64,000 nt of DNA. Source: Nitrospinota bacterium. Lineage in GTDB: Bacteria > JADFOP01. Location of the stretch: assembly GCA_022562795.1 (NCBI GenBank), contig JADFOP010000002.1, forward strand, positions 1 to 64,000, given 5' to 3'. Shown here piece after piece: positions 1 through 64,000 of this stretch. Each line of letters begins with the position of its first letter. Position 1 is the stretch's first letter. The notes below the pieces were generated by a model that worked only from the letters and a program-made list of their open reading frames with translations, did no database searches and was not told where the DNA came from. Made by a program: the position numbers and the translations under genes.

Positions 1-48
1 CTTGGAGCCCTATAGACACCGCCACAAATATTTCTAACGCTCCGCTGT

Positions 49-435
49 CTACGCATGGCTCTCACGCGTCGAGCCTTGCCCACTCTGAGTTACGTTTTCG
101 ACCCAAAAGGAATGGTACGCCTGCCGAGTAACGTCGACGTACCGCTTGCGTTGAGCGACGAGCGCTTCGGGGCTGAGGCCATTGAACTTTAGGCCCCGCT
201 TCTTGGCAAGGCGAAAATATTGGTTGTCAGCCTCGTTGCAAAACCTGCAGGAGGTTACGATGAAGCGGGGATCGTCACGCTGCGGGTGGTCGTTCGGCAA
301 CAGATGGTCCCATGATAAGCAAAGCCAGTTGGCGAAGGATTCTCGGCCATCAAAGCCACAGTAACGACACTTAAACCTGTCGCGACGCATAATAGAAAAG
401 GCATAGCCACGAAGTGCGTCCGTGTACTGAGGCAT
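49..435 (-). CDS. HNH endonuclease-like protein
   Basis: A 128-residue protein with the layout of a small HNH nuclease: a first Cys pair (CRYC, about residues 23-26), an Asp-His pair in LSWDHLL (about 43-44) and a second Cys pair followed by Asn (CRFCN, about 63-67). In this family the Cys pairs bind a structural zinc, and the His belongs to the beta-beta-alpha metal catalytic site. The ATG at 435 is preferred over the one at 441, because GGAG then lies six bases upstream; from 441 it would touch the start. No partner gene such as a methyltransferase or terminase is visible beside it, so host defence, homing or repair cannot be told apart. Its base composition looks less GC-rich than most of the window. 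Confidence 0.75.
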   Translation of the reverse strand: MPQYTDALRGYAFSIMRRDRFKCRYCGFDGRESFANWLCLSWDHLLPNDHPQRDDPRFIVTSCRFCNEADNQYFRLAKKRGLKFNGLSPEALVAQRKRYVDVTRQAYHSFWVENVTQSGQGSTRESHA

Positions 436-911
436 CACCATCTCCAGGTCTAAGTTAGCACGAACTTCCTACTTGTGGGCAAGGTTTTGCATCTTCTCAA
501 GAGTAGATGCCATTTCTTTCTTATGCTCAGAAATCTCCTGATTCACAGCTAACCCTCCTTGTGGAACGGGAATTGTTCGGTTTCTCAGTACGAACCGGGG
601 AAAATACAGCCCGGCGGGGCATAGAAATCTCCAGGATGAATGTGGGCATCGGGAGCGGGTCTTCCGACCTGCCCCCCTATCATACCAATCCTGGGTGGGT
701 TTTGTCGATGAACGGGTTGTCGTTAAGACGAAAAGGCGGGGCGAATGTCCGTCTAATAAGGGGTCGGGGTTCCGCCTTAGGCGGATGGGTGTCCGGCCTT
801 TAGGGCATTAAGGTCTGCTAGGTGGTGTCGGGGTCCGGGGTGACCCCGACTACCCGGGGATGCGGACAGGGATAAACTCCCCGTCCGTACACACGATTTG
901 CCCTCCTAGCC

Positions 912-955
912 CACGGACAGGGAGTTGCAAGCGACCTTTGGTCGCCATGTCCGTG
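912..955. repeat. Compound imperfect palindrome
   Basis: Outer arms CACGGACA (912-919) and TGTCCGTG (948-955) pair perfectly. Inside them GCGACC (931-936) and GGTCGC (940-945) pair around a TTT loop. The motif GGACAGGGA of the left arm also occurs about 50 bases upstream, near 864. The two nested stems suggest a structured RNA or a REP-like element. The function is unknown. Confidence 0.5.
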
Positions 956-1030
956 CGGATCGTCCAGCACATATTATTCACAAATAGAGGAGATTGCCCC
1001 ATTGACCGTTCAACCTGCTTGGGGGCCGAT

Positions 1031-1075
1031 TTTCCGCGATTTTCCGCGATTTTCCGAATTAGCGTTTTCCGCGAT
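1031..1075. repeat. Decamer repeat block (ATCGCGGAAA), first copy
   Basis: The decamer TTTCCGCGAT occurs exactly at 1031-1040, 1041-1050 and 1066-1075, with a variant at 1051-1060. Read on the minus strand it is ATCGCGGAAA, just 3' of the minus-strand gene ending at 1104. The same decamer occurs at 56894-56978, 56 kb away. Confidence 0.8.
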
Positions 1076-1103
1076 GTTTCTGGCCAGGGGCGGGTCGGCT
1101 TTC

Positions 1104-1493
1104 TTACATCCCCCCGAAGAGCTCGTGGTCTTGGATTCTGAGCTCGCCGAAGCGCCCAAGGGCCCACTGCTCGACGGCGGCGCGGATTTCGTTGACGGGG
1201 CGGGGGTACCAGATGTGAAGGTTTCGCAACCAGGTTATTTTCGGGTAGCCGAAGTGCTTCCACGGCCGCGTGCTCGCCTTGTAGGCCTTGAGGTCTTCCC
1301 GGAAGGCCGCATCCAAAAGCCGGACGATCCGCCTGCGGAAGCCCGGCTCTGGCGGGGAGTTGTTCTCAAACGACCCCAGGACGCCGTGTCGGAGAATGTC
1401 CCGGTCCCGCCCTGTGAGCGGCCTGCCGCCGGCCGCGGCCGCCTCCTCGACTTTGCGGAGGAAGAAGGCCTGCGAGGGGGTCGCCCAGTCCAT
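1104..1493 (-). CDS. Hypothetical protein, 129 aa
   Basis: I do not recognise this protein. It is a 129-residue soluble-looking chain with no signal peptide or membrane segment. It is rich in Arg and aromatic residues, with Trp-Tyr clusters in its second half (around PWKHFGYPKITWLRNLHIWY). It begins 15 bases after the aminotransferase stop on the same strand with GAGG a few bases before its ATG, so it is probably the last gene of the cytochrome c-HAD-aminotransferase run. The decamer repeat block lies directly downstream. Coding status rests on the position, the ribosome site and the intact frame. Confidence 0.55.
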   Translation of the reverse strand: MDWATPSQAFFLRKVEEAAAAGGRPLTGRDRDILRHGVLGSFENNSPPEPGFRRRIVRLLDAAFREDLKAYKASTRPWKHFGYPKITWLRNLHIWYPRPVNEIRAAVEQWALGRFGELRIQDHELFGGM

Positions 1494-1508
1494 GGGAGCC
1501 TCGCCTTG

Positions 1509-2669
1509 CTACATCGGCCGAACGGAGCGGAGCGCCTCGGCGGCCTGGGCAAGCGTCTCATCGCGCTTGGAGAAGGTGAAGCGAATCTGGCGGCGGCCGA
1601 GCTCGGGCCGGGAGTAGAAGCTGCTCCCGGGCACGGTGGCTATCTTGTGGTCGCGGACGAGGTGGAGGGCGAAGGCGATGTCGTCCTCCCAGCCGAAGGC
1701 CTCGATGTCGGCCAATATGTAATAGGCGCCCTCGGGCCGGTAGGTTTTGAAGCCAACCTCCTCGAGCGCGCTCAAGAGGAACTCCCGCTTGGCGGCGTAC
1801 ATGGCGCGGAGCTCCTCGTAGAAGGTATCGGGGAGACCAAGCGCGACCGCCGCCGCCTCCTGGAGGGGCGCCGGGGCGCCGACGGTGCAGAAGTCGTGGA
1901 TCTTCCGGATAGCTCCGGTGATGGCCTCAGAGGCGACGCACCAGCCGATCCTCCACCCCGTAACCGAGTAGGTCTTGGAGCAACCGCTGATGGTGATGGT
2001 GCGCTCGTCCATCCCGTCCAGGCTCGCGATGGAGACGTGGCGGTGGCCGTCGTAGAGGATGTGCTCGTAAATCTCGTCAGTTACGGCGATGACGTCGTGG
2101 GCCTTGCAGAGCTCGGCGATCTCCTCCAGCTCATTCAAGGTAAAGACCTTGCCCGCAGGGTTGTGGGGCGTGTTGATGATGATGGCCTGGGTCTCCTGCG
2201 AGAAGGCCGCGCTAAGCTCCGCCGAATCGTAGGAGAAATCAGGGGGATGGAGAGTAACGTAGCGGGGCCGCGCCCCGCAGATGATGGCGTCGGGGCCGTA
2301 GTTTTCGTAGAAAGGTTCAAAGACGATTATCTCGTCGCCCGGGTCGAGAATGGCGAGCAGCGCCGAGAGCATCGCCTCGGTGGCCCCGCAGCAGACGGTG
2401 ACATGGGCGTCTGGGTCGCAGGGGATGCGGTTGAATTTTCCGGTTTTTTCCGAAATAGCGGCCCGAAGGGTCGGGGAGCCCCACGTGATGGCGTACTGGT
2501 TCACATCGTCGCGGATCGCTCGAACGGCCGCCTCTTTGATGACCTCGGGGGCGGGAAAGTCGGGGAAGCCCTGCGCGAGGTTGACGCCGTCGACCTCGAG
2601 GCACTCCCGGGTCATCTCTCGGATGACGCTTTCGGTGAAGTTGGCGACCTTGGCGGCGACCCTGACCAT
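1509..2669 (-). CDS. Class I/II PLP-dependent aminotransferase
   Basis: A 386-residue fold-type I aminotransferase that moves an amino group between an amino acid and a 2-oxo acid. Visible signatures are the PLP-lysine motif SGCSKTYSVTGWRIGW (Lys near 232), the NTPHNPAGK loop (Asn near 170) and TDEIYEH (Asp near 198). The N-terminal LAQGFPDFPAP segment resembles the kynurenine/methionine aminotransferase group more than the classical AspC type. The substrate cannot be read from sequence. The ATG at 2669 overlaps the stop of the HAD gene upstream as TGATG, which indicates translational coupling; a longer frame reaching 2699 lies wholly inside the HAD gene. A second, different class I aminotransferase is encoded at 56979. 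Confidence 0.88.
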   Translation of the reverse strand: MVRVAAKVANFTESVIREMTRECLEVDGVNLAQGFPDFPAPEVIKEAAVRAIRDDVNQYAITWGSPTLRAAISEKTGKFNRIPCDPDAHVTVCCGATEAMLSALLAILDPGDEIIVFEPFYENYGPDAIICGARPRYVTLHPPDFSYDSAELSAAFSQETQAIIINTPHNPAGKVFTLNELEEIAELCKAHDVIAVTDEIYEHILYDGHRHVSIASLDGMDERTITISGCSKTYSVTGWRIGWCVASEAITGAIRKIHDFCTVGAPAPLQEAAAVALGLPDTFYEELRAMYAAKREFLLSALEEVGFKTYRPEGAYYILADIEAFGWEDDIAFALHLVRDHKIATVPGSSFYSRPELGRRQIRFTFSKRDETLAQAAEALRSVRPM

Positions 2670-3487
2670 CAGGCCTCTCCCTCGACTGCGATTCCGCACC
2701 AGCGCATGAGTGCCTCAAATACGCCCCGCTCCCTTGGGTTGGCCGTGACGTGGTCGGCGGCCTCCTTGAGGGTCTCATCGGCGTTGGCGACCGCCACCCC
2801 TACGCCGGCCCAGGCAATCATATCGAGGTCGTTTAAGCCATCGCCGATTGCCAGGCAGTTCTCAGGGCCGAGGCCGTAATGCTCAAGGAGAGTCTGGAGG
2901 GCGCGGCCTTTGGATGCCTCGGAGGGCAATACCTCGATGTAGTAAGGCAGAGACTTGAGGATGCGCGCCCGTCCGTCGAGGGCCTCGGCGAGGCGGGCTG
3001 TGATCCGGGGGGCCTCCTCGGGAGGGGCGCGGAAAACCACCGCCGTCGGCTCAGCATCGAGGAAGGCCTCGAGATCCTCCTCCAGGTGGACCGTAACACC
3101 GAGGATCTCACTGTAGCGGGTCGAATACCAACTCTCCCGGTCCGTGTAGACGTGGCCGTCCTGGAAGACGAAGCGGTAGACCTCCGCCTCGGAGCCGACG
3201 GCCCACAGCGCATCGCGCGCGGTGTTGCGATCGATGCGGAGGTCGACCAAGGGGGGGCTAGCATCGAGGCCGCGCACCAGGGCGCCTCCGTAGCTTATGA
3301 TGGGCTCGGTGAGCCCCAACCGCCGGGCAAAGTGCCGGGCGCTAGTCTCCATCCGGTTGGTGGCAAGGGTGATCAGGTAGCCCCGGGCGCGGGCCGACGC
3401 TACGGCCGCCTCCATGGCGGGGCTTAGGTGATGGTCCTCGGTGAGGAGAGTACCGTCGAGGTCGAGAGCAACGAGGCGAATATCCAT
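2669..3487 (-). CDS. HAD-superfamily hydrolase, Cof type
   Basis: A 272-residue cytoplasmic phosphatase of the Cof/IIB group, acting through an aspartyl-phosphate. Motif I is DLDGTLL (Asp9 nucleophile and Asp11). The C-terminal motif IV is IGDGLNDLDMIAWAG, followed by VAVANADE, as in Cof enzymes that hydrolyse sugar phosphates or PLP-like substrates. The ATG at 3487 starts exactly at the conserved MDIRLVALDLDG; the 63 residues that could be read upstream are not HAD-like. The gene lies 32 bases after the cytochrome c gene and overlaps the aminotransferase gene. Coupling to a PLP enzyme makes a PLP or sugar phosphate substrate possible, but that is inference only. Confidence 0.85.
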   Translation of the reverse strand: MDIRLVALDLDGTLLTEDHHLSPAMEAAVASARARGYLITLATNRMETSARHFARRLGLTEPIISYGGALVRGLDASPPLVDLRIDRNTARDALWAVGSEAEVYRFVFQDGHVYTDRESWYSTRYSEILGVTVHLEEDLEAFLDAEPTAVVFRAPPEEAPRITARLAEALDGRARILKSLPYYIEVLPSEASKGRALQTLLEHYGLGPENCLAIGDGLNDLDMIAWAGVGVAVANADETLKEAADHVTANPRERGVFEALMRWCGIAVEGEA

Positions 3488-3519
3488 TGTCCCACTTCCG
3501 CCCAAGGGATCAAAGCTCC

Positions 3520-3939
3520 TTATGGGTTGCCCATGGAGAAGGTTTCCACATAGCTGATGACATCCCAGATGTCGCCCTCTTTCAGCTGGCTTCCCCACGG
3601 CGCCATGAGGGGGGAGCGGGGCGGATCCATGGCCGCGCCGCCTTCCTTGATAATCTTGAAGTAATACTCCGCCCACTTATCCCCGTATTGAGGCATGCTC
3701 TTGGAGTAGTCGGCGGGCTTTACCGGCAAATACTCGCCGACGGGGCCGTCGCCTTTGCCTGTCGCCCCATGGCAGGGAAGGCAAAATTGCTCGTAGAGCT
3801 TTTTGCCTGCTTCGGGGTCCCCCTTGCCGGCTAGCACGGCAGATGTGGTCAGCGCTAGCCCAGCCACCGCCGCTACGAGGACGAAAACCGGAAGGCCCAT
3901 CATGACCCGGTAGCGAATGGATGTTTGGTTCTGTTCCAT
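3520..3939 (-). CDS. Monohaem c-type cytochrome
   Basis: A 139-residue class I cytochrome c. Residues 12-36 form a signal peptide or membrane anchor, so the haem domain is periplasmic. CLPCH (Cys53, Cys56, His57) is the covalent haem site. Met112 in LMAPWG is the likely sixth ligand, in the place usual for cytochrome c6/cbb3-type domains. The domain carries the family hallmarks GKKLYEQFC and GPVG. It probably transfers single electrons in a respiratory chain, but no oxidase or reductase gene is adjacent, so the partner is unknown. It heads the tightly spaced HAD-aminotransferase run on the minus strand. The ribosome site is poor, being a G-run about ten bases before the ATG. Confidence 0.88.
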   Translation of the reverse strand: MEQNQTSIRYRVMMGLPVFVLVAAVAGLALTTSAVLAGKGDPEAGKKLYEQFCLPCHGATGKGDGPVGEYLPVKPADYSKSMPQYGDKWAEYYFKIIKEGGAAMDPPRSPLMAPWGSQLKEGDIWDVISYVETFSMGNP

Positions 3940-4261
3940 ATAATTTAACCCCCGGCGGAGCGGTATGGTTCACCCATGCCAGAGCCGAGCGAAATTCGTT
4001 GGCCTCCTCGCCGCCCCGTCCTCAATAAAGTGAGCGGATGTCTGGGAGAGGTCCTCCTCTAAGGCGAAGCTTCATTCTCTCCGACCGCTTGTTCGTCCAT
4101 CCCCAACCAGGACCAGACCGCCTTCAGTGGCGCGGCCCCAGCTGAGGCAGGGTGGCTTGCCAGAGACGGTGGAAGGCCACCGCAGGGTAATGTATCGGCA
4201 TACGCTCCTGATCGTCAAGCCCGGACCGGCGAATTGCGACAGATAGTTCAGCGCCAAGAGA
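3940..4261. other. Intergenic region, no feature seen
   Basis: I see nothing certain in this stretch between the cytochrome c gene and the TPR gene. A 61-codon frame at 4072-4257 on the minus strand has no ribosome site and unremarkable composition, so I treat it as chance. The cytochrome promoter presumably lies here, but no good -35/-10 pair stands out. Confidence 0.4.
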
Positions 4262-5080
4262 TTACCGCAGGCGGGATAATTCCTCTCGCGCCTTCCAATC
4301 CTCGGAGGATAGGGCGAGAATCTCCCGCCACCGTCTCCGCGCTTTGGCGATATCTCCGTCGCGGGCTGCCCACATCGCGTCGCGACAGAGCTTGAACCGC
4401 TTGAGGGAGGCTTTGTAGGCGGCGATGCCCGGCGCCTCGACGATCGCCTCCTCCTCAGTCCAGATGGCTTTGAGGCACCGGCCTAGCGCGTATTGTACCT
4501 CTGCGAGGGTATCGAGAGGCCCGGCATCCATCCGCTCGGTGAGACGGACGGCTTCTTGGGCGTGGGCCAATGCCTCCTTTGGATGGTAGAACGCAGGGTC
4601 CGAGGACGAGACCCATAGCCAGGCGAGGTTGTTGTGGCCGCGGGAGAGCTTTGGGTCCAACCGGATGGCTTCTTGGTAGGCTCGCTCGGCTTCGGCCAAT
4701 CTTCCTAGAGCCTTCAAAACGTTGCCCAGATTCACATGGGCTCCGGAGAGGGCCGGTTGCAAGCGGATGGCCTCTCGGGAGGCGGTCTCCGCCTCGGCGA
4801 GCCGACCGACCTTTTCGTAGGCATATCCCAGACTGAGATAGACCGGGGCAAATCCCGGCTTAAGGCGCTCGGAATCCTCAAACCACTTGATGGCCCTATC
4901 GTAGGAGCCCGCCCTGGAGGCGCCCAAGCCGAAGCGGAAGTACTCTAAGGCCTTCTTCGCCTGCGGGTCGGGCCTAGAGGCGGGCTCTTCCTCGGCAGCG
5001 TGGATGGGTTGGAGAGGCCCGAACGGACCGAGGCTGAGGATGATAACGAGAAGTGCCAGCAACCACAGGTGTCGTCTCAT
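4262..5080 (-). CDS. Exported TPR-repeat protein
   Basis: A 272-residue protein with a strong signal peptide (about residues 1-29, ending PIHAAEEEP) followed by at least three clear tetratricopeptide repeats (about 40-150; e.g. PVYLSLGYAYEKVGRLAEAE and HVNLGNVLKALGRLAEAERA). A second helical region fills the C-terminus. TPR arrays are protein-binding scaffolds, so this is likely a periplasmic assembly or docking factor. The ATG at 5080 is chosen because the signal peptide starts there; the 21 residues readable upstream would hide it. It follows the small membrane protein gene at 5211-5441 on the same strand and may share its transcript. The partner is unknown. Confidence 0.75.
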   Translation of the reverse strand: MRRHLWLLALLVIILSLGPFGPLQPIHAAEEEPASRPDPQAKKALEYFRFGLGASRAGSYDRAIKWFEDSERLKPGFAPVYLSLGYAYEKVGRLAEAETASREAIRLQPALSGAHVNLGNVLKALGRLAEAERAYQEAIRLDPKLSRGHNNLAWLWVSSSDPAFYHPKEALAHAQEAVRLTERMDAGPLDTLAEVQYALGRCLKAIWTEEEAIVEAPGIAAYKASLKRFKLCRDAMWAARDGDIAKARRRWREILALSSEDWKAREELSRLR

Positions 5081-5210
5081 ACCTTCGGCTCTCCGCAATC
5101 CACTCGACGCGCGGGGCGTTGTTCTTATCGAGGGGCGTCTCAAGCAGGAGCGAGGGGGCGACGTGCCGTCGGCCCCCTCGCTCAGATATGTGCGGTCGAT
5201 CGCTTAGAGC

Positions 5211-5441
5211 TTAATAGGCGTCGTTGTGCATATCAAACCAGAACATGAATGGAGTGATCAGACCAATCGGAAGGAGCCAAAAGAGGGTGGCGGGTCGGCT
5301 GTCGTCGAAATCAATAACCGACAGGTACGACTCCCCCTGAGCAGCGTGAGCCGACGGGACGTTCATCAGACCCGGCATAGGCCCAAACAGCAAGGCCGCC
5401 ACTACGAGAATCGCCGCGAACATCTTAATCCCTCGCATCAT
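5211..5441 (-). CDS. Small secreted or membrane protein, 76 aa
   Basis: Not a family I recognise. A signal-peptide-like segment (residues 1-33, ending PSAHAAQ) is followed by a short polar stretch and a second hydrophobic helix (about 53-69, TLFWLLPIGLITPFMFWF). The protein thus probably spans or hugs the inner membrane with a small periplasmic loop. A strong AAAGGAGG ribosome site precedes tandem ATG codons at 5441 and 5438; spacing slightly favours the second. It is the first gene of the minus-strand run that continues with the TPR protein. Its size and layout resemble accessory subunits of membrane complexes, but no such complex is encoded beside it. Confidence 0.65.
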   Translation of the reverse strand: MMRGIKMFAAILVVAALLFGPMPGLMNVPSAHAAQGESYLSVIDFDDSRPATLFWLLPIGLITPFMFWFDMHNDAY

Positions 5442-5806
5442 CCGTCCTCCTTTCTAGAAGTGCTTCAAGTGGCCATCCCTTTCGGCAGCTGGGTTCCCTT
5501 CGCGTGGTGGAGGCGCCAACAGGACCCTCACAGTCACACAAAGACCCTCAGTGCTGGCTTACTTAGTTTTTAAAAAGCCAAGAGATGGTGTGCAAGAAAC
5601 TCCCAAAATCACTCCTATAATGTCATATCCTGGATCCTATAGCAACAACTTTTTTGCCTTTAATTTCAACGTCCCTCTTGAGGGCCACCATGCTCCAACG
5701 TCGAAAAAACCCCTTGACCCAGAAGCGGTAGGGGCCTAAGCTCAAACCAGCGGGCTGACGGCCGGCTTTTGTACGTCACTCGCCCAAGATAAGAGAGGAT
5801 CGGAAG
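5442..5806. other. Divergent intergenic region upstream of aroF
   Basis: An AT-rich spacer between two divergent genes, so it must contain promoters for both. A perfect TATAAT lies at 5616-5621 on the plus strand, but no -35 matches at usual spacing. An AT-palindrome (TTTTTAAAAA) sits near 5567-5576. No leader peptide or riboswitch was recognised. Confidence 0.4.
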
Positions 5807-6823
5807 ATGATTATCGTCATGGAGACGGGTGCCGAGTCGTATGAGATCGAAGCGGTAATTTCAAGGATAGAGACCCTGGGATACACCTCTCATCCGATCC
5901 GGGGTGTGCTGCGGACGGTAATAGGGGCGGTCGGGGATGAGCGGGGCAAGGCGGAGCTCCAGGCCCTGGAGGCCATGCCCGGGGTCGAACGGGTTGTGCC
6001 TATCCTTCGGCCTTACAAGCTGGCCAGCAGCGTATTTAAAGAGGCTCCGACGGTCGTCCAAGTTGGGGACGTCCACATTGGGGGGCTCCAGATCGCCGTA
6101 ATAGCGGGCCCATGCGCAGTGGAGAGTAGAGAGCAGCTGCTGGAGACGGCTAACGTCGTCAAGAGCGCGGGGGCTCACGGCTTGCGCGGCGGGGCCTTCA
6201 AGCCCCGCTCCAGTCCCTACACCTTCCAGGGCATGGGAGAGGAGGGCTTGAAGATTCTTGCCGAGGCCCGTCAAATCACAGGCCTTCCCATCGTGACCGA
6301 GGTGATGACTGAGTCCCAGATCGAGATGGTTGCCAGGTACGCCGACGTCCTGCAGGTCGGAGCGAGAAACGTTCAGAACTTTGCCCTCCTGAAGGAGCTT
6401 GGGAAGGTGGAGAAACCGATCCTGCTAAAGCGCGGCATGTCCACGACCATCAGTGAGTACCTGATGAGTGCCGAGTATATACTGTCTGAGGGCAACGATC
6501 AGATCATCCTCTGTGAGCGGGGGATTCGGACCTTCGAGACGGCGACGCGCAATACCCTCGACCTCGCCGCCGTGCCCGTACTCAAGGATGAGACCCACCT
6601 GCCGGTGTTGGTGGACCCGAGCCACGGCACGGGCCAGAGTCAATTGGTACCGGCCATGGCCAAGGCGGCCATCGCAGCCGGGGCGGACGGGTTGCTGATT
6701 GAAGTCCATCCTCGGCCCGAGGAGGCATACTCCGACGGGGCGCAGTCGCTCAAGCCTACAGCGTTTGCGTTGCTCATGAGCGACCTTAAGGCCTTTGCCC
6801 AGGCCGCTGGTCGCCACCTCTGA
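5807..6823 (+). CDS. aroF: 3-deoxy-7-phosphoheptulonate synthase (DAHP synthase)
   Basis: A 338-residue type I-beta DAHP synthase, joining phosphoenolpyruvate and erythrose 4-phosphate in the first step of the shikimate pathway. Residues 1-70 form the ferredoxin-like regulatory domain typical of the Thermotoga/Bacillus type. The TIM barrel follows, with [10 protein letters not shown] (about 98-107), the substrate loop [23 protein letters not shown] and the metal-binding [13 protein letters not shown]. The ATG at 5807 has GAGG ten bases upstream. The N-terminal domain suggests feedback control by aromatic products, as known for the family. It stands alone here; aroE is 21 kb downstream. Confidence 0.95.
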
Positions 6824-6844
6824 GTTCCCTCCCTCCAAAGGTTC

Positions 6845-6873
6845 TTGCCTCACACCTCAGGCCTCTCTATAAT
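6845..6873 (+). promoter_or_regulatory. Sigma70-type promoter for dinG-like gene
   Basis: TTGCCT (6845-6850), a 17-base spacer and a perfect TATAAT (6868-6873) lie in the spacer after aroF. Predicted transcription starts near 6880, giving a leader of about 28 bases before the helicase start. Confidence 0.65.
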
Positions 6874-6907
6874 GAGTAGACTTCATTGAAGAACGGGGCT
6901 CGTTGCA

Positions 6908-8845
6908 GTGGAACGAATGGAAAAGCTACTCGGCCCTGGGGGATGGCTCGCCTCAGCCCTGCCAGGCTACGAGTGGCGGCCCGGACAGTTGGAGATGGCC
7001 CGGTCGGTGTATCGTGTCCTCATGGAGCGGGGCTGCCTCCTTGTGGAGGCGGGCACGGGGATTGGCAAAACACTGGCCTACCTGGTACCCATTGTGCTCA
7101 GCGCTCAAAGGGTCATTGTCTCGACCGGCACCAAGGCCCTCCAGGAACAGTTGGTCTTTAAAGACCTCCCCCTCCTCGGCCCCCTGCTGCCTGATAACTA
7201 CCGGGCCGAGCTCGTCAAGGGTCGCCAGAATTACTTGTGCCCGAAGAGGCTCAAGGCGCTCCGCCAGCATCCGCTCCCAGGCCTCGAGCGGGAGACCGCC
7301 ACCCTAGAGCGCATCGAGGAGTGGGCCCAGGTCACGACGACGGGCGACCGGGCCGAGCTGGCCGATTTGCCTGACGACTCGCCCCTCTGGCAGGCTGTCT
7401 GCTCCACGCAAGAGCACTGCGCGGGGGTGGCGTGCGGTGAGCGCGGCTCCTGCTTCATTGCCAGGCTCAAGCAACGGGCGGCAGCGGCGGACCTCTTGGT
7501 GGTAAATCATCACCTCTTCTTCGCCGACATGGCTGTCAAGGAGCGGGGCTTCGGCGAGGTCCTGCCACCCTCGCGGGCGGTGGTCTTCGACGAGGCGCAT
7601 CTTGTGGAAGATGTGGCCACCCAGTATTTCGGCTGTCAGGTCAGCACGTTTCGACTTAGCGAGCTGGTCCGCGACGGCCTACGGCTCTGCGAGCGGGCGG
7701 GCGACGGCCCCCTGGCGCTCGATGGCGCCTTCGTCCGGCTGGGAGAGGCCGTCAGGGTCTTCTTTGAAGCCTTGGGGGCCAGCCCGGAGCGTAAACGGCT
7801 CCGTCCCTCCAACTTGGACGGAGAGGCTTGGGAGGCCTACGGGGGCCTGGAGGGGGCGCTGGAGCACCTCGCAAGCGGGTGCGACGAGGCGTCACGGCTC
7901 GATGAGGATTTCTCGGCTTTGGCGAACCGGGCCAGGGAAATCCGACACGATCTTGCCGATATTCTCTCCGACGAGGGGAAGACCGTCTCATGGATTGAGG
8001 AGCGAGGCGGAGGGAGCTTTCTACAGGCGGCCCCCATCGAGGTCGGCCCCCTCCTAGAGGAGCGGCTTTTCGGGGCGGTGCGCTCAGCCGTACTCACCTC
8101 TGCGACCCTGACCGCCGCCGGAAGCTTCGAATACGTGGCTGAACGGCTCGGCTGCCAGGGGGCCGAGGAGCTGGTCGTGGAATCTCCCTTTGATTATCAG
8201 CGCCAAGCGCTCTTATATGTTCCGCCCCCACCCATGCCCCTGCCCACTGAGGAGGGGTTCATCGCGGCAATGACCGAGCAGCTCCGCTCCCTGCTTCACT
8301 GCACGAAGGGCCGGGCGCTATGCCTCTTTACCAGTGTCCGGCACATGCGCTCGGCGTACGACGCCCTTGCCGGCGAGCTCCCCTATCCATGTCTCGTCCA
8401 GGGCGAGAGGCCCAAGCATGTGCTCCTGGCAGAGTTCCGAGAGGCTGTCGCAAGCGTCCTATTCGCCACGACAAGCTTCTGGCAGGGCATAGATTTGGTG
8501 GGAGAGACCTTAAGCTGCGTGGTCGTGGACCGCCTTCCCTTCGCTGTGCCGACCGAGCCCCTGGTTGAGGCCCGCTGCGAGGCGATCGAGGCTGCAGGCG
8601 GCAACCCTTTCCTCGACTACCAGGTGCCGGAGGCCATAATCCTCCTGAAGCAGGGTCTCGGACGACTCATCCGCTCGACCACAGAGAGAGGGGTTCTGGC
8701 CGTCCTCGACCGCCGCCTCTTGACTCGTCCCTATGGGCGCTCGTTCCTGACAAGCCTCCCTCCCTGTCGGCTGACGAGCCACCTGGGGGCCCTTTCGACC
8801 TTTCTGGAGCATGGAAGAGTGCCGGAGGCCGTGAGAGTAGAATGA
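6908..8845 (+). CDS. DinG/XPD-family ATP-dependent DNA helicase
   Basis: A 645-residue superfamily 2 helicase of the iron-sulphur XPD/DinG group, which unwinds DNA 5' to 3' and is linked to repair of R-loops and stalled forks. Walker A is [10 protein letters not shown] (about 53-62) and the DEAH box is [11 protein letters not shown]. Between them four cysteines (CPKRLK, then the cluster [18 protein letters not shown]) fit the 4Fe-4S ligand set. Motif VI is [13 protein letters not shown]. There is no N-terminal exonuclease domain, unlike Bacillus DinG. Translation starts at GTG 6908 or ATG 6917, four codons apart. Its last codons overlap the next gene (ATGA), so the two are coupled. YoaA and DinG cannot be told apart here. 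Confidence 0.9.
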
Positions 8846-10518
8846 TTGCTAATCGCCTGGAGAGCAAAATATTCTGGTTGGTCATAATCCCGCTCATTCT
8901 GTGCTTTACGGCCCTGCTGATTGTGGGCATCGATAAAGAGACCCGCGAGCTCTTCAAGCAGGAGAGGCGGAAGCTCGGCATTTTGAGTCGTGTTATGAGC
9001 CAAGGCATCACAAATTCTCTCCGCCAGGAGGGCCCGCATCGCCTCCGGGGCCTCGTAAAGGATTTCCGGCACCTCGGTGAGGTCAAAACGCTGGCAATTC
9101 TCACCCCGGAGGGGCGCTACGGGCTGGTTGAAGAGCTTGGTCCCGTGCGGAAGCCCTCTCCCGAAAGCAAGGGGCGCATTGCGCAGGAGAGCGGCTCTAC
9201 CCCTCGAGCCCCTATCGCCCAGCACCCCGCCTTCCAAGCGGTGGTGGCCTCCAAGGCGCCCAGGAATTTTCAGCAACTCGTCGATGGTCAGCCCCGCTAC
9301 ACCGCATTGATGCCCCTACTCAATGAGAGCCGCTGCCAAGAATGCCACACTGATGGCAAGGCCGTGGTTGGGGTCCTCCAGGTCTCCACCTCCTTGGAGG
9401 AAACCATCGCGGAGATTCATAAGATCAAGTTCCGCCTCATTCTCTCCAGCGTCCTGTCCGTATTCATCATCGGAGTGATCTTGCGCTGGCTGCTCAAGGT
9501 CTTCATTCTACGCCCGATAAAAGAGGTGGCCGATACAATCCGCCAGGTGGCCGCCGGTGACCTCACACGTCAGGTGCGGGTGGATAGCAAGGACGAACTG
9601 GGAGAGCTCGCGACCGATTTTAACCGCATGGCGGCGAGCCTCAGGCGCTCTCAGGAGGAGCTTCGTGAGTGGAATATCCGCCTCGACCAAGAGGTCAAGC
9701 ATCAGACGGCGGACCTGAAGGCGGCCAACCTCAAGCTCGAGACCCAGCAGGAGAGGATTCGGCGCGACCTGAAGCTGGCCGAGAAGGTGCAGACGAACCT
9801 AATTCCCCATCCCCTGGTGCTGGACGGCCTGGAGGTTGGCGTTACCTACATTCCCCACTTGGAAATCGGGGGTGATGCCGCCGAGATTCTAGCCTTGGAC
9901 GACCATAGAGCTTTCGTGGCGTGCTTCGACGTGACGGGCCACGGCATCGCCGCCGCCTTGGTCTCTAACAGTATTCAGGGTGAAGTTCGCCGCCTCATGC
10001 GCGACGGGGCCTCCCCGGGTGAGATTTTAGTCCGGCTCAACCGGTTTATTACCCGAGGGTTTCTCGGAACGGGCATGTTTGCCACCTTCGTGTGCGGTTG
10101 TTTCGATCTCGAAGCGGGAACCCTCACTTACGCCGGGGGCGCCCATCCGGCCCTGCTCCACTGGCGGGCGGCTGAGGAGAGGGTCGTGCCCCTCCTCTCA
10201 TCGGGGCGTCTGCTAGGGGTCTTCGAGGAGATGGACGAGCCGGCGGCTCTGGAGGCCACCGTGCCCCTGGGGCCAGGCGATAGGGTCGTCTTTTACACCG
10301 ACGGGGTGGTGGAGGTGGCTGACGATGCCCGCAACATGCTCGGCGAGGAGGGCCTGGAGGCCATAGTGGCCCAACACGGGGCGAAGGCGCCAGAAGACCT
10401 CATGGCTGTCATCCTAAAGAGCATTGCAGACTACAACGCCTCCGATTCCTTCCGGGACGATGTCCTCCTGATGGTGGCCGGCGTCCGTAACGATGCGTCC
10501 TTTGTTACCAGCTCGTAG
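8842..10518 (+). CDS. Membrane sensor PP2C/SpoIIE phosphatase with haem-binding motif
   Basis: A 558-residue transmembrane regulator. Membrane helices at about 12-30 and 198-219 bracket a periplasmic domain holding CQECH (Cys165, Cys168, His169), a covalent c-haem motif as seen in Tll0287-like sensors. A HAMP domain (about 222-275), a coiled coil (to 315) and a C-terminal SpoIIE-type phosphatase (about 320-550) follow. Metal ligands are retained: GGD (343-345), FDVTGHG (Asp363), TDGVVE and FRDD. The usual Tyr/Phe after GGD is replaced by Ala-Ala-Glu. Such proteins dephosphorylate STAS antagonists in partner switching. The ATG overlaps the helicase stop. A redox- or ligand-gated phosphatase is likely; the target could be the STAS protein at 23030, which is inference. 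Confidence 0.85.
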
Positions 10519-10583
10519 GGGCCGGGCGATAGCCCCTTCACCGATTTTGCCTCGAGTAGAAAATGAGAAGGAGGAATAACGCC

Positions 10584-10655
10584 ATGGAGTTCGTCCCAAG
10601 AATGACGCTCGCCGACGCCAAGATTATCCTTGAGGCCGTCGAGGGAGGACGGTGA
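10584..10655 (+). CDS. Possible 23-codon mini-ORF before the KaiC-like gene
   Basis: A short frame with a very good ribosome site (AGAAGGAGG, ATG at 10584) ends in TGA one base before the GTG of the ATPase gene. The peptide begins MEFVPRMTLADAKIILEAVE. The MTLADAK part resembles the first helix of GlcG/HbpS-type proteins but stops after that helix. It may be a remnant of such a gene, or a leader whose translation feeds ribosomes to the ATPase start. Confidence 0.4.
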   Translation: MEFVPRMTLADAKIILEAVEGGR

Positions 10656-10656
10656 C

Positions 10657-11349
10657 GTGACCGACCTGCTTCCGACCGGCATTGCCGGGCTCGATGCCCT
10701 AATTGGCGGGTTGCCGGTCGGCTCGCGCACGGTGCTCCTCGGCCCGCCCGGGACAGGCAAGACGGTATTCGCCATGCAGTTTTGCTGGACGGGGCTTAGC
10801 ACGGGGGAGCGGGTGGCTTACGACGTATTCGACCGGCCGTGGCCGGCTCTAAAGCGCTACTTCGCCTCCTTCGGGTGGGACCTGGAACCCTACGAGGCCT
10901 CGGGCCAGTTTCTGCCCGTCCAGGCTTTTTCCCACTTCGAGCCCTACCCCCGCGACCCAAGGGTTCGCTACCTTGAAATTTCAGACCTCGATTCCGTTAA
11001 GGCCGTCGACCGGGACCTGAGCAGAGCTGGGGTCCGTAGGTTCGTCTCGGGAGACTTGAGCAGCGCCCTTTTTGGCCGAATCTCGCGCGAAATCCTTCAA
11101 CCCCTAGAGGAGTGGACGGCCGCCTGGACCTTCTACGACGGCATTGCAGGCATCGATATCTTCACCGACGCCCCCCTTGATCGAGCCGCCGAGACCCATC
11201 TTGCCGAGCACCTGGTGGGGGTCCAGGCCATCCTGCGGTTTAGGCTCGAAGGAGAGCAGCGGGCCTTGAAGATTGAAAAACTCGAAGGCTGCGAGCACCC
11301 CCTGTCGTGGATTCCCCTGACCATCACTCCGAAAGGCATAGAGATATAG
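10657..11349 (+). CDS. KaiC/RadA-like P-loop ATPase
   Basis: A 230-residue single-domain RecA-fold ATPase of the KaiC/RAD55 type. The opening LPTGIAGLDALIGGLPVGS is the classic KaiC entry, followed by Walker A LLGPPGTGKT. The Walker B strand is atypical (RRFVSGDLSS, with one Asp). Only one ATPase domain is present and there are no KaiC-type phosphorylation sites, so a clock role is not implied; related proteins act in signalling. GTG at 10657 is chosen because GGAGG lies about eight bases upstream and the conserved domain begins there. It follows the sensor phosphatase and the mini-ORF and may be co-transcribed with them. Its role is unknown. Confidence 0.7.
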   Translation: MTDLLPTGIAGLDALIGGLPVGSRTVLLGPPGTGKTVFAMQFCWTGLSTGERVAYDVFDRPWPALKRYFASFGWDLEPYEASGQFLPVQAFSHFEPYPRDPRVRYLEISDLDSVKAVDRDLSRAGVRRFVSGDLSSALFGRISREILQPLEEWTAAWTFYDGIAGIDIFTDAPLDRAAETHLAEHLVGVQAILRFRLEGEQRALKIEKLEGCEHPLSWIPLTITPKGIEI

Positions 11350-11396
11350 AAGGAGCCTTCCGCCGGGCGGCCGGGAGCCGGAGGGGGTCTGGCCGT

Positions 11397-11789
11397 TCAG
11401 ATGCGTCCGGCCGCCAAGTCCTCGATAAGACGTGCATCGGCGGGAGGGAATGAGAAGGCGGCCATCTCGTCCGGGGCCACCCATAGGACGGCCTCGCAGC
11501 CGACCGCGGCGGGCTCGCCGGCGACCAGGGCGCATTCGTAGAAGTGGAGCTTGACGTTTCTGTCGGGGTAGGTGTGCTCCACGACCCGGAGCAATGCTCC
11601 TACTCGGACGGTGACCCCCAGCTCTTCGGCGCACTCGCGGGCTAGACAGGCCTCCAGGGTTTCACCCTCCTCCCGTTTGCCGCCGGGAAACTCCCACAGG
11701 CCCCCCAGGTGGACTCCGGGCGGGCGTTGGGCTATGAGTAGGGCGCCGTCGCGCCGGATAACGGCGGCTGTAACATCGATCGTCTCCAC
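11397..11789 (-). CDS. Nudix hydrolase, MutT-like
   Basis: A 130-residue Nudix pyrophosphatase. The Nudix box is clear: GGKREEGETLEACLAREC followed by AEELG, with the catalytic Glu residues in place. The short N-terminal VTAAVIRRDGALLIAQRPPG and the PGVHLGGLWEFPGGK stretch match 8-oxo-dGTP hydrolases of the MutT type, which clean oxidised nucleotides from the pool. Substrate choice is uncertain, since many Nudix enzymes share this layout. The gene is convergent with the KaiC-like gene and divergent from the phosphotransferase gene at 11981. Confidence 0.85.
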   Translation of the reverse strand: METIDVTAAVIRRDGALLIAQRPPGVHLGGLWEFPGGKREEGETLEACLARECAEELGVTVRVGALLRVVEHTYPDRNVKLHFYECALVAGEPAAVGCEAVLWVAPDEMAAFSFPPADARLIEDLAAGRI

Positions 11790-11945
11790 ACCGGCATTCT
11801 ATGGGTAAGCCGCGAGAACTGTCAATGAACGCGTGGCTGAGAAAGTGCGAACAGTTTTGTATCTCTATCCCCGGTTTTATCCTTATTTAATTTAAACATC
11901 CCTGACGACCAATCGAAGTGGAGCCTGGCTGGATTGTGGCGGCGC

Positions 11946-11951
11946 TATAAT
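11946..11951 (+). promoter_or_regulatory. Possible -10 element before ptsP-like gene
   Basis: A perfect TATAAT lies 30 bases ahead of the ATG, in an AT-rich stretch. No recognisable -35 occurs at 15-18 bases, so the promoter would need an activator or another sigma factor. Confidence 0.3.
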
Positions 11952-11980
11952 ATAAGATTACGATACGAACCCTGACCGCT

Positions 11981-14302
11981 ATGGGAAGGCTCATGGCCCT
12001 CGAGAAACTCACCACCCTAGAGATAATCAGCGAGATCATCGCACGGGCCCATACGCTGCGGGAGCTGCTGGAGCAGATCGTCCATCTCGTGGCGGAACGG
12101 ATGGGCACCGAGGTCTGCTCCATCTACCTCCTAGAGGATGAGATGCTGCGGCTCAAAGCCACCGTGGGCCTCGACGAGGATGCTGTAGACGCGGTTGCCA
12201 TGACAGTACAGGAAGGATTGACCGGTCTCGTCGTTGAGGAAGGCGAAGCTATCGCCGTTGAGGACGCCCACAGCCACCCGCGTTTCAAATATTTCCCCGT
12301 GACACGCGAAGAGCGTTATCACTCCTTCCTGGGGGTGCCGCTCCAGTACCTGGGCGACACCCTTGGGGTAATCACCGTCCAGAAGGTCGAAGCCAAGCCC
12401 TTCGGCCAGGATGAGATAAAGATGCTCAAGGCCACCGCCGGCCAGCTCTCAGGAGTCATCGTCCATGCCCGACTGCTCGACCAAGTTCACAACCAGCAGA
12501 CAGCCGAGCCCTTACCATCGGCCGTGCCCTCGGCGGCGATGGTCCACCGTGGAATTCCCGCCGCCGGTGGAATCGGGGTGGGCACGGTCCACTTCCTCGG
12601 CGCGGCGGGCCGTCTCGGCCCCGTCCGTGAGCGGCGGTCGGCGGACCCAGACCGGGAACGGGCGGACCTTGAGAAGGCCGTCGAGGCATCGTTTCTCGAT
12701 CTGACGCAGATCGAGAAGATGGTCTCCCGGCGCCTCTCAGAGGCCGAGGGGGCCATTTTCCATACCCACCTGCTCATATTGCGGGATCAATGGTTCCTGC
12801 AGCGCATCGAAGAGGAAATCGCCAACGGGTGGAGTGCTGCGACGGCCGTCAGGAGGGCCGTCCAGACCTATGTGGAGCTTTTTGAAAACATCGACGACCC
12901 GTACCTGCGCGAGCGGGCCGTAGATGTCGTTGACGTCGGGCGGAGGCTCGTGGCCAATCTCGTAGGCGAGGAGACCGAACCACCCCCCGCGGATGTCCCC
13001 GAGGAGACGGTCATCGTCGCCGAAGAGATGACGCCGTCGGACCTCGTCGGTCTCGATAAGGCCAAGGTCAAGGGTATCGTTCTGGGGGCTGGGTACACGA
13101 CCTCCCACACCGTCATCCTGGCGAAATCCTTTGGGATTCCCGTTGTGACCGGGGTTGGTCCCATGAAGGAGCTCTTTGTCGAAGGGGAGGAGGTCATTGT
13201 GGACGGCTCCCAGGGGATTGTCTATTGCCGTCCCACCGACGAGATTCGCCATGAGCTCGAGCGCCGCACGGTCTGGCTCAAGGATCGCTCTGCACAACTC
13301 TCCGCCTTGCGGGACCTTCCTTCGGAAACCCTCGACGGCCAGGCGATTTGCCTGGGCGTTAACATTGGGCTTGCTCACGAGGTGGAGGAGGCCGTCCGTC
13401 AGGGGGCCGAAGAAATCGGCCTCTATCGGACGGAGTACGCCTTTGCCATCCGATCGGGCTTTCCCACCGAAAAGGAGCAGGTGGAGATATATCGCCAAAC
13501 GTGTAGCAGTTTCGGCGGACGCTCGGTGACTATAAGGACCCTCGATATTGGCGGCGACAAATCCTTGCCCTACTTCCCCATTGAGGAGCTCAACCCTTTC
13601 CTCGGCTGGCGATCCATCCGAATTTCCCTCGATCGGCCAGACCTATTAGAGGCCCAGCTTCGGGCCATCCTGCGGGTGGCGGCCGACTATCCGGTCCGCA
13701 TCCTCTTTCCCATGATTTCAGGCGTTGGCGAGCTCGGCCAGGCCTTGGTTCACCTCGATATCGCCAAAGAGCAGCTCGAGCGTGAGAATCTTCCCTACGA
13801 CCCAGCAGTGCCCGTAGGGCTGATGGTCGAGGTCCCGGGCGCCGTGGCCGTGATCGATTCTCTTCTGGCCCGCGCCGATTTCGTCTCCATTGGCACCAAC
13901 GACCTCGTCCAGTACATGTTGGCGGTGGACCGGGGTAACAGAAAGGTCGCGAACCTTTACGATCCCCTCCACCCGGCGGTTTTAGAGGCATTGCAGCGAA
14001 TACTCAAGGCGGGCGAGGCTGCGGGCAAGGAGGTCTCGCTCTGCGGGGAGATGGCGGAAGAACCCCTCTACGTGCCGCTCCTTTTGGGGTTGGGGTTCCG
14101 TAGTCTCAGCATGTCTCCCCCGGCGATCCTTGCCGTCAAGGAGGTGGTCAGATCGGTCTACATCGCCGACTGCCAGGCGTTGGCCGCCAAATGTCTCGCC
14201 GCTTCCGATAGCGCATCGAGCCTTCCCCAGCTTGAAGGGTTTCTAGCCGATGCGGTTCCGGACATTCTTGAAGGCCTGACCCCATCTGACGTATTCTCCT
14301 GA
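11981..14302 (+). CDS. ptsP: GAF-domain phosphoenolpyruvate-protein phosphotransferase (EI-Ntr)
   Basis: A 773-residue enzyme I of the nitrogen-type phosphotransferase system. Residues 1-170 are a GAF sensory domain (e.g. [18 protein letters not shown]). The EI part follows: an HPr-binding helical domain (about 190-330), the phosphohistidine domain with His376 in [13 protein letters not shown], and the C-terminal PEP-binding barrel ([39 protein letters not shown]). It takes phosphate from PEP and passes it to an HPr-like carrier. No carrier or EIIA gene is in the window. In other bacteria the GAF domain senses glutamine or 2-oxoglutarate. Start is ATG 11981, with an in-frame ATG four codons later. 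Confidence 0.9.
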
Positions 14303-14470
14303 GACGGCTCATCGTTCCTCTGTACGGGCCCTCTAGAGGGGATTGCCCCGCAGGGCGAAGGCGTTGGGGTGAGGGACGCCGTTCCTCGAACGAGCGCCCT
14401 TGATTTTTCGCACCTCCTGTATTATCTAGACAAGCGACGCTGACACTTGGTTTGAAGGCGGGGAGACGAG

Positions 14471-15469
14471 ATGAGACGAATCAAGCTTGGCCTTCCGAAA
14501 GGAAGCCTGAATACGCCTGGCCGGGGAAACACCGAAAGCATTTTTCTTGACGCCGGGTACGAGATAAAGGGCTATAGCCCGACCCAGGAGTCCGACCGGG
14601 GACTTCGCATCGCCAACGACCCGGAGATCGAGCTTTATTTGACCCGGCCCCAGAGTGCTCCCAGTGAGCTCTCTAGGGGGCTATTGGACATCGCCATCAT
14701 CGGTGCGGACTGGGTCCAAGAGGAGACCATGGGTCGGGACTCCGACCTCGACCTCCTCGCCGACCTTGAGTACGGGCGGGCCCGTCTGGTGGCGGCGATC
14801 CCCATGGAAAACCCTGCCGGCGATCTGACCTCGTTCTTCCAAGCCGAGAGGGCTCGAACCAGCCCCATAATCTGTTACACCGAGTACATCAACCTCACCC
14901 GGTCGCACTTTCTTAAGAACCCGGGCTACCAGGAGCTTTTTGGCCAGAAGCCTCCCTTGGTCCTCGTTAGAGGCATCACCGAGGGCGACAACGAGCAGGT
15001 CCAGGTGATCAACTCAGACGGTGTGACGGAGGGCTACATCGCCAAAGGGGCCGACATGGTGGTCGACAACACGCAGACGGGCTCCACGCTCAAGGCCTAC
15101 GGCTTAAAGGAGATCGACCAGATGATGGTCTCTACGGCCGGACTTTACGGTGGGCCAGCTCTGGAGCGAGATTCGTGGAAGGCTGAGAAGGCCCGCGACA
15201 TCGCCGACCACCTTCTAGGGGTTGTGACGGCGCGGCGGTATAACGACGTAAAGTTCAACGTGCCGAAGGGGCGCTTCGACGACCTAATGACCTACCTCAA
15301 GACCCACCACCTCTACTCGCAATATCCCACGATCAACGAGGCCGGTGACTGGTACGCCGTCAACATCATCGTCCCCAAAGAGATGTGGCCGAAAATCAGC
15401 CGGGAGCTAAAGCGCGACTACGAGGCCAGCGCCATCGTCCGAAGCGACCTCAAGCAGCTCATCCCCTGA
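14471..15469 (+). CDS. hisG: ATP phosphoribosyltransferase
   Basis: A 332-residue HisG, which joins ATP and PRPP in the first, feedback-regulated step of histidine synthesis. The opening IKLGLPKGSLNTP, the LDIAIIGADWVQEE segment and the PRPP motif ADMVVDNTQTGSTLKAYG are diagnostic. The length exceeds the classic long form by about 30 residues and clearly includes a C-terminal domain after about residue 230, so it should not need HisZ. In related gene orders hisG sits between murA and hisD; here it stands alone, 20 kb upstream of the other his genes. The ATG has GGGGAG eight bases upstream. It is convergent with the M1-M28 peptidase gene. Confidence 0.9.
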   Translation: MRRIKLGLPKGSLNTPGRGNTESIFLDAGYEIKGYSPTQESDRGLRIANDPEIELYLTRPQSAPSELSRGLLDIAIIGADWVQEETMGRDSDLDLLADLEYGRARLVAAIPMENPAGDLTSFFQAERARTSPIICYTEYINLTRSHFLKNPGYQELFGQKPPLVLVRGITEGDNEQVQVINSDGVTEGYIAKGADMVVDNTQTGSTLKAYGLKEIDQMMVSTAGLYGGPALERDSWKAEKARDIADHLLGVVTARRYNDVKFNVPKGRFDDLMTYLKTHHLYSQYPTINEAGDWYAVNIIVPKEMWPKISRELKRDYEASAIVRSDLKQLIP

Positions 15470-15516
15470 GGGGACAACCTTCCCACCCGATATTCCCCCT
15501 TAAAGCTCCTTCCCTT

Positions 15517-18500
15517 CTACGGCGCCCCAGCCGGATCAATGGCGGGGATCTCCGGGGAAGTAAGGAGGTCGAGGGCCATCAGGTAGAGAAGCCTGGCCAT
15601 GCGCTCGAGCTTCTCCTCGTCCAGGTTCGCAACGGTGTCTTCGGCCGTGTCCACCCTTCGGTGGTTTGAGGCCTGTAAGCTGAGGACCGGGACGCCCGCG
15701 CGGTGAAAGGGCCAGTGGTCGCCGCCGAAGCGGAAGGCGCGCTCGTCGATGTCGCCCCCTACGACAAGACCGAGCTCTTTAGCGTAGCCTTCGGCCGCAG
15801 CTGCGAGCCCCGGGTAGTGGGAGCGGCCGACGAGATGAGCCACCGCTACGGGGGTGCGCCCGGAGATGGCATCAGCGTTGAGCATCGCCGCAGTCCGGGC
15901 GATGTCGCGAACGGGGTGCGCCACGTAGTAGCGAGACCCGACCTGGCCCCACTCCTCGGCCCCGAAAGCTGCAACCAGCAGGGTGCGTTTGAGCCGCTGG
16001 CGCTGGCGGGCCAGAAGACGAGCGGCTTCCAGGAGAGCCGCCACGCCCGAGGCGTTGTCGTCGGCGCCTAGGAAGAGCTCTCCCCTCGGTCCCGGGCCCA
16101 TACCGTCGTAGTGGGCGCTGAGGATAATAATCTCCCGCCGGAGGATGGGGTCGCTCCCCAGAAGGTATCCAAGGACGTTCTGAGTCGGCCATCGGCGCCG
16201 CCTGTAGTGAAGGTTGAGGCGGATGGTGACGGGGGATTCTCCGGCGTCCCCAAGCCAGGGTCGCCACGAATCGGCCCCGGGCAGCAGGACCACGGGAAGG
16301 GACGGAACCTCTATCGACTCGCTTCGTGACTGGAGCTTCATGATCTCCATCGGCAGCGAGGAGAACCGGCCCTTTGCCTTGAGCCTTCTTGCGTGGGCCT
16401 TTAGGCCAGGGGAGGCCAGAGAGGGGTAGGCCGTGAGGGGGACGTAGGCCTCAGGCATCGGCCCGCTGAGAGCCACCAACAGGACCGCCGCCCCCCGCTC
16501 GGCGGCTGCCGCAATCTTCATCTCCAGGGCCTGGAGGGGACCTTCCGGCTCCGGCGCCCCCTCCGGCAAGCCGTCCTTGACCAGTACGGCTTTTCCAAAT
16601 ACGTCTTTCCAGCGTAGTCGTCTCGCTCCGGGGTGGTGAGGCCGTACCCGGCCTCAACGACAGCCGCGTCGTATGCCCCCTCGGGAGAGCCGATGACGGG
16701 CCACCCATCAAGGTCCTGGTGCTCTTCGCCACGGCTCAGCCGAAGATGGAAGAATCCAATATCGGGTAGCGTCAGGGTGAACGACTGCCTCCACGAGCGA
16801 GTTTTCCCAACGTCTACCACCGCCTCGAAGCCCGCCCGCTCGAGCTGCTCCGCAATATAGCGGGCCGCCTGGCGGTCGCCGGTCGTTCCGGGCAACCGCC
16901 CCCGGAGCGATGGGCTGGCAAGGGCCCGAACGTGCTCCATGAGGGCCCCTCGGGCGATGGGCCGGGCGAGGGTTATGGCGGCGCTGTGGCGGGCCGGCGT
17001 GTGGGGAGGCTCGGTCACTCCCCGGACGATGGGCCTTCCGGCCCGGAAGACTACGTAGCTATCCCACCCATAGTAGAAGAGGAGGCGGGCCCGCTCGAGG
17101 GCGGGCTCGGAGAAGCCGACGTAGAATCCGACGAAGTGGTCCGGGTTCAATGGGTTGCGGGAAACCAGGAGGCCAGAATCGGTCGGGTCGTCGAAGGTCT
17201 CCTCGAGCACGCGGATCGCCTTATCTTCGAGCCTGGTCCCCGGCGGCAGTCCATCGCGAAGGGGCTGGAAGCGGGCCAGTGTTCGGACCTGCCCGAACAG
17301 CAGCACCGATGCGCCACGCAGGCGGTCCTCGGTCACCAAGCCCGGCGTCACTACTTTGGCATTCGTCCGCGCCGCGGCCCGCTCGGCGAGGTCGCGATAG
17401 ATTCTCCACAGCGGATCCTGGCCAACGTCGGGTACGACCAGCAGCGCGGGCGTATCCTCCAGCAGGGCGTTTAGGGAGGGCACCACCTCTTGGGCAGCGA
17501 CGGCGCGGAAAAGGTGACCTTCGGGGTCGAGCTCGACGGCCCGGGGCTGTACGTCCGTCTCAAAGACGAAGGAGGCAGAGGGCCCGGAGAGCTCGATCAT
17601 CGTCTCCCGGAAAGCGGCGCCGGAGGCGAGCCGGACCGGGACCGAGAGGCGATAGGGTTCGCTTTCCTGGACGAGGGTGCCCTTCACCCGGAAGCCTCCG
17701 GGCGATGGTTGAATCGAAACGTCCCTAAGGGCCAGTACTGGGGCGCCGGGACGGCTCACCCACTGGTCGAAAAACCAGCTTAAGTCCTGGCCGCTTGCGG
17801 CCTCGAAGAGCCTTCGGAAGTCCGCCCACGTGGCTTGGCGCCCCCCGAATCGCTTGACCACCGCCCGCAACGTCTCCCAGAAGGTCTCCTCACCCACTTG
17901 GCGGCGGAGCATGTGGAAAACCATCGCCCCCTTTCCGTAGCCGACCGCGCTTTCGACGCCCTCGTGCTTCGTGTCGTAGGCCACCAGTGGGATCTCCCGG
18001 TCCGACTTCACACGTACAGCGTACCTCTGGAGGGTACGGCGTCGCCAGGCGCGAGCGGCAGCCAGGCCCTCGTTGCGCTCACGCAAGTAGTAGTTGGCGC
18101 AATATGTCGTCAGCGCTTCGGCCCAGTTACCCGAGCCGGGCCGGGCGAAGACGTAGTTGCCCCACCAGGAGTGGACGATTTCGTGATCGAGGTAGCCCGG
18201 ACTGAGCGCATCTTCCCCCCGGGCGATAACGCCCGGGCCCATCAGGGTCAAGCCAGGCATCGCCAGGCCGCTGGAGAAGAAGTTCTCAACGATGTCGAAT
18301 TTCGCGAAGGGGTAAGGGCCCAGAAGCTCGCTGTAGAGGGCGATGTAGCGGGCAGCAGCCTCAAGGTACTGGGCTGCGAGCTCGTCCGAGCCGGTCAGAA
18401 AATAGGCCGAAAGGGTAACAGGGCCAATTGTCCTCGAGGTGATGCGGTAGGGACCGGCCACGAGGGTGAGTCCCCCCGCCCCAACGGCGCTCGTCCAGCG

Positions 18501-19112
18501 GCTTAAGGAACGGCCGGCCTCCTGGCGGCGCTCGACCAGGCGGCCCTGGGTAACGACCCGAAAGGGCTCGGCAACGGAGGCTTCGACGATGAAGCGGGCC
18601 AGCCCGCCCTCGGCGGTGTCAGGGTACCAGCCGGTCGAGGCGTCAAGGAATACACCCTCGGTTCCGATGAGACCGCTTGTTGAACCGCCCCGGACGAAAG
18701 CTAGGGTGTCGGCCTTGCGGACCGGGTCGTAGATGAAGCCGTCGTAAGTGACTTCGATGGCCTTTGGCGCGCTGAAGAAGCCACCGAGGGAGACGGCCAC
18801 CTCCCGGCGGTGGTCGGGGCCCGGCCGGACGACGAATGTCAGTGTGTCCCCGGAGGGCATCGCTTTGACTGAGCGGACGACTAGGTCCTTGTGCAGGAGG
18901 AGGCGGAGCGTGGAGCCTCCAGAGACCCCTTGTAGCTTGATCCGGTCTGTGGCCTCCAGGCGATGGGTGGCCGGCTCAAGCCGGACCGACAGAGCGTGGG
19001 AGGAGACGGGAGAGGAGGCCGAGGCCGCAGGCGGCGGGAGGGCCCAAGTCGCCAGGGAGAGGCCGAGGGGGATGGTTAGGGCAAGGTGGCGGAGGCGGAA
19101 TGGGAAGGCCAT
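15517..19112 (-). pseudogene. M1-M28 dual metallopeptidase, frameshifted
   Basis: One gene for an exported two-peptidase protein, split by a single-base deletion near 16604-16610. The N-terminal part (start ATG 19112 after GAGGAGAG) has a signal peptide and an M1 domain with HEIVH (about residue 310) and the downstream NWAEAL glutamate. The GAMEN exopeptidase motif is replaced by GLAMPG. The frame then runs into KTYLEKPYW and stops at 16518. In the next frame the text resumes as DVFGKAVLVKDGLPE and continues into an M28 domain with all five zinc ligands visible (HYDG, GADDNASG, FGAEEWG, NADAIS, SNHRRVD). Restoring one base would give a protein of nearly 1200 residues. Sequencing error and real inactivation remain equally possible; both halves otherwise look intact. 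Confidence 0.85.
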
Positions 19113-19338
19113 AGGTCTCTCCTCGAGCTGGCGGCAATGGGCGCCATTATAAGGAGCGGTGGTGAGGCTGGCAAGGGACGGGGCACACCAGGCTGCAGGC
19201 GGGCTTTTTGCTTGACAGCCCTCCCGGGGGAGTCGTCTAATGGAGTGCCCCAGAGCGGGATACCATCCGCCAGGCTTTATCAGGCAGACTGAAGAGACGT
19301 CCATGGCTGTATTCTCCAAACAGTAGGTTGCGACCGTA

Positions 19339-20112
19339 ATGGTCCACCTCGCCGTCTTTGTCCTCGCCGCTTTTATATCCACCCTCGGCGTTGGTGGTGG
19401 CGTCTTCTACGTGCCCATTTTCTTGGGCTTTGGCCTCTCCTTTCACCAGGCTACTACCGCTAGTTTACTCATCATCGCGATAACGGGCTTGAGCGCCGCT
19501 AGCGTCTACCACCGTGAGGGGTTGGTGGATTGGCGCCTGGCCCTCTTGCTCGATCCAGTCAAAGATGTAGGGGCGTTCGTTGGTGGCTTGTATGCTGGCT
19601 TGCTTGGCGAGCGCTTGCTATCGTTGCTCTTCGCGGCCGTGCTTGTCGGTGGCAGCGTCTTGATGATCCGCCAGAAGAACGATGAAGCCCTTGGCGCGGA
19701 GGACTCATCAAGCGGCTGGAGCCGTAGGGTGGGCGGTGAGGCCTATTCGGTCAATTTCATCGTGGTAATTCCCTGCTGCCTGGCTGCGGGCCTCCTCTCA
19801 GGCCTCCTCGGCATCGGGGGAGGAATTTTCATGATTCCCTTGATGGTGCTCGCAATGCGGGTGCCGATGAGGGTCGCCGTTGCTACATCAGCATTCATGG
19901 TCTGCCTGACGGGGACCTTCGGGTTCATCGGCGGCGCCATGGCCGGCCAATTCATCCCCTCGACGGGCCTTTTTCTGGCATTCTCGGGTTTCTTGGGAGC
20001 CCAGGTGGGCCCGCGGGTCATGGTCCGCCTCGACAAAAACCGCCTCCGCCAGGTCTTCATTGTGTTCTTGTACATTGTAGCGGCGCTGATGGTCTACAGG
20101 GGGATTGCGTGA
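19339..20112 (+). CDS. TauE/SafE-family sulfite/anion exporter
   Basis: A 257-residue polytopic inner-membrane protein with about eight hydrophobic helices in two similar halves. Each half has the family glycine motif, STLGVGGGVFYVPIF near residue 15-28 and GLLGIGGGIFMIPLM near 158-172. The family exports sulfite, sulfoacetate or related anions, driven by ion gradients. The ATG at 19339 lacks a clear ribosome site, and the first helix begins almost at once. No sulfur-metabolism gene is adjacent, so the substrate is unknown. The gene ends where a lower-GC region begins. Confidence 0.82.
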   Translation: MVHLAVFVLAAFISTLGVGGGVFYVPIFLGFGLSFHQATTASLLIIAITGLSAASVYHREGLVDWRLALLLDPVKDVGAFVGGLYAGLLGERLLSLLFAAVLVGGSVLMIRQKNDEALGAEDSSSGWSRRVGGEAYSVNFIVVIPCCLAAGLLSGLLGIGGGIFMIPLMVLAMRVPMRVAVATSAFMVCLTGTFGFIGGAMAGQFIPSTGLFLAFSGFLGAQVGPRVMVRLDKNRLRQVFIVFLYIVAALMVYRGIA

Positions 20113-20478
20113 GGACGAGCCAGCTGGCTCGGCTCTCTAGTCCCACCAGAGGTAGGGAAAACTAGGGCTTTGTTTCCCTGGGATAATCGAACCTTATTAT
20201 TCCCTTAACCCTATCAGAGCGGTTCCCCTAAAAGCCCTTCATGCCAGTATCCTGACGGGGCGAGTGGGACCAGCTATAGCATTAATTTCTTTAGCCCTAA
20301 CGCCGATAAGAAGAAAAGGTAGGAATCCACCCTGGGGAGTGCCTCCCCGGGGGAGGTGATGTCCTGTTAGGCATAAAAGGGCTTGAAACGGCCAACCTGC
20401 TTAGAGGTGTGGGGATTGTTTGAGGGAGCAGCCGATTTCACATGATTCAGAAACCAACTTTAAGTAAAGCAGACGGCG
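20113..20478. other. Lower-GC intergenic region
   Basis: This spacer ahead of the HD-GYP gene is visibly richer in A and T than the flanks on the left. It holds the hairpin at 20331-20351. I looked for a cyclic-di-GMP riboswitch core and did not find one. No start-ready short gene was recognised. Confidence 0.45.
20331..20351. other. GC-rich hairpin
   Basis: CCTGGGGAG (20331-20339), loop TGC and CTCCCCGGG (20343-20351) form a 9-bp stem with one G-U pair. No T-run follows on either strand, so it is not a standard terminator. It lies 130 bases ahead of the HD-GYP start and could belong to its leader. Confidence 0.45.
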
Positions 20479-21696
20479 ATGATTAAAAAAATCAAAGTTG
20501 AACAACTCAAGCCAGGGATGTTCGTTCACAATATCAACTGTTCCTGGCTTGATCACCCATTCCTGAAATCCAATGTAATGCTTAATAGCGATAAGATGAT
20601 TAGAAAAATCATAGATATCGGGATCCGTGAAGTGCACATCGATACACGTCGAGGATTGGATATCGATGAGGTTCAGGCTGTAGAGGAATTGCAGCAGGAT
20701 ATTTCATCTGAACTCATGGAGGTTGCTGAAGGAGAACGGGAGGTTTTCAACCGCATTTCTCTTCAAGAGGAACTTGAACAAGCGAAGGAGATTAAAAGGG
20801 AAGCCAAACAACTAATCAAAAACATCATGGAAGATTTAAGGTACGGAAAGCAGCTCGAATTGGAGCGGGCCGACAATTTGATAGAGAAGATGATCAATTC
20901 TATATTCCGCAACTCAGATGCGCTTCTAGGTATTTCCAGAATCAAAAAAGTAGATGAATATACCTTTATGCATTCTGTTAGTGTCTGCGCTTTAATGATC
21001 TCGTATTGTCGGCAATTAAGCTTTGACCCTGAGGTGATCAGAAAGGTGGGCATAGGTGCACTGTTGCACGACATCGGTAAGGTAAGGACCCCCCTCGACA
21101 TCCTTAACAAAAACACTCCATTATCGGCGGGAGAATCCGAGATTATAAAAAAACACGTTGAGCACGGGTGCAATATCCTTTCGCAAACATCTGGCATCAC
21201 CCAAACGTCAATGCTCGTAGTCGCCGAGCACCACGAACGATATGATGGCACGGGGTACCCAAAAGGTTTGAAGGGGGAGGAAATTAGCATATTTGGTCAG
21301 ATGGCGGGCATAGCAGATGTGTATGACGCCTTGACATCCGATAGACCTTATCGGAAAAGACTGGAGCCCAGCGAGGCGTTAAAAAGGATTCTTAATTGGG
21401 ACAAGTTCAATTTTAACGAGGAGATGGTGCACCAATTTATTCGTTGCGTGGGCATTTATCCCATCGGTTCTCTTGTTCGACTGGAAAGCGGCTTGCTGGG
21501 AGTGGTTATAGAGCAAGGGACAAAAGACCTTTTGCATCCAGTTGTCCAGGTGGTTTACGATCCTAAAAGGAGAGGGTTGATCGAGCCATATATCATAAAC
21601 CTTTCTGAACTGAAGGTTAAACATGAAGATAGCATCATATGTCACGAATCGCCGGAGAAATGGGATATAAATCCGCACGGTTTTCTGGAAGATTAA
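20479..21696 (+). CDS. HD-GYP domain cyclic-di-GMP phosphodiesterase
   Basis: A 405-residue cytoplasmic protein. Residues 1-65 form the DUF3391 module (KVEQLKPGMFVHNINCSWLD) that commonly precedes HD-GYP domains. A helical linker follows, then the HD-GYP domain (about 155-330) with HSVSVCALM, the metal pair LLHDIGK and the HHERYDGTGYPKGL signature complete. Proteins with all these residues hydrolyse cyclic di-GMP. The C-terminal 60 residues form a small beta-rich tail. Base and codon use are clearly more AT-rich than in the neighbours, with many AAA, ATA and ATT codons, and the tRNA cluster lies just downstream. Acquisition by transfer is plausible. The ribosome site is weak. Confidence 0.9.
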   Translation: MIKKIKVEQLKPGMFVHNINCSWLDHPFLKSNVMLNSDKMIRKIIDIGIREVHIDTRRGLDIDEVQAVEELQQDISSELMEVAEGEREVFNRISLQEELEQAKEIKREAKQLIKNIMEDLRYGKQLELERADNLIEKMINSIFRNSDALLGISRIKKVDEYTFMHSVSVCALMISYCRQLSFDPEVIRKVGIGALLHDIGKVRTPLDILNKNTPLSAGESEIIKKHVEHGCNILSQTSGITQTSMLVVAEHHERYDGTGYPKGLKGEEISIFGQMAGIADVYDALTSDRPYRKRLEPSEALKRILNWDKFNFNEEMVHQFIRCVGIYPIGSLVRLESGLLGVVIEQGTKDLLHPVVQVVYDPKRRGLIEPYIINLSELKVKHEDSIICHESPEKWDINPHGFLED

Positions 21697-21901
21697 GGCA
21701 TAGGCTCCCTTGATTATTAACGCTATCTGGGCAAGGCTTTTTTTGCGAATGTCTGAACGCCGTTCCGCAAGTCTAGGATTTTAAACGGCCCCCATATTCG
21801 CTAATATATTGAAAATGCAAAAGAGTTGTAGGCACACTAACTTCCCTCGTTTTTGTTGGCCTATCTTGTTTATATTCAATTATTTTGCGGAAACAATGTA
21901 C

Positions 21902-21944
21902 CAAAAATACTATATTAGCAATGGCTTATCCTTCTAAGCCATTG
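21902..21944 (-). terminator. Intrinsic terminator of the tRNA cluster
   Basis: On the minus strand CAATGGCTTA, loop GAAGGA and TAAGCCATTG form a perfect 10-bp stem (21919-21944), followed by an AT-rich stretch ending in five T residues. It lies eight bases past the CCA end of the last tRNA. Confidence 0.75.
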
Positions 21945-21951
21945 AATATGT

Positions 21952-22028
21952 TGGCGCGCCCGGGAGGACTCGAACCTCCGACCTTCGGATTCGAAGTCCG
22001 ACGCTCTATCCAACTGAGCTACGGGCGC
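21952..22028 (-). tRNA. tRNA-Arg(TCG)
   Basis: Cloverleaf with acceptor GCGCCCG/CGGGCGC, D-arm AGCTCAGTTGGATAGAGC, the anticodon stem-loop GGACTTCGAATCC with anticodon TCG, a T-arm containing GGTTCGAGTCC, and an encoded CCA. It reads CGA codons, and CGG by wobble. It is the last of three co-oriented tRNA genes. Confidence 0.95.
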
Positions 22029-22100
22029 GACTATCGTTGAGCCAAAGGGTTCCTTAATTACCCCGGGAGGCCCTTAGGAGGCCCCCCGGGTGAAGTTTAA

Positions 22101-22176
22101 TGGGGTGAGCGATGGGATTCGAACCCACAGCCCCCAGGACCACAACCTGGTGCTCTACCCTTGAGCTACGCTCACC
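22101..22176 (-). tRNA. tRNA-His(GTG)
   Basis: Acceptor GTGAGCG/CGCTCAC with the histidine-specific extra G at -1 (position 22176) opposite discriminator C. The anticodon loop is TTGTGGT with anticodon GTG. CCA is encoded. It is the middle gene of the cluster. Confidence 0.95.
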
Positions 22177-22222
22177 ACAACATGGGGGGATGGTGAGGCG
22201 GCACCCTCGCCGCATAAATGCC

Positions 22223-22299
<77 letters not shown>

Positions 22300-22338
22300 T
22301 CTGTAAGCCTAAGACTCTCAAGCCTCTTCCAGCATCTA

Positions 22339-22367
22339 AATCTAGCACCGGGTGTAGGGCTTGTCAA
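22339..22367 (-). promoter_or_regulatory. Promoter of the tRNA cluster
   Basis: On the minus strand a perfect TTGACA (22362-22367), a 17-base spacer and TAGATT (22339-22344) precede the tRNA-Arg(TCT) gene. Position and quality fit a strong housekeeping promoter for the three tRNAs. Confidence 0.75.
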
Positions 22368-22465
22368 CTGAGGCTGGGGAGGGGATAGCGTATCGTTTAG
22401 GCCCTTTTGGCGAAGGCTCGTTCTCAGCATGACCCCACCACATCATCTGACTATCCCCTTTTCCC

Positions 22466-22495
22466 TTGCGCACTTTCGAGACTCTGGGGTATTAT
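22466..22495 (+). promoter_or_regulatory. Possible promoter for the kinase-STAS-mla operon
   Basis: TTGCGC (22466-22471), an 18-base spacer and TATTAT (22490-22495) lie about 50 bases ahead of the kinase ATG. The -10 is good and the -35 weak, so this is a moderate candidate. Confidence 0.4.
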
Positions 22496-22543
22496 TCTAC
22501 AATGGTTAACTCGTAATGATTGTCACTCCTAGACTGGGGAGTC

Positions 22544-23020
22544 ATGGCGGTCATAGGGATATGTGAGGGCTCTTCGGCTGTGAGTTCCATTGCACCGTCC
22601 GATACGGTTTCCCTGACGATACCCAGCCATTCGAAGTACCTGGGGTTGGTCCGTAAGGTAATCCAGCAGGTCTCCCAGGAGGGGGGGTTTAGCGAGGATG
22701 AGGGCCGAAAGCTCACTTTAGCGGTGGATGAGGCCTGTAGCAACGTCATCAAGTACAGTTACGAGCATGACCCGACCAAGACCATCGTCCTCACCTTGGC
22801 CAACAGCGACGAGAAGCTGGAGATACGGATTCAGGATTTCGGAAAATGCCCTGACCTGGAGGCCATCAAGCCCAGAGACCTCGATGAGGTGAAGCCCGGA
22901 GGATTGGGGACCCACTTTATCCAATCCATCATGGACGAGGTGACCTACGATACGTCGCCTGGTGTCGGGTGTATCTTGCACTTGGTCAAATATAAGTCAC
23001 CTCGAATGCAGGAGCGATAG
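22544..23020 (+). CDS. RsbW-like anti-sigma/STAS serine kinase
   Basis: A 158-residue GHKL-fold ATPase of the RsbW/SpoIIAB group. The N box is AVDEACSNVIKYSYEH, the G1 box IQDFGKCPD and the G2 box GGLGTHFI, all in order. Family members phosphorylate a serine on a STAS protein and often bind a sigma factor. No sigma-factor gene is near. The partner is very likely the STAS protein encoded nine bases downstream, and the operon continues into the Mla lipid transporter. The ATG at 22544 follows GGGGAG; the TTG at 22520 gives a longer but poorly supported N-terminus. Control of lipid transport instead of transcription is inferred from context. Confidence 0.85.
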   Translation: MAVIGICEGSSAVSSIAPSDTVSLTIPSHSKYLGLVRKVIQQVSQEGGFSEDEGRKLTLAVDEACSNVIKYSYEHDPTKTIVLTLANSDEKLEIRIQDFGKCPDLEAIKPRDLDEVKPGGLGTHFIQSIMDEVTYDTSPGVGCILHLVKYKSPRMQER

Positions 23021-23029
23021 GAGCCTCCC

Positions 23030-23368
23030 GTGGAGCTCAGTGTCGAGCGGACAGACAGCGGCATCGTGACCCTAGCCGTCTCGGGCGAGGTTGACATGAA
23101 CACCTCGCTCGAGGTCCGAAACACCCTCACTCCTCTCTTCTCCGAGGAGCCGAGGGCCCTGATGGTCGACCTCTCGGGGGTCGGGTACATGGATTCCTCC
23201 GGGGTCGCTACCCTTGTGGAAGGGTTGCAGTGGTCGCACCGCAGCCAGATTCCCTTCCGGCTGTACGGGATGGCCCCAGCGGTCAAAAGCGTCTTCAGGA
23301 TGGCCAGGCTGGAAAGCCTGTTTGAGATTTTTGATACCCGGGAGGCGGCCTTAGAGGACTTAGTCTAA
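23030..23368 (+). CDS. STAS-domain protein (anti-sigma antagonist / MlaB-like)
   Basis: A 112-residue single STAS domain. The motif VDLSGVGYMDSSGVATL carries the serine phosphorylated in SpoIIAA and RsbV (here Ser57, second of the SS pair). In E. coli the STAS protein MlaB binds MlaF and has Thr at this site. The gene lies between the RsbW-like kinase (nine bases upstream) and mlaE (nine bases downstream), so it may serve both as kinase substrate and as the MlaB subunit. It starts at GTG 23030. MlaB identity is supported by position, and the phospho-switch by the motif and the kinase neighbour. Confidence 0.88.
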   Translation: MELSVERTDSGIVTLAVSGEVDMNTSLEVRNTLTPLFSEEPRALMVDLSGVGYMDSSGVATLVEGLQWSHRSQIPFRLYGMAPAVKSVFRMARLESLFEIFDTREAALEDLV

Positions 23369-23377
23369 GGAGTAGCC

Positions 23378-24172
23378 ATGGGTTTGGCCCAAAAAACTGT
23401 TGGCCAATCGGTCATTCGGTTTCTTCAGCATCTCTCCTCCATCTACTATCTCTTCGTGGATACCCTCAAGTGGTTGATTGTGGCTCCCTTGAAAGGCCAG
23501 CGGCCGCGCGTTCGGGCCATAATCGACCAGATGGTGGAAGTGGGCGTACAGAGCGTGTTTATCGTCATGCTCATCACATTCTCCCTCGGTGTCATCCTCG
23601 CAATGCAGACCGCCTACCAGATGCAGCGGTTCGGGGCGACCCAGTACGTGGGCAGCCTGGTGAGTGTCGCCTTCGTTCGGGAGCTCGGGCCCCTGATGAC
23701 GGCTCTCGTAATCACGGGCCGAGTGGGGGCGGCCTTCACCGCTGAGTTGGGCACCATGAAGGTCTCTGAGGAAATTCTCGCCCTCGAGACCATGGCTTTA
23801 AACCCAGTGAATTTCCTGATTGTCCCTCGCTTTTTGGCCATCTTAATTATGCTTCCCATGCTCACCATCGTAGCCGACGTAACCGGCATGTTCGGGGGCT
23901 ACCTCATCGGGGTCGGTAGCCTCAACATTCCAAGCAACCTATATCTCCAACGGACCTTCGACGCATTGGTCCTCAAGGACCTCTTCTCTGGGTTGTTCAA
24001 AAGCGTCGTCTTCGCCGTGATCATTGTAATGATCGCTTGTTACCGGGCCTTCATCGTCGAGGGGGGCGCGGCGGGGGTGGGCCGCTCGACCATGATCAGC
24101 GTCGTCCACTCCATGGTCACCATCATATTCGCCGACCTCGTCTTAACAGCCTTTTTCTACTTTGTCTTCTGA
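23378..24172 (+). CDS. mlaE: MlaE-family phospholipid ABC transporter permease
   Basis: A 264-residue inner-membrane permease with about five hydrophobic helices after an amphipathic N-terminus. Family landmarks are MQTAYQMQRFGATQYVGSLV and ARELGPLMTALVITGRVG-like text (VRELGPLMTALVITGRVGAA, about residues 103-122). With MlaF and MlaD it moves phospholipid between the inner and outer membranes. The gene follows the STAS gene by nine bases and nearly touches mlaF. The length matches the family (about 260). No mlaC or mlaA gene follows in this operon. Confidence 0.93.
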   Translation: MGLAQKTVGQSVIRFLQHLSSIYYLFVDTLKWLIVAPLKGQRPRVRAIIDQMVEVGVQSVFIVMLITFSLGVILAMQTAYQMQRFGATQYVGSLVSVAFVRELGPLMTALVITGRVGAAFTAELGTMKVSEEILALETMALNPVNFLIVPRFLAILIMLPMLTIVADVTGMFGGYLIGVGSLNIPSNLYLQRTFDALVLKDLFSGLFKSVVFAVIIVMIACYRAFIVEGGAAGVGRSTMISVVHSMVTIIFADLVLTAFFYFVF

Positions 24173-24185
24173 GGATGCGTCCCCT

Positions 24186-24971
24186 ATGATCCGGGTGAGG
24201 AATCTTGTCAAAGGCTTCGACGGCACGAAGGTGCTGGACGGGCTGACCTTCACGGCCGAGAAAGGCAAAATCACCGTCATCATGGGCGGCAGCGGCGGAG
24301 GCAAATCCACCCTGCTTCGGTGTCTCATTGGAGCCTTGCGGGTCGACAGTGGCGAGATCTGGATAGGGGACAAAGAAATCACCCGGCTCAGGGAAGTGGA
24401 GATGAACGAGGTACGGAAACGCTTTGGGATGTGCTTCCAGAACGGGGCCCTGTTCAACTCAATGACGGTTGGCGAGAATGTGGCGCTCCCAATTCGGGAG
24501 CACACGAGGCTGGCCGAACACGTCATCAGCATCATGGTGAAGATGAAGCTCGAGCTCGTGGGGCTCAGGGACGCCGAGAACCTCATGCCGTCCCAAATCT
24601 CCGGCGGGATGGCCAAACGGGTGGCTGTGGCCCGGGCCTTGGCCCTCGACCCGGAGATAGTCTTCTACGACGAGCCCTCGGCGGGCTTAGACCCCATCGT
24701 CAGGGCTGTCATCGATGAGCTGATGATGGATCTCTCGAACAAGCTCGGAATAACCAGCGTGGTCATCACCCATGAGCTTGGCAGCGCCTTCAAGATTGCT
24801 GACCACATGGTCATGCTCTACAAAGGGCAGGTGGTGGCTGAAGGCACTCCCGAAGAAATTCAAAACTCTGATGACCCCGTCATCAATCAGTTCATCCATG
24901 GTAGCCCCGACGGGCCAGTCCCTCGGAGGCTTTCGAGCAAGGACTACGGTGAGGACCTCCTCTATACATGA
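24186..24971 (+). CDS. mlaF: MlaF-family ABC transporter ATPase
   Basis: A 261-residue ABC ATPase that powers the MlaE permease. It has Walker A MGGSGGGKSTLL (about residue 35-46), the signature ISGGMAKRVAVARAL and Walker B IVFYDEPSAGLDPI, followed by the switch histidine in VVITHELG. ISGGMAKR replaces the common LSGGQ, as is typical of MlaF. ATG 24186 is preferred; a TTG at 24162 would lie inside mlaE. The gene is 13 bases after the mlaE stop. The C-terminal tail is the usual site for MlaB contact in the E. coli complex; whether the local STAS protein binds it is inference. Confidence 0.93.
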   Translation: MIRVRNLVKGFDGTKVLDGLTFTAEKGKITVIMGGSGGGKSTLLRCLIGALRVDSGEIWIGDKEITRLREVEMNEVRKRFGMCFQNGALFNSMTVGENVALPIREHTRLAEHVISIMVKMKLELVGLRDAENLMPSQISGGMAKRVAVARALALDPEIVFYDEPSAGLDPIVRAVIDELMMDLSNKLGITSVVITHELGSAFKIADHMVMLYKGQVVAEGTPEEIQNSDDPVINQFIHGSPDGPVPRRLSSKDYGEDLLYT

Positions 24972-24990
24972 GGATGGGGGCGAGAACTCA

Positions 24991-26004
24991 ATGGCCGAGT
25001 ACTTTCGGAAAACGACGAAGGCGGGGGTGCTGATCCTGCTGGCCTTGCTGTTGATGGGCGGCATGATTTTCATCGTTGGCGACTTCGCAAATCTCTTCGG
25101 CAAGAAGAACCAGATTAAGGTGCTTTTCGCCTCCGCCCAGGGCATCGAGGTCAACGCCCCGGTCGCCTACGCCGGGGTGACTGTAGGTCGAGTGGCGGAT
25201 ATCCGTATCTTGAGCGGTCAGGAGCATGCCGATGCTCCCAAAAAGCAGATTGAGCTTCTGCTGGAGGTCGATGATCGGGTTGACCTATCCACCATCCAAC
25301 AGATTTCCATCCGCCAGAAAGGGTTCCTTGGCGATATGTACGTGGACATCACGCCAGGCCGCGGTAAGCCCAAGAGCCTGACGGAGAGGACGGTCTATTT
25401 GGGCAAGGAGGCCAGGAGCCTCGAAGAAGTTATGGAAACGATGGATTCGATCGGGAAAGAGTTCCGTTTGACCTTAAGCAGCATCAACGATGTAGTCGCT
25501 TCCGAGGAGTTCAAGGTCTCGCTCAAAGCTCTAATAACTAAGGGAGAGCGGGCCATGGACGGGGCGGCCAAGGTATTTGCGGACAACAGCGAGGACCTGC
25601 GGACGACCATACGGGACATAAAACACGCCAGCGCCGACCTCAAGGAGCTACTCGCCGCCAGCCGCGGTCCGGCGATCGAAACGGTCGCCAATCTTAGGGA
25701 TGCCTCCAGCCAGATGCGCACGCAGCTCGATTCCTTGGCGGAGGGGTTCAACCGCGTGGCGTCGAAGGCAGAATTCGTCGTTGATGACAACAGCGCCAAC
25801 CTCTACGCCGTGACCCTCAATCTAAGGGCCATTTCCGAAAACCTTAAAGCCATGAGCGCCGACATCAAAGAGCACCCCTGGAAGCTCGTCAATTTATTCG
25901 GCAAAAAAGAGGGCTCGTCGTCTTCCTCGAAGGAGAAGGCTGTGCCCCGTGCCGAGCAGGAGCTTCGACGGGACGGGGGTCTGGGCCGGCCGGCAGCCCG
26001 GTAG
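24991..26004 (+). CDS. mlaD: MlaD-family MCE-domain protein
   Basis: A 337-residue membrane-anchored substrate-binding protein. One transmembrane helix (about 11-31) leads into the MCE domain (about 38-120; VLFASAQGIEVNAPVAYAGV and GFLGDMYVDITPG). A long helical region follows to the C-terminus, which ends in a Lys/Ser-rich, low-complexity tail. MCE proteins form a hexameric ring that guides lipid between MlaE and its periplasmic partner. It is longer than E. coli MlaD (about 180), like the longer MCE proteins of other phyla whose helices may extend a periplasmic tunnel. ATG 24991 lies 20 bases after mlaF. Confidence 0.9.
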   Translation: MAEYFRKTTKAGVLILLALLLMGGMIFIVGDFANLFGKKNQIKVLFASAQGIEVNAPVAYAGVTVGRVADIRILSGQEHADAPKKQIELLLEVDDRVDLSTIQQISIRQKGFLGDMYVDITPGRGKPKSLTERTVYLGKEARSLEEVMETMDSIGKEFRLTLSSINDVVASEEFKVSLKALITKGERAMDGAAKVFADNSEDLRTTIRDIKHASADLKELLAASRGPAIETVANLRDASSQMRTQLDSLAEGFNRVASKAEFVVDDNSANLYAVTLNLRAISENLKAMSADIKEHPWKLVNLFGKKEGSSSSSKEKAVPRAEQELRRDGGLGRPAAR

Positions 26005-26009
26005 GAGCC

Positions 26010-26894
26010 ATGACGCGACGGCCTCCATTTCTGCTTCCCCTCCTTCTCGCCGGAATGGTGTTGGCTGTGGGCTGTAGTCGTCCTCATGCCACGATGCGCC
26101 CCCTGCAGACGGGCCTTAGAGCGTATGAGCGCGGCCACTACGAAGAGGCCCTGGCCGCCTTCCGCAAGGCGGTGGCCGAAGAGCCCAAGAACCTCGTTGC
26201 AAAGACCAACCTGGCCCTAACTCTTCAGGACCTAGCACGCTATGAGGAAGCCCTCTCTCTGTACGAGGAGCTGACCATCCGCCAGCCAGACGCTCCCTTG
26301 CCGTGGATTAACAAGGCCGTCTGCCTGCGTGAGCTCGGCCGGCTCGAGGAGGCCTTCGCCACATTGAACGTCGTCGAGACCCGGTGGCCGGCTAGCCCGT
26401 ACCCGACATTCAATCGCGCTCTAATCTACGAGGAGGAGGGCAAGTGGGCCGAAGCCTTAGAGGCTCACCGTGAAGCCTTGAAGATCGCTCCTCACGAGGC
26501 GGCTATCCACTACCGCCTCGGGCTAATTTTTGAGCGCCTCCACGAGCTTGACAATGCGGTCAAGGCCTATTCAAAGGCGCTCCTTCTGAAGCCCACCGAC
26601 CCGGTGGCCCGCCTGAAGCTGGGCGAGCTCTTCGCCTCCCGGGGCCAATACAGCCGGGCAATCCGGGAGTACTCGAAGCTGACGGTCCTTGCCCCCGGCG
26701 CATCCAACCTCTATCACCGCCTAGCCGGTCTATATCGAAGGCAGCACCGTCTAGAGAAGGCGCTCGAGATGCTTCAGCGGGCCCTGGAGCTTCGGCCCGC
26801 CGACGCCCAACTCCAACAGGAGCTCCAGGAGGTGCTTCAAGACCTGGTGGACCCCAGCCGCCGCGTGTTGGGGGAAGACCCCCCAGCAGGATGA
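26010..26894 (+). CDS. TPR-repeat outer-membrane or periplasmic lipoprotein
   Basis: A 294-residue protein with a lipoprotein signal (VLAVGC, lipid-bearing Cys near 22) and six or more tetratricopeptide repeats spanning about 30-275 (e.g. GHYEEALAAFRKAVAEEPKN). Asp is absent at +2, so sorting to the outer membrane is expected under the E. coli rule. It starts six bases after mlaD and is probably part of the same transcript, which raises the possibility that it scaffolds the periplasmic side of the Mla system. That role is inference; TPR lipoproteins serve many complexes. Confidence 0.8.
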   Translation: MTRRPPFLLPLLLAGMVLAVGCSRPHATMRPLQTGLRAYERGHYEEALAAFRKAVAEEPKNLVAKTNLALTLQDLARYEEALSLYEELTIRQPDAPLPWINKAVCLRELGRLEEAFATLNVVETRWPASPYPTFNRALIYEEEGKWAEALEAHREALKIAPHEAAIHYRLGLIFERLHELDNAVKAYSKALLLKPTDPVARLKLGELFASRGQYSRAIREYSKLTVLAPGASNLYHRLAGLYRRQHRLEKALEMLQRALELRPADAQLQQELQEVLQDLVDPSRRVLGEDPPAG

Positions 26895-26897
26895 GCC

Positions 26898-27695
26898 GTG
26901 ATTGACTCCGAGCGCCTCTTCGTCCACGTTCCCTACGCCCTGGTAGACCAGTACCGGAATCTCATCCAGAAGGCCGGTCTGGCCCTCGAGGTCTTGGTCG
27001 AAGCCCAGAACCTGGAAGTCTCCACCCTGGAGGGGATGGCCGAGGAGATCAATGGCCTCAAGGCGATCACGGGTCGGGTGGCCATCCACGCCCCTTATGC
27101 GGATCTCGATCCGGGCCATCCTGTCGAGGCCAACCGCGAAGAGACGCTCCGTCTGCTCACCCTGACGTTCGCTCTGTCACAGGCGACTGAGGCCTCTTAC
27201 GTAGTAGCCCACACGGGGTACGACCCCTCCCGGGTGGAGACTGACCCGAGCGGCTGGCGTGCGAGGAGCCTCGAGACCTGGAATGAGCTCCTGGCCCACC
27301 CTGCGGCGGATGGGGTAGCCCTCGCATTGGAGCACACACTGGAGCCGGAGCCTTCTATCCTATGGGACCTGGTGGCGTCCCTGCCGGCCGATCGGGTGGG
27401 CGTCTGCCTCGATACGGGCCACCTGAATTGCTTTGCCAAGGCCCCGCCCTCCGTATGGTGGGCCACGCTGGGCAAACGCGTCACCGTCCTCCACATGCAT
27501 GACAATAGGGGCCAGGACGACGACCATCTCGGCATCGGGGAGGGGACCTTCGACTTCGCCGCTCTCTTTCGATGGCTGAAGCGGACGAACCTGACACCCT
27601 TTGCCACGATAGAAGGCCGGGACCCCGAAGCGGTCGCAACGAGTCTTTCTGCCTTGGGATTTCCCTTCGATCCAGCCCTTCTTGACTTCTCATAG
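26898..27695 (+). CDS. Sugar phosphate isomerase/epimerase (xylose isomerase-like TIM barrel)
   Basis: A 265-residue AP-endonuclease-2/xylose-isomerase-like TIM barrel. Metal-site motifs are visible: IHAPYADL (His near 56), VAHTGYDP, LALEHT, CLDTGHLN (Asp and His near 175), LHMHDNRG and TIEGRDP near the C-terminus. Family members include sugar epimerases, endonuclease IV and others. The lack of clear DNA-binding loops favours a small-molecule isomerase. It starts at GTG 26898, three bases after the TPR lipoprotein stop, so it is likely the last gene of the mla transcript. The substrate is not known. Confidence 0.75.
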   Translation: MIDSERLFVHVPYALVDQYRNLIQKAGLALEVLVEAQNLEVSTLEGMAEEINGLKAITGRVAIHAPYADLDPGHPVEANREETLRLLTLTFALSQATEASYVVAHTGYDPSRVETDPSGWRARSLETWNELLAHPAADGVALALEHTLEPEPSILWDLVASLPADRVGVCLDTGHLNCFAKAPPSVWWATLGKRVTVLHMHDNRGQDDDHLGIGEGTFDFAALFRWLKRTNLTPFATIEGRDPEAVATSLSALGFPFDPALLDFS

Positions 27696-27838
27696 CTCGT
27701 AGTCCTCCTGGGTTTTGACATGCATTAAGGCCTGTGCTAAAGAGAAGCCGACCGATCGGACGCACCTTTTTCACTAGCTATTCTTCCATCATCGCCTCTC
27801 GGTTGTCCTGCCGTGAGGCCTCGTGCACGGACGGATCC

Positions 27839-28708
27839 ATGACCGCGCTCGGCCGCATGCTGATCATCGGCCACCCCCTGGGCCATACGCTCTCGCCGTT
27901 GATGCACAACACCGCCTTCCAGGAGATGGGTCTTCCATACTACTATGAGGCCGAGGACGTGCCGCCCGAGGGCTTGGCTGAGGCGGTCGAGCGCTTTAGG
28001 GCCGAAGGGGTGGTGGGGCTCAGCGTCACCATTCCGTACAAAGAGGCGATATTACCCTTCCTGGATGAGGTGGATGAAGAGGTGGAGCGCCTGGGGGCAG
28101 CCAACACGGTGGTGCTCGTCGAAGGGCGCTTCGTTGGGACCAACACCGATGGCATCGGGTTCATGCGCAGCCTGAAGGAAAATGGGGGCTACGACCCAGA
28201 AGGGCGCTCGGCCGTTGTGCTTGGTGCGGGGGGAGCCGCTAGGGCCGTGGCCGCCCATTTGGCCCTGTCGGGCGCCGATTCTGTAGTGATTGCCAACAGG
28301 ACCCTCTCGCGAGCCGAGAGGCTGGCAACAGACCTAGCTCGGGCTGTCGGAAGGCAGTGCTTTGAGCCTCTACCCTTGGAGGCGACGGCCACGGCCGAGG
28401 CGATCCGACAGGCCGATTGCCTGATCAATGCGACCAGTGTCGGGATGGCGGGGGACCGGCGACTCCCCGTGCCAGCGGCCTTGATCGAGCCGCACCACGT
28501 GGTCTGCGACATCGTATACCGTCCCCTTGTAACCCCTCTGCTAGAAGCTGCACTTGCCCGTGGGGCCTCGACTATTAACGGCCTTGGGATGCTCGTCTAT
28601 CAAGGAGCGGAGGCTTTTCGTCGGTGGACTGGCCAGGAGATGCCCATCGACATCGTCCGCTCGACCTTGGAGGCAGCCTTGGAGCTCGAGGGCCCCGAAA
28701 GCCTCTAG
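27839..28708 (+). CDS. aroE: Shikimate dehydrogenase (NADP+)
   Basis: A 289-residue AroE, which reduces 3-dehydroshikimate to shikimate with NADPH. It has the substrate motif HTLSPLMHN (about 17-25), the catalytic lysine in SVTIPYKEA (near 70), NTDGIGFM, the nucleotide loop VLGAGGAARAV and NATSVGM. ATG 27839 begins just before the conserved LIIGHPLGH; the 35 residues readable upstream are not AroE-like. It is separated by 140 bases from the isomerase gene and probably has its own promoter there. aroF lies 21 kb upstream on the same strand. Confidence 0.93.
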   Translation: MTALGRMLIIGHPLGHTLSPLMHNTAFQEMGLPYYYEAEDVPPEGLAEAVERFRAEGVVGLSVTIPYKEAILPFLDEVDEEVERLGAANTVVLVEGRFVGTNTDGIGFMRSLKENGGYDPEGRSAVVLGAGGAARAVAAHLALSGADSVVIANRTLSRAERLATDLARAVGRQCFEPLPLEATATAEAIRQADCLINATSVGMAGDRRLPVPAALIEPHHVVCDIVYRPLVTPLLEAALARGASTINGLGMLVYQGAEAFRRWTGQEMPIDIVRSTLEAALELEGPESL

Positions 28709-29098
28709 CGTCCTAGGCCAAATAGGGGAAATGCAAAAAAATTGTTGACACTTCCCTTGCAAAGTGTTATAAGAATAATAGAAGAACTCCTAATTCTGAT
28801 GTATCAGCCCTCTAGAGAGTCTTTTCCGCGAATCCTCCGTATGTAATTCGAAGGCAGTATCACGCTACCGATAATGTGCTAAAGAGGGAACGTAATCGAC
28901 GAGCAAGGTTGATTCAGCCTGAGGCTGGTATATTGTCTAACAGGTAGCGTCCACAGGACGCACACTTCACGGGCTAGCGCAGACGAGTCCTTCCCTAACA
29001 CCATGCTAGGTCGTCCCACGGAGGGGCCCCGGCATGACGTTTGCGTCCCACCGAGCCCGAATCGCACCCCGCATGGCGATCGGGCGGAGAGCAGTACC
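28709..29098. other. rho upstream region with long leader
   Basis: This spacer holds the strong promoter at 28745-28773. The transcribed leader of about 320 bases contains a 6-bp hairpin GCGTCC-ACA-GGACGC at 28947-28961. No short leader peptide with a ribosome site stood out. Leaders ahead of rho often mediate autoregulation by Rho-dependent attenuation, which would fit the length. Confidence 0.5.
28745..28773 (+). promoter_or_regulatory. Strong sigma70-type promoter for rho
   Basis: A perfect TTGACA (28745-28750), an exact 17-base spacer and TATAAG (28768-28773) make this one of the best promoters in the window. It lies 325 bases ahead of the rho start. Confidence 0.75.
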
Positions 29099-30367
29099 AT
29101 GGAGACTCAACAGGCCACAATGAATATCGAGGAGCTGAAGACTAAGACCATTACAGAACTGCTGGGCATCTCGAAGCAGTTCAGTATCGAAGGCGCATCG
29201 AGTCTTCGAAAGCAAGACCTCATCTTCAAGATTCTGGAGGCCCAGACCGAGATGGACGGCCTCATCTTTGGCGAGGGCGTGCTCGAGATTCTGCCCGACG
29301 GGTTTGGCTTCCTGAGGGCGCCCACTTACAACTATCTGCCCGGGCCTGACGACATCTACGTCTCCCCGAGCCAGATTCGCCGCTTTGACCTCCGTACGGG
29401 CGATACCATCTCCGGTCAGATTCGCCCCCCCAAGGATGGGGAACGATACTTCGCCCTACTGAAGGTCGAAGCGATCAATTACGAAGATCCCGAGTCGGCC
29501 AAGGAGAAGATTCTCTTTGACAACCTGACACCTCTTTACCCAGATGGACGCATCAGCCTCGAGCGGGGCAACGGCGACATGTCGAGTAGGGTGATGGACC
29601 TCCTCACCCCAATCGGAATGGGGCAACGGGGGCTCATCGTCTCACCGCCCCGGGCGGGCAAGACCATGCTGCTTCAGTCCATCGCCCACTCAATTACCAC
29701 CAACCACCCGGAGGTCATTCTCATCGTGCTGCTCATCGACGAGCGGCCCGAAGAGGTCACCGATATGCAACGCTCCGTCGAGGGCGAGGTCATAAGCTCG
29801 ACCTTTGACGAGCCTGCCACGCGCCACGTACAGGTTGCGGACATGGTGCTGGAGAAGGCCAAGCGGTTGGTGGAGCATAAAAGAGATGTGGTCATCCTCC
29901 TGGACAGCATCACCCGCCTGGCCCGAGCCCACAACACAGTCGTGCCGCCCAGCGGCAAGGTCCTCTCTGGCGGTGTCGACAGCAATGCGCTACAGAAGCC
30001 CAAGCGCTTCTTCGGCGCGGCCCGAAATATCGAAGAGGGTGGAAGCCTCACCATCATCGCCACGGCCCTCGTTGACACCGGCTCGCGCATGGACGAGGTG
30101 ATCTTCGAGGAGTTTAAAGGGACGGGAAATATGGAGATTATCCTCGACCGGAAGCTGGCCGACCGGCGTGTCTTCCCGGCGATTGACATCAATCGATCGG
30201 GGACCCGTAAGGAAGAACTGTTGCTGGAGGACTGGGAGTTAAACCGCGTCTGGGTGCTCCGCAAGGTCCTCGACCCCTTGGGACCGGTGGAGTCAATGGA
30301 GTTTTTGCTCGACAAGATGCATGAGGCTGAGAGCAATAAAGACTTCCTCGAGAGCATGAACATCTAG
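29099..30367 (+). CDS. rho: Transcription termination factor Rho
   Basis: A 422-residue hexameric RNA helicase that ends transcription at Rho-dependent sites. The N-terminal helical domain starts at [15 protein letters not shown], and the RNA-binding cold-shock domain holds [20 protein letters not shown]. The ATPase core has Walker [23 protein letters not shown]-like text ([12 protein letters not shown]) and the Q and R loops in [13 protein letters not shown] and [13 protein letters not shown]. No insertion is seen in the RNA-binding domain. ATG 29099 follows GGAGA; a second ATG seven codons on is also possible. A terminator lies right after the stop, so rpmE is probably served by read-through or its own promoter. 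Confidence 0.96.
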
Positions 30368-30373
30368 GGCGGT

Positions 30374-30430
30374 AAAGCCCCGTCACTGCGGTATGGAGAG
30401 TGAGTTGACCTCGAGGACGGGGCTTTTCCT
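30374..30430 (+). terminator. Intrinsic terminator after rho
   Basis: AAAGCCCCGTC (30374-30384) pairs with GACGGGGCTTT (30416-30426), followed by a short T-rich tail. The 11-bp stem encloses a loop of about 31 bases, larger than usual, which lowers certainty on efficiency. Confidence 0.65.
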
Positions 30431-30513
30431 TTGAAATACAACCACCACAGGGTCTACAATAGGTCCTGACGCGAATGAGCGTCGACACCGAATAACCGAC
30501 GAGGAGCCTGACA

Positions 30514-31053
30514 GTGAAAACAGGCATACATCCCGAATACAGCGAGGCGACCATCACCTGCGCGTGCGGCGAGATCATCCACACCCGCTCGACCCAGGCC
30601 GCTACCCGGATTGAGATTTGCTCAAAGTGCCATCCCTTCTTTACCGGCAAACAGAAGATTGTGGATACGGCCGGGCGCGTGGAGCGTTTTGAGAAGAAGT
30701 ACGGAGAAGTCTCTGAGGAGCTTGACCGGCAGCGGGAGGAGGATCGCCAGGCCCGGATCGAAGCGGCGAAGGAACGAGCCCAGCTTCAGGGAGCCGAGCG
30801 GGAGGAGCGAAAGCAACGCCTCGCCGAACGGCAACGGCGCAAGGAGGAGCGGGCAGCCGTCATTAGGAGCTCCAAGGAAGAGGCGGCTCAAGCTGACACG
30901 GAGGCGGCCGAGCCACCGACAGCTGAAGGGCCTGCTCCCGACGAGGCCAAGGAAGAGGCGGCTCAAGCTGACACGGAAGCGGCCGAGCCACCGACAGCTG
31001 AAGGGCCTGCTCCCGACGAGGCCCAAGAAGGCAAGACCGAGGAGCCCTCGTGA
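30514..31053 (+). CDS. rpmE: Ribosomal protein L31 with long charged C-terminal extension
   Basis: A 179-residue protein whose first 66 residues are a normal zinc-type L31: [19 protein letters not shown], then [17 protein letters not shown]. The four zinc cysteines (16, 18, 36, 39) are present. Standard L31 ends near 70 residues. Here about 110 residues follow: a Glu/Arg/Lys-rich, probably coiled-coil helix (about 66-120) and then an Ala/Pro/Glu-rich tail made of two 25-residue copies beginning [20 protein letters not shown]. The gene starts at GTG 30514 behind GAGGAG and precedes prfA, the usual order. The tail could reach outside the ribosome surface; its role is unknown. Confidence 0.93.
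30874..31023 (+). repeat. 75-bp tandem duplication inside rpmE
   Basis: Copy one is 30874-30948 and copy two 30949-31023. They differ at one base only, a synonymous GAG to GAA change. The near identity points to a recent duplication or ongoing repeat-length change, always in multiples of 25 codons. Confidence 0.95.
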
Positions 31054-31118
31054 AAAAGGAATGCTGGGCCCCTGCCCCCACCACCTCTGTGGCTTTAATG
31101 GATACCGGGTAACGTCAA

Positions 31119-32216
31119 ATGGAAGAAAAGCTTGAAGGCTTCGTGGCCCGCTATGAGGAGCTCAACGCGATGTTGAGCCGGCCCGAGGTCATAAACGATC
31201 AGGAGCGCTACCATCAGCTTATGCGCGAACACAGCGAGCTGGCCAAGGTGGTCCAGACGGCCCAGGCGTTGAAGAAGCTAGGCGAGCAGGTGGCTGAGAC
31301 CGAGGAGTTGTTGGCCGAGAGCACCGATGAGCCTGAGATGGAGGAGCTGGCGCAGGTAGAGCTCGCCTCGCTCAAAGCGAATCGGGATGAGTTGACCCGA
31401 TCCCTGCAGCAGCTTCTGCTGCCGAAAGACCCCAACGAGGGCAAGGACGTCATCGTGGAGATCCGGGCTGGCACAGGTGGTGAAGAAGCCGCTCTATTCG
31501 CCGCTGAGCTCTTCCGCATGTATAGTCGCTACGCCGAGGCGAACGGATGGCGTACCGAGATTCTCCATACGAGTCCCACCGAGATGGGTGGGTTCAAGGA
31601 AGTCATCGGGTCGGTGAGCGGGCCCGATGCATACAGGAGGCTCCAGTTCGAAAGCGGCACCCACCGGGTCCAGCGGGTTCCGGTGACCGAGGCGGGTGGA
31701 CGAATTCACACCTCTGCGGTCACGGTGGCCATTCTACCTGAAGCCGAGGAGGTGGAGGTCGAGATCGACCCCAAAGACCTTCGCATCGACGTTTTCCGCT
31801 CCTCGGGCCCCGGCGGCCAGAGCGTCAACACCACCGACTCGGCGGTCCGCATCACCCACCTCCCCACGGGGCTTATCGCTTCGTGTCAGGACGAAAAGAG
31901 CCAGCACAAAAACAGGGCCAAGGCGATCCGCGTCTTGCGGGCCCGTCTGAAGGACCGTCTCGAGAACGAGCAGCTTGCGGCAATACGGGAGCAACGGAAA
32001 CTCCAGGTCGGCACGGGTGACCGGAGTGAGCGGATACGGACGTACAATTTCCCTCAGAACCGCGTCACCGATCACCGCATAAATCTCACCTTGCACAAAC
32101 TCGATGCCGTGCTGTCCGGCGACCTGGACAATCTGATCGAAGCCCTGCTCCAGGCACACCAGGAGGAGGCCTTAGCAACCCTTGCTCCATCGGGCGAGTC
32201 GTCAGTGACCCACTAG
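31119..32216 (+). CDS. prfA: Peptide chain release factor 1
   Basis: A 365-residue RF1, which ends translation at UAA and UAG. The helical N-terminal domain ([19 protein letters not shown]), the codon-recognition region with [12 protein letters not shown] (PxT-type motif PVT) and the catalytic GGQ in [17 protein letters not shown] are all present. PrmC encoded next door methylates the GGQ glutamine. Length is normal. The ATG is 65 bases after rpmE, with only a weak ribosome site. The rho-rpmE-prfA-prmC-murA order is common in Desulfobacterota and relatives. Confidence 0.96.
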
Positions 32217-32288
32217 GTAATGCAGCTCGGCCGGCCCGTGTGAGACGCCAGGCCCCCCAGGGACCAAGCCGTTGGTCGGAGTTCCCGG

Positions 32289-33149
32289 ATGACATTTGAG
32301 CTAGGCGAGTTATTGGCGGAATCCCGCCACGCCCTGCGAGAGGCGGCGATCGCCTCGGCCTCACTCGATGCCGAACTCATTTGCTGCCATGCCCAGGGAT
32401 GGGACCGAGCGCAGCTGTGGGCCCATCCCGAGGAGAGTGTTGCTCCAGATGTGGTCGAGCGGTGTCGCGCGATGGTAAAGCGCCGCGTGGACCGGGAACC
32501 CCTCGCCTATATTTTGGGGGTCAAAGAGTTCTGGTCGTTGGAGTTTCGGGTCACCCCGGCGGTCTTCATCCCTCGCCCTGAGACCGAGACGCTGGTCGGG
32601 GCCGTCCTCGATCATCTGGATGTGGAGACGACAGGCCTCCTGATCGAGGTTGGCACCGGCAGTGGCTGTGTCGCCGCGGCTCTCGGCACCGAGCGGCCCG
32701 GCCTACGAGTCGTGACCACGGATATATCGCCCGATGCCATCGCTGCTGCACGAGAGAATTTTGTCCGTCACGGCTTGGGTGAGCGGATTCAATGCCTTGT
32801 ATGCGATGTGGCCCTTGCCATAGCCCCGGACCAACCCGTCCTTGGGGTCGTGAGCAACCCGCCTTATGTGCCTCGGTCCTTCCTTTATGACCAGGTGGAT
32901 GAGGAAATTCGCTACGAGCCGCCTGAGGCCCTCGACGGCGGGCCCACAGGACTGGAGCTTGTACGAGTCGTCGTCGAGCAATCGGCGGCCATCTTGCGGC
33001 CCGGCGCCTTTCTTGCGATAGAGGTCGGCCCTGAACAGATGGCGGAGGTGGGCGTCATGTTGGCCGAGGGGCCGTGGGATCATATTGAGTTCGTCGAGGA
33101 CCTCCAGGGGGTGCCACGGGTGGTGATGGCCGACCGGATGGAGGCTTGA
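32289..33149 (+). CDS. prmC: Release factor glutamine N5-methyltransferase
   Basis: A 286-residue SAM-dependent methyltransferase that modifies the GGQ glutamine of RF1 and RF2. An N-terminal five-helix domain (about 1-80, ending EPLAYILGVKEFW) binds the release factor. The SAM motif LIEVGTGSGCVAAAL (about 117-131) and the catalytic SNPPYVP (about 187-193) follow. Length and layout match PrmC. It lies 72 bases after prfA and seven bases before murA. Confidence 0.95.
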   Translation: MTFELGELLAESRHALREAAIASASLDAELICCHAQGWDRAQLWAHPEESVAPDVVERCRAMVKRRVDREPLAYILGVKEFWSLEFRVTPAVFIPRPETETLVGAVLDHLDVETTGLLIEVGTGSGCVAAALGTERPGLRVVTTDISPDAIAAARENFVRHGLGERIQCLVCDVALAIAPDQPVLGVVSNPPYVPRSFLYDQVDEEIRYEPPEALDGGPTGLELVRVVVEQSAAILRPGAFLAIEVGPEQMAEVGVMLAEGPWDHIEFVEDLQGVPRVVMADRMEA

Positions 33150-33156
33150 CCGACGG

Positions 33157-34416
33157 GTGGATAAGATTGTCATTGAGGGCGGCGTGGCCCTTGAGGGCGT
33201 GGCCCGGGCCAGCGGATCGAAGAACGCGGTCCTTCCCCTCATGGCCTCAGCGCTCCTTACTGACGAACCCTGCCGCATATCCAACGTCCCCAGCCTTCGC
33301 GATGTCGAGACGTTTCTAACCCTCCTAGAGCGAATGGGCGTGGAGGGCGCCTTCGACCGCGAGACAGGCTTTCTCACCCTCCGTGCCGGAGAGGCGATCG
33401 CCACCGAGGCGCCCTACGAGCTCGTCAAGACCATGCGCGCCAGCGTCTTGGTGTTGGGGCCGCTCGTTGCTCGCTGGGGCGTGGCGCGGGTCAGCCTGCC
33501 CGGTGGGTGCGCGATCGGTGAGCGACCCATCGACCAACACCTCAAAGGAATGGAGGCGCTAGGGGCCACCATTGCCCTCGATCGAGGTTACATCGTCGCC
33601 CGGGCCGACCGGCTCGCCGGAGCCGAGATTATCTTCGACCTGGTCACCGTGACGGGGACCATGAACGTGCTGATGGCGGCAACCCTTGCAAGGGGCACCA
33701 CGGTGCTGGAAAACGCTGCTCGGGAGCCCGAGGTCGCCAATCTAGCCCAGGCGCTCAACAACATGGGGGCTCGCATCGAGGGCGCCGGCGGCGGCACCAT
33801 TGTCATCGAAGGGGTTGATAGCCTCCGTGGGGTGGAACATGCGGTCATCGCCGATCGGATTGAGACCGGCACCTTGCTGGCGGCAGGAGCCGTCACCGGC
33901 GGCCGAGTGATGGTTGAGGGCTGCATCCCCGAGCACCTCGAGGCCGTCACTCTGAAGCTGCAAGAGGCCGGGGCTTCTGTGGAGAAGGGGAAGGATTGGG
34001 TTCGTCTAGAGGGTCCGGCGCGTCTCAACCCCTTTATCTTGGAGACCGCTCCCTACCCAGGTTTCCCTACGGACATGCAGGCGCAACTTATGGCCCTGGC
34101 GACCCTGGCAGACGGCACCAGCTTCATCACGGAGAACATCTTTGAGAACCGTATGTTGCACGTCGCGGAGCTTCGCCGCATGGGGGCCGACATCACGCTA
34201 AGGGGCAACACGGCTATAGTCCGTGGCGTGGACCGGCTATCTGCCGCACCCCTCATGGCTTCGGATCTAAGGGCCTCGGCCGCGCTCGTCCTGGCGGGTC
34301 TGACGGTCAAGGGGCGAACCGAGGTCTCCCGAGTCTACCATCTCGATCGAGGCTACGAGCGGTTGGAGGAGAAGCTCCAGGCCTTTGGGGCGGCCGTTCG
34401 GCGGGAGCCGGCGTAA
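33157..34416 (+). CDS. murA: UDP-N-acetylglucosamine 1-carboxyvinyltransferase
   Basis: A 419-residue MurA, transferring enolpyruvate from PEP to UDP-GlcNAc, the first committed step of peptidoglycan synthesis. Lys22-Asn23 in [11 protein letters not shown] and the catalytic Cys118 in [16 protein letters not shown] are present, so the enzyme should be sensitive to fosfomycin. The inside-out alpha/beta barrel repeats are complete. It starts at GTG 33157. hisD follows 19 bases downstream; many related genomes have hisG in that gap, which is absent here. Confidence 0.96.
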
Positions 34417-34435
34417 GGGTGGAGGGCGCAAAGCC

Positions 34436-35740
34436 GTGAAGCTCTACCGAACGGGAGAAGCGGCCTTCGACGAGGCCTTGGAGCGGCTCACCAGCAGGAT
34501 GGAGCTATTCAGCTCCGATGTCATTAAGGTCGTCGACGACATCGTGGCCGATGTACGCGCCGAGGGTGATGAGGCCCTGGTGCGCTACACGGAGCAGTTC
34601 GATGGGCTGCGGCTCTCCCTGGAGGAGATTCGCGTGCCTCCATCGGCTTTCAAAGAGGCCGCCCGGCGGGTCGGGCGCTCCACCTTGCGGGCCCTGAGGG
34701 TCGCCGCCGATCGAATCGAAGCCTACCACCGGCGTCAGGTGGAAGACGGATGGTCCTACGATGAAGATGGGGAGATCTCCCTGGGGCTCCTGGTTCGGCC
34801 CCTCCACCGGGTGGGGCTATATGTGCCGGGGGGAAAGGCCGCCTACCCATCAACGGTGCTTATGAGCGCCATCCCCGCCCGAGTGGCCGGGGTGGAAGAG
34901 CTCGCCATGTGTGTGCCCTCGCAGACGAAGCGTCCGAAGCCCGTGGTCCTGGCGGCGGCCCTGGTGGCTGGCATTGAGGAGGTCTACCGGGTGGGAGGCG
35001 CCCAGGCCATCGCCGCCTTAGCCTACGGGACGGAGACGATCCCACGGGTGGATAAAATCGTCGGTCCGGGCAATGTCTACGTGGCGGCCGCCAAGCGGGC
35101 CGTCTACGGGCTGGTGGATATCGACATGCTGGCTGGGCCGAGCGAAATCGTCGTGGTTGCCGACGAGTCGGCGGAGGCAGACTTCGTCGCCGCCGATCTC
35201 CTCTCCCAGCTTGAGCATGACGAGCTGGCGGTGGCGGTCCTAGTCACCACGTCGGAGGCCCTGGCGAGCGATGTTAAGCGGGAGGTGGCGGCGCAGAAGC
35301 GCCGGCTTAAGAGAAAGCGAATTATCGGGGCGGCCCTTAAGGGCCTATCGGCCATCTTCGTCGTGGAGAGCCTCCTTGAGGCGACGGAGGTGGCAAACGC
35401 CGTGGCGCCGGAGCACCTGGAGCTTGCGGTGAAGGAGCCATTAAAGCTTCTGCCCCTCATCTCGAACGCAGGGGCCGTCTTCCTGGGCAACTACACGCCC
35501 GAGGCGGTCGGGGATTATCTGGCCGGCCCAAGCCACGTGCTCCCGACGGGCGGCACGGCCCGATTCTCTTCACCTCTGGGGGTCTACGATTTCATCAAGC
35601 GCTCTAGCGTCATCTCCACATCACGGGAGGCGCTCAAGAAGCTGGCCAAGACGACCATAGCCTTGGCAGAGCTCGAGGGGCTCGACGCGCACGCGGAGGC
35701 CGTACGCCTGCGGCTGAGGCGCCGCAGACGAAAGAAATGA
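34436..35740 (+). CDS. hisD: Histidinol dehydrogenase
   Basis: A 434-residue zinc enzyme carrying out the last two oxidations of histidine synthesis (histidinol to histidine with 2 NAD+). Conserved blocks include LHRVGLYVPGGKAAYPSTVL, KIVGPGNVYVAAAKRAVYG, DLLSQLEHDELAV (zinc and catalytic region) and APEHLELAV. The C-terminus ends in an Arg/Lys-rich tail (RLRLRRRRRKK), longer and more basic than usual. GTG 34436 is chosen for its GGAGG upstream and fit to the conserved start; the frame extends back into murA. A spacer of 155 bases with an inverted repeat separates it from hisC. Confidence 0.94.
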   Translation: MKLYRTGEAAFDEALERLTSRMELFSSDVIKVVDDIVADVRAEGDEALVRYTEQFDGLRLSLEEIRVPPSAFKEAARRVGRSTLRALRVAADRIEAYHRRQVEDGWSYDEDGEISLGLLVRPLHRVGLYVPGGKAAYPSTVLMSAIPARVAGVEELAMCVPSQTKRPKPVVLAAALVAGIEEVYRVGGAQAIAALAYGTETIPRVDKIVGPGNVYVAAAKRAVYGLVDIDMLAGPSEIVVVADESAEADFVAADLLSQLEHDELAVAVLVTTSEALASDVKREVAAQKRRLKRKRIIGAALKGLSAIFVVESLLEATEVANAVAPEHLELAVKEPLKLLPLISNAGAVFLGNYTPEAVGDYLAGPSHVLPTGGTARFSSPLGVYDFIKRSSVISTSREALKKLAKTTIALAELEGLDAHAEAVRLRLRRRRRKK

Positions 35741-35775
35741 GAAAATCCGGGTCCTTTGAGGAGTCGGTTCATAAT

Positions 35776-35823
35776 TCTTAATCTCTCGTCTACTTTTTTT
35801 AGTAAAACTCCTGTAGATTAAGA
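35776..35823. promoter_or_regulatory. AT-rich inverted repeat between hisD and hisC
   Basis: TCTTAATCT (35776-35784) and AGATTAAGA (35815-35823) are perfect 9-bp arms 30 bases apart, in the only AT-rich spot of the his operon. The spacing suits a dimeric regulator site or an internal promoter region. No T-run follows the second arm. Confidence 0.4.
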
Positions 35824-35895
35824 AACCATCGAAGGAATGTATTGATTTTCTGACCCTCAGGTGCGAGGCCCTCAGGGCCCGTCGGGGTGGTGGTT

Positions 35896-36969
35896 ATGGA
35901 CCCAAGCCGACTCATCAAGCCGAGCGTTAGGGCAATGGAGGCCTACGAGGCCCCAGTCTACCCCTGCCGGGTAAAGCTCGATGCCGCCGAAGGCCCCTAC
36001 CCGCCTCCGCCGCCCTTGGCCGAGCGGCTGGCCGCGCTGGCCCGGAGCCTCCCTTACCATCGCTATCCGGCGGCCGACGCGGCGGAGTTGAAGAAGGCCC
36101 TTGCGACCTGGTACCGCACAGGCCCGGAGACAATGGTCGTCGGCAACGGCTCGGATGAGCTCATCCAGCTTCTCTGCACCGTCTTTGGGGGCGCGGGCAC
36201 AAAGGTCCTCCTGCCCGACCCGACATTCGCCATGTACGGCATTATTGCACGGACTCTGGAGATGGAGCCGGTTGAGGTGGCTCTCGAGAAGGACTGGTCT
36301 CTCGACGGGGAAGCTATGGTCGAGGCCCTGGCCGACGAGGCGGTCCGTCTCGTCTTCCTGGCCTCGCCGAACAACCCCACGGGCAACCGCTTCGACGAGG
36401 AGACGATCAGGGCCATCGTCGAGGCAGAGCGGGCCCTCGTCGTGATTGACGAGGCGTACGGCGAGTTCGCCGCCTCGAGCCTAACGGGTTTAGTCGAGCG
36501 GAGCCCGCACGTGGCCGTCCTTCGGTCGTGTTCTAAGATGGGCTTGGCGGGCCTTCGCCTGGGCACCCTCATCGCAAGCCCTCCGGTGGTGGCGGCGGTG
36601 GAGAAGGTGCGATTGCCCTACAATGTCAACAGCTTCACACAGGCTGCGGTCCGGCTGGCGCTGGAACACCGTGAAGCCCTGGAGGAGCAAATCGAGGCCG
36701 TACGGGCCGATCGGGCCAGCCTCTTCAAAGCCCTCGAGGCCCAGCCGGGGGTCACTCCATATCCTTCGGAGGCCAACTTCGTGCTATTTAGGGTGGACGA
36801 GGTTGGGGCCGAGACCGTCCACGAGCGGCTCCTTGAGGCCGGGGTTCTGGTGCGCTTCTTCGGTGGGCCGGGCCGGCTGGGTAAGTGCTTGCGAGTAACC
36901 GTTGGTAGACCCGAGGAAAATGAGGCCTTCGTGACGGCCCTGGGCGCCGCGATTAAGGCCGAATCGTGA
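35896..36969 (+). CDS. hisC: Histidinol-phosphate aminotransferase
   Basis: A 357-residue PLP enzyme converting imidazole acetol phosphate and glutamate to histidinol phosphate. It has [13 protein letters not shown] (phosphate loop), [17 protein letters not shown] and the PLP lysine in [14 protein letters not shown]. The C-terminal arginine region [19 protein letters not shown] binds substrate phosphate. ATG 35896 is chosen; three in-frame codons upstream (GTG GTG GTT) allow a slightly earlier start. Since the preceding spacer is long, this gene may begin a second his transcript. Confidence 0.94.
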
Positions 36970-36979
36970 GGAGACGAAA

Positions 36980-37567
36980 ATGGCGCGGAATGCGGAGGTA
37001 GAGCGCAAAACTAAGGAGACCCAGGTGCGCGTGAGCCTCGATATCGACGGGACCGGCGCATACGAGGTGGATACCGGGGTCCCGTTCTTCGACCACATGC
37101 TCAACCTCTTCGCCAAGCACGGCCTCTTCGACCTCACGGTGGAGGCATCAGGCGACGTCGAGGTGGACTACCACCACACGGTGGAAGATGTGGGCATCGT
37201 CCTGGGCCAGGCCCTACGGGAGGCCGTGGGTGACAAGGTGGGCCTCCGGCGCTACGGCCAGGCCACCGTCCCCATGATCGAGAGCCTGGCGACCTGTGTT
37301 CTCGACCTCTCCGGCAGGTCAAATCTCGTCTACCGGGTCGATGCCGCCAAGGAGAAGGTGGGGCAGTTTGATGTGGAGCTCGTCGAGGAGTTTTTCCGGG
37401 CCCTCGCGGGCGAAGCCGGCCTCGACCTCCACCTCACGCTCCACTACGGCTCGAACTCGCACCATATCGTCGAGGCTCTCTTCAAGAGCTTCGCCAAAGC
37501 GCTCGACGCCGCTACCTCGATTGACCCCCGCGTGGAGGGGGTGCCGTCGACCAAGGGGACCCTCTAG
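36980..37567 (+). CDS. hisB: Imidazoleglycerol-phosphate dehydratase
   Basis: A 195-residue monofunctional HisB dehydrating imidazole glycerol phosphate to imidazole acetol phosphate. It shows the two metal-binding repeats: FFDHML with [11 protein letters not shown], and [17 protein letters not shown]. There is no phosphatase domain, unlike the enterobacterial fusion, so histidinol-phosphatase must be encoded elsewhere; no separate gene was seen in the window. The ATG is ten bases after hisC, behind GAGGAGAC. Confidence 0.96.
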
Positions 37568-37578
37568 ACGAGGCTATA

Positions 37579-38205
37579 GTGATTGCGATCATAGACTACG
37601 GGGTGGGCAACCTCCGAAGCGTCCAGAAGAGCTTCGAGAAGGTCGGCCACGAGGCCCTCGTCACGAGCGATGCGGAGAGCATCGCCGCAGCCGACGCGGT
37701 GGTCCTGCCGGGGGTGGGCGCATTCCGGGCCTGCATGGAGAACCTCAAGGAGTACGGCCTCGTCGAGGCCGTCTACCAGGCGGTGGAGAGCGGTAGGCCC
37801 TTCCTCGGCATCTGCGTGGGCATGCAGATTCTATTCACCGAGTGCGATGAGTTCGGCCACGCCAAGGGTTTGGGCATCTTTGAGGGCCCCGTGGTCCGAT
37901 TTCCTGATGGAGAGTCGGCCGGGGGGCAGGCCCTTAAGGTGCCCCATATGGGTTGGAACCAGCTCACTATCCAGCGCTCGGCGCCCATCTTCGCCGATGT
38001 GGCCGAGGGCGAATACGTCTATTTCGTCCACTCCTACTACCCGCAGCCGGCCGACCCGTCCATCGTATCGGCTACGACCACCTACGGGGTGGAATTCGCA
38101 AGCTCCATCTGGAAGGAGCATATTGTGGCAACCCAGTTCCACCCGGAGAAGAGCCAGACCGTGGGCCTCAAGATTATCAAAGCCTTTGGAGCGCTTGTAG
38201 GGTGA
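37579..38205 (+). CDS. hisH: Imidazole glycerol phosphate synthase, glutamine amidotransferase subunit
   Basis: A 208-residue class I glutaminase that feeds ammonia to HisF. Its catalytic triad is visible: Cys79 in FLGICVGMQ, and His and Glu in TQFHPEKSQ near the C-terminus. The oxyanion-strand motif VVLPGVGAF is also present. It starts at GTG 37579, eleven bases after hisB. Its TGA overlaps the hisA GTG. Confidence 0.96.
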   Translation: MIAIIDYGVGNLRSVQKSFEKVGHEALVTSDAESIAAADAVVLPGVGAFRACMENLKEYGLVEAVYQAVESGRPFLGICVGMQILFTECDEFGHAKGLGIFEGPVVRFPDGESAGGQALKVPHMGWNQLTIQRSAPIFADVAEGEYVYFVHSYYPQPADPSIVSATTTYGVEFASSIWKEHIVATQFHPEKSQTVGLKIIKAFGALVG

Positions 38206-38930
38206 TTCTATATCCCGCCATCGACATCCAGGGGGGCCGGTGCGTCCGCCTGTTTCAGGGACGGATGGAAGAGGCGACGGTCTACGGGGATGATCCGGCG
38301 GCGATGGCCCGCCGCTGGGTAGATGAAGGAGCCGGGGCCCTCCACGTTGTCGACCTCGATGGTGCGCGGAATGGTCGGCCCCAGAATGTTGATGAAGTGC
38401 TCGCCATTCGCAGCGCGGTGGCCGTTCCCATCCAGGTCGGCGGAGGGCTGCGCTCCCACGAGGCCGCGGAGGCCTATCTCGAGGCGGGAATCGAGCGGGT
38501 AGTGCTCGGCACGCGGGCGGCGGTGGACGCGGATTTTCTCGCAGAGCTTTGCGCAGCCCACCCCGGCCGGGTGGCGGTGGGCATTGACGCCCGGGACGGC
38601 CGGGTGGCCCTTAAGGGCTGGACGGAGATCATCCCACTCGAAGCGGGCGAGCTCGCCCGGAGGGTCGAGAAAATTGGAGCCTCAGCGATAATCTATACCG
38701 ACATCGCCCGCGACGGTACCCTCACGGGGCCGAACGTGGAGGCCGTCGCGGCCGTGGCCCGAGGGGTAGCGCTCCCGGTCATCGCCTCAGGCGGGGTCGC
38801 TACGGTCGAGGACCTTCGCTCGCTCAAGGCCCTGGCTGCCGACGGGGTCGAAGGCGTCATCGTGGGAAAGGCTCTCTACGAGGGGACCGTCTCGGTCGCC
38901 GAGGCCCTGTCGGTCCTGTCGGAGCCGTGA
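38202..38930 (+). CDS. hisA: Phosphoribosylformimino-AICAR-P isomerase
   Basis: A 242-residue half-barrel-repeat TIM barrel performing the Amadori isomerisation in histidine synthesis. The catalytic Asp8 lies in YPAIDIQGGRCVRLFQG and the second Asp in YTDIARDGTLTGPN. The phosphate loops GGGLRS and ASGGVATVED are present. GTG 38202 overlaps the hisH stop (GTGA), so the pair is coupled; the frame readable far upstream lies within hisH. A Trp-specific side chain set was not examined, so dual HisA/PriA activity is not excluded. Confidence 0.95.
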   Translation: MILYPAIDIQGGRCVRLFQGRMEEATVYGDDPAAMARRWVDEGAGALHVVDLDGARNGRPQNVDEVLAIRSAVAVPIQVGGGLRSHEAAEAYLEAGIERVVLGTRAAVDADFLAELCAAHPGRVAVGIDARDGRVALKGWTEIIPLEAGELARRVEKIGASAIIYTDIARDGTLTGPNVEAVAAVARGVALPVIASGGVATVEDLRSLKALAADGVEGVIVGKALYEGTVSVAEALSVLSEP

Positions 38931-38933
38931 GCG

Positions 38934-39701
38934 ATGCTCGCCAAGCGGGTCATACCGTGCCTCGATGTCCGAGACGGTCGCGTGGTCAAAGGAGTAAAGT
39001 TCGTCAACATCCGCGATGCCGGCGACCCTGTGGAGGTGGCCCACATTTACGATGAACAGGGCGCCGACGAGGTGGTCTTTCTTGACATCACCGCCAGCCA
39101 CGAGCGGCGTAAGATTCTCCTGGATGTGGTCCAGGTCACGGCCGAGCGCTGCTTCATGCCCCTTACGGTCGGCGGCGGTGTCCGCGACATAGACGACATC
39201 CGGACCCTGCTCCAAAACGGGGCCGACAAGGTGGCCATCAACACGGCGGCGGTCAGGGACCCCAAAGCGGTTGAGCGCGGGGCGAGGCGATTCGGAAGCC
39301 AGTGCATTGTGGTGGCCATAGATGCCAAGCGGCGCACCGGCGTGGAGCCTTCCTCTTGGGAGGTCTACACCCACGGGGGGCGGACCCCTACTGGGCTCGA
39401 CGCCGTAGAGTGGGCCGTCGAGGTGGAGCGGTTGGGAGCGGGGGAGATTCTGTTGACCAGCATGGACCGAGACGGCACCAAAGACGGCTACGACCTCGAG
39501 CTCACCCGGATGGTGAGCGATGCGGTGGGCATCCCGGTCATCGCCTCAGGGGGCGTGGGAACCCTGGAGCACCTCTACGAGGGGCTTGCCGAAGGGAAGG
39601 CCGACGCCGTGCTCGCGGCCAGCATCTTCCACTACCGTGAATACACGGTGGGCGAGGCGAAGGCCTATCTAAAAGAGCGGGGCATCCCCGTCCGTCTGTA
39701 A
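38934..39701 (+). CDS. hisF: Imidazole glycerol phosphate synthase, cyclase subunit
   Basis: A 255-residue TIM barrel using ammonia from HisH to form imidazole glycerol phosphate and AICAR. The catalytic aspartates lie in [14 protein letters not shown] (Asp11) and [13 protein letters not shown] (near 182). The phosphate loops VGGGVRD and ASGGVGT are normal. It starts three bases after hisA and is full length. Confidence 0.96.
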
Positions 39702-39714
39702 GGAGGAGAAGCCC

Positions 39715-40377
39715 ATGGAGGTCGACATACCAGCGGAGCTCAAATACGACGCTCAGGGGCTCATCCCGACCGTGGTCCAGGAGCTCGACGGACGGGTCCT
39801 CATGGTGGCGTACATGAATGCCGAGAGCCTGTCCATGACCATCGAGAGCGGCTATACCCACTTTTGGAGCCGATCGCGCCAAAAATTCTGGAAAAAGGGT
39901 GAGACGAGCGGCCACACTCAAAGGGTCCGCCGCCTATGGTACGACTGCGACTCCGATTGCCTGCTCGTCCAGGTGGAGCAGACGGGCCCGGCCTGCCACA
40001 CGGGCGAGCCGACCTGCTTTTTCCAGCCCGTCGAGGCCGACTTCGGCGAGGCCGTCCCGCCCGCCGCTGGGCCGGAAGTTTTCGACCGCCTGGCCGCCGT
40101 CATCGAGGATAGGAAGGCCGACGATCAGGATGATTCCTACGTGGCACGCCTTTCGAGGGAGGGCGGATCTGGAATTTCCCGGAAAATGATGGAGACCGCC
40201 GAAGAGGCGGCCCGTGCGGCACATGATAAAGACCCCCAAGCCCTGGTCCAGGAGATGGCCGACCTCTGGTTCCACACCCTGGTATTGCTGGCCGACTCGG
40301 GTGTCGAGCCTAAGAACGTCTACGGCGAGCTGGCGAGCCGATTCGGCTCCTCCGGGATGAAAGACGACGAGGGCTAA
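39715..40377 (+). CDS. hisI: Bifunctional phosphoribosyl-AMP cyclohydrolase / phosphoribosyl-ATP diphosphatase
   Basis: A 220-residue fusion of the enzymes for steps two and three of histidine synthesis. The N-terminal PRA-CH domain (about 1-115) has [35 protein letters not shown] and zinc ligands in YDCDSDCLL and ACHTG. The C-terminal PRA-PH domain (about 120-220) has [13 protein letters not shown] and [13 protein letters not shown]. It is the last gene of the his cluster, 13 bases after hisF, with GGAGGAG before the ATG. It is also called hisIE. Confidence 0.95.
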
Positions 40378-40449
40378 GAAACGTCATACGTTAGGGGCGC
40401 TCTAGAGTAAAATTGAGACAAAAATCCTAGCAAGCTACCTCTCGCCACT

Positions 40450-41292
40450 TCAGCGTTCGGCGGCCATCTGGCCGATTGCGACGCGGGCCTTCGCGGCGAG
40501 GTGGTGGGAGGGATATTCGGTCTCCAGCTCCTTCCATCGCTTGAGAGCTTGAACCTTGTCATTGAGCCTGTGGAATGACTCCCCCGCATGATAGAGCGCA
40601 TCGGGCCGCTTGGGGCTCTCGGGAGCCCTCTCGAGCAGCTGGCTTAAGCTCGAGGCAGCCGCCATCGGTCGGCCTCGGGCCAGCTCTGCCCGGCCAATGA
40701 GCAAAAGCGCCTCATCAGCCTTCTTCCCATCCTTGGTCCGCTCTAGGTAGAGTTCCAGCTTCTCGACAGCCGCCTCGATCTCTCCGGCCTCAAAGTGACG
40801 TTGGCCGAGCCGGAAGAGCTCATTGGACGACCGCTCTCTGATAATCGAAATTGGACGTCGTACAATCTTGTTGAGGCGCGAGAGGACTGAAGCCACTTTT
40901 CCCGTAGCCGATTTCAACACCGTAGGCGGAGGGGGTGGAAGGGGCGTAGCCTTTGGTGATGGGTCTTTAGGGGGCGGGCGGCGGGCGGCCAGGGGAAAGG
41001 GCTCTTCGGTCGGCGCCGGCAGATTCGCCAAGGGATTATCGCCAACGGAGGATAACCACGGGTGGTCGGAGAGGCGCGCCATCTTGCGCTCGACGGAGTC
41101 GAGACGTCGGGTAAGCTGGTCCCGCTCACGGCGTAGCGAGGAGACCTGACCCTCCAGATCCTCCACATGCTTCTCTATAAAGTAAGTATCGGGAGCGGCG
41201 TCCCTTCTCATGCGGGGCAGGGCCGTGCAGCCAGCGATGAGGAAAAACATGGCGCAGCAGCATGCAGCAACCACCTTTCCCCGTATTCTCAT
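40450..41292 (-). CDS. CpoB/YbgF-like lipoprotein with coiled coil and TPR
   Basis: A 280-residue lipoprotein: signal with FLIAGC (lipid Cys near 22), a coiled coil (about 40-75, VEDLEGQVSSLRRERDQLTR), a Pro-rich linker (about 90-130) and a C-terminal TPR block (about 155-275). Repeat units include LFRLGQRHFEAGEIEAAVEK and DALYHAGESFHRLNDKVQAL. This layout matches the CpoB/YbgF periplasmic coordinator, which links the Tol-Pal system to peptidoglycan synthesis, but with a lipid anchor in place of a soluble signal. No tol or pal gene is near, so the match is by architecture only. It lies downstream of the bactofilin-TPR gene on the same strand. Confidence 0.7.
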   Translation of the reverse strand: MRIRGKVVAACCCAMFFLIAGCTALPRMRRDAAPDTYFIEKHVEDLEGQVSSLRRERDQLTRRLDSVERKMARLSDHPWLSSVGDNPLANLPAPTEEPFPLAARRPPPKDPSPKATPLPPPPPTVLKSATGKVASVLSRLNKIVRRPISIIRERSSNELFRLGQRHFEAGEIEAAVEKLELYLERTKDGKKADEALLLIGRAELARGRPMAAASSLSQLLERAPESPKRPDALYHAGESFHRLNDKVQALKRWKELETEYPSHHLAAKARVAIGQMAAER

Positions 41293-41361
41293 GCTGCCCT
41301 CGTTCAGAATTAAGAGAGTAGGGTCGAGCGCGCCAGGGGTCTTGTCTCTCCGCCGGGCTCC

Positions 41362-43137
41362 TTAGCTTCCGGAAATCGGCCTCTTAGCGGCCCTCTTAAA
41401 CTTCGCCAACCGGCTCCGGTAGTATGGTTTATCGGGGGCCTTATTTATGGCATGTTGAATCAGGCGAAGGGCCTCTTTGTACTCTTGGCGCTGGAAGCGA
41501 ACCTCGGCTAACGTGTCCAGGAAGATGGGGCTTTCCGGTTTAATCTCCAAGGACCGCTGCGACATCCTTGCGGCCTCGCCTAAGTTTCGCCCTTGAATGG
41601 CATATAGCCAGGCAAGCCGATTCAACGCCTCAACATGGTTCGGGTCGTGCTTCAGCGCATTCAACAAGGCTTGCGTAGCCCGATTTAATTTTTTCTTCCT
41701 ATAGAGCAAATGGCCTATGCGGTAATGGACTTCAGCGTCCTCGGGGTGGCCGGCAACAACCCGCTCCAGAAGCTCAAGGGCATCGGTGCTGCGCCCTTGG
41801 GTCTGCAGGCGCTCGGCCACGCCGACAGAGGCCCGGGGGTTCATGGGCTCTCTCGCCAACACCTCTCTCCAGTGGCGAAGCGCATTGGTCGGCTGAAGCT
41901 GAAGACGGTAGAGTTCGGCAAGCGTCAACCGCAAGGGTACATCGTCGGGCAGGGCGGCGACAGCCTTCTCGAGCGTTGCCATGGCCTTCTTCCGCTTGCC
42001 CAACCGAAGGTATATGTCGGCGGCCGTGCGAAAGGTCTCCAGCCGTCGGGGGTCCTTTGAGGCCACCTCGGCGAAGAGATCGGCAGCCCGTCCACCGTCG
42101 CCCGCTTCCAGCATCACCCCGGCCAGGGCGAGTTTGAACTCAATGTCCTCGGGACGCTTTTTTACCAACGCCTGATACGTTGAGATGGCTTTGCGAAGTT
42201 GGCCTTGCCGTTCGTAGAGGGCGGCCAGTCGGAGGGGAACCTCGGCCTGGTGTGGGTAGAGCTTGCCGAGGCGCTCGTAAATGGCCAAGGCCTGTGCCGA
42301 CTCTCCAAGCTTTTCATTCAGTTCGGCCACCGCCAAGAGGAGCGCCTCATCATTGGGGTTCTTTTCCAAAACGCTCCTGTAATGACCTAAGGCCTCTTTG
42401 GGACGTCCCTCGATGGCGTAGAGCTCCGCCAGGCGGCGGCGGACTGCGATGTGTCCTGGAGAGAGCTCGAGGACTCGCTCGTAATAAGATATGGCATCGG
42501 ACTGTCGACCTTGGACGAAAGCAACGTTAGCGAGCCCCAAGACCGCTCGTTCACTGCGAGGCTGGGATTGGAAAGCCGTATCGTACAAGCGCCAAGCTCT
42601 ACCGTAATCCTTCCTTGAGACCGCCTCCTCGGCGGCCGCCAGCAGGCCTGGGGGGGGTGTGGAGCTTACCATTGCGGGCCGCGAGCGCGAGAGGGCCCAG
42701 CCCCCCGCCAAGAGCAGAAGGGCGGCGGCCACGGCGATTGGGACGAGCCGTCCCACAGCCTTGGCCCGACGAGACCACCCCAGGGAGACGGGGCGGACGA
42801 ATCCCTCAGGGCGCTCCATGACAACGCGGCCACGCAGGGTGGCGCCGTCCTGGACCGACAGCCACGGCGTATTCAGGGCCCCCTCGACGATGGAGCCGGC
42901 AAGCAAGACCAGGCGTTTGCGGGCGGTTATCGTTCCTTCCAGCCGACCCCGACAAAGAACCTCCCCAACGTCAGCCTCGGCCCGCACAAGACCGGCGGGG
43001 CCAACCTCCAGCAAGCCCTCTGACTCAACCCGGCCCTCGACCGTCCCGTGAACCTGGAAGGTGCCCCGGAAGCGCAACGTGCCTGAGAGGCGGGCTTTGG
43101 GGCCGATATATGAGGTGAGGTGTTTAGGCCGTGTCAT
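41362..43137 (-). CDS. Bactofilin-transmembrane-TPR fusion protein
   Basis: A 591-residue protein of unusual design. Residues 7-108 read as a bactofilin-type beta-helix domain (FQVHGTVEGRVESEGLLEVG; RLEGTITARKRLVLLAGSIV; TLRGRVVM), as in polymer-forming cytoskeletal proteins. One hydrophobic helix follows (about 131-148), then some ten tetratricopeptide repeats (about 160-580). By charge, the bactofilin domain would be cytoplasmic and the TPR domain periplasmic, joining a cell-shape scaffold to an envelope complex. ATG 43137 has GGAG six bases upstream; an alternative is at 43161. It is followed by the CpoB-like lipoprotein gene, which supports an envelope role. Confidence 0.8.
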   Translation of the reverse strand: MTRPKHLTSYIGPKARLSGTLRFRGTFQVHGTVEGRVESEGLLEVGPAGLVRAEADVGEVLCRGRLEGTITARKRLVLLAGSIVEGALNTPWLSVQDGATLRGRVVMERPEGFVRPVSLGWSRRAKAVGRLVPIAVAAALLLLAGGWALSRSRPAMVSSTPPPGLLAAAEEAVSRKDYGRAWRLYDTAFQSQPRSERAVLGLANVAFVQGRQSDAISYYERVLELSPGHIAVRRRLAELYAIEGRPKEALGHYRSVLEKNPNDEALLLAVAELNEKLGESAQALAIYERLGKLYPHQAEVPLRLAALYERQGQLRKAISTYQALVKKRPEDIEFKLALAGVMLEAGDGGRAADLFAEVASKDPRRLETFRTAADIYLRLGKRKKAMATLEKAVAALPDDVPLRLTLAELYRLQLQPTNALRHWREVLAREPMNPRASVGVAERLQTQGRSTDALELLERVVAGHPEDAEVHYRIGHLLYRKKKLNRATQALLNALKHDPNHVEALNRLAWLYAIQGRNLGEAARMSQRSLEIKPESPIFLDTLAEVRFQRQEYKEALRLIQHAINKAPDKPYYRSRLAKFKRAAKRPISGS

Positions 43138-43184
43138 ACACGTCTCCGAGACAAGGGCCAAGGAGCCGACTTAGCGTTCACGAT

Positions 43185-43682
43185 TCAAAGCTTCTGCAGC
43201 GTCATGATAAGAGCGTCTTCCCCGTCTCCGTAGTAACGCGCCCTCCGCCCCTCCACGACGAACCCGTAAGAAGAATAGAGCCGTTGAGCGGCCGTGTTGG
43301 TCTCCCTTACTTCGAGGGTGGCTTCGGTGCAGCCCAGGGCTCGCGCCTCATCGAAGCAGTGGTCCATAAGCTGGCGCGAGATGCCCCCGCGCTGAAAGCG
43401 GGGATGGACGGCCAGGGTCGTCACGTGCATCTCGTCTGCCGCCGTCCAAAAGCCCGCGTATCCGACCACACCGGGGTACCGCCGTCGGTCAACAAGATGG
43501 GCCACCACCATCGTGGCCTGCCTATTGTAGCGAATTTCATGGAGGAAAACCGACCGAGGCCAAGGAGTGGGAAAGAGAGCCTCCTCGATCACCTGAACCT
43601 CGTGGAGGTCTCCCCAGGCCATGGGGCGAATGTCCACGACGATTGGGCCGGGCTCCTTCGGTAAGGCCAGACTCGCTTCCAC
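43185..43682 (-). CDS. rimI: Ribosomal protein S18-alanine N-acetyltransferase
   Basis: A 165-residue GNAT acetyltransferase of the RimI type, acetylating the N-terminal Ala of ribosomal protein S18. It has ALFPTPWPRSVFLHEI near the N-terminus and the acetyl-CoA loop HPRFQRGGISRQLMD. The C-terminal LEVRETNTAAQRLYSSYGFVVEGRRARYY is highly typical. An extra 20 residues at the N-terminus precede the domain. RimI often sits beside tsaB or tsaD; here tsaD is 17 kb away. Other GNAT substrates cannot be excluded. Confidence 0.85.
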   Translation of the reverse strand: MEASLALPKEPGPIVVDIRPMAWGDLHEVQVIEEALFPTPWPRSVFLHEIRYNRQATMVVAHLVDRRRYPGVVGYAGFWTAADEMHVTTLAVHPRFQRGGISRQLMDHCFDEARALGCTEATLEVRETNTAAQRLYSSYGFVVEGRRARYYGDGEDALIMTLQKL

Positions 43683-43794
43683 GCCACCTCCCCTATCAGG
43701 GCCTGCCTTCGTCGGTTAGGAGGGTTATTTCGCAAGTTTATCACAGGAGGAGGCAACGTCAACCGCGGACCGCTGTCTTTGGCCAGGAGAGAGC

Positions 43795-46698
43795 CTAAGG
43801 GCGAGCCAGGAGCTGCTCCAGCTTCCAGTCGACGGGCATTTCCACAACCCCGGCGCCCTTTCGCTCGAAGCGGAGGTGGCCGTGGTTGAGGCCGTGGAGG
43901 AAGAGGTCACGGGTCAGGGCCACGTCGTCAGTGCAGTAGGATGTAACCAGATCGAGCCGGCCCTCCTTGAACCAGGCGAGGCTCTGGAGGCCGTCGGCCG
44001 TCTTGTCCTGGCCAAGGGTGTGACGGACCAGCTCCGCAAGCGGAAGCCTGAAGCCCAGCCGACGGTAGAGGTCCTGGAGGATGTCGAAGGTGTGGAAGGT
44101 CGAGAAATCCAAGGGAGTATAGACCTTGAGGACCTCGTAGTCGAACTGCACGATGTTGAAGCCAACGACGAGGTCGGCCTTCTTGAGATGGGCGATGAGC
44201 TCAGAGGCCTGGTCCTCGTAGTAGGTGAAGAACTCCTCCTCGGCCGTATCGTAGACCACCCCTACAGCCAAGCGCATGAGGTGCTTGTTCCCCCATCCCC
44301 CAACCTCATCGGCTCCGCGCTGAGTCTCCAGGTCGAAGAACACCAGGCGTGGCTCGGTGTGGGCCTCCTCGGGCTCAGCCACGACCGTGGGGCTCCAGGT
44401 ATCGTCCTCCTCTTCTGCCACAGCCCGCAGCTCCTCGGCCCGGACGAGATCCACCTCCCCCAGGAGGGCCTTAACGATAAGGACCGAAGCTTCCTTGCTT
44501 AGGGGCTTATTGCCGCTTCCGCATTTGGGCGAGTGGATGCACGACGGGCACCCCTCCAGGCAAGGGCACTCCAGCAGGAGCTTAAGGGTGGCTCTAAGGA
44601 GCTCCTCGACTTCTTCGTAGACCCGTTCGGCGAGGCCCACGCCCCCTTCGTAGCCGTCGTAGATGAAGATGGCCGCCTTGCCCACTTGGGGATGGACGGA
44701 GTAGCAGATGCCGCCGATGTCGTAGCGGTCGCACATAGCAAACAGCGGAAAGAGGGCGATCGCCGCGTGCTCCACGGCGTGGAGCCCGCCCATGAACTCC
44801 TGGGTAGGCCCCTCCACGAGCCTCCGTACCGACTCCTCGATCTCAATCCAAAGGCCCACCGTCTCGAATGTGACCTCGGGCATATCGAGCTCGTGGGTGC
44901 TTACGAGCTCCTGGCCTGCGATGCGCCTTTTCTCGTAGCCCGTAACTCGTTGAGTTACTTTAAGCCGCCCCCGGTTGACGACGAAATTGCCCACGGGGCG
45001 ACGGTCGGAGGTGGCCAGAATGGTCGTATCCTTCGTCTGGAGCGGCTGGGTGTAGTAGGCGACATCAACGGGCCTGGCGAAAATGTCGCGATTGGCGTGG
45101 TCGAGGCGAACGACCTGGTACTGGCGTCCTCGGTGGAGGTAGATCGCCCCCTCGTGGCCTTCGCTGTAGGCCCTAGGGCCGGAGACCGTCCCAATGACCT
45201 CTTGGGTAGAGTCTTCCAGAATGGTAAAGGCCTCACCCGCGGCTCGGATGTTTACGAATCGGTGAGGGCGGCGACGGACGGCATGCCAGCTCCCGTCGGA
45301 GACGGCCTTCACAAGCTCCCCAGCCTGGCCCAACCCCTCTAAGTGCTCGGCCAGGGCTTCGGGAGAGAAGGCCGGATCGTCGTCGCGCAACGGCAACTCG
45401 GCTGCTGCGCAGGGCAAGTGGGCCCGGAGAATCGGGCCATTGGTCGGGTCGAGAACGGCCCGCTCAAACCCCCGCCGGAAGAAATCATCCGGGTGGCGCA
45501 TGAAATACTGGTCCAAGGCGTCAGCCTGGGCGACGAGGACGATAAGGCTCTCGCGGTCACCCCGACCCACCCGACCGCCCCGCTGCCAGGTGCTCATGAT
45601 GGTTCCGGGATAGCCTACCAGCAAGCAGGCATCGAGCCCCCCGACGTCGATCCCCATCTCGAGGGCGCTGGTGGAGACCACGCCCCAGAGCTCACCGCTG
45701 AAGAGCTTCCGCTCAATCTCCCGCCGTTCCTCAGGTAAAAAACCGGCTCTGTAAGAAGAGATTTTTCGTGCGAGGTCAGGCTCCCGGTCGACGGTCCACA
45801 TGTGGATGAGCTCGGTGATTTTGCGGGCCTTTGTAAAAACAATGGTCTTAAGCCCAGCCTTCAGGCAGTCGGCGAAGAGGCGGGCGGCCAGCGTGTACGG
45901 GCTCGCCGTGGGATTGATGAAGAGGAAGTGGCGGACCGAGCGCGGGGCGCCGGTTTCGGCCACCACGGTGAATGGCCTGCCCACGAGGCATTCAACGAGT
46001 TCTTTAGGCTCGGCCGTCGTGGCGCTTGTCGTAATGAACCGCGGGCTCGAGCCGTAGTGGGCGCATATCCGATGAAGTCGCCTAATCACCTGGGCCATGT
46101 GGGAGCCGAAGACACCCCGGTAGGTGTGGAGCTCGTCTATGACGACGAACTGAAGGTCGCGAAAGAAGGCCTCCCAGTTGGCGTGGTGGGCGAGGATCCC
46201 GAAGTGGAGCATATCGGGGTTTGTCATGAGCACCGTCGGCGGAGACGCCGTGATTTTCCTCCTCCGCCAGCCTGGGGTGTCGCCGTCGTATATGGCCGTG
46301 GTTACTGCAGGGTTGCCCGGCATTGAGGCGACCAGCTCTTCGAAGGCTTGCTGCTGGTCCTGCTCAAGAGCCTTCAGGGGAAAGATATAGAGCGCCTTAG
46401 TCGTCTTATCGGCGAGGGCCGCCTCCAGAACCGGGAGGTTATAGACGAGGGTCTTGCCGCTGGCCGTCGGGGTCACTACTGCCACGTTCCGGCCGGCTCG
46501 GACGGCTTCCAGGGCCTCCACCTGATGGGTGTAGAGCCGCTCGATGCCAATGTGCGATAGAGCCTCGGAAAGCTCGCGGGGCAGAGGCTCGGACGGCTCA
46601 GCGAAGCGGGAAGGCTGGTCGGCGATGACCTCGTGATGGACTACTTGGTGAGCGTAATCTTCCGAGGTCTCAATGTGATCGAGAAAGCGGGAGAGCAC
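43795..46698 (-). CDS. MrfA-MrfB-like fusion: DEAD/DEAH helicase plus RNase H-fold exonuclease
   Basis: A 967-residue protein joining two activities. Residues 1-780 form a superfamily 2 helicase of the YprA/MrfA group: Walker A TPTASGKT (76-83), DELH box (188-191), motif VI QRGGRVGRGDRES and the DUF1998 zinc site CPCLEGCPSCIHSPKCGSGN. From about 782 an RNase H-like exonuclease resembling YprB/MrfB follows: FFDLETQ (Asp789, Glu791), FNIVQFDYE (Asp853) and SYCTDDVALT (Tyr921, Asp925), a DEDDy set. In Bacillus these are two adjacent genes acting in mitomycin-damage repair. The fusion would feed unwound DNA straight to the nuclease. No LexA-type box was recognised upstream. Confidence 0.88.
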   Translation of the reverse strand: MLSRFLDHIETSEDYAHQVVHHEVIADQPSRFAEPSEPLPRELSEALSHIGIERLYTHQVEALEAVRAGRNVAVVTPTASGKTLVYNLPVLEAALADKTTKALYIFPLKALEQDQQQAFEELVASMPGNPAVTTAIYDGDTPGWRRRKITASPPTVLMTNPDMLHFGILAHHANWEAFFRDLQFVVIDELHTYRGVFGSHMAQVIRRLHRICAHYGSSPRFITTSATTAEPKELVECLVGRPFTVVAETGAPRSVRHFLFINPTASPYTLAARLFADCLKAGLKTIVFTKARKITELIHMWTVDREPDLARKISSYRAGFLPEERREIERKLFSGELWGVVSTSALEMGIDVGGLDACLLVGYPGTIMSTWQRGGRVGRGDRESLIVLVAQADALDQYFMRHPDDFFRRGFERAVLDPTNGPILRAHLPCAAAELPLRDDDPAFSPEALAEHLEGLGQAGELVKAVSDGSWHAVRRRPHRFVNIRAAGEAFTILEDSTQEVIGTVSGPRAYSEGHEGAIYLHRGRQYQVVRLDHANRDIFARPVDVAYYTQPLQTKDTTILATSDRRPVGNFVVNRGRLKVTQRVTGYEKRRIAGQELVSTHELDMPEVTFETVGLWIEIEESVRRLVEGPTQEFMGGLHAVEHAAIALFPLFAMCDRYDIGGICYSVHPQVGKAAIFIYDGYEGGVGLAERVYEEVEELLRATLKLLLECPCLEGCPSCIHSPKCGSGNKPLSKEASVLIVKALLGEVDLVRAEELRAVAEEEDDTWSPTVVAEPEEAHTEPRLVFFDLETQRGADEVGGWGNKHLMRLAVGVVYDTAEEEFFTYYEDQASELIAHLKKADLVVGFNIVQFDYEVLKVYTPLDFSTFHTFDILQDLYRRLGFRLPLAELVRHTLGQDKTADGLQSLAWFKEGRLDLVTSYCTDDVALTRDLFLHGLNHGHLRFERKGAGVVEMPVDWKLEQLLARP

Positions 46699-46787
46699 GG
46701 CCTCATCCCTGGGTTGCGCGGGGTAGGTGGCGGGGTGAGGCGAAGTAACATAACATCATCTGTCATCTTAAATGCCGACCCCGAAGG

Positions 46788-46811
46788 TGTCAAGATACCG
46801 ACCCCTTGACA
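46788..46811. promoter_or_regulatory. Inverted repeat between divergent genes
   Basis: TGTCAAG (46788-46794) and CTTGACA (46805-46811) form 7-bp arms 10 bases apart in the spacer between the MrfAB-like gene and the exporter gene. The motif CCGACCCC occurs twice around it. It could be an operator serving both directions. Confidence 0.35.
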
Positions 46812-46875
46812 TCCGCAATGGGAGGAGCCAGCATGAGGGGAGTTGGAGTGGCGTCAGGTGAAGGAGGAGAAACCT

Positions 46876-47811
46876 TTGGCACGCAATCGGGTCGCTATCG
46901 CCGAGAGTCCTCGCTTGGGCCTTGCCAACGTCCTTCCCATGATAGGCCTCTGCTTTCTCTGGGGTGGTTCCTTCATATCTATCAAGGTCTGCCTTCGCGG
47001 CATCCCGCCCATGGGGCTGTCAGCCCTTCGTTTTGCCCTGGTATCGATCTGCCTAGGGCTTTATCTCCACTGGCGGGGGATCGGGCTCTGGTTCGGTCGA
47101 GAGAGCTTCCGGTGGCTGGCAGCCTCCGGCCTTTTGCTGACTATCCAGATGGCAATATTATTCGTTGGGATGCAGTTTACTACGGCGGGGCGGGCCTCAA
47201 TCCTCCTCAACCTCCAGCCCTTCTTCGTCCTCCTTGTAGCCCACTTCTTCTTGGACCGCGACTCCTTGACCACCCGCAAAGCCCTGGGAATGACGGTGGC
47301 CTTTGTTGGGGTGGTGGTACTCTTCGCCGACCGCTGGACGGCGGTGGATGTGAGGGGTCTGGTAGGCGACAGCCTGATTGTTTTATCGGCCATGGGGTGG
47401 TCGTTGCAGGTCTTCTTGCTGAAGAGGCCCCTCGCCCATCTGCCGCCGGCCGGAGTGGTCGCCTGGCAGAGCCTTTTCGTGGCTGTGGTAGGGGGCATAG
47501 CCGCCCTCGTAGTGGAAGGTTGGAACGGATACAATATAACCCCCCTCGTGCTGGTCGCTTTCCTCTACCTCTCGTTGGTTGCGGCGGCGTTTTGCTATGT
47601 CGTCTACATTCATCTCGTGCAGCGGACCCTAGCGACCCAGCTCCACAGCTTCGTCTTCCTGACCCCCGTATTCAGCGTGATTGGCGGGGCGATACTGCTG
47701 GGAGAGGCGGTAGGCTGGCCCCTCTTGGTTGGGCTCGCCGGCGTGGCGACAGGGATCATCATCGTCAACACCGGCCTCGCTGTAACCCCTCTTCCGGAGG
47801 GGGGCGGCTAG
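46876..47811 (+). CDS. EamA/DMT-superfamily exporter
   Basis: A 311-residue permease with ten predicted helices in two EamA repeats. The first repeat starts IGLCFLWGGSFISIKVCLRG; the second spans the last five helices (FVFLTPVFSVIGGAILLGE). Members export amino acids, nucleosides, drugs or other small metabolites. TTG 46876 is chosen as start since AAGGAGGAG lies six bases upstream; the alternative TTG at 46843 has no such site. The substrate cannot be read. It is divergent from the MrfAB-like gene. Confidence 0.85.
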   Translation: MARNRVAIAESPRLGLANVLPMIGLCFLWGGSFISIKVCLRGIPPMGLSALRFALVSICLGLYLHWRGIGLWFGRESFRWLAASGLLLTIQMAILFVGMQFTTAGRASILLNLQPFFVLLVAHFFLDRDSLTTRKALGMTVAFVGVVVLFADRWTAVDVRGLVGDSLIVLSAMGWSLQVFLLKRPLAHLPPAGVVAWQSLFVAVVGGIAALVVEGWNGYNITPLVLVAFLYLSLVAAAFCYVVYIHLVQRTLATQLHSFVFLTPVFSVIGGAILLGEAVGWPLLVGLAGVATGIIIVNTGLAVTPLPEGGG

Positions 47812-47907
47812 CCGGGCGCTTGACGTCTTCCGGAGCACCCACCTATAATTTAACCTGTCTCTCAAGCACGGTCCGGCAATGGTGCTCTAGGACGTGGAGG
47901 ACAACTC

Positions 47908-48348
47908 TTGGGCTTCCAACGAATGCTTCTAGCCGTGGGGCTCCTCGCTCTCCTTCTTTTTGCCCCGGCAGGAGCGCAACAGAGCTCGTTCCCCCGCCCC
48001 CCACCCAACACGGTCGAGGACCCCGAAATCTTAAAGCGGATGGGACCCTTGGACCAGGTTATCTATCGCAAGGAGGTGGAGGAAGACTATCGCAAGGCGC
48101 TAGAGCGCCAAAGGCGGCTGCGGGAGATGGAATTTCGGGACAACCAGCGCCGAATTGTCAAACGAGAGATCTTGAACGTCCACTGCACCTGGAAGCGGAC
48201 CGAAGGAAAAACCATCACAAAGGTTTTCAAGCAGCGCGTTGCTTCTTCCTGCGAAGACGCCATTGCCGAACTGACCAGCGACTTGGGTGGGTCGCTATCG
48301 GCCGAATGCACCTGCACGGGGGCGAGTCCAACCTCAGACACTCCCTGA
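47908..48348 (+). CDS. Secreted hypothetical protein, 146 aa
   Basis: Not a family I recognise. A signal peptide (about 1-23, ending APAGAQQ) is followed by a Pro-rich stretch, a strongly charged helix (about 48-90, Arg/Glu-rich, likely coiled coil) and a C-terminal part with four cysteines (HCTW, SSCEDA, ECTCTG) that may pair in the periplasm. TTG 47908 is supported by GGAGG seven bases upstream; the ATG five codons later has no such site. It stands between the exporter and comF with no clear functional link. Confidence 0.65.
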   Translation: MGFQRMLLAVGLLALLLFAPAGAQQSSFPRPPPNTVEDPEILKRMGPLDQVIYRKEVEEDYRKALERQRRLREMEFRDNQRRIVKREILNVHCTWKRTEGKTITKVFKQRVASSCEDAIAELTSDLGGSLSAECTCTGASPTSDTP

Positions 48349-48463
48349 AGGGGCCCTTCCTGCCAACGACGACCAGCCCGCTCCGCACCGTCATATTCCC
48401 GGGCAGGCTCACCGATGCCCCGGCTTCGATGAGGCCCCACGGTCATCAACCTCTTCCGACCTC

Positions 48464-49261
48464 ATGTCCAGCCCCGGCATCCTGAACCCTCTTCTCTACC
48501 GTCGCTTGGGGCGGAGCCTTCGGTGGAGCTCTGTGAGCCTAGGCCGGCTGGTCTCCGATTCCCTCTTTCCTCGGCAGTGCCTTACCTGTGAGTCCTTCCT
48601 GTCCGATAGTCCCAACACCTATCTCTGCCCAACTTGCGCCGGACAGGTAGCGCGCCTAGACGGCCCGGCCTGCGATACCTGTAGCCAGCCGTTTTGGACC
48701 TTCGGAGCCTCCTTCATCGAAGAGGGAGCCGATTGCGGCCTGTGCCGCACCCATCCCCCTCCTTTCGTAAGGGCGAGGTCCGTCGGCCTTTACAGGGGCC
48801 AACTAAAAACCATGATTCTCCAGATGAAATTCCGGCCCAAGGCTCAAGCCGCCTTCGCTCTGGCGGGCCTTCTCATCGAAGCCTATCCGAGCCTCTTCGG
48901 CGAGCTCGTCCCCGATGCGGTGGTCCCAATTCCTCTTCACACCGAGCGTTTTCTGGAACGAGAGCTCGACCAGGCGACCCTCATGGCCCGCGAACTGGCA
49001 CGAACAACGGGCTGGCCTCTTCGGCTCTGGCTTCGGAAGGTGCGACACACCCCACCGCAGAGCCGCCTGAGTCGGGCCGGGCGCCGCGCAAACGTCATGA
49101 GAGCATTCGCCCTGGCTCCCCGGGCCAGGCCCGAGGGCCGGACAGTGCTGTTGATCGACGACGTCCTCACGACCGGAGCGACGGCTCGGGAATCAGCCCG
49201 GGTCCTCGTAAGAGCAGGGGCGAGCGCCGTCTACGTCTACACGGCGGCCCGAGCGGAGTGA
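48464..49261 (+). CDS. ComF-family phosphoribosyltransferase-like protein
   Basis: A 265-residue ComF-type protein, linked in other bacteria to DNA uptake. The N-terminal zinc region has paired cysteines (FPRQCLTCESF, YLCPTC, CDTC, CGLC). The PRTase domain follows with VVPIPLHTERFLERELDQA, QSRLSRAGRRANV and the PRPP motif VLLIDDVLTTGATARES. ATG 48464 opens the conserved part; the frame continues upstream through unrelated sequence. No other competence gene is near, so involvement in transformation is not shown here. A short spacer with the gap promoter follows. Confidence 0.9.
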   Translation: MSSPGILNPLLYRRLGRSLRWSSVSLGRLVSDSLFPRQCLTCESFLSDSPNTYLCPTCAGQVARLDGPACDTCSQPFWTFGASFIEEGADCGLCRTHPPPFVRARSVGLYRGQLKTMILQMKFRPKAQAAFALAGLLIEAYPSLFGELVPDAVVPIPLHTERFLERELDQATLMARELARTTGWPLRLWLRKVRHTPPQSRLSRAGRRANVMRAFALAPRARPEGRTVLLIDDVLTTGATARESARVLVRAGASAVYVYTAARAE

Positions 49262-49273
49262 GGCCAAAAAGCC

Positions 49274-49302
49274 TTGACAAGGCCCAAACCCTATACGAGA
49301 AT
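49274..49302 (+). promoter_or_regulatory. Promoter of the gap-pgk-tpiA operon
   Basis: A perfect TTGACA (49274-49279), a 17-base spacer and GAGAAT (49297-49302) lie right after comF. The leader to the gap ATG would be about 165 bases and includes the hairpin at 49370. Confidence 0.55.
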
Positions 49303-49369
49303 ACACCTCGTCGCTCATAGGTACACGATGGCCGGTCACATGCTCCAAACAACTCATGAAACCCCGGGA

Positions 49370-49391
49370 AGCCGAGGTTTTTGCCTCGGCT
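49370..49391 (+). other. Hairpin in the gap leader
   Basis: AGCCGAGG (49370-49377), loop TTTTTG and CCTCGGCT (49384-49391) form a perfect 8-bp stem. The bases after it are only modestly T-rich (GAATTTTCTC). It may terminate comF transcripts or act as an attenuator or mRNA-stabilising stem for gap. Confidence 0.5.
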
Positions 49392-49428
49392 GAATTTTCT
49401 CTATTCAGCGAGGTTGACTCTCTTTTAA

Positions 49429-50481
<1,053 letters not shown>

Positions 50482-50528
50482 CCCTGAGGACACCCGCATC
50501 GCCAGGGAGTGGCCACGGGCCGTTTCAA

Positions 50529-51719
50529 ATGAAAAAAACCATCAAGGATATCGATGTCAAAGGCAAGCGGGTCTTCGTCCGGGTCGATTACAACGTTCCT
50601 CTGGACGACGATGGGCAAATCAGGGACGACACACGCATCAGGGCCACTCTGCCCACCATCGAATACCTTATCACTAGAGGGGCAAGGCTCATTCTTGCCT
50701 CGCACCTCGGCCGCCCCAAGGGAAGTCGGCAGCCCGGGATGAGCCTGAAGACCGTTGGCGAGCGCTTGGCCGAGCTCCTTCGACGGCCTGTGGAGATGGC
50801 CGAAGACTGCGCTGGTGAGGGCGTGCAGCATCTGATAGACGGCCTGGCCGAAGGCAACATCCTTTTGCTGGAAAACCTCCGTTTCCACCCCGGAGAAGAG
50901 GCCAACGACGAAGCTTTCTGCCAAGCTCTGGCTGCCCTCGGCGACCTCTACGTAAACGATGCCTTCGGAAGCGCTCACAGGGCCCACGCCTCCACCACGG
51001 GTATCACCCTCCTCCTCCAGCCAGCGGTGGCCGGGTTCCTCATGGAAGCAGAGTTGAGCGCCCTGCACCGCATCCTCCACAGCTATGAATCGCCTTTCAT
51101 CGCCATTCTAGGCGGGGAGAAGGTATCGGACAAAATTGGAGTCATCGATAACCTTTTGGCGAAGATAGACACCCTCCTCATCGGAGGAGCAATGGCCTAC
51201 ACCTTTCTCAAGACCCAGGGCATCGCTGTAGGCAACTCTCTGGTGGAAGACGACAAGCTAATCGTTGCGTCCACCATCCTCAGGGACGCCGAAGAAAAAA
51301 AGGTCGACCTACGGCTGCCGTTGGACCACGTAGCCGGAGAAAAGATAGCCCCCGATGCAAAGACGGCCATTACCGAGGGGCCCGCTATTCCCGAGGGTTT
51401 CATGGGCCTGGATATAGGGCCCATGACGACTGCCGCCTACAGAGAGGTTATCGCCGGGGCAAAGACCATTCTTTGGAACGGCCCCATGGGAGTTTTCGAG
51501 ATCGAGGCCTTCGCCGCCGGTACGAAGGCGATCGCCGAAGCGGTCGCCGACAGTCAGGCCGTGAGCGTCGTCGGTGGTGGCGACAGCGTGGCCGCCGTCC
51601 ATGCCGCCGGCGTAGGCGACCGCATCGGGCATATCTGCACCGGTGGCGGCGCGAGCCTCGAGTTCCTCCAGGGCAAGGAGCTTCCTGGTGTGGCGGCCCT
51701 AGACGACCGGGAAGGGTAG
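50529..51719 (+). CDS. pgk: Phosphoglycerate kinase
   Basis: A 396-residue two-domain kinase making ATP from 1,3-bisphosphoglycerate. It has [14 protein letters not shown] at the N-terminus, [25 protein letters not shown] and [11 protein letters not shown] in the substrate domain. [14 protein letters not shown] and the nucleotide loop [11 protein letters not shown] follow in the C-terminal domain. The length is normal. It begins 47 bases after gap; no strong ribosome site precedes the ATG. Confidence 0.96.
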
Positions 51720-51725
51720 TCTCTC

Positions 51726-52487
51726 GTGCGGACCCCCTTCATCGCCGGTAATTGGAAGATGCACAAGACGGTCGAAGAGTCGGTGGACTTTGCTAGAGGG
51801 CTCCTGAAGGCCCTCAGAGATTTTAATGGGGTCGAGGTCGCTGTGGCCCCACCCTTCACCGCATTGCGTCCGGTCGCGGAGGTCCTAGAGGGCAGCTCCA
51901 TCCGACTGGCCGCCCAGAACATCTTCTGGGAGGATAGCGGGGCCTTTACGGGTGAGATAAGCGGGCCTATGCTAGTGGGGGTCGGCTGCAGCCATGTCAT
52001 CATCGGACACTCCGAGAGGCGCCAGCTTTTCGGGGAGACCGACGCTACCGTCAACAAACGTCTCTTCGCAGCCCTTGCCGCTGGCCTTCATCCCATTATG
52101 TGCATCGGAGAGACGCTGGAGATGCGCAACGACGGCAAAACCTTCGAGGTAGTTGCAAGCCAGCTCGACGCCGGGCTCACAAACGTCGGCGCCGATCAGA
52201 TGGAAAGCGTAGTAATCGCCTATGAACCTGTCTGGGCCATAGGGACGGGGATTACGGCCACACCCGAACAGGCTGAGGAGGTTCATCGCCTCATCCGAAA
52301 CTCCCTGGCCGAGAGTCGTGGGATGGCCCTTGCCCAAAAGACGCGAATCCTTTATGGTGGAAGTGTGAAGCCTGACAATATTAGAGACCTCATGGCCTGT
52401 GAGAACATCGATGGAGCCCTCGTAGGAGGAGCCAGCCTCCAGGTGGATAGCTTTGCCGCCATCGTAGGGTTCAATAAAGGGTCATAG
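51726..52487 (+). CDS. tpiA: Triosephosphate isomerase
   Basis: A 253-residue TIM interconverting glyceraldehyde 3-phosphate and dihydroxyacetone phosphate. It has [10 protein letters not shown] (Asn and Lys at the N-terminus), [12 protein letters not shown] (catalytic His near 97), [11 protein letters not shown] (catalytic Glu near 169) and YGGSVKPDN. It starts at GTG 51726, six bases after pgk. secG follows after one base. Confidence 0.97.
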
Positions 52488-52488
52488 T

Positions 52489-52800
52489 ATGTTGACGCTC
52501 ATGATACTCCTCCACGTCTCCGTATGCCTGGCGCTTATCATCATCATCTTATTCCAGTCGGGCAAGGGAGCGAGCATTGGAGCGGCATTTGGAGGCTCCA
52601 GCCAGACGGTGTTCGGCAGCCGGGGCCCCGCAAGCTTCCTTCACAAGCTCACAACCGTGGCTGCGGTCATCTTCATGTTGACCTCACTTGGTCTCACGAT
52701 ATATAAAGTAAGGCTTGGGAAGGGAAGCATCGTAACGACCCAGGGCAGAGCTCCCGCGCCCCCTCAATCACCTCCTTCGGAGGCCCCTGCCGGACGGTAG
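52489..52800 (+). CDS. secG: Preprotein translocase subunit SecG
   Basis: A 103-residue SecG, accessory subunit of the SecYEG channel in the inner membrane. It has two hydrophobic helices (about 2-22 and 53-72) around the conserved LFQSGKGASIGAAFGGSSQT. The C-terminus ends in a Pro/Ser-rich tail. The TAG of tpiA and the ATG here are one base apart. The tpiA-secG pairing is widespread in bacteria. Confidence 0.94.
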   Translation: MLTLMILLHVSVCLALIIIILFQSGKGASIGAAFGGSSQTVFGSRGPASFLHKLTTVAAVIFMLTSLGLTIYKVRLGKGSIVTTQGRAPAPPQSPPSEAPAGR

Positions 52801-52837
52801 GCCCCACCTAGCCGGACCACCGCCCGGCACCCGACCG

Positions 52838-54994
52838 ATGCGCATCCGACGGATCCTCTTCGCCCTGCCCATTCTAGTTGGGGCATCTTTTCTGCTGGCA
52901 TTTCTCGTAGCTCGGGGTAATTTCGACCGAAGAATCAACCAGCTTGTCGTCAGCTCCATAGGCGACGCTGAAAAGCTTAACCCCATACTCCTGACCGACG
53001 CATCCAGTAGCTTCATAGCCGGGCTCGTCTTCAACGGCCTGGTCAAGTACGATGAGACCCAAAAGCACCTAATAGGCGAGCTGGCCCACCATTGGACCGT
53101 CACACAGAAGACGTTCGTCTATCTTGATCCGTCCGCCGGGCTCACCTCCACCGATGCGGCCGAGCGGCTTGGGGCCCACCTGGGACGGGAGGGACGAGCC
53201 ACCTATAAGGTGGAAGGCATTGAGCCGATTGGACCGACGAGCCTGGTCGTGCATCTGGCTACGGCGGGGAAGGCCATCGAGAAACCCCTGCTGGCCGCAT
53301 TGCCCAGCGGGGCCGTCGCGCCGATCACCCTCGTGACCGTGCGTTTAGACACCAGAGCCGCCCTCCCCGACGGCGCCCCCCTTTCATCGAACATCCTGGG
53401 CTCCCGGCTAAAGAAGTCGCTAGAGGAGAAACCCCTGCGGGCTGGCCGCCTCTTGGAGCTTGACCCGGAGCACTCCGGTCGTCTGATTCTAAAGGTCCTT
53501 GGACCCGCAGAGCTTACTGTCGAGCGGGTCGAGGGCCTCATCGCCACCCTCACCAAGGATGCCGGGCGTCCGCCGGACAAGCCCGTCGGATCCGTCATCA
53601 ATCGAGAGGTGCTTGTCGCCGACCATCGGCCCAGCATCACCTTTTTTCTGCGCGATGGGGTACGCTGGCACGACGGAGCTCCCTTCAGCGCCGAGGACGT
53701 GAAGTTCACCTACGAGAAGCTCATGGACGAACGGACCCAGACGGTCCGCCGACCAAACTTCGAGCTGGTGAGCTCCGTGGAGGTAATCGATCCCCTGACT
53801 GTGAGGGTCACCTACAAGCGGCCGTACGCCCCAAGCCTAGAGGCCTGGGGAATAGGGATTATCCCAAAACACCTCCTAGCGGACGACCCAGACATCAACA
53901 CGGCCTCTTTCAACCGCCGCCCAATAGGCACGGGGGCCTTTAAATTCTACGAGTGGGTCAGCGACGAGCAGATAACGGTGGTTGCCAACGAAGACTACTG
54001 GGAGGGGCGTCCCCTGCTCGACCGGATCGCCTTCCGGATCATTCCAGAGGCGGCCCTGAAGGAGCTGGAGTTCATGACGAGCGAGGTAGACCAAGACAAT
54101 CCCCAGCCACACCAGTACGCCCGAATTGCGGCCGATGAGCGCTTTCGTGTCTTCAGGCGGGTCGGCAACGGTTACACCTACATCGGCTGGAACCTCACCA
54201 ACCCCCTTTTCGCCGACCGGAAGGTTCGTCGGGCCCTGACCCACGCGATTAATCGGGAGGAGATCATCGAGTACATCCTGCATGGACTGGGTGTCATCGC
54301 CACGGGGCCCTTCCCGCCGCAGATGTGGTACGCTAACAACGATATTCGACCGCTGGCGTACGATCCGGCCCTGGCGAAGCGTCTGCTGGCCGAAGCGGGG
54401 TGGCGCGACACCGACGGCGACGGCATCCTAGATAAGGACGGCCGCCCCTTTCGCTTCCGGCTCATAACGAACAACGGCAACGTTGCTAGGCAAAACGTAA
54501 CCGTGCTCGTGCAAAGGCAGCTTCGGGAGGTGGGCATCGACGTCGAGATTCTCCTCTACGAGTGGAGCGTCTTCATCTCCCGGAAAATCAACCCCAGAGA
54601 TTTCGAGGCCTGCGTGCTCGGCTGGAGCCTGGGGCTCGATCCCGACATATACGAAATTTGGCACTCCAGCCAAGGGGAAAAAGGCTTTAATTTCGTGGGC
54701 TACGACAACCCTGCCGTGGACCGGCTCATCGAGGAGGGCCGGACCGAGTACGACCAGGCCACGCGAACCCGCATCTACCGGAAAATCCACAGGCTCATTC
54801 ACGAGGATCAGCCATACACCTTCCTCTTTGTGGGCGAGGGGACCCCCGCCCTCCACCGGGGAGCCTTCAAACTGCTGGAGACCGCCCCCGACGGACGAGA
54901 GCTCCTTCGGCCCATAGACATGCCCAAGGCGGGACTGTTCTACCACCTGATCCGGTGGATGCGCACCACTGGGCCTGTTCTGACCCCTAGTTAG
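52838..54994 (+). CDS. Peptide ABC transporter substrate-binding protein with large insertion
   Basis: A 718-residue family-5 solute-binding protein for di- or oligopeptides. A hydrophobic N-terminus (about 5-25) without a lipobox acts as an anchor or signal. The domain opens with IGDAEKLNPILLTDASSS (about 41-58) and GLVKYDETQKHLIGELA, then breaks off. About 170 residues (93-262) intervene before FFLRDGVRWHDGAPFSAEDV (269-288). The usual family length is 530-560, so the extra size is this insertion. The rest (GTGAFKFYEWVSDEQ, AINREEIIEYIL, DGDGILDKDGRPFRF) is normal. It is followed ten bases later by its two permeases. No ATPase gene is in the operon here. Confidence 0.9.
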   Translation: MRIRRILFALPILVGASFLLAFLVARGNFDRRINQLVVSSIGDAEKLNPILLTDASSSFIAGLVFNGLVKYDETQKHLIGELAHHWTVTQKTFVYLDPSAGLTSTDAAERLGAHLGREGRATYKVEGIEPIGPTSLVVHLATAGKAIEKPLLAALPSGAVAPITLVTVRLDTRAALPDGAPLSSNILGSRLKKSLEEKPLRAGRLLELDPEHSGRLILKVLGPAELTVERVEGLIATLTKDAGRPPDKPVGSVINREVLVADHRPSITFFLRDGVRWHDGAPFSAEDVKFTYEKLMDERTQTVRRPNFELVSSVEVIDPLTVRVTYKRPYAPSLEAWGIGIIPKHLLADDPDINTASFNRRPIGTGAFKFYEWVSDEQITVVANEDYWEGRPLLDRIAFRIIPEAALKELEFMTSEVDQDNPQPHQYARIAADERFRVFRRVGNGYTYIGWNLTNPLFADRKVRRALTHAINREEIIEYILHGLGVIATGPFPPQMWYANNDIRPLAYDPALAKRLLAEAGWRDTDGDGILDKDGRPFRFRLITNNGNVARQNVTVLVQRQLREVGIDVEILLYEWSVFISRKINPRDFEACVLGWSLGLDPDIYEIWHSSQGEKGFNFVGYDNPAVDRLIEEGRTEYDQATRTRIYRKIHRLIHEDQPYTFLFVGEGTPALHRGAFKLLETAPDGRELLRPIDMPKAGLFYHLIRWMRTTGPVLTPS

Positions 54995-55003
54995 GAGGGA
55001 CGC

Positions 55004-55963
55004 GTGCCCAAGTATGCAATTCGCCGCCTTATCCAGGCCGTGCCGGTTTTATTCGGCATCACGGTGCTCTCCTTCATGATGATTCACCTCGCGCCGGGAA
55101 CACCTATAGGGCTGACCCTCGATCCAAAGGTCTCCCCGGCGGTAATCGAGCAGATGCGCAAGAACTTCCACCTGGATGAGCCCTACCACCGTCAATACTG
55201 GTACTGGCTGCGGGATATGGCGACAGGGGAGCTCAAGAGCTTCAAGGATGGCCGACCCGTCTTCACGAAGATTCTCGAACGGCTGCCGGCGACGATCCTT
55301 CTCAACCTCGTGGCCACCATCATCAGCTTCTCGATAGCCATCCCCTTGGGCGTCTACTCCGCCACCCACCAATACTCCAGGGGGGACCATGCCACCACCA
55401 TCTTATCGTTCATCGGGATATCAATGCCGAGCTTCTGGCTGGCCTACCTCCTCATTCTTCTGCTCGTCCAGGGGTTCGGGTTGCCGGTCCTCGGGGCTCG
55501 GACTTTCGGCCTCCAGGAGCTCTCGATCGGGGCGACGATTGCCGACCGGCTCTGGCACCTGCTGGTGCCCTCGTTGGTCATCGCCTTTGGCTCGGTCGCG
55601 GCTCTGTCGCGCTACATGCGGGGCAGCATGCTGGAGGTGACCCGCCAAGACTACATCACCACGGCCCGTGCAAAGGGGCTCTCCGAGGAGGACGTCCGAT
55701 ATCGACACGCGCTTAGAAACGCCCTCATGCCCATGATAACCATCTTCGGCTTCCTCATCCCCGAGCTCATCGGGGGCAGCGTAATCATTGAGACGGTATT
55801 TGCGTACCCGGGAATCGGGCGACTTGCTTTTCAGTCGGTCCTCTCCCGCGACTATCCAACCGTGATGACGCTTCTGGCGATTGCTGCGGTCTTAACGCTC
55901 ATCGGCAACCTTGTGGCCGACCTTCTCTATGCCGTCGTGGACCCAAGGGTCCAGTACGACTGA
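55004..55963 (+). CDS. Peptide ABC transporter permease, DppB/OppB type
   Basis: A 319-residue inner-membrane permease with about six helices. The N-terminal FGITVLSFMMIHLAPGTP and the EAA loop ARAKGLSEEDVRYRHALRNA (about 221-240) define the DppB family; the loop docks the ATPase. It starts at GTG 55004 behind AGGAGGGA. The operon has a binding protein and both permeases, but the two ATPase genes expected for the family are not adjacent; they may be supplied by a locus elsewhere. Confidence 0.93.
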   Translation: MPKYAIRRLIQAVPVLFGITVLSFMMIHLAPGTPIGLTLDPKVSPAVIEQMRKNFHLDEPYHRQYWYWLRDMATGELKSFKDGRPVFTKILERLPATILLNLVATIISFSIAIPLGVYSATHQYSRGDHATTILSFIGISMPSFWLAYLLILLLVQGFGLPVLGARTFGLQELSIGATIADRLWHLLVPSLVIAFGSVAALSRYMRGSMLEVTRQDYITTARAKGLSEEDVRYRHALRNALMPMITIFGFLIPELIGGSVIIETVFAYPGIGRLAFQSVLSRDYPTVMTLLAIAAVLTLIGNLVADLLYAVVDPRVQYD

Positions 55964-55967
55964 GGTG

Positions 55968-56885
55968 ATGATGTCGCTCGAGCGTGAGCACGTTGTGGAT
56001 CAGGAGCCGGTCAAGGCGGGCGAGCCGTACCGCCCGTGGGCCGAGCTCGCCCACCGTTTCGCAACCAACCGGCTCGCCCTGGGAGGGCTCGTGGTCATCG
56101 GCGCGCTTGTTGCGGTCTCGGCCGTCTACTTCGGCCTGGAGCTAACGGGAGGGGCTTGGCCCTACGACCCGGCGGCCACCGATGTGGCCAGTCGGTTTCT
56201 CGGCCCGTCTTTGGCTCACCCCCTCGGCACCGACCACCTGGGCCGCGACGTTCTCGCCCGCATGCTCTTCGGAGCCCGCATCTCCCTGATCGTTGGCTTC
56301 GTGGCTGTCGGCATCGCCATCACCATCGGGGTTGTCGTCGGGGCGACGGCGGGGCACTTCGCCGGGTGGGTCGATAACGTGCTGATGCGTATGGTGGACA
56401 TCGTCATCTGCTTCCCCCGGTTCTTCCTCATTCTCACCGTCGTGGCGCTGGTCAAGCCCTCGCTGTGGAATATCATCATCGTGTTGGGGCTGACCGGCTG
56501 GACGGGGACGGCCAGGCTCATCAGGGGTGAGATTCTTTCGCTCCGGGAGCGGGATTTCATCCAGGCGGCCCGCGCCGTCGGGGCCGGGGCGCCCCGGATA
56601 ATCCTCCGCCACCTCATCCCCAACGCCCTCACCCCCGTTCTGGTCTCGGCGACCCTTGGGGTGGCCGGGGCGATCCTGACCGAGGCGGGCCTCTCTTTTC
56701 TCGGATTCGGCGTCCAGCCGCCCCAGCCCACTTGGGGCAATATACTCACAGAAGGGCGCCTCTACATCTTCGACGCATGGTGGCTGACGGTCTTTCCGGG
56801 CCTGGCAATCCTTCTGACCGTCCTGGCCTTCAACCTCGTCGGCGAGGCCCTCCGCGACGCCTGGGACCCCAGGCTCAAAGTCTAA
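55968..56885 (+). CDS. Peptide ABC transporter permease, DppC/OppC type
   Basis: A 305-residue partner permease with an N-terminal OppC-type cytoplasmic leader (about 1-40), a first helix near 40-60 and five more in the core. It has the HPLGTDHLGRDVLARMLFGAR motif and an EAA loop (ARAVGAGAPRIILRHLIPNA). Tandem ATG codons at 55968 and 55971 lie behind GAGGTG and follow the dppB-type stop by four bases. The decamer repeat block begins eight bases after its stop. Confidence 0.93.
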   Translation: MMSLEREHVVDQEPVKAGEPYRPWAELAHRFATNRLALGGLVVIGALVAVSAVYFGLELTGGAWPYDPAATDVASRFLGPSLAHPLGTDHLGRDVLARMLFGARISLIVGFVAVGIAITIGVVVGATAGHFAGWVDNVLMRMVDIVICFPRFFLILTVVALVKPSLWNIIIVLGLTGWTGTARLIRGEILSLRERDFIQAARAVGAGAPRIILRHLIPNALTPVLVSATLGVAGAILTEAGLSFLGFGVQPPQPTWGNILTEGRLYIFDAWWLTVFPGLAILLTVLAFNLVGEALRDAWDPRLKV

Positions 56886-56893
56886 GGGTGACG

Positions 56894-56978
56894 ATCGCGG
56901 AAAAAAGTGGATCGCGGAAATAGGCAGAAATTAGCGGAAAAAAGAGGATCGCGGAAATTCGCGGAAAAACGCGGAAAA
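56894..56978. repeat. Decamer repeat block (ATCGCGGAAA), second copy
   Basis: Exact ATCGCGGAAA units lie at 56894-56903, 56911-56920 and 56948-56957, with close variants between and after them up to the stop codon of the aminotransferase gene at 56979. Read from the permease gene on the plus strand, the sense transcript carries ATCGCGGAAA. The block at 1031-1075 has the same unit and the same sense relation to the gene before it. Confidence 0.85.
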
Positions 56979-58178
56979 TCAGGAGAGACTGGAGACGGCT
57001 TTTCCGATCCGTGCGAGGCCTTCTTCAATGTCCTCCAGGCTCAAGGCGAATGAGAGCCTAAGGCAGCGGTCGTCGCCGAAAGGGATCCCTGGGACGACCG
57101 CCACATTGGCCTCTTCAAGCAAGAAGGCCGACACATCGAGAGAGCCTTGAAGCTCGCTCTCTTTGAACCGCCGCCCGAAGAGGCCCGAGACGTCCGGAAA
57201 GGTGTAGAACGCCCCCTGCGGGGTGGAGCAGGTGATTCCGTCGATGGAGTTCAGGCCCTTTACCATGACGGCGCGGCGACGGGTGAACTCGCTCAACATC
57301 GCCTCCACCTCTTTCAGAGGGGCGCGCAGCGCCTCGACGGCGCCCCACTGGGCGAAGGATGTTGGGTTGGAGGTAGACTGGCTCTGTATAGTGGTCATCG
57401 CGGCGATAACGCCCTTGTCGCCGGCGATGTAGCCGAGCCGCCAGCCGGTCATGCTGAAGGATTTGGAGAACCCGTTTGCGACCATGGTGCGGGCCTTGAT
57501 CTCCTCCGATATGGCGGCGATGCTCACCGGCTTGAATCCGTCGTAGACGATGTGCTCGTAAATCTCATCGCTCACAATTAGTAAGTCAGCCTCCTCGGCC
57601 ACAGCCGCCAGAGCCCGGAGCTCCTCTTCGGTGTAGGCCGCCCCCGTGGGGTTGCAGGGGCTGTTGATGATGACGGCCCGCGAGCGGTCCGTGAGGTGAG
57701 CCCTAAGGGTATCGGGCTGGACTTTGAAGCTGCCGTCGTCGGCGGGCGGGACGAAGACCGGTGTGGCATCGGCCAGGGCGACCATCTCAGGGTAGCTCAC
57801 CCAGTAGGGCTCAAGGATGAGCACCTCATCCCCGGCCTCCAGGCATGCCTGGAAGAGATTGTAGAGGCAGTGCTTCGACCCGCAGGAGACCAGAATTTCC
57901 TCGGGGGTGTAGCTGAGGCCGTTCTCCCGCGCGAACTTCTCCACGATCGCGGCCCTTAGCTCGAGGGTGCCTCCCACTGGGGTATGCTTTGTAAAGCCGT
58001 CGGCGAGGGCCTTGGCGGCCGCTTCCTTGATTGGCCCCGGGGTGTCGAAATCGGGCTCGCCGGCCCCAAAACCGATGACGTCTTGGCCGGCCGCCTGCAT
58101 GGCCCGGACCTTGGCGGTGAGCTCCAGGGTGACCGAAGGGTTGACGCGGCCCACCCTCTTTGCGAGTCGCATGCTCAT
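56979..58178 (-). CDS. Class I aminotransferase, aspartate-type
   Basis: A 399-residue PLP enzyme of the Ib aspartate/prephenate aminotransferase group common outside enteric bacteria. The opening RVNPSVTLELTAKVRAMQA and DVIGFGAGEPDFDTPG are typical. SPCNPTGAAY, VSDEIYEHIVYDG and the PLP-lysine motif NGFSKSFSMTGWRLGY follow. Such enzymes transaminate oxaloacetate and often prephenate, thus linking to the aromatic pathway represented by aroF and aroE. It is more than a simple duplicate of the enzyme at 1509, from which it differs throughout. ATG 58178, with another ATG two codons in. coaD lies ten bases upstream on the same strand. Confidence 0.92.
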   Translation of the reverse strand: MSMRLAKRVGRVNPSVTLELTAKVRAMQAAGQDVIGFGAGEPDFDTPGPIKEAAAKALADGFTKHTPVGGTLELRAAIVEKFARENGLSYTPEEILVSCGSKHCLYNLFQACLEAGDEVLILEPYWVSYPEMVALADATPVFVPPADDGSFKVQPDTLRAHLTDRSRAVIINSPCNPTGAAYTEEELRALAAVAEEADLLIVSDEIYEHIVYDGFKPVSIAAISEEIKARTMVANGFSKSFSMTGWRLGYIAGDKGVIAAMTTIQSQSTSNPTSFAQWGAVEALRAPLKEVEAMLSEFTRRRAVMVKGLNSIDGITCSTPQGAFYTFPDVSGLFGRRFKESELQGSLDVSAFLLEEANVAVVPGIPFGDDRCLRLSFALSLEDIEEGLARIGKAVSSLS

Positions 58179-58187
58179 GGGGGTCTT

Positions 58188-58673
58188 CTACCGCCTGGTA
58201 AGTAGTTTCTGCTCAAGTGCCTGCTGAACGATCGGGGGGACGAGGCTCTCCACCTTCCCTCCGTACGCGGCGACTTCCTTGACGATGCGGGAGGAGAGAA
58301 AGGTATACTCATTGCCCGGCACCATGAAGACGGTCTCCACCTCGGGGTCGATCGTGCGGTTCATCAGGGCCATCTGGAACTCGTACTCGAAGTCGCTAAC
58401 CGCTCTAAGGCCTCGAATAATCGTATGGGCGCCCACCGACTTGGCGTAGTCTATCAAGAGCGTGGAGAAGGACTCCACACGGACGTTGCGTATTCCCTGA
58501 CACCCCTCCTTCATGAAGCGCAGCCGGTCTTCCAGGTTGAACAGGGGGGTTTTCTGCGGGCTCTCGGCCACCGCGACGATGAGCTCGTCGACGAGCTTCG
58601 CCGCCCTGGAGATAATGTCCAGGTGCCCGTTGGTGACCGGGTCAAAGGTCCCGGGGTAGAGCGCTTTTCGCAT
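58188..58673 (-). CDS. coaD: Phosphopantetheine adenylyltransferase
   Basis: A 161-residue hexameric enzyme transferring AMP from ATP to 4'-phosphopantetheine in coenzyme A synthesis. It has the nucleotidyltransferase signature YPGTFDPVTNGHLDII at the N-terminus, GLRAVSDFEYEFQMALMNR and the SSRIVKEVAAYGG motif. Start ATG 58673 matches the conserved beginning; a longer frame to 58712 adds 13 unrelated residues. Length fits the family (about 160). The aminotransferase gene follows ten bases downstream. Confidence 0.96.
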   Translation of the reverse strand: MRKALYPGTFDPVTNGHLDIISRAAKLVDELIVAVAESPQKTPLFNLEDRLRFMKEGCQGIRNVRVESFSTLLIDYAKSVGAHTIIRGLRAVSDFEYEFQMALMNRTIDPEVETVFMVPGNEYTFLSSRIVKEVAAYGGKVESLVPPIVQQALEQKLLTRR

Positions 58674-58883
58674 CTCGGTCTCTTCCGTTATTCGTAGAGG
58701 TGAGACCTCCATGAAGATGATCTCACCCCAACAGAGAACCAGGGGTACGCTAACCCATTGGCAGAGAAAGAATTGTAAAATGAAGCGAGCGTGATGTCAA
58801 TCCGCCTGGAGCATTTTGCTCTCCCCAATGGGCGTGGGCATCTAGGCCGCCAGATGGCCGCAGGAGGCGGTAAGCGTGTTGGC

Positions 58884-59753
58884 CTACTCGCCCAAGCTGT
58901 CGAGAAAAGGGAGCATCTCGGCGAGGACCTCGGAGGGCCGCTCCTCCTGGGGCACATGGCCGCAGCCCGAAAACATCACGATACGGCTTCGGGCGATCTC
59001 CTCGCTGTAGCGGTCGGCCAAGGGTGGCGGTGTGACGCGGTCCTCCTCTCCCCACACTACAAGGGTTTCGGCTTCGATATCAGGCACCCGGGAAACGATG
59101 GCCTCCAGGTCCTCGGGCCAGAGGCGGGCTCCGGCCTCAAGGACGGCCCGCCGCCGCAGCCGGGCGCTCAGGGGGGCGGCGTAGCGCTCAACCAGGGCTG
59201 GGGTCAACAACGTGGCGTCGTAGAAGGCCCCCCCAATGGTTGCCTGCACGATGTGTTTGGCCGGCAAGAATTGGAGCGCTGCCGGGACTCCCGGCCATCG
59301 AAGGAGCCCCAGGTACCTGGGCATCGGCTGAGGGTACGCCGCAGGGGCCAGGAGCACGAGTCCCGCCACCGCCCTTGGCCGCTCGATGGCCTCAAGCAGC
59401 GCCAGGCCTCCTCCGAGGGAGTTTCCGACCCAAACAGCCCTCTCGACCGTCAACGCGGCCAGCGCCGCCTCCACGTGGTTCAAAAGCCCTCGGGGGGTGT
59501 AATCGGCTCGACGGGGGGCGTCGGTGGCGCCGTGGCCCAACAGGTCCACCGCCACCACCCGCCTTTTAGCGGCGATTCCTGGAATGAGGTGCCGCCAGGT
59601 GTAGCTCCACGCACCCAGGCCGTGAAGCAAGAGGACGGGAGGGTGCTCGTCGGGCCCACCCACATCGTAGACGGCCGTAGGGACAGGGCCGCAGGCGGTC
59701 TCGGCCACGATTTGTCGGGCAGGGGGAAAGGACGCCTCGACGTTCGCTGGCAC
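58884..59753 (-). CDS. Alpha/beta hydrolase
   Basis: A 289-residue alpha/beta-hydrolase fold enzyme. The oxyanion region LLLHGLGAWSYTW, nucleophile elbow WVGNSLGGGLAL (Ser near 111), acid in WGEEDRVTPP and catalytic His in FSGCGHVPQEE complete the triad. Layout and the LLGHGATDAP motif match esterases and haloalkane dehalogenase- or lactonase-like members. The nucleophile is Ser, so it is not a dehalogenase. The substrate is unknown. It lies downstream of tsaD on the same strand, 16 bases apart, and may share its transcript. Confidence 0.82.
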   Translation of the reverse strand: MPANVEASFPPARQIVAETACGPVPTAVYDVGGPDEHPPVLLLHGLGAWSYTWRHLIPGIAAKRRVVAVDLLGHGATDAPRRADYTPRGLLNHVEAALAALTVERAVWVGNSLGGGLALLEAIERPRAVAGLVLLAPAAYPQPMPRYLGLLRWPGVPAALQFLPAKHIVQATIGGAFYDATLLTPALVERYAAPLSARLRRRAVLEAGARLWPEDLEAIVSRVPDIEAETLVVWGEEDRVTPPPLADRYSEEIARSRIVMFSGCGHVPQEERPSEVLAEMLPFLDSLGE

Positions 59754-59769
59754 GTGCGTGTGGGCGGCC

Positions 59770-60873
59770 TTACCCGGCCCCCTCCATGACCTCCAGGGCC
59801 GTTGCTAACGGGAGGTTGGCGACGGCGTCCATCTCCAAGAAGCCATCGGGCGGCCATCCCTCCCGGCGCACCCGCAGCGCGCCGGCCGCGGCGATCATAG
59901 CGGCGTTGTCGGTGCAGAGGGCCGGTGAGGGAATATGGAGGTTGAGGCTTTCAGCGGCGGCCGCCGCATCGAGACGGGCCCGAAGCTCGCGGTTACAGGC
60001 CACCCCGCCGGCCACGACCAGCTCCCGCGTGCCGACTTGGTGGAGCGCCGCCAGGGTCTTGGCCACCAACACGTCTACCACGGCTGCCTGGAAGCTCGCG
60101 GCCACGTCTTTGAGCGCCTGGGAGACCTCGGCCGTCAAGTCCTCCTCGCGGGGTGGGCCCTGGGAGCCGAAGGGGGCAGGGGCGATGGAGTGGTCGTCCA
60201 CGAAGTACTTCACCGCCGTCTTTACCCCGGAGAAGCTGAAGTCGAGGGTGTCGCGGTCCATGAGGGCGCGGGGGAAGGCGACGGCTTCGGGATCCCCCTC
60301 CTCGCTTAGCCGATCGATGATCGGGCCTCCCGGGAAGCTGAGCCCGAGGAGTTTTGCCACCTTGTCGAAAGCCTCGCCGGCTGCGTCGTCCAGGGTCTGG
60401 CCCAAAAGCTCGATCCGGCCAGGCCGGTCCACCCGGTAGAGCTCGGTGTGGCCGCCCGAGACGACCAGCGCCACCAGAGGGTAGTGGTAGTCGGCCCCTT
60501 CCAGGATCGGGGCCACCAGGTGGCCCTCAAGGTGGTTGACCCCCACACACGGTGTTGCGGAGGCATAGGCGAGGGCCTTGGCGCAGCTAAGCCCTACCAG
60601 CAGCGCTCCGATGAGCCCCGGCCCACGGGTGACGGCGATGAGGTCGATCTCTTCGAGCGTTGCCCCGCCCTCGCTCAACGCCGCACGGACAACCGGGAGA
60701 ATGTTCTCGGTGTGTCGGCGGCAGGCGAGCTCAGGCACGATGCCCCCGTAGCGGGCGTGGACGTCGAACTGTGTGGCGACGATGGAGGAGCGGATGTCGG
60801 AGGCGTCGGCGACTACCGCGGCGGCCGTCTCATCGCAACTGGTCTCGATTCCGAGAACGAGCATGGGGCGCAT
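59770..60873 (-). CDS. tsaD: tRNA N6-adenosine threonylcarbamoyltransferase
   Basis: A 367-residue Kae1/Qri7-family enzyme, joining threonylcarbamoyl to A37 of tRNAs that read ANN codons. It has LGIETSCDETAAAV at the N-terminus, the metal-binding NHLEGHLVAP (two His near 115) and VSGGHTELY. SFSGVKTAVK, AGGVACNRELR and CTDNAAMIAAAG follow. ATG 60873 or 60864 may be used; TATAAT overlaps the first ATG, so the second is possible if that is a promoter element. TsaB and TsaE genes are not in the window. Confidence 0.96.
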   Translation of the reverse strand: MRPMLVLGIETSCDETAAAVVADASDIRSSIVATQFDVHARYGGIVPELACRRHTENILPVVRAALSEGGATLEEIDLIAVTRGPGLIGALLVGLSCAKALAYASATPCVGVNHLEGHLVAPILEGADYHYPLVALVVSGGHTELYRVDRPGRIELLGQTLDDAAGEAFDKVAKLLGLSFPGGPIIDRLSEEGDPEAVAFPRALMDRDTLDFSFSGVKTAVKYFVDDHSIAPAPFGSQGPPREEDLTAEVSQALKDVAASFQAAVVDVLVAKTLAALHQVGTRELVVAGGVACNRELRARLDAAAAAESLNLHIPSPALCTDNAAMIAAAGALRVRREGWPPDGFLEMDAVANLPLATALEVMEGAG

Positions 60874-60896
60874 TATAGGTGAGGCCTAATGATGAT

Positions 60897-61820
60897 TCAA
60901 CGGGCGGAGATGAGCGTGGAGAGGGGCACCACGGTGATGCCCGCCTCGGCGAGCTTCGGCAGGTGTTCCTGAAGGGCGGCGATTGTGCTCGGGCGGGGGT
61001 GGCCAATGCCGATGGCCTCTCCATGCCGCCTAGCCACGGCTACGAGCCGGTCCATTTGGGCAGCCACGTAGTCGGCCCCCTCCGGCTCGTGGTCGAGGAA
61101 GATGTGGCGCGAGGCTGTCGGTATGCCCAGCTCGCGGGCGACCTCCGAGACCACAGACCGCGGGCTGGTGTAGCTGTCGAGGAAAAAGAGCCGGCGCTCT
61201 TTGAGTATGGTCAGGATGAGGCGCATCACCTCCTCGTCCTCGGTCAGGCGGCTTCCCATGTGGTTGTTGACCCCGACGGCGTTTGGGACAGCCGCGAGGT
61301 CCTCCTTGAGAACTTCCGCCATCGCCTCGCTGGTCATAGACTTAAAGATGGCGCCGGGGCCAGGGTCCTTCGCCGGGTAGTCGAGAGGCTCCATGGGCAA
61401 GTGAAGGAGCACGTCGCGGCCCGCCGCCGCCGCCGCCTCGGCGATCTCCCGGGAGTGGGTCAGTTTGGGAAGGACGGCGAAAGTCAGGGGCTGGGGGATG
61501 CCGAGCAGGGTTTCGGCTGCCTTCAGGCTCAGGCCGAGGTCGTCAATGACAATGGCGACGCGCGGTCCGCTGGGTACGGAGGGCTCGGGCGTGGATACGG
61601 CCGACGCGGCGGCCTCGGGCCTCGTGAGGGCGGACGCGGGAGAGGAGGTCGGGCGGGTGGGGGGAGGAGAGGTAGCCGTCCACATGAGCCAGACCGCCAC
61701 AGCCAGGGCTCCCACGGCCGACAGAGCCAACGGAAGGAGCCGGAGGCGGGGGCGACTCGACGTGGGTCCAGCCAGGGCGCCGAACAAGTCGCCTTTGCGC
61801 TCTTTGGCCTTTGGTCGCAT
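60897..61820 (-). CDS. Divergent polysaccharide deacetylase family protein
   Basis: A 307-residue inner-membrane-anchored protein of the YibQ/DUF610 type. One hydrophobic helix lies near 27-46 with a Pro/Ser-rich linker to about 85. The NodB-like domain follows: VAIVIDDLGLSLKAAETLL, LHLPMEP, VGVNNHMGSRLT and FFLDSYTSP. The family is thought to act in the periplasm near peptidoglycan remodelling. It lies downstream of envC and ctpA, an arrangement common in Proteobacteria and Desulfobacterota. The gap to ctpA is 22 bases. Catalysis has not been shown for this divergent group in general. Confidence 0.85.
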   Translation of the reverse strand: MRPKAKERKGDLFGALAGPTSSRPRLRLLPLALSAVGALAVAVWLMWTATSPPPTRPTSSPASALTRPEAAASAVSTPEPSVPSGPRVAIVIDDLGLSLKAAETLLGIPQPLTFAVLPKLTHSREIAEAAAAAGRDVLLHLPMEPLDYPAKDPGPGAIFKSMTSEAMAEVLKEDLAAVPNAVGVNNHMGSRLTEDEEVMRLILTILKERRLFFLDSYTSPRSVVSEVARELGIPTASRHIFLDHEPEGADYVAAQMDRLVAVARRHGEAIGIGHPRPSTIAALQEHLPKLAEAGITVVPLSTLISAR

Positions 61821-61842
61821 GGCTCTTAGCGGGGGCGCTGGA

Positions 61843-63189
61843 CTACTGGGTGGTCGGCTGGACTTGGGCTGCCGAATGGGGAGCTATTGGGACTGGAGCG
61901 GTTGTAGCGGTCTGATTCGCCAGAATCTCCCACCCATTCAGGAGCTCGATGGCCCGTTGGAGCTGCTGGTCCTGTCGAAGGGCTTTGGTCCACTCATCCT
62001 CCGGGAGATCGGGCTCATCTGTTTGCTTCTCGCCCTTCAAGGCGCCCTCAAGGTCCCGTTCCCTGAGCATTCGGCGGCGGCGCGACACATCGTCGGCAAT
62101 CGCGTTGGGGGTGTCGTTGGACACCACGATGTCCGGCTCAATTCCTATGCCCTGAATGAGCCGGTCCTTGGGCGTGTAGTACTTGGCAGTAGTAAGCCTT
62201 AGCCCAGAGCCGTCGGAGAGCGGGACGATCGTCTGGACCGAGCCTTTCCCAAAGGTGGTCGCCCCTAGCAGGACCGCCCGTCCGTGGTCCTGGAGCGCAC
62301 CGGCCACAATCTCGCTTGCTGAGGCGCTTCCGGCGTTAACGAGCACGACCATCGGATAGTCGGTGTGGCCTGAATTCTGGGCGGTGAAAGGGGGCAAAAC
62401 TTTTTTGGGGTTGCGGCCCTTTATGGTCACGATGGGTTTGCCCGACTCCAAAAAAAGACCGGCCGTCTCGACGGCCTGGTCGAGCAGGCCCCCAGGATTG
62501 TTACGCAAATCGAGAATGAGGCGTTTCATGCCTTGGCCTTCCAGATCCTCGAGCGCCTTGCTTAGATCTTTGCTGGTCGTCTTGTTGAAGCTTTTAAGGC
62601 GGACGTAACCGATAGAGGGCTCTATAAAGCGGGTCCGGGTGCTTTGGATGTGAATGAGATCCCGGATGATCATAATCTCCTTCGGTTCCTCGAGCCCCTC
62701 TCGAACTACGGTGATGGTGATGGGGGTGCCCACCGGGCCCCTCATGAGGCGGACAGCCTCCAGGAGGGTCATCTGCTTCGTGGAGGCGTCGTCGACCTTG
62801 ATGATCCGATCCCCTGGTTCCACGCCGGCTTTGTGGGCAGGAGTCCCCTCGATGGGCGCTACAACCGTCAGGACGTCGTCCTGAATTGTAACCTCTATCC
62901 CTAGTCCGCCGAACTGGCCCTCCGTCTCGACCTGCATCTCCTTGAAGGCCTCGGGCGTCATGTATGCGGTGTGGGGGTCAAGGGAGCGCAACATCCCTCG
63001 TATGGCTCCCTGAAGAAGGTCCTTGCTTTTGACCTCTTCGACGTAGTTCGACTCGACCAGGGAGAGCACCTCGGAGAAGGTCTTGAGGCCTTTGTAGGTG
63101 TCTTCCCGACCTTGGGCCGGGTTTGTCAGAAGAACCACCGCCCAAGCGGCGGCCGTCATAATCGAGCAAAGTTGCTTCATGGTTTTCAC
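61843..63189 (-). CDS. ctpA: S41-family C-terminal processing peptidase
   Basis: A 448-residue periplasmic serine protease with a signal peptide (about 1-26), an N-terminal helical part, a PDZ domain (about 85-170, VEPGDRIIKVDDAS) and the S41 core. The catalytic Ser lies in NAGSASASEIVAG (near 306) and the Lys in TTFGKGSVQTI (near 333). It trims proteins from their C-termini, often peptidoglycan hydrolases in this setting. The C-terminal region after 390 is variable and Gln/Pro-rich. It is 71 bases after the envC gene on the minus strand. Confidence 0.93.
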   Translation of the reverse strand: MKTMKQLCSIMTAAAWAVVLLTNPAQGREDTYKGLKTFSEVLSLVESNYVEEVKSKDLLQGAIRGMLRSLDPHTAYMTPEAFKEMQVETEGQFGGLGIEVTIQDDVLTVVAPIEGTPAHKAGVEPGDRIIKVDDASTKQMTLLEAVRLMRGPVGTPITITVVREGLEEPKEIMIIRDLIHIQSTRTRFIEPSIGYVRLKSFNKTTSKDLSKALEDLEGQGMKRLILDLRNNPGGLLDQAVETAGLFLESGKPIVTIKGRNPKKVLPPFTAQNSGHTDYPMVVLVNAGSASASEIVAGALQDHGRAVLLGATTFGKGSVQTIVPLSDGSGLRLTTAKYYTPKDRLIQGIGIEPDIVVSNDTPNAIADDVSRRRRMLRERDLEGALKGEKQTDEPDLPEDEWTKALRQDQQLQRAIELLNGWEILANQTATTAPVPIAPHSAAQVQPTTQ

Positions 63190-63260
63190 AGAATGGGCCC
63201 TTCCTACGAGATCGTTTAGTCCCTCACATATGGTAGCACAGGGGGGGGCTGTTCGCTAGC

Positions 63261-64000
63261 TCATTGTGCGCCGGCCACCATCCACGCTCGGGGGGCGATG
63301 GGTCGGCCTCGATGGCGGAGCTCGAAGTAGAGCCGAGGGGTTTCGGCCGCCCCGCTCGAGCCGACCCGGCCGATGACTTGTCCCGCCTCCACCCGCTCGC
63401 CGACCCTGACGGTGATCTCCAGGGCGTGAGCGTAGAGGGTGTGATAGCCCGTCCCGTGGTCGATGATGCAGATGTTGCCGTAGCCCCTGAAGGTGTCGGC
63501 GAAGACGACCGTTCCTGCGGCCACGGCCTCGATTGGGTCCCCCTCCGATGCCCTGATGGTGAGGCCCCGATGGAGTCGGGCGGCCCGGCCAGATAGCTTA
63601 AGGAGACTCCCGTGGACCGGCCAGGGAAGACGGCCTTTCATTAGGGAGAAAGATACCGGCTGGGAGGCGGCTTCGCGCTCCCTCTCAACGGCGTAGGGGA
63701 TTAAAGAGCCGCTCTGCTTCTCGACGACGGAGGGGATATGAGATTCAGGCCGGCTCTCGAGCCTGCCTACAAGCGCCTGTAAGTCTCTGGCAGCCGCCTC
63801 CATCTCCTTCAGGGCCTGCTCGTTGAGGCGACGCTCCCGCTGGATGGAGGCCAGAAGAGATCGTTTGGCTTTCGCCTGCCGGCGGAGGTTGTCGGCCTGG
63901 CGAGATAGCGATGCACGAGCCCTGGCGAGCTTTGAGTCGGTGGTCTTGAGTTGACCACGACGCGCCTGGAGCGCCTGCAGCGTGTCCTTATAGCGCTTGA
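63261..64000 (-). CDS. EnvC-like M23 peptidase/murein hydrolase activator, partial
   Basis: The frame is open to the end of the window, so at least 246 residues are present and the N-terminus lies beyond 64000. The visible N-terminal part is a long coiled coil (e.g. SLLASIQRERRLNEQALKEM). A C-terminal M23/LytM domain follows with VHGSLLKLSG and NICIIDHGTGYHTLYAHALE. The site equivalent to the first zinc His is unclear, and HTLYAH gives the last His pair. EnvC proteins with defective zinc sites activate amidases instead of cutting. Here HGTGYHTLYAH is typical of EnvC. The ctpA-deacetylase genes downstream match the usual cluster. Confidence 0.85.
   Translation of the reverse strand, partial: KRYKDTLQALQARRGQLKTTDSKLARARASLSRQADNLRRQAKAKRSLLASIQRERRLNEQALKEMEAAARDLQALVGRLESRPESHIPSVVEKQSGSLIPYAVEREREAASQPVSFSLMKGRLPWPVHGSLLKLSGRAARLHRGLTIRASEGDPIEAVAAGTVVFADTFRGYGNICIIDHGTGYHTLYAHALEITVRVGERVEAGQVIGRVGSSGAAETPRLYFELRHRGRPIAPRAWMVAGAQ

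Follow-up and report, generated by a model that had tools for sequence, protein, structure and literature searches.

Does the RsbW-like kinase encoded directly upstream of a set of mla genes in this Nitrospinota genome act on a sigma factor, or on the lipid transporter beside it? We addressed this question in a 64,000-nucleotide stretch of DNA (the window). The original prediction described a five-gene order with gaps of 9, 9, 13 and 19 bases, and all five reading frames are open and lie where it placed them. On the forward strand, an RsbW/SpoIIAB-like GHKL serine kinase of 158 amino acids (HATPase_c_2; 22544–23020; PF13581, 1.4e-25) is followed by a 112-residue SpoIIAA/RsbV-type STAS protein (23030–23368; PF01740, 8.8e-18), a 264-residue MlaE-family permease (23378–24172; PF02405, 1.1e-76; TIGR00056, 247.1 bits, cut-off 212.2), a 261-residue MlaF-family ABC ATPase (24186–24971; PF00005, 2e-30) and a 337-residue MlaD-family MCE protein (24991–26004; PF02470, 2.9e-15). 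The Pfam matches of this single-operon MlaE, MlaF and MlaD core are all above cut-off; the best NCBIfam match of the ATPase is MlaF (NF008809), which at 266 bits does not reach the equivalog cut-off of 441. The five genes form one tight operon. It runs on past mlaD into a TPR-repeat lipoprotein gene (26010–26894, forward strand; TPR families), the final conserved gene of the cluster, which also lies 3' of mlaD in two relatives (G001 and G007).

The kinase contains an N-box (E63..N67), a G1 motif (D98xG100) and a G2 motif (GGLG119-122). E63 and N67 are invariant in 81 of 81 homologues, and GGLG is kept in 80 of the 81. Its best PDB relatives are RsbW (6m36, 8.9e-24) and SpoIIAB, and it scores under the NCBIfam equivalog cut-offs for both (79.3 of 145 bits for RsbW, 51.9 of 135 bits for SpoIIAB). 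Because a homologue from the same genus starts with VSSNAP..., at a GTG some 12 codons further in, the real start may be a GTG near 22580. Mla-linked kinases group apart from RsbW and SpoIIAB, with 6 label changes versus 25 after shuffling. A second RsbW lineage adjoins STAS-mlaEFD in another genome (G276), and the pairing of kinase and mla genes therefore seems to have more than one origin.

Given that the sequence and fold of the kinase are close to those of RsbW/SpoIIAB, and those of STAS to RsbV/SpoIIAA, the pair could form an ordinary anti-sigma system, in which the kinase holds a sigma factor encoded elsewhere, STAS is the antagonist and the mla genes are mere co-transcribed neighbors. 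The genome could supply a target: sigma-70 region 2 gave ten matches in it, including a FliA/WhiG-like one. Of these, we scanned four (three RpoD/RpoS-like and the FliA/WhiG one), and all scored under the SigB, SigF and SigG cut-offs. As originally predicted, no sigma-factor gene is nearby, and we found none on the 95-kb contig. This is weak evidence, because kinases without mla linkage rarely have one close either (a sigma gene in the short flank at only 1 of 22 such loci).

Conservation also bears on this. Had relatives seldom kept the kinase beside mla, chance adjacency or a sigma-factor target would have been suggested; instead, 76 of the 80 most similar kinases, spread over about twelve phyla, have mla genes within 6 kb. 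The linkage takes three arrangements (65 colinear, 8 divergent and 3 with mla upstream), and a sigma gene accompanies just 1 of the 80 loci. Two of the four unlinked kinases lie at contig ends, and a third belongs to a genome with an unlinked mlaEFD whose MlaF bears the C-terminal extension discussed below. In the genome of the fourth (G393), MlaE was not found and the PP2C phosphatase is in fragments, a pattern that also argues against the anti-sigma reading. In a family-diverse survey, all seven mlaE loci with an adjacent STAS gene also had a kinase. At roughly two mlaE genes per 3 Mb, fewer than 1% of kinases would by chance have one within 6 kb, a rough estimate to set against 76 of 80. 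The adjacency exceeds chance and is no local accident. We regard an ordinary anti-sigma system as improbable.

The STAS protein exceeds the cut-off of TIGR00377 (71.4 bits against 53.45). Its best PDB match is TM1442 (7.3e-23), followed by SpoIIAA (1.6e-14) and MlaB (7.8e-5), and it does not meet the cut-off of the MlaB equivalog NF033618 (25.1 of 90 bits). We counted this greater closeness to SpoIIAA than to MlaB against the idea of a transporter switch.

The original prediction placed a SpoIIAA-type acceptor serine in the motif MDSSG. The motif is present, but the residue it named, Ser57, is not the equivalent one. SpoIIAA Ser58 lies in D57-S58-S59-G60 of structure 1th8_B, and 1tid_B has DASG there. 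Ser58 is therefore the first serine of DSSG, and the corresponding residue here is Ser56 (MD-S56-S57-G; codon 23195–23197, forward strand), the predicted phospho-acceptor. E. coli MlaB Thr52 aligns with this position. The alignment with 1th8_B and 1tid_B ruled out both Ser57 as the acceptor and an E. coli MlaB without one. The acceptor position is serine in 79 of 79 kinase-linked STAS proteins versus 18 of 31 kinase-less Mla STAS proteins, a difference confounded by shared ancestry. The Ser57 position, with the same confounding, is serine in 76 of 79 versus 4 of 31; judged from these alignments, it is a kinase-correlated position only and not the acceptor. The STAS–MlaE fusions and kinase-less MlaB proteins of Proteobacteria mostly carry D-[ST]-A-G-x-x-L instead of DSSGxAT. 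The kinase-less set includes mlaE loci from the Methylohalomonas lacus class, because NF033618 yielded few true MlaB proteins in the phylum of G309.

The ATPase offers a probable link between STAS and the transporter. Its C-terminal extension, GPVPRRLSSKDYGEDLLYT (24912–24968, forward strand), is the counterpart of the E. coli MlaB-holding handshake, PAGDYHADLLPGS, and its Y...L matches Y261/L265 of E. coli MlaF. Such an extension occurs in 68 of 69 MlaF proteins from STAS-bearing operons versus 3 of 101 from STAS-less ones, a comparison also confounded by shared ancestry, and this genome encodes MlaF proteins of both kinds. The extension tracks STAS. This pattern, like the acceptor-serine counts, appears to tie STAS to the transporter; it also argues against an anti-sigma role and leads us to predict STAS–MlaF binding. 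It bears indirectly on the other ground for doubt in the original prediction, a STAS surface that cannot meet MlaF, and speaks against it. Because MlaC and MlaA gave zero matches in this 97%-complete genome, the transporter is an MlaEFD-type MCE transporter and not a full Mla pathway. From its five transmembrane helices, the C-terminus of MlaE should be outside the cytoplasm. Joining it to MlaF by a short linker could therefore not reproduce the native complex, and a read-through STAS–MlaE–MlaF chain for AlphaFold was set aside.

The module has a third part that was overlooked earlier, a PP2C phosphatase. An RsbU-like GAF-PP2C is encoded in the cluster at 58 of 80 loci, is fused to the kinase in five and is also present in G031 and L181; in most relatives it is the first gene of the cluster. 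The orthologous GAF-PP2C of the present genome is unlinked, on contig 8 and outside the operon, which we counted against a transporter switch. Over its full length it shares 47% identity with the cluster PP2Cs, versus 33% with other PP2Cs. A HAMP-PP2C within the window (8842–10518), 12 kb from the operon, was considered as the missing phosphatase and rejected, because it resembles the cluster PP2Cs no more than it does other PP2Cs. Nineteen genomes have no PP2C in the cluster; most of them carry many PP2Cs, so that finding one elsewhere is uninformative for the majority.

Phosphatase, kinase, acceptor serine and MlaF extension thus occur together, with intact motifs and linked genes, and we are fairly confident that this partner-switching module has a lipid ABC transporter, and not a sigma factor, as its output. 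STAS would sit in the place of MlaB as a switchable subunit, bound to MlaF with the help of the extension, and the transporter would require it for assembly or ATP hydrolysis. The kinase would bind STAS and phosphorylate it at Ser56, on the face expected to contact MlaF; phospho-STAS would then release MlaF or stop activating it. On sensing a signal through its GAF domain, the GAF-PP2C would take the phosphate off and transport would restart. Here we infer STAS phosphorylation, its direction (phosphorylated being off) and the GAF signal, as well as which lipid is moved and in which direction. An AlphaFold model of kinase and STAS as a read-through chain gave good folds (pLDDT 90), and its pTM of 0.63 indicates no confident interface between them.

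Published work on E. coli bears on the switch. MlaB is required for MlaF association, and the phosphomimetic T52E weakens MlaF binding in a pull-down (PMC7367683). MlaB T52A remains bound and ATPase activity is lost (PMC5016091), and it may therefore be catalysis and not binding that the site affects. Catalysis may require a hydroxyl or phosphate there, and the same module could work with reversed sign or at another step: phospho-STAS would be the active form, or phosphorylation would tune ATP hydrolysis without STAS release. This alternative overlaps with the preferred reading, in which we infer the sign. The T52E result speaks against it, as does the loss of partner binding upon phosphorylation in SpoIIAA, RsbR and RsbS (PMC7367683), and we consider it rather unlikely.

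Gene linkage and motifs also leave the direction of information unfixed. STAS could be a constitutive MlaF subunit that the kinase reads as a sensor, with an engaged transporter freeing STAS or the kinase and so reporting lipid flux to another target; the GAF-bearing PP2C could integrate a second signal. We give this little credence: no other target is linked, the genome lacks another stand-alone kinase–STAS pair of this kind, and E. coli T52 mutants alter transporter activity itself. Returning to control of the transporter by the module, we think it probable that a widespread class, found in about twelve phyla, uses a GAF-PP2C and an RsbW-like kinase to gate MCE-type ABC lipid transporters through phosphorylation of an MlaB-like STAS protein, giving post-translational on/off control of transport between membranes.

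Phosphorylation of MlaB at Thr52 was proposed by Thong et al. 2016 and Kolich et al. 2020 with no kinase named, and the latter described how active MlaB is regulated as an unanswered question (PMC5016091, PMC7367683). In the Mla literature that we found, phosphorylation is demonstrated for no Mla STAS protein, and we found no published description of a kinase–STAS–mla module. Across many phyla, the kinase, phosphatase and acceptor serine are linked genetically to the transporter, which makes the two enzymes named candidates for control of this phosphorylation. The cultured isolate Methylohalomonas lacus HMT 1 carries both the module (L113/L310) and a kinase-less classical mla set (L307), an internal control. 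If our reading is right, partner switching, mainly known for transcription, also directly controls membrane transport.

Among known systems, RsbU–RsbW–RsbV and SpoIIE–SpoIIAB–SpoIIAA share the PP2C phosphatase, GHKL kinase and STAS protein with an acceptor serine; here, in contrast, an ABC lipid transporter is linked instead of a sigma factor, and the kinase is sometimes fused to the phosphatase. E. coli MlaFEDB shares the MlaE/MlaF/MlaD core, the MlaF extension and Thr52 at the acceptor position, whereas the genome studied here is without MlaC and MlaA. We know of no kinase or phosphatase partner for MlaFEDB. E. coli MlaB also stops short, before what would be the last strand and helix (PMC7367683). 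The STAS–MlaE fusions and kinase-less MlaB proteins of Proteobacteria likewise tie STAS to MlaE/MlaF, but have no adjacent kinase. For SypE–SypA of Vibrio fischeri, the output is biofilm regulation, which is non-sigma, and no ABC transporter is known to take part. SypE and SypA resemble our pair as a serine kinase with a STAS partner (PMC10120452).

The kinase (22544-23020), STAS (23030-23368), mlaE (23378-24172), mlaF (24186-24971) and mlaD (24991-26004) genes follow one another on the same strand, separated by 9, 9, 13 and 19 bases, as first noted, and belong to the Pfam families HATPase_c_2, STAS, MlaE, ABC ATPase and MlaD. A TPR lipoprotein gene (26010-26894) extends the cluster and also lies 3' of mlaD in two relatives. 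Immediately upstream of the cluster, on the minus strand, are three tRNA genes (Arg-tcg, His-gtg and Arg-tct; 21952-22299). By NCBI families, the kinase falls below the equivalog cut-offs of RsbW and SpoIIAB, and the STAS protein scores below the MlaB equivalog cut-off and above that of the general anti-anti-sigma superfamily. The host assembly (2.15 Mb, 97% complete; nearest named relative Nitrospinae bacterium AH_259_B05_G02_I21) holds one stand-alone kinase of this type, three STAS matches (the operon STAS, a chemotaxis-like STAS and a STAS-ATPase on one polypeptide), two SpoIIE-type PP2C phosphatases and two mlaE genes. MlaC and MlaA gave no match in this genome; the transporter is therefore an MlaEFD-type MCE system, not the whole Mla pathway.

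Kinase searching recovered the five-gene order in 4 of 40 other genomes, with kinase identities from 81% to 36%. Using the kinase alone as query against 85,462 species, we took the 80 nearest kinases, whose loci span about twelve phyla by record titles, including Nitrospirota, Nitrospinota, KSB1, Calditrichota, Desulfobacterota, Verrucomicrobiota, Planctomycetota, Acidobacteriota and Proteobacteria. Home-made profile HMMs placed mla genes within about 6 kb of 76 of these kinases; because the query alignment was made from mla-linked kinases, this figure speaks for the subfamily and not for RsbW kinases generally. Sixty-five of the 76 arrangements are colinear, 8 are divergent (mostly Desulfobacteraceae) and 3, in Verrucomicrobia, have mla upstream. 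The same profiles, applied to 121 mlaE loci in a second, independent survey that was family-diverse, found an adjacent STAS gene in 7, all with a kinase. A sigma gene occurs at 1/80 nearest-kinase loci. The noted lack of a nearby sigma-factor gene holds: none of the genome's ten sigma-70 region-2 matches is on the window's contig, and the four scanned against NCBIfam (three RpoD/RpoS-like, one FliA/WhiG-like) all fell below the SigB/F/G cut-off.

In a tree of 133 columns with many forks unresolved, mla-linked kinases form a group distinct from those of the RsbW and SpoIIAB kind, with 6 label changes versus 25 in shuffles. At L168, a locus of genome G276, a kinase from another RsbW lineage adjoins STAS-mlaE-mlaF-mlaD, which suggests independent recruitment there.

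A GAF-PP2C phosphatase lies within the cluster at 58/80 nearest-kinase loci, in five of them on one polypeptide with the kinase. The fusion recurs in genome G031 (GAF, SpoIIE and HATPase_c_2 domains) and at locus L181. Contig 8 of the host genome encodes a PP2C with GAF and SpoIIE domains, 47% identical over its full length to Nitrospirota cluster PP2Cs versus 33% to PP2Cs from non-mla loci; judged by sequence, it is the orthologue of the cluster enzymes. The window's own HAMP-SpoIIE PP2C, with an Mcp40H-20-type sensor (8842-10518, followed by a KaiC-like ATPase at 10630-11349), was rejected as the cluster phosphatase, as it is not orthologous to mla-linked PP2Cs.

The phosphorylation serine had been given as Ser57. 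Alignment instead matches SpoIIAA Ser58, the first Ser of DSSG, to Ser56, and to Thr52 in E. coli MlaB. Position 56 is Ser in 79/79 kinase-linked STAS proteins; among 31 kinase-less Mla STAS proteins (no kinase inside the short flank examined) there are 18 Ser and 8 Thr. Ser57 is present in 76/79 versus 4/31, and position 61 is Thr/Ser in 78/79 versus Leu in 25/31. The kinase-linked and kinase-less types occur together in the genome of Methylohalomonas lacus (L310 and L307, respectively). Three kinase-linked proteins (L112, L116, L119) have SSAG for DSSG, retaining the acceptor with Asp55 replaced by Ser. Eight STAS-MlaE fused permeases of the Methylohalomonas lacus class (L316, L317, L322, L323, L325, L330, L331, L338) have no adjacent kinase, and their acceptor-position residue is mostly followed by Ala.

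In E. coli, a C-terminal MlaF extension (Tyr261, Leu265, Leu266) helps hold MlaB (PMC7367683). The MlaF C-termini are SSKDYGEDLLYT in the window and PAGDYHADLLPGS in E. coli. Contig 39 of the host genome (L191) offers a within-genome contrast: the other mlaE-mlaF-mlaD set has neither STAS nor kinase, and its MlaF has no extension, ending in GSSVGPITSV. Across all operons examined, the contrast is near absolute: 68/69 MlaFs with a STAS gene carry the extension versus 3/101 without, a comparison whose p-value is inflated by shared ancestry and whose motif was defined after the tails were viewed, with two contig-truncated loci excluded. The family-diverse survey alone gave 6/7 versus 3/101.

Four nearest-kinase loci have no linked mla. 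At L064 and L097 the sequence ends shortly past STAS. L051 has PP2C-kinase-STAS; its genome encodes an unlinked mlaE-mlaF-mlaD, beside which we saw no STAS gene, and this MlaF bears the STAS-holding extension (...SREEYERSLLGN). L084 retains kinase and STAS genes with PP2C in fragments, and we found no MlaE in its single draft assembly (G393); this state fits a regulator that lost its target, possibly decaying after transporter loss.

Genomics gives good support to kinase, PP2C, STAS and MlaEFD acting as a single functional unit, in which STAS likely binds MlaF as MlaB does. By analogy with E. coli mutants, phosphorylation could plausibly switch transport off; the sign may instead be opposite, or phosphorylation may act on ATPase activity only. 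We found no description of MlaE paired with partner-switching proteins (SpoIIE/PP2C/RsbW) in the open-licence literature. Gram-negative mce clusters are described with STAS genes and STAS-DUF140 fusions, a partner kinase not being mentioned (Casali and Riley, PMC1810536). Thong et al. (PMC5016091) and Kolich et al. (PMC7367683) raise the possibility that MlaB is phosphorylated, and neither identifies a kinase for it. Modelled as one chain, with the single intervening TAG read as Gly, kinase and STAS have confident folds but no confident mutual arrangement (pLDDT 90, pTM 0.63), and the best Foldseek matches are RsbW/RsbV and SpoIIAB/SpoIIAA. Unlike E. coli MlaB, which lacks both (Kolich et al., PMC7367683), the modelled STAS has the last strand and helix.
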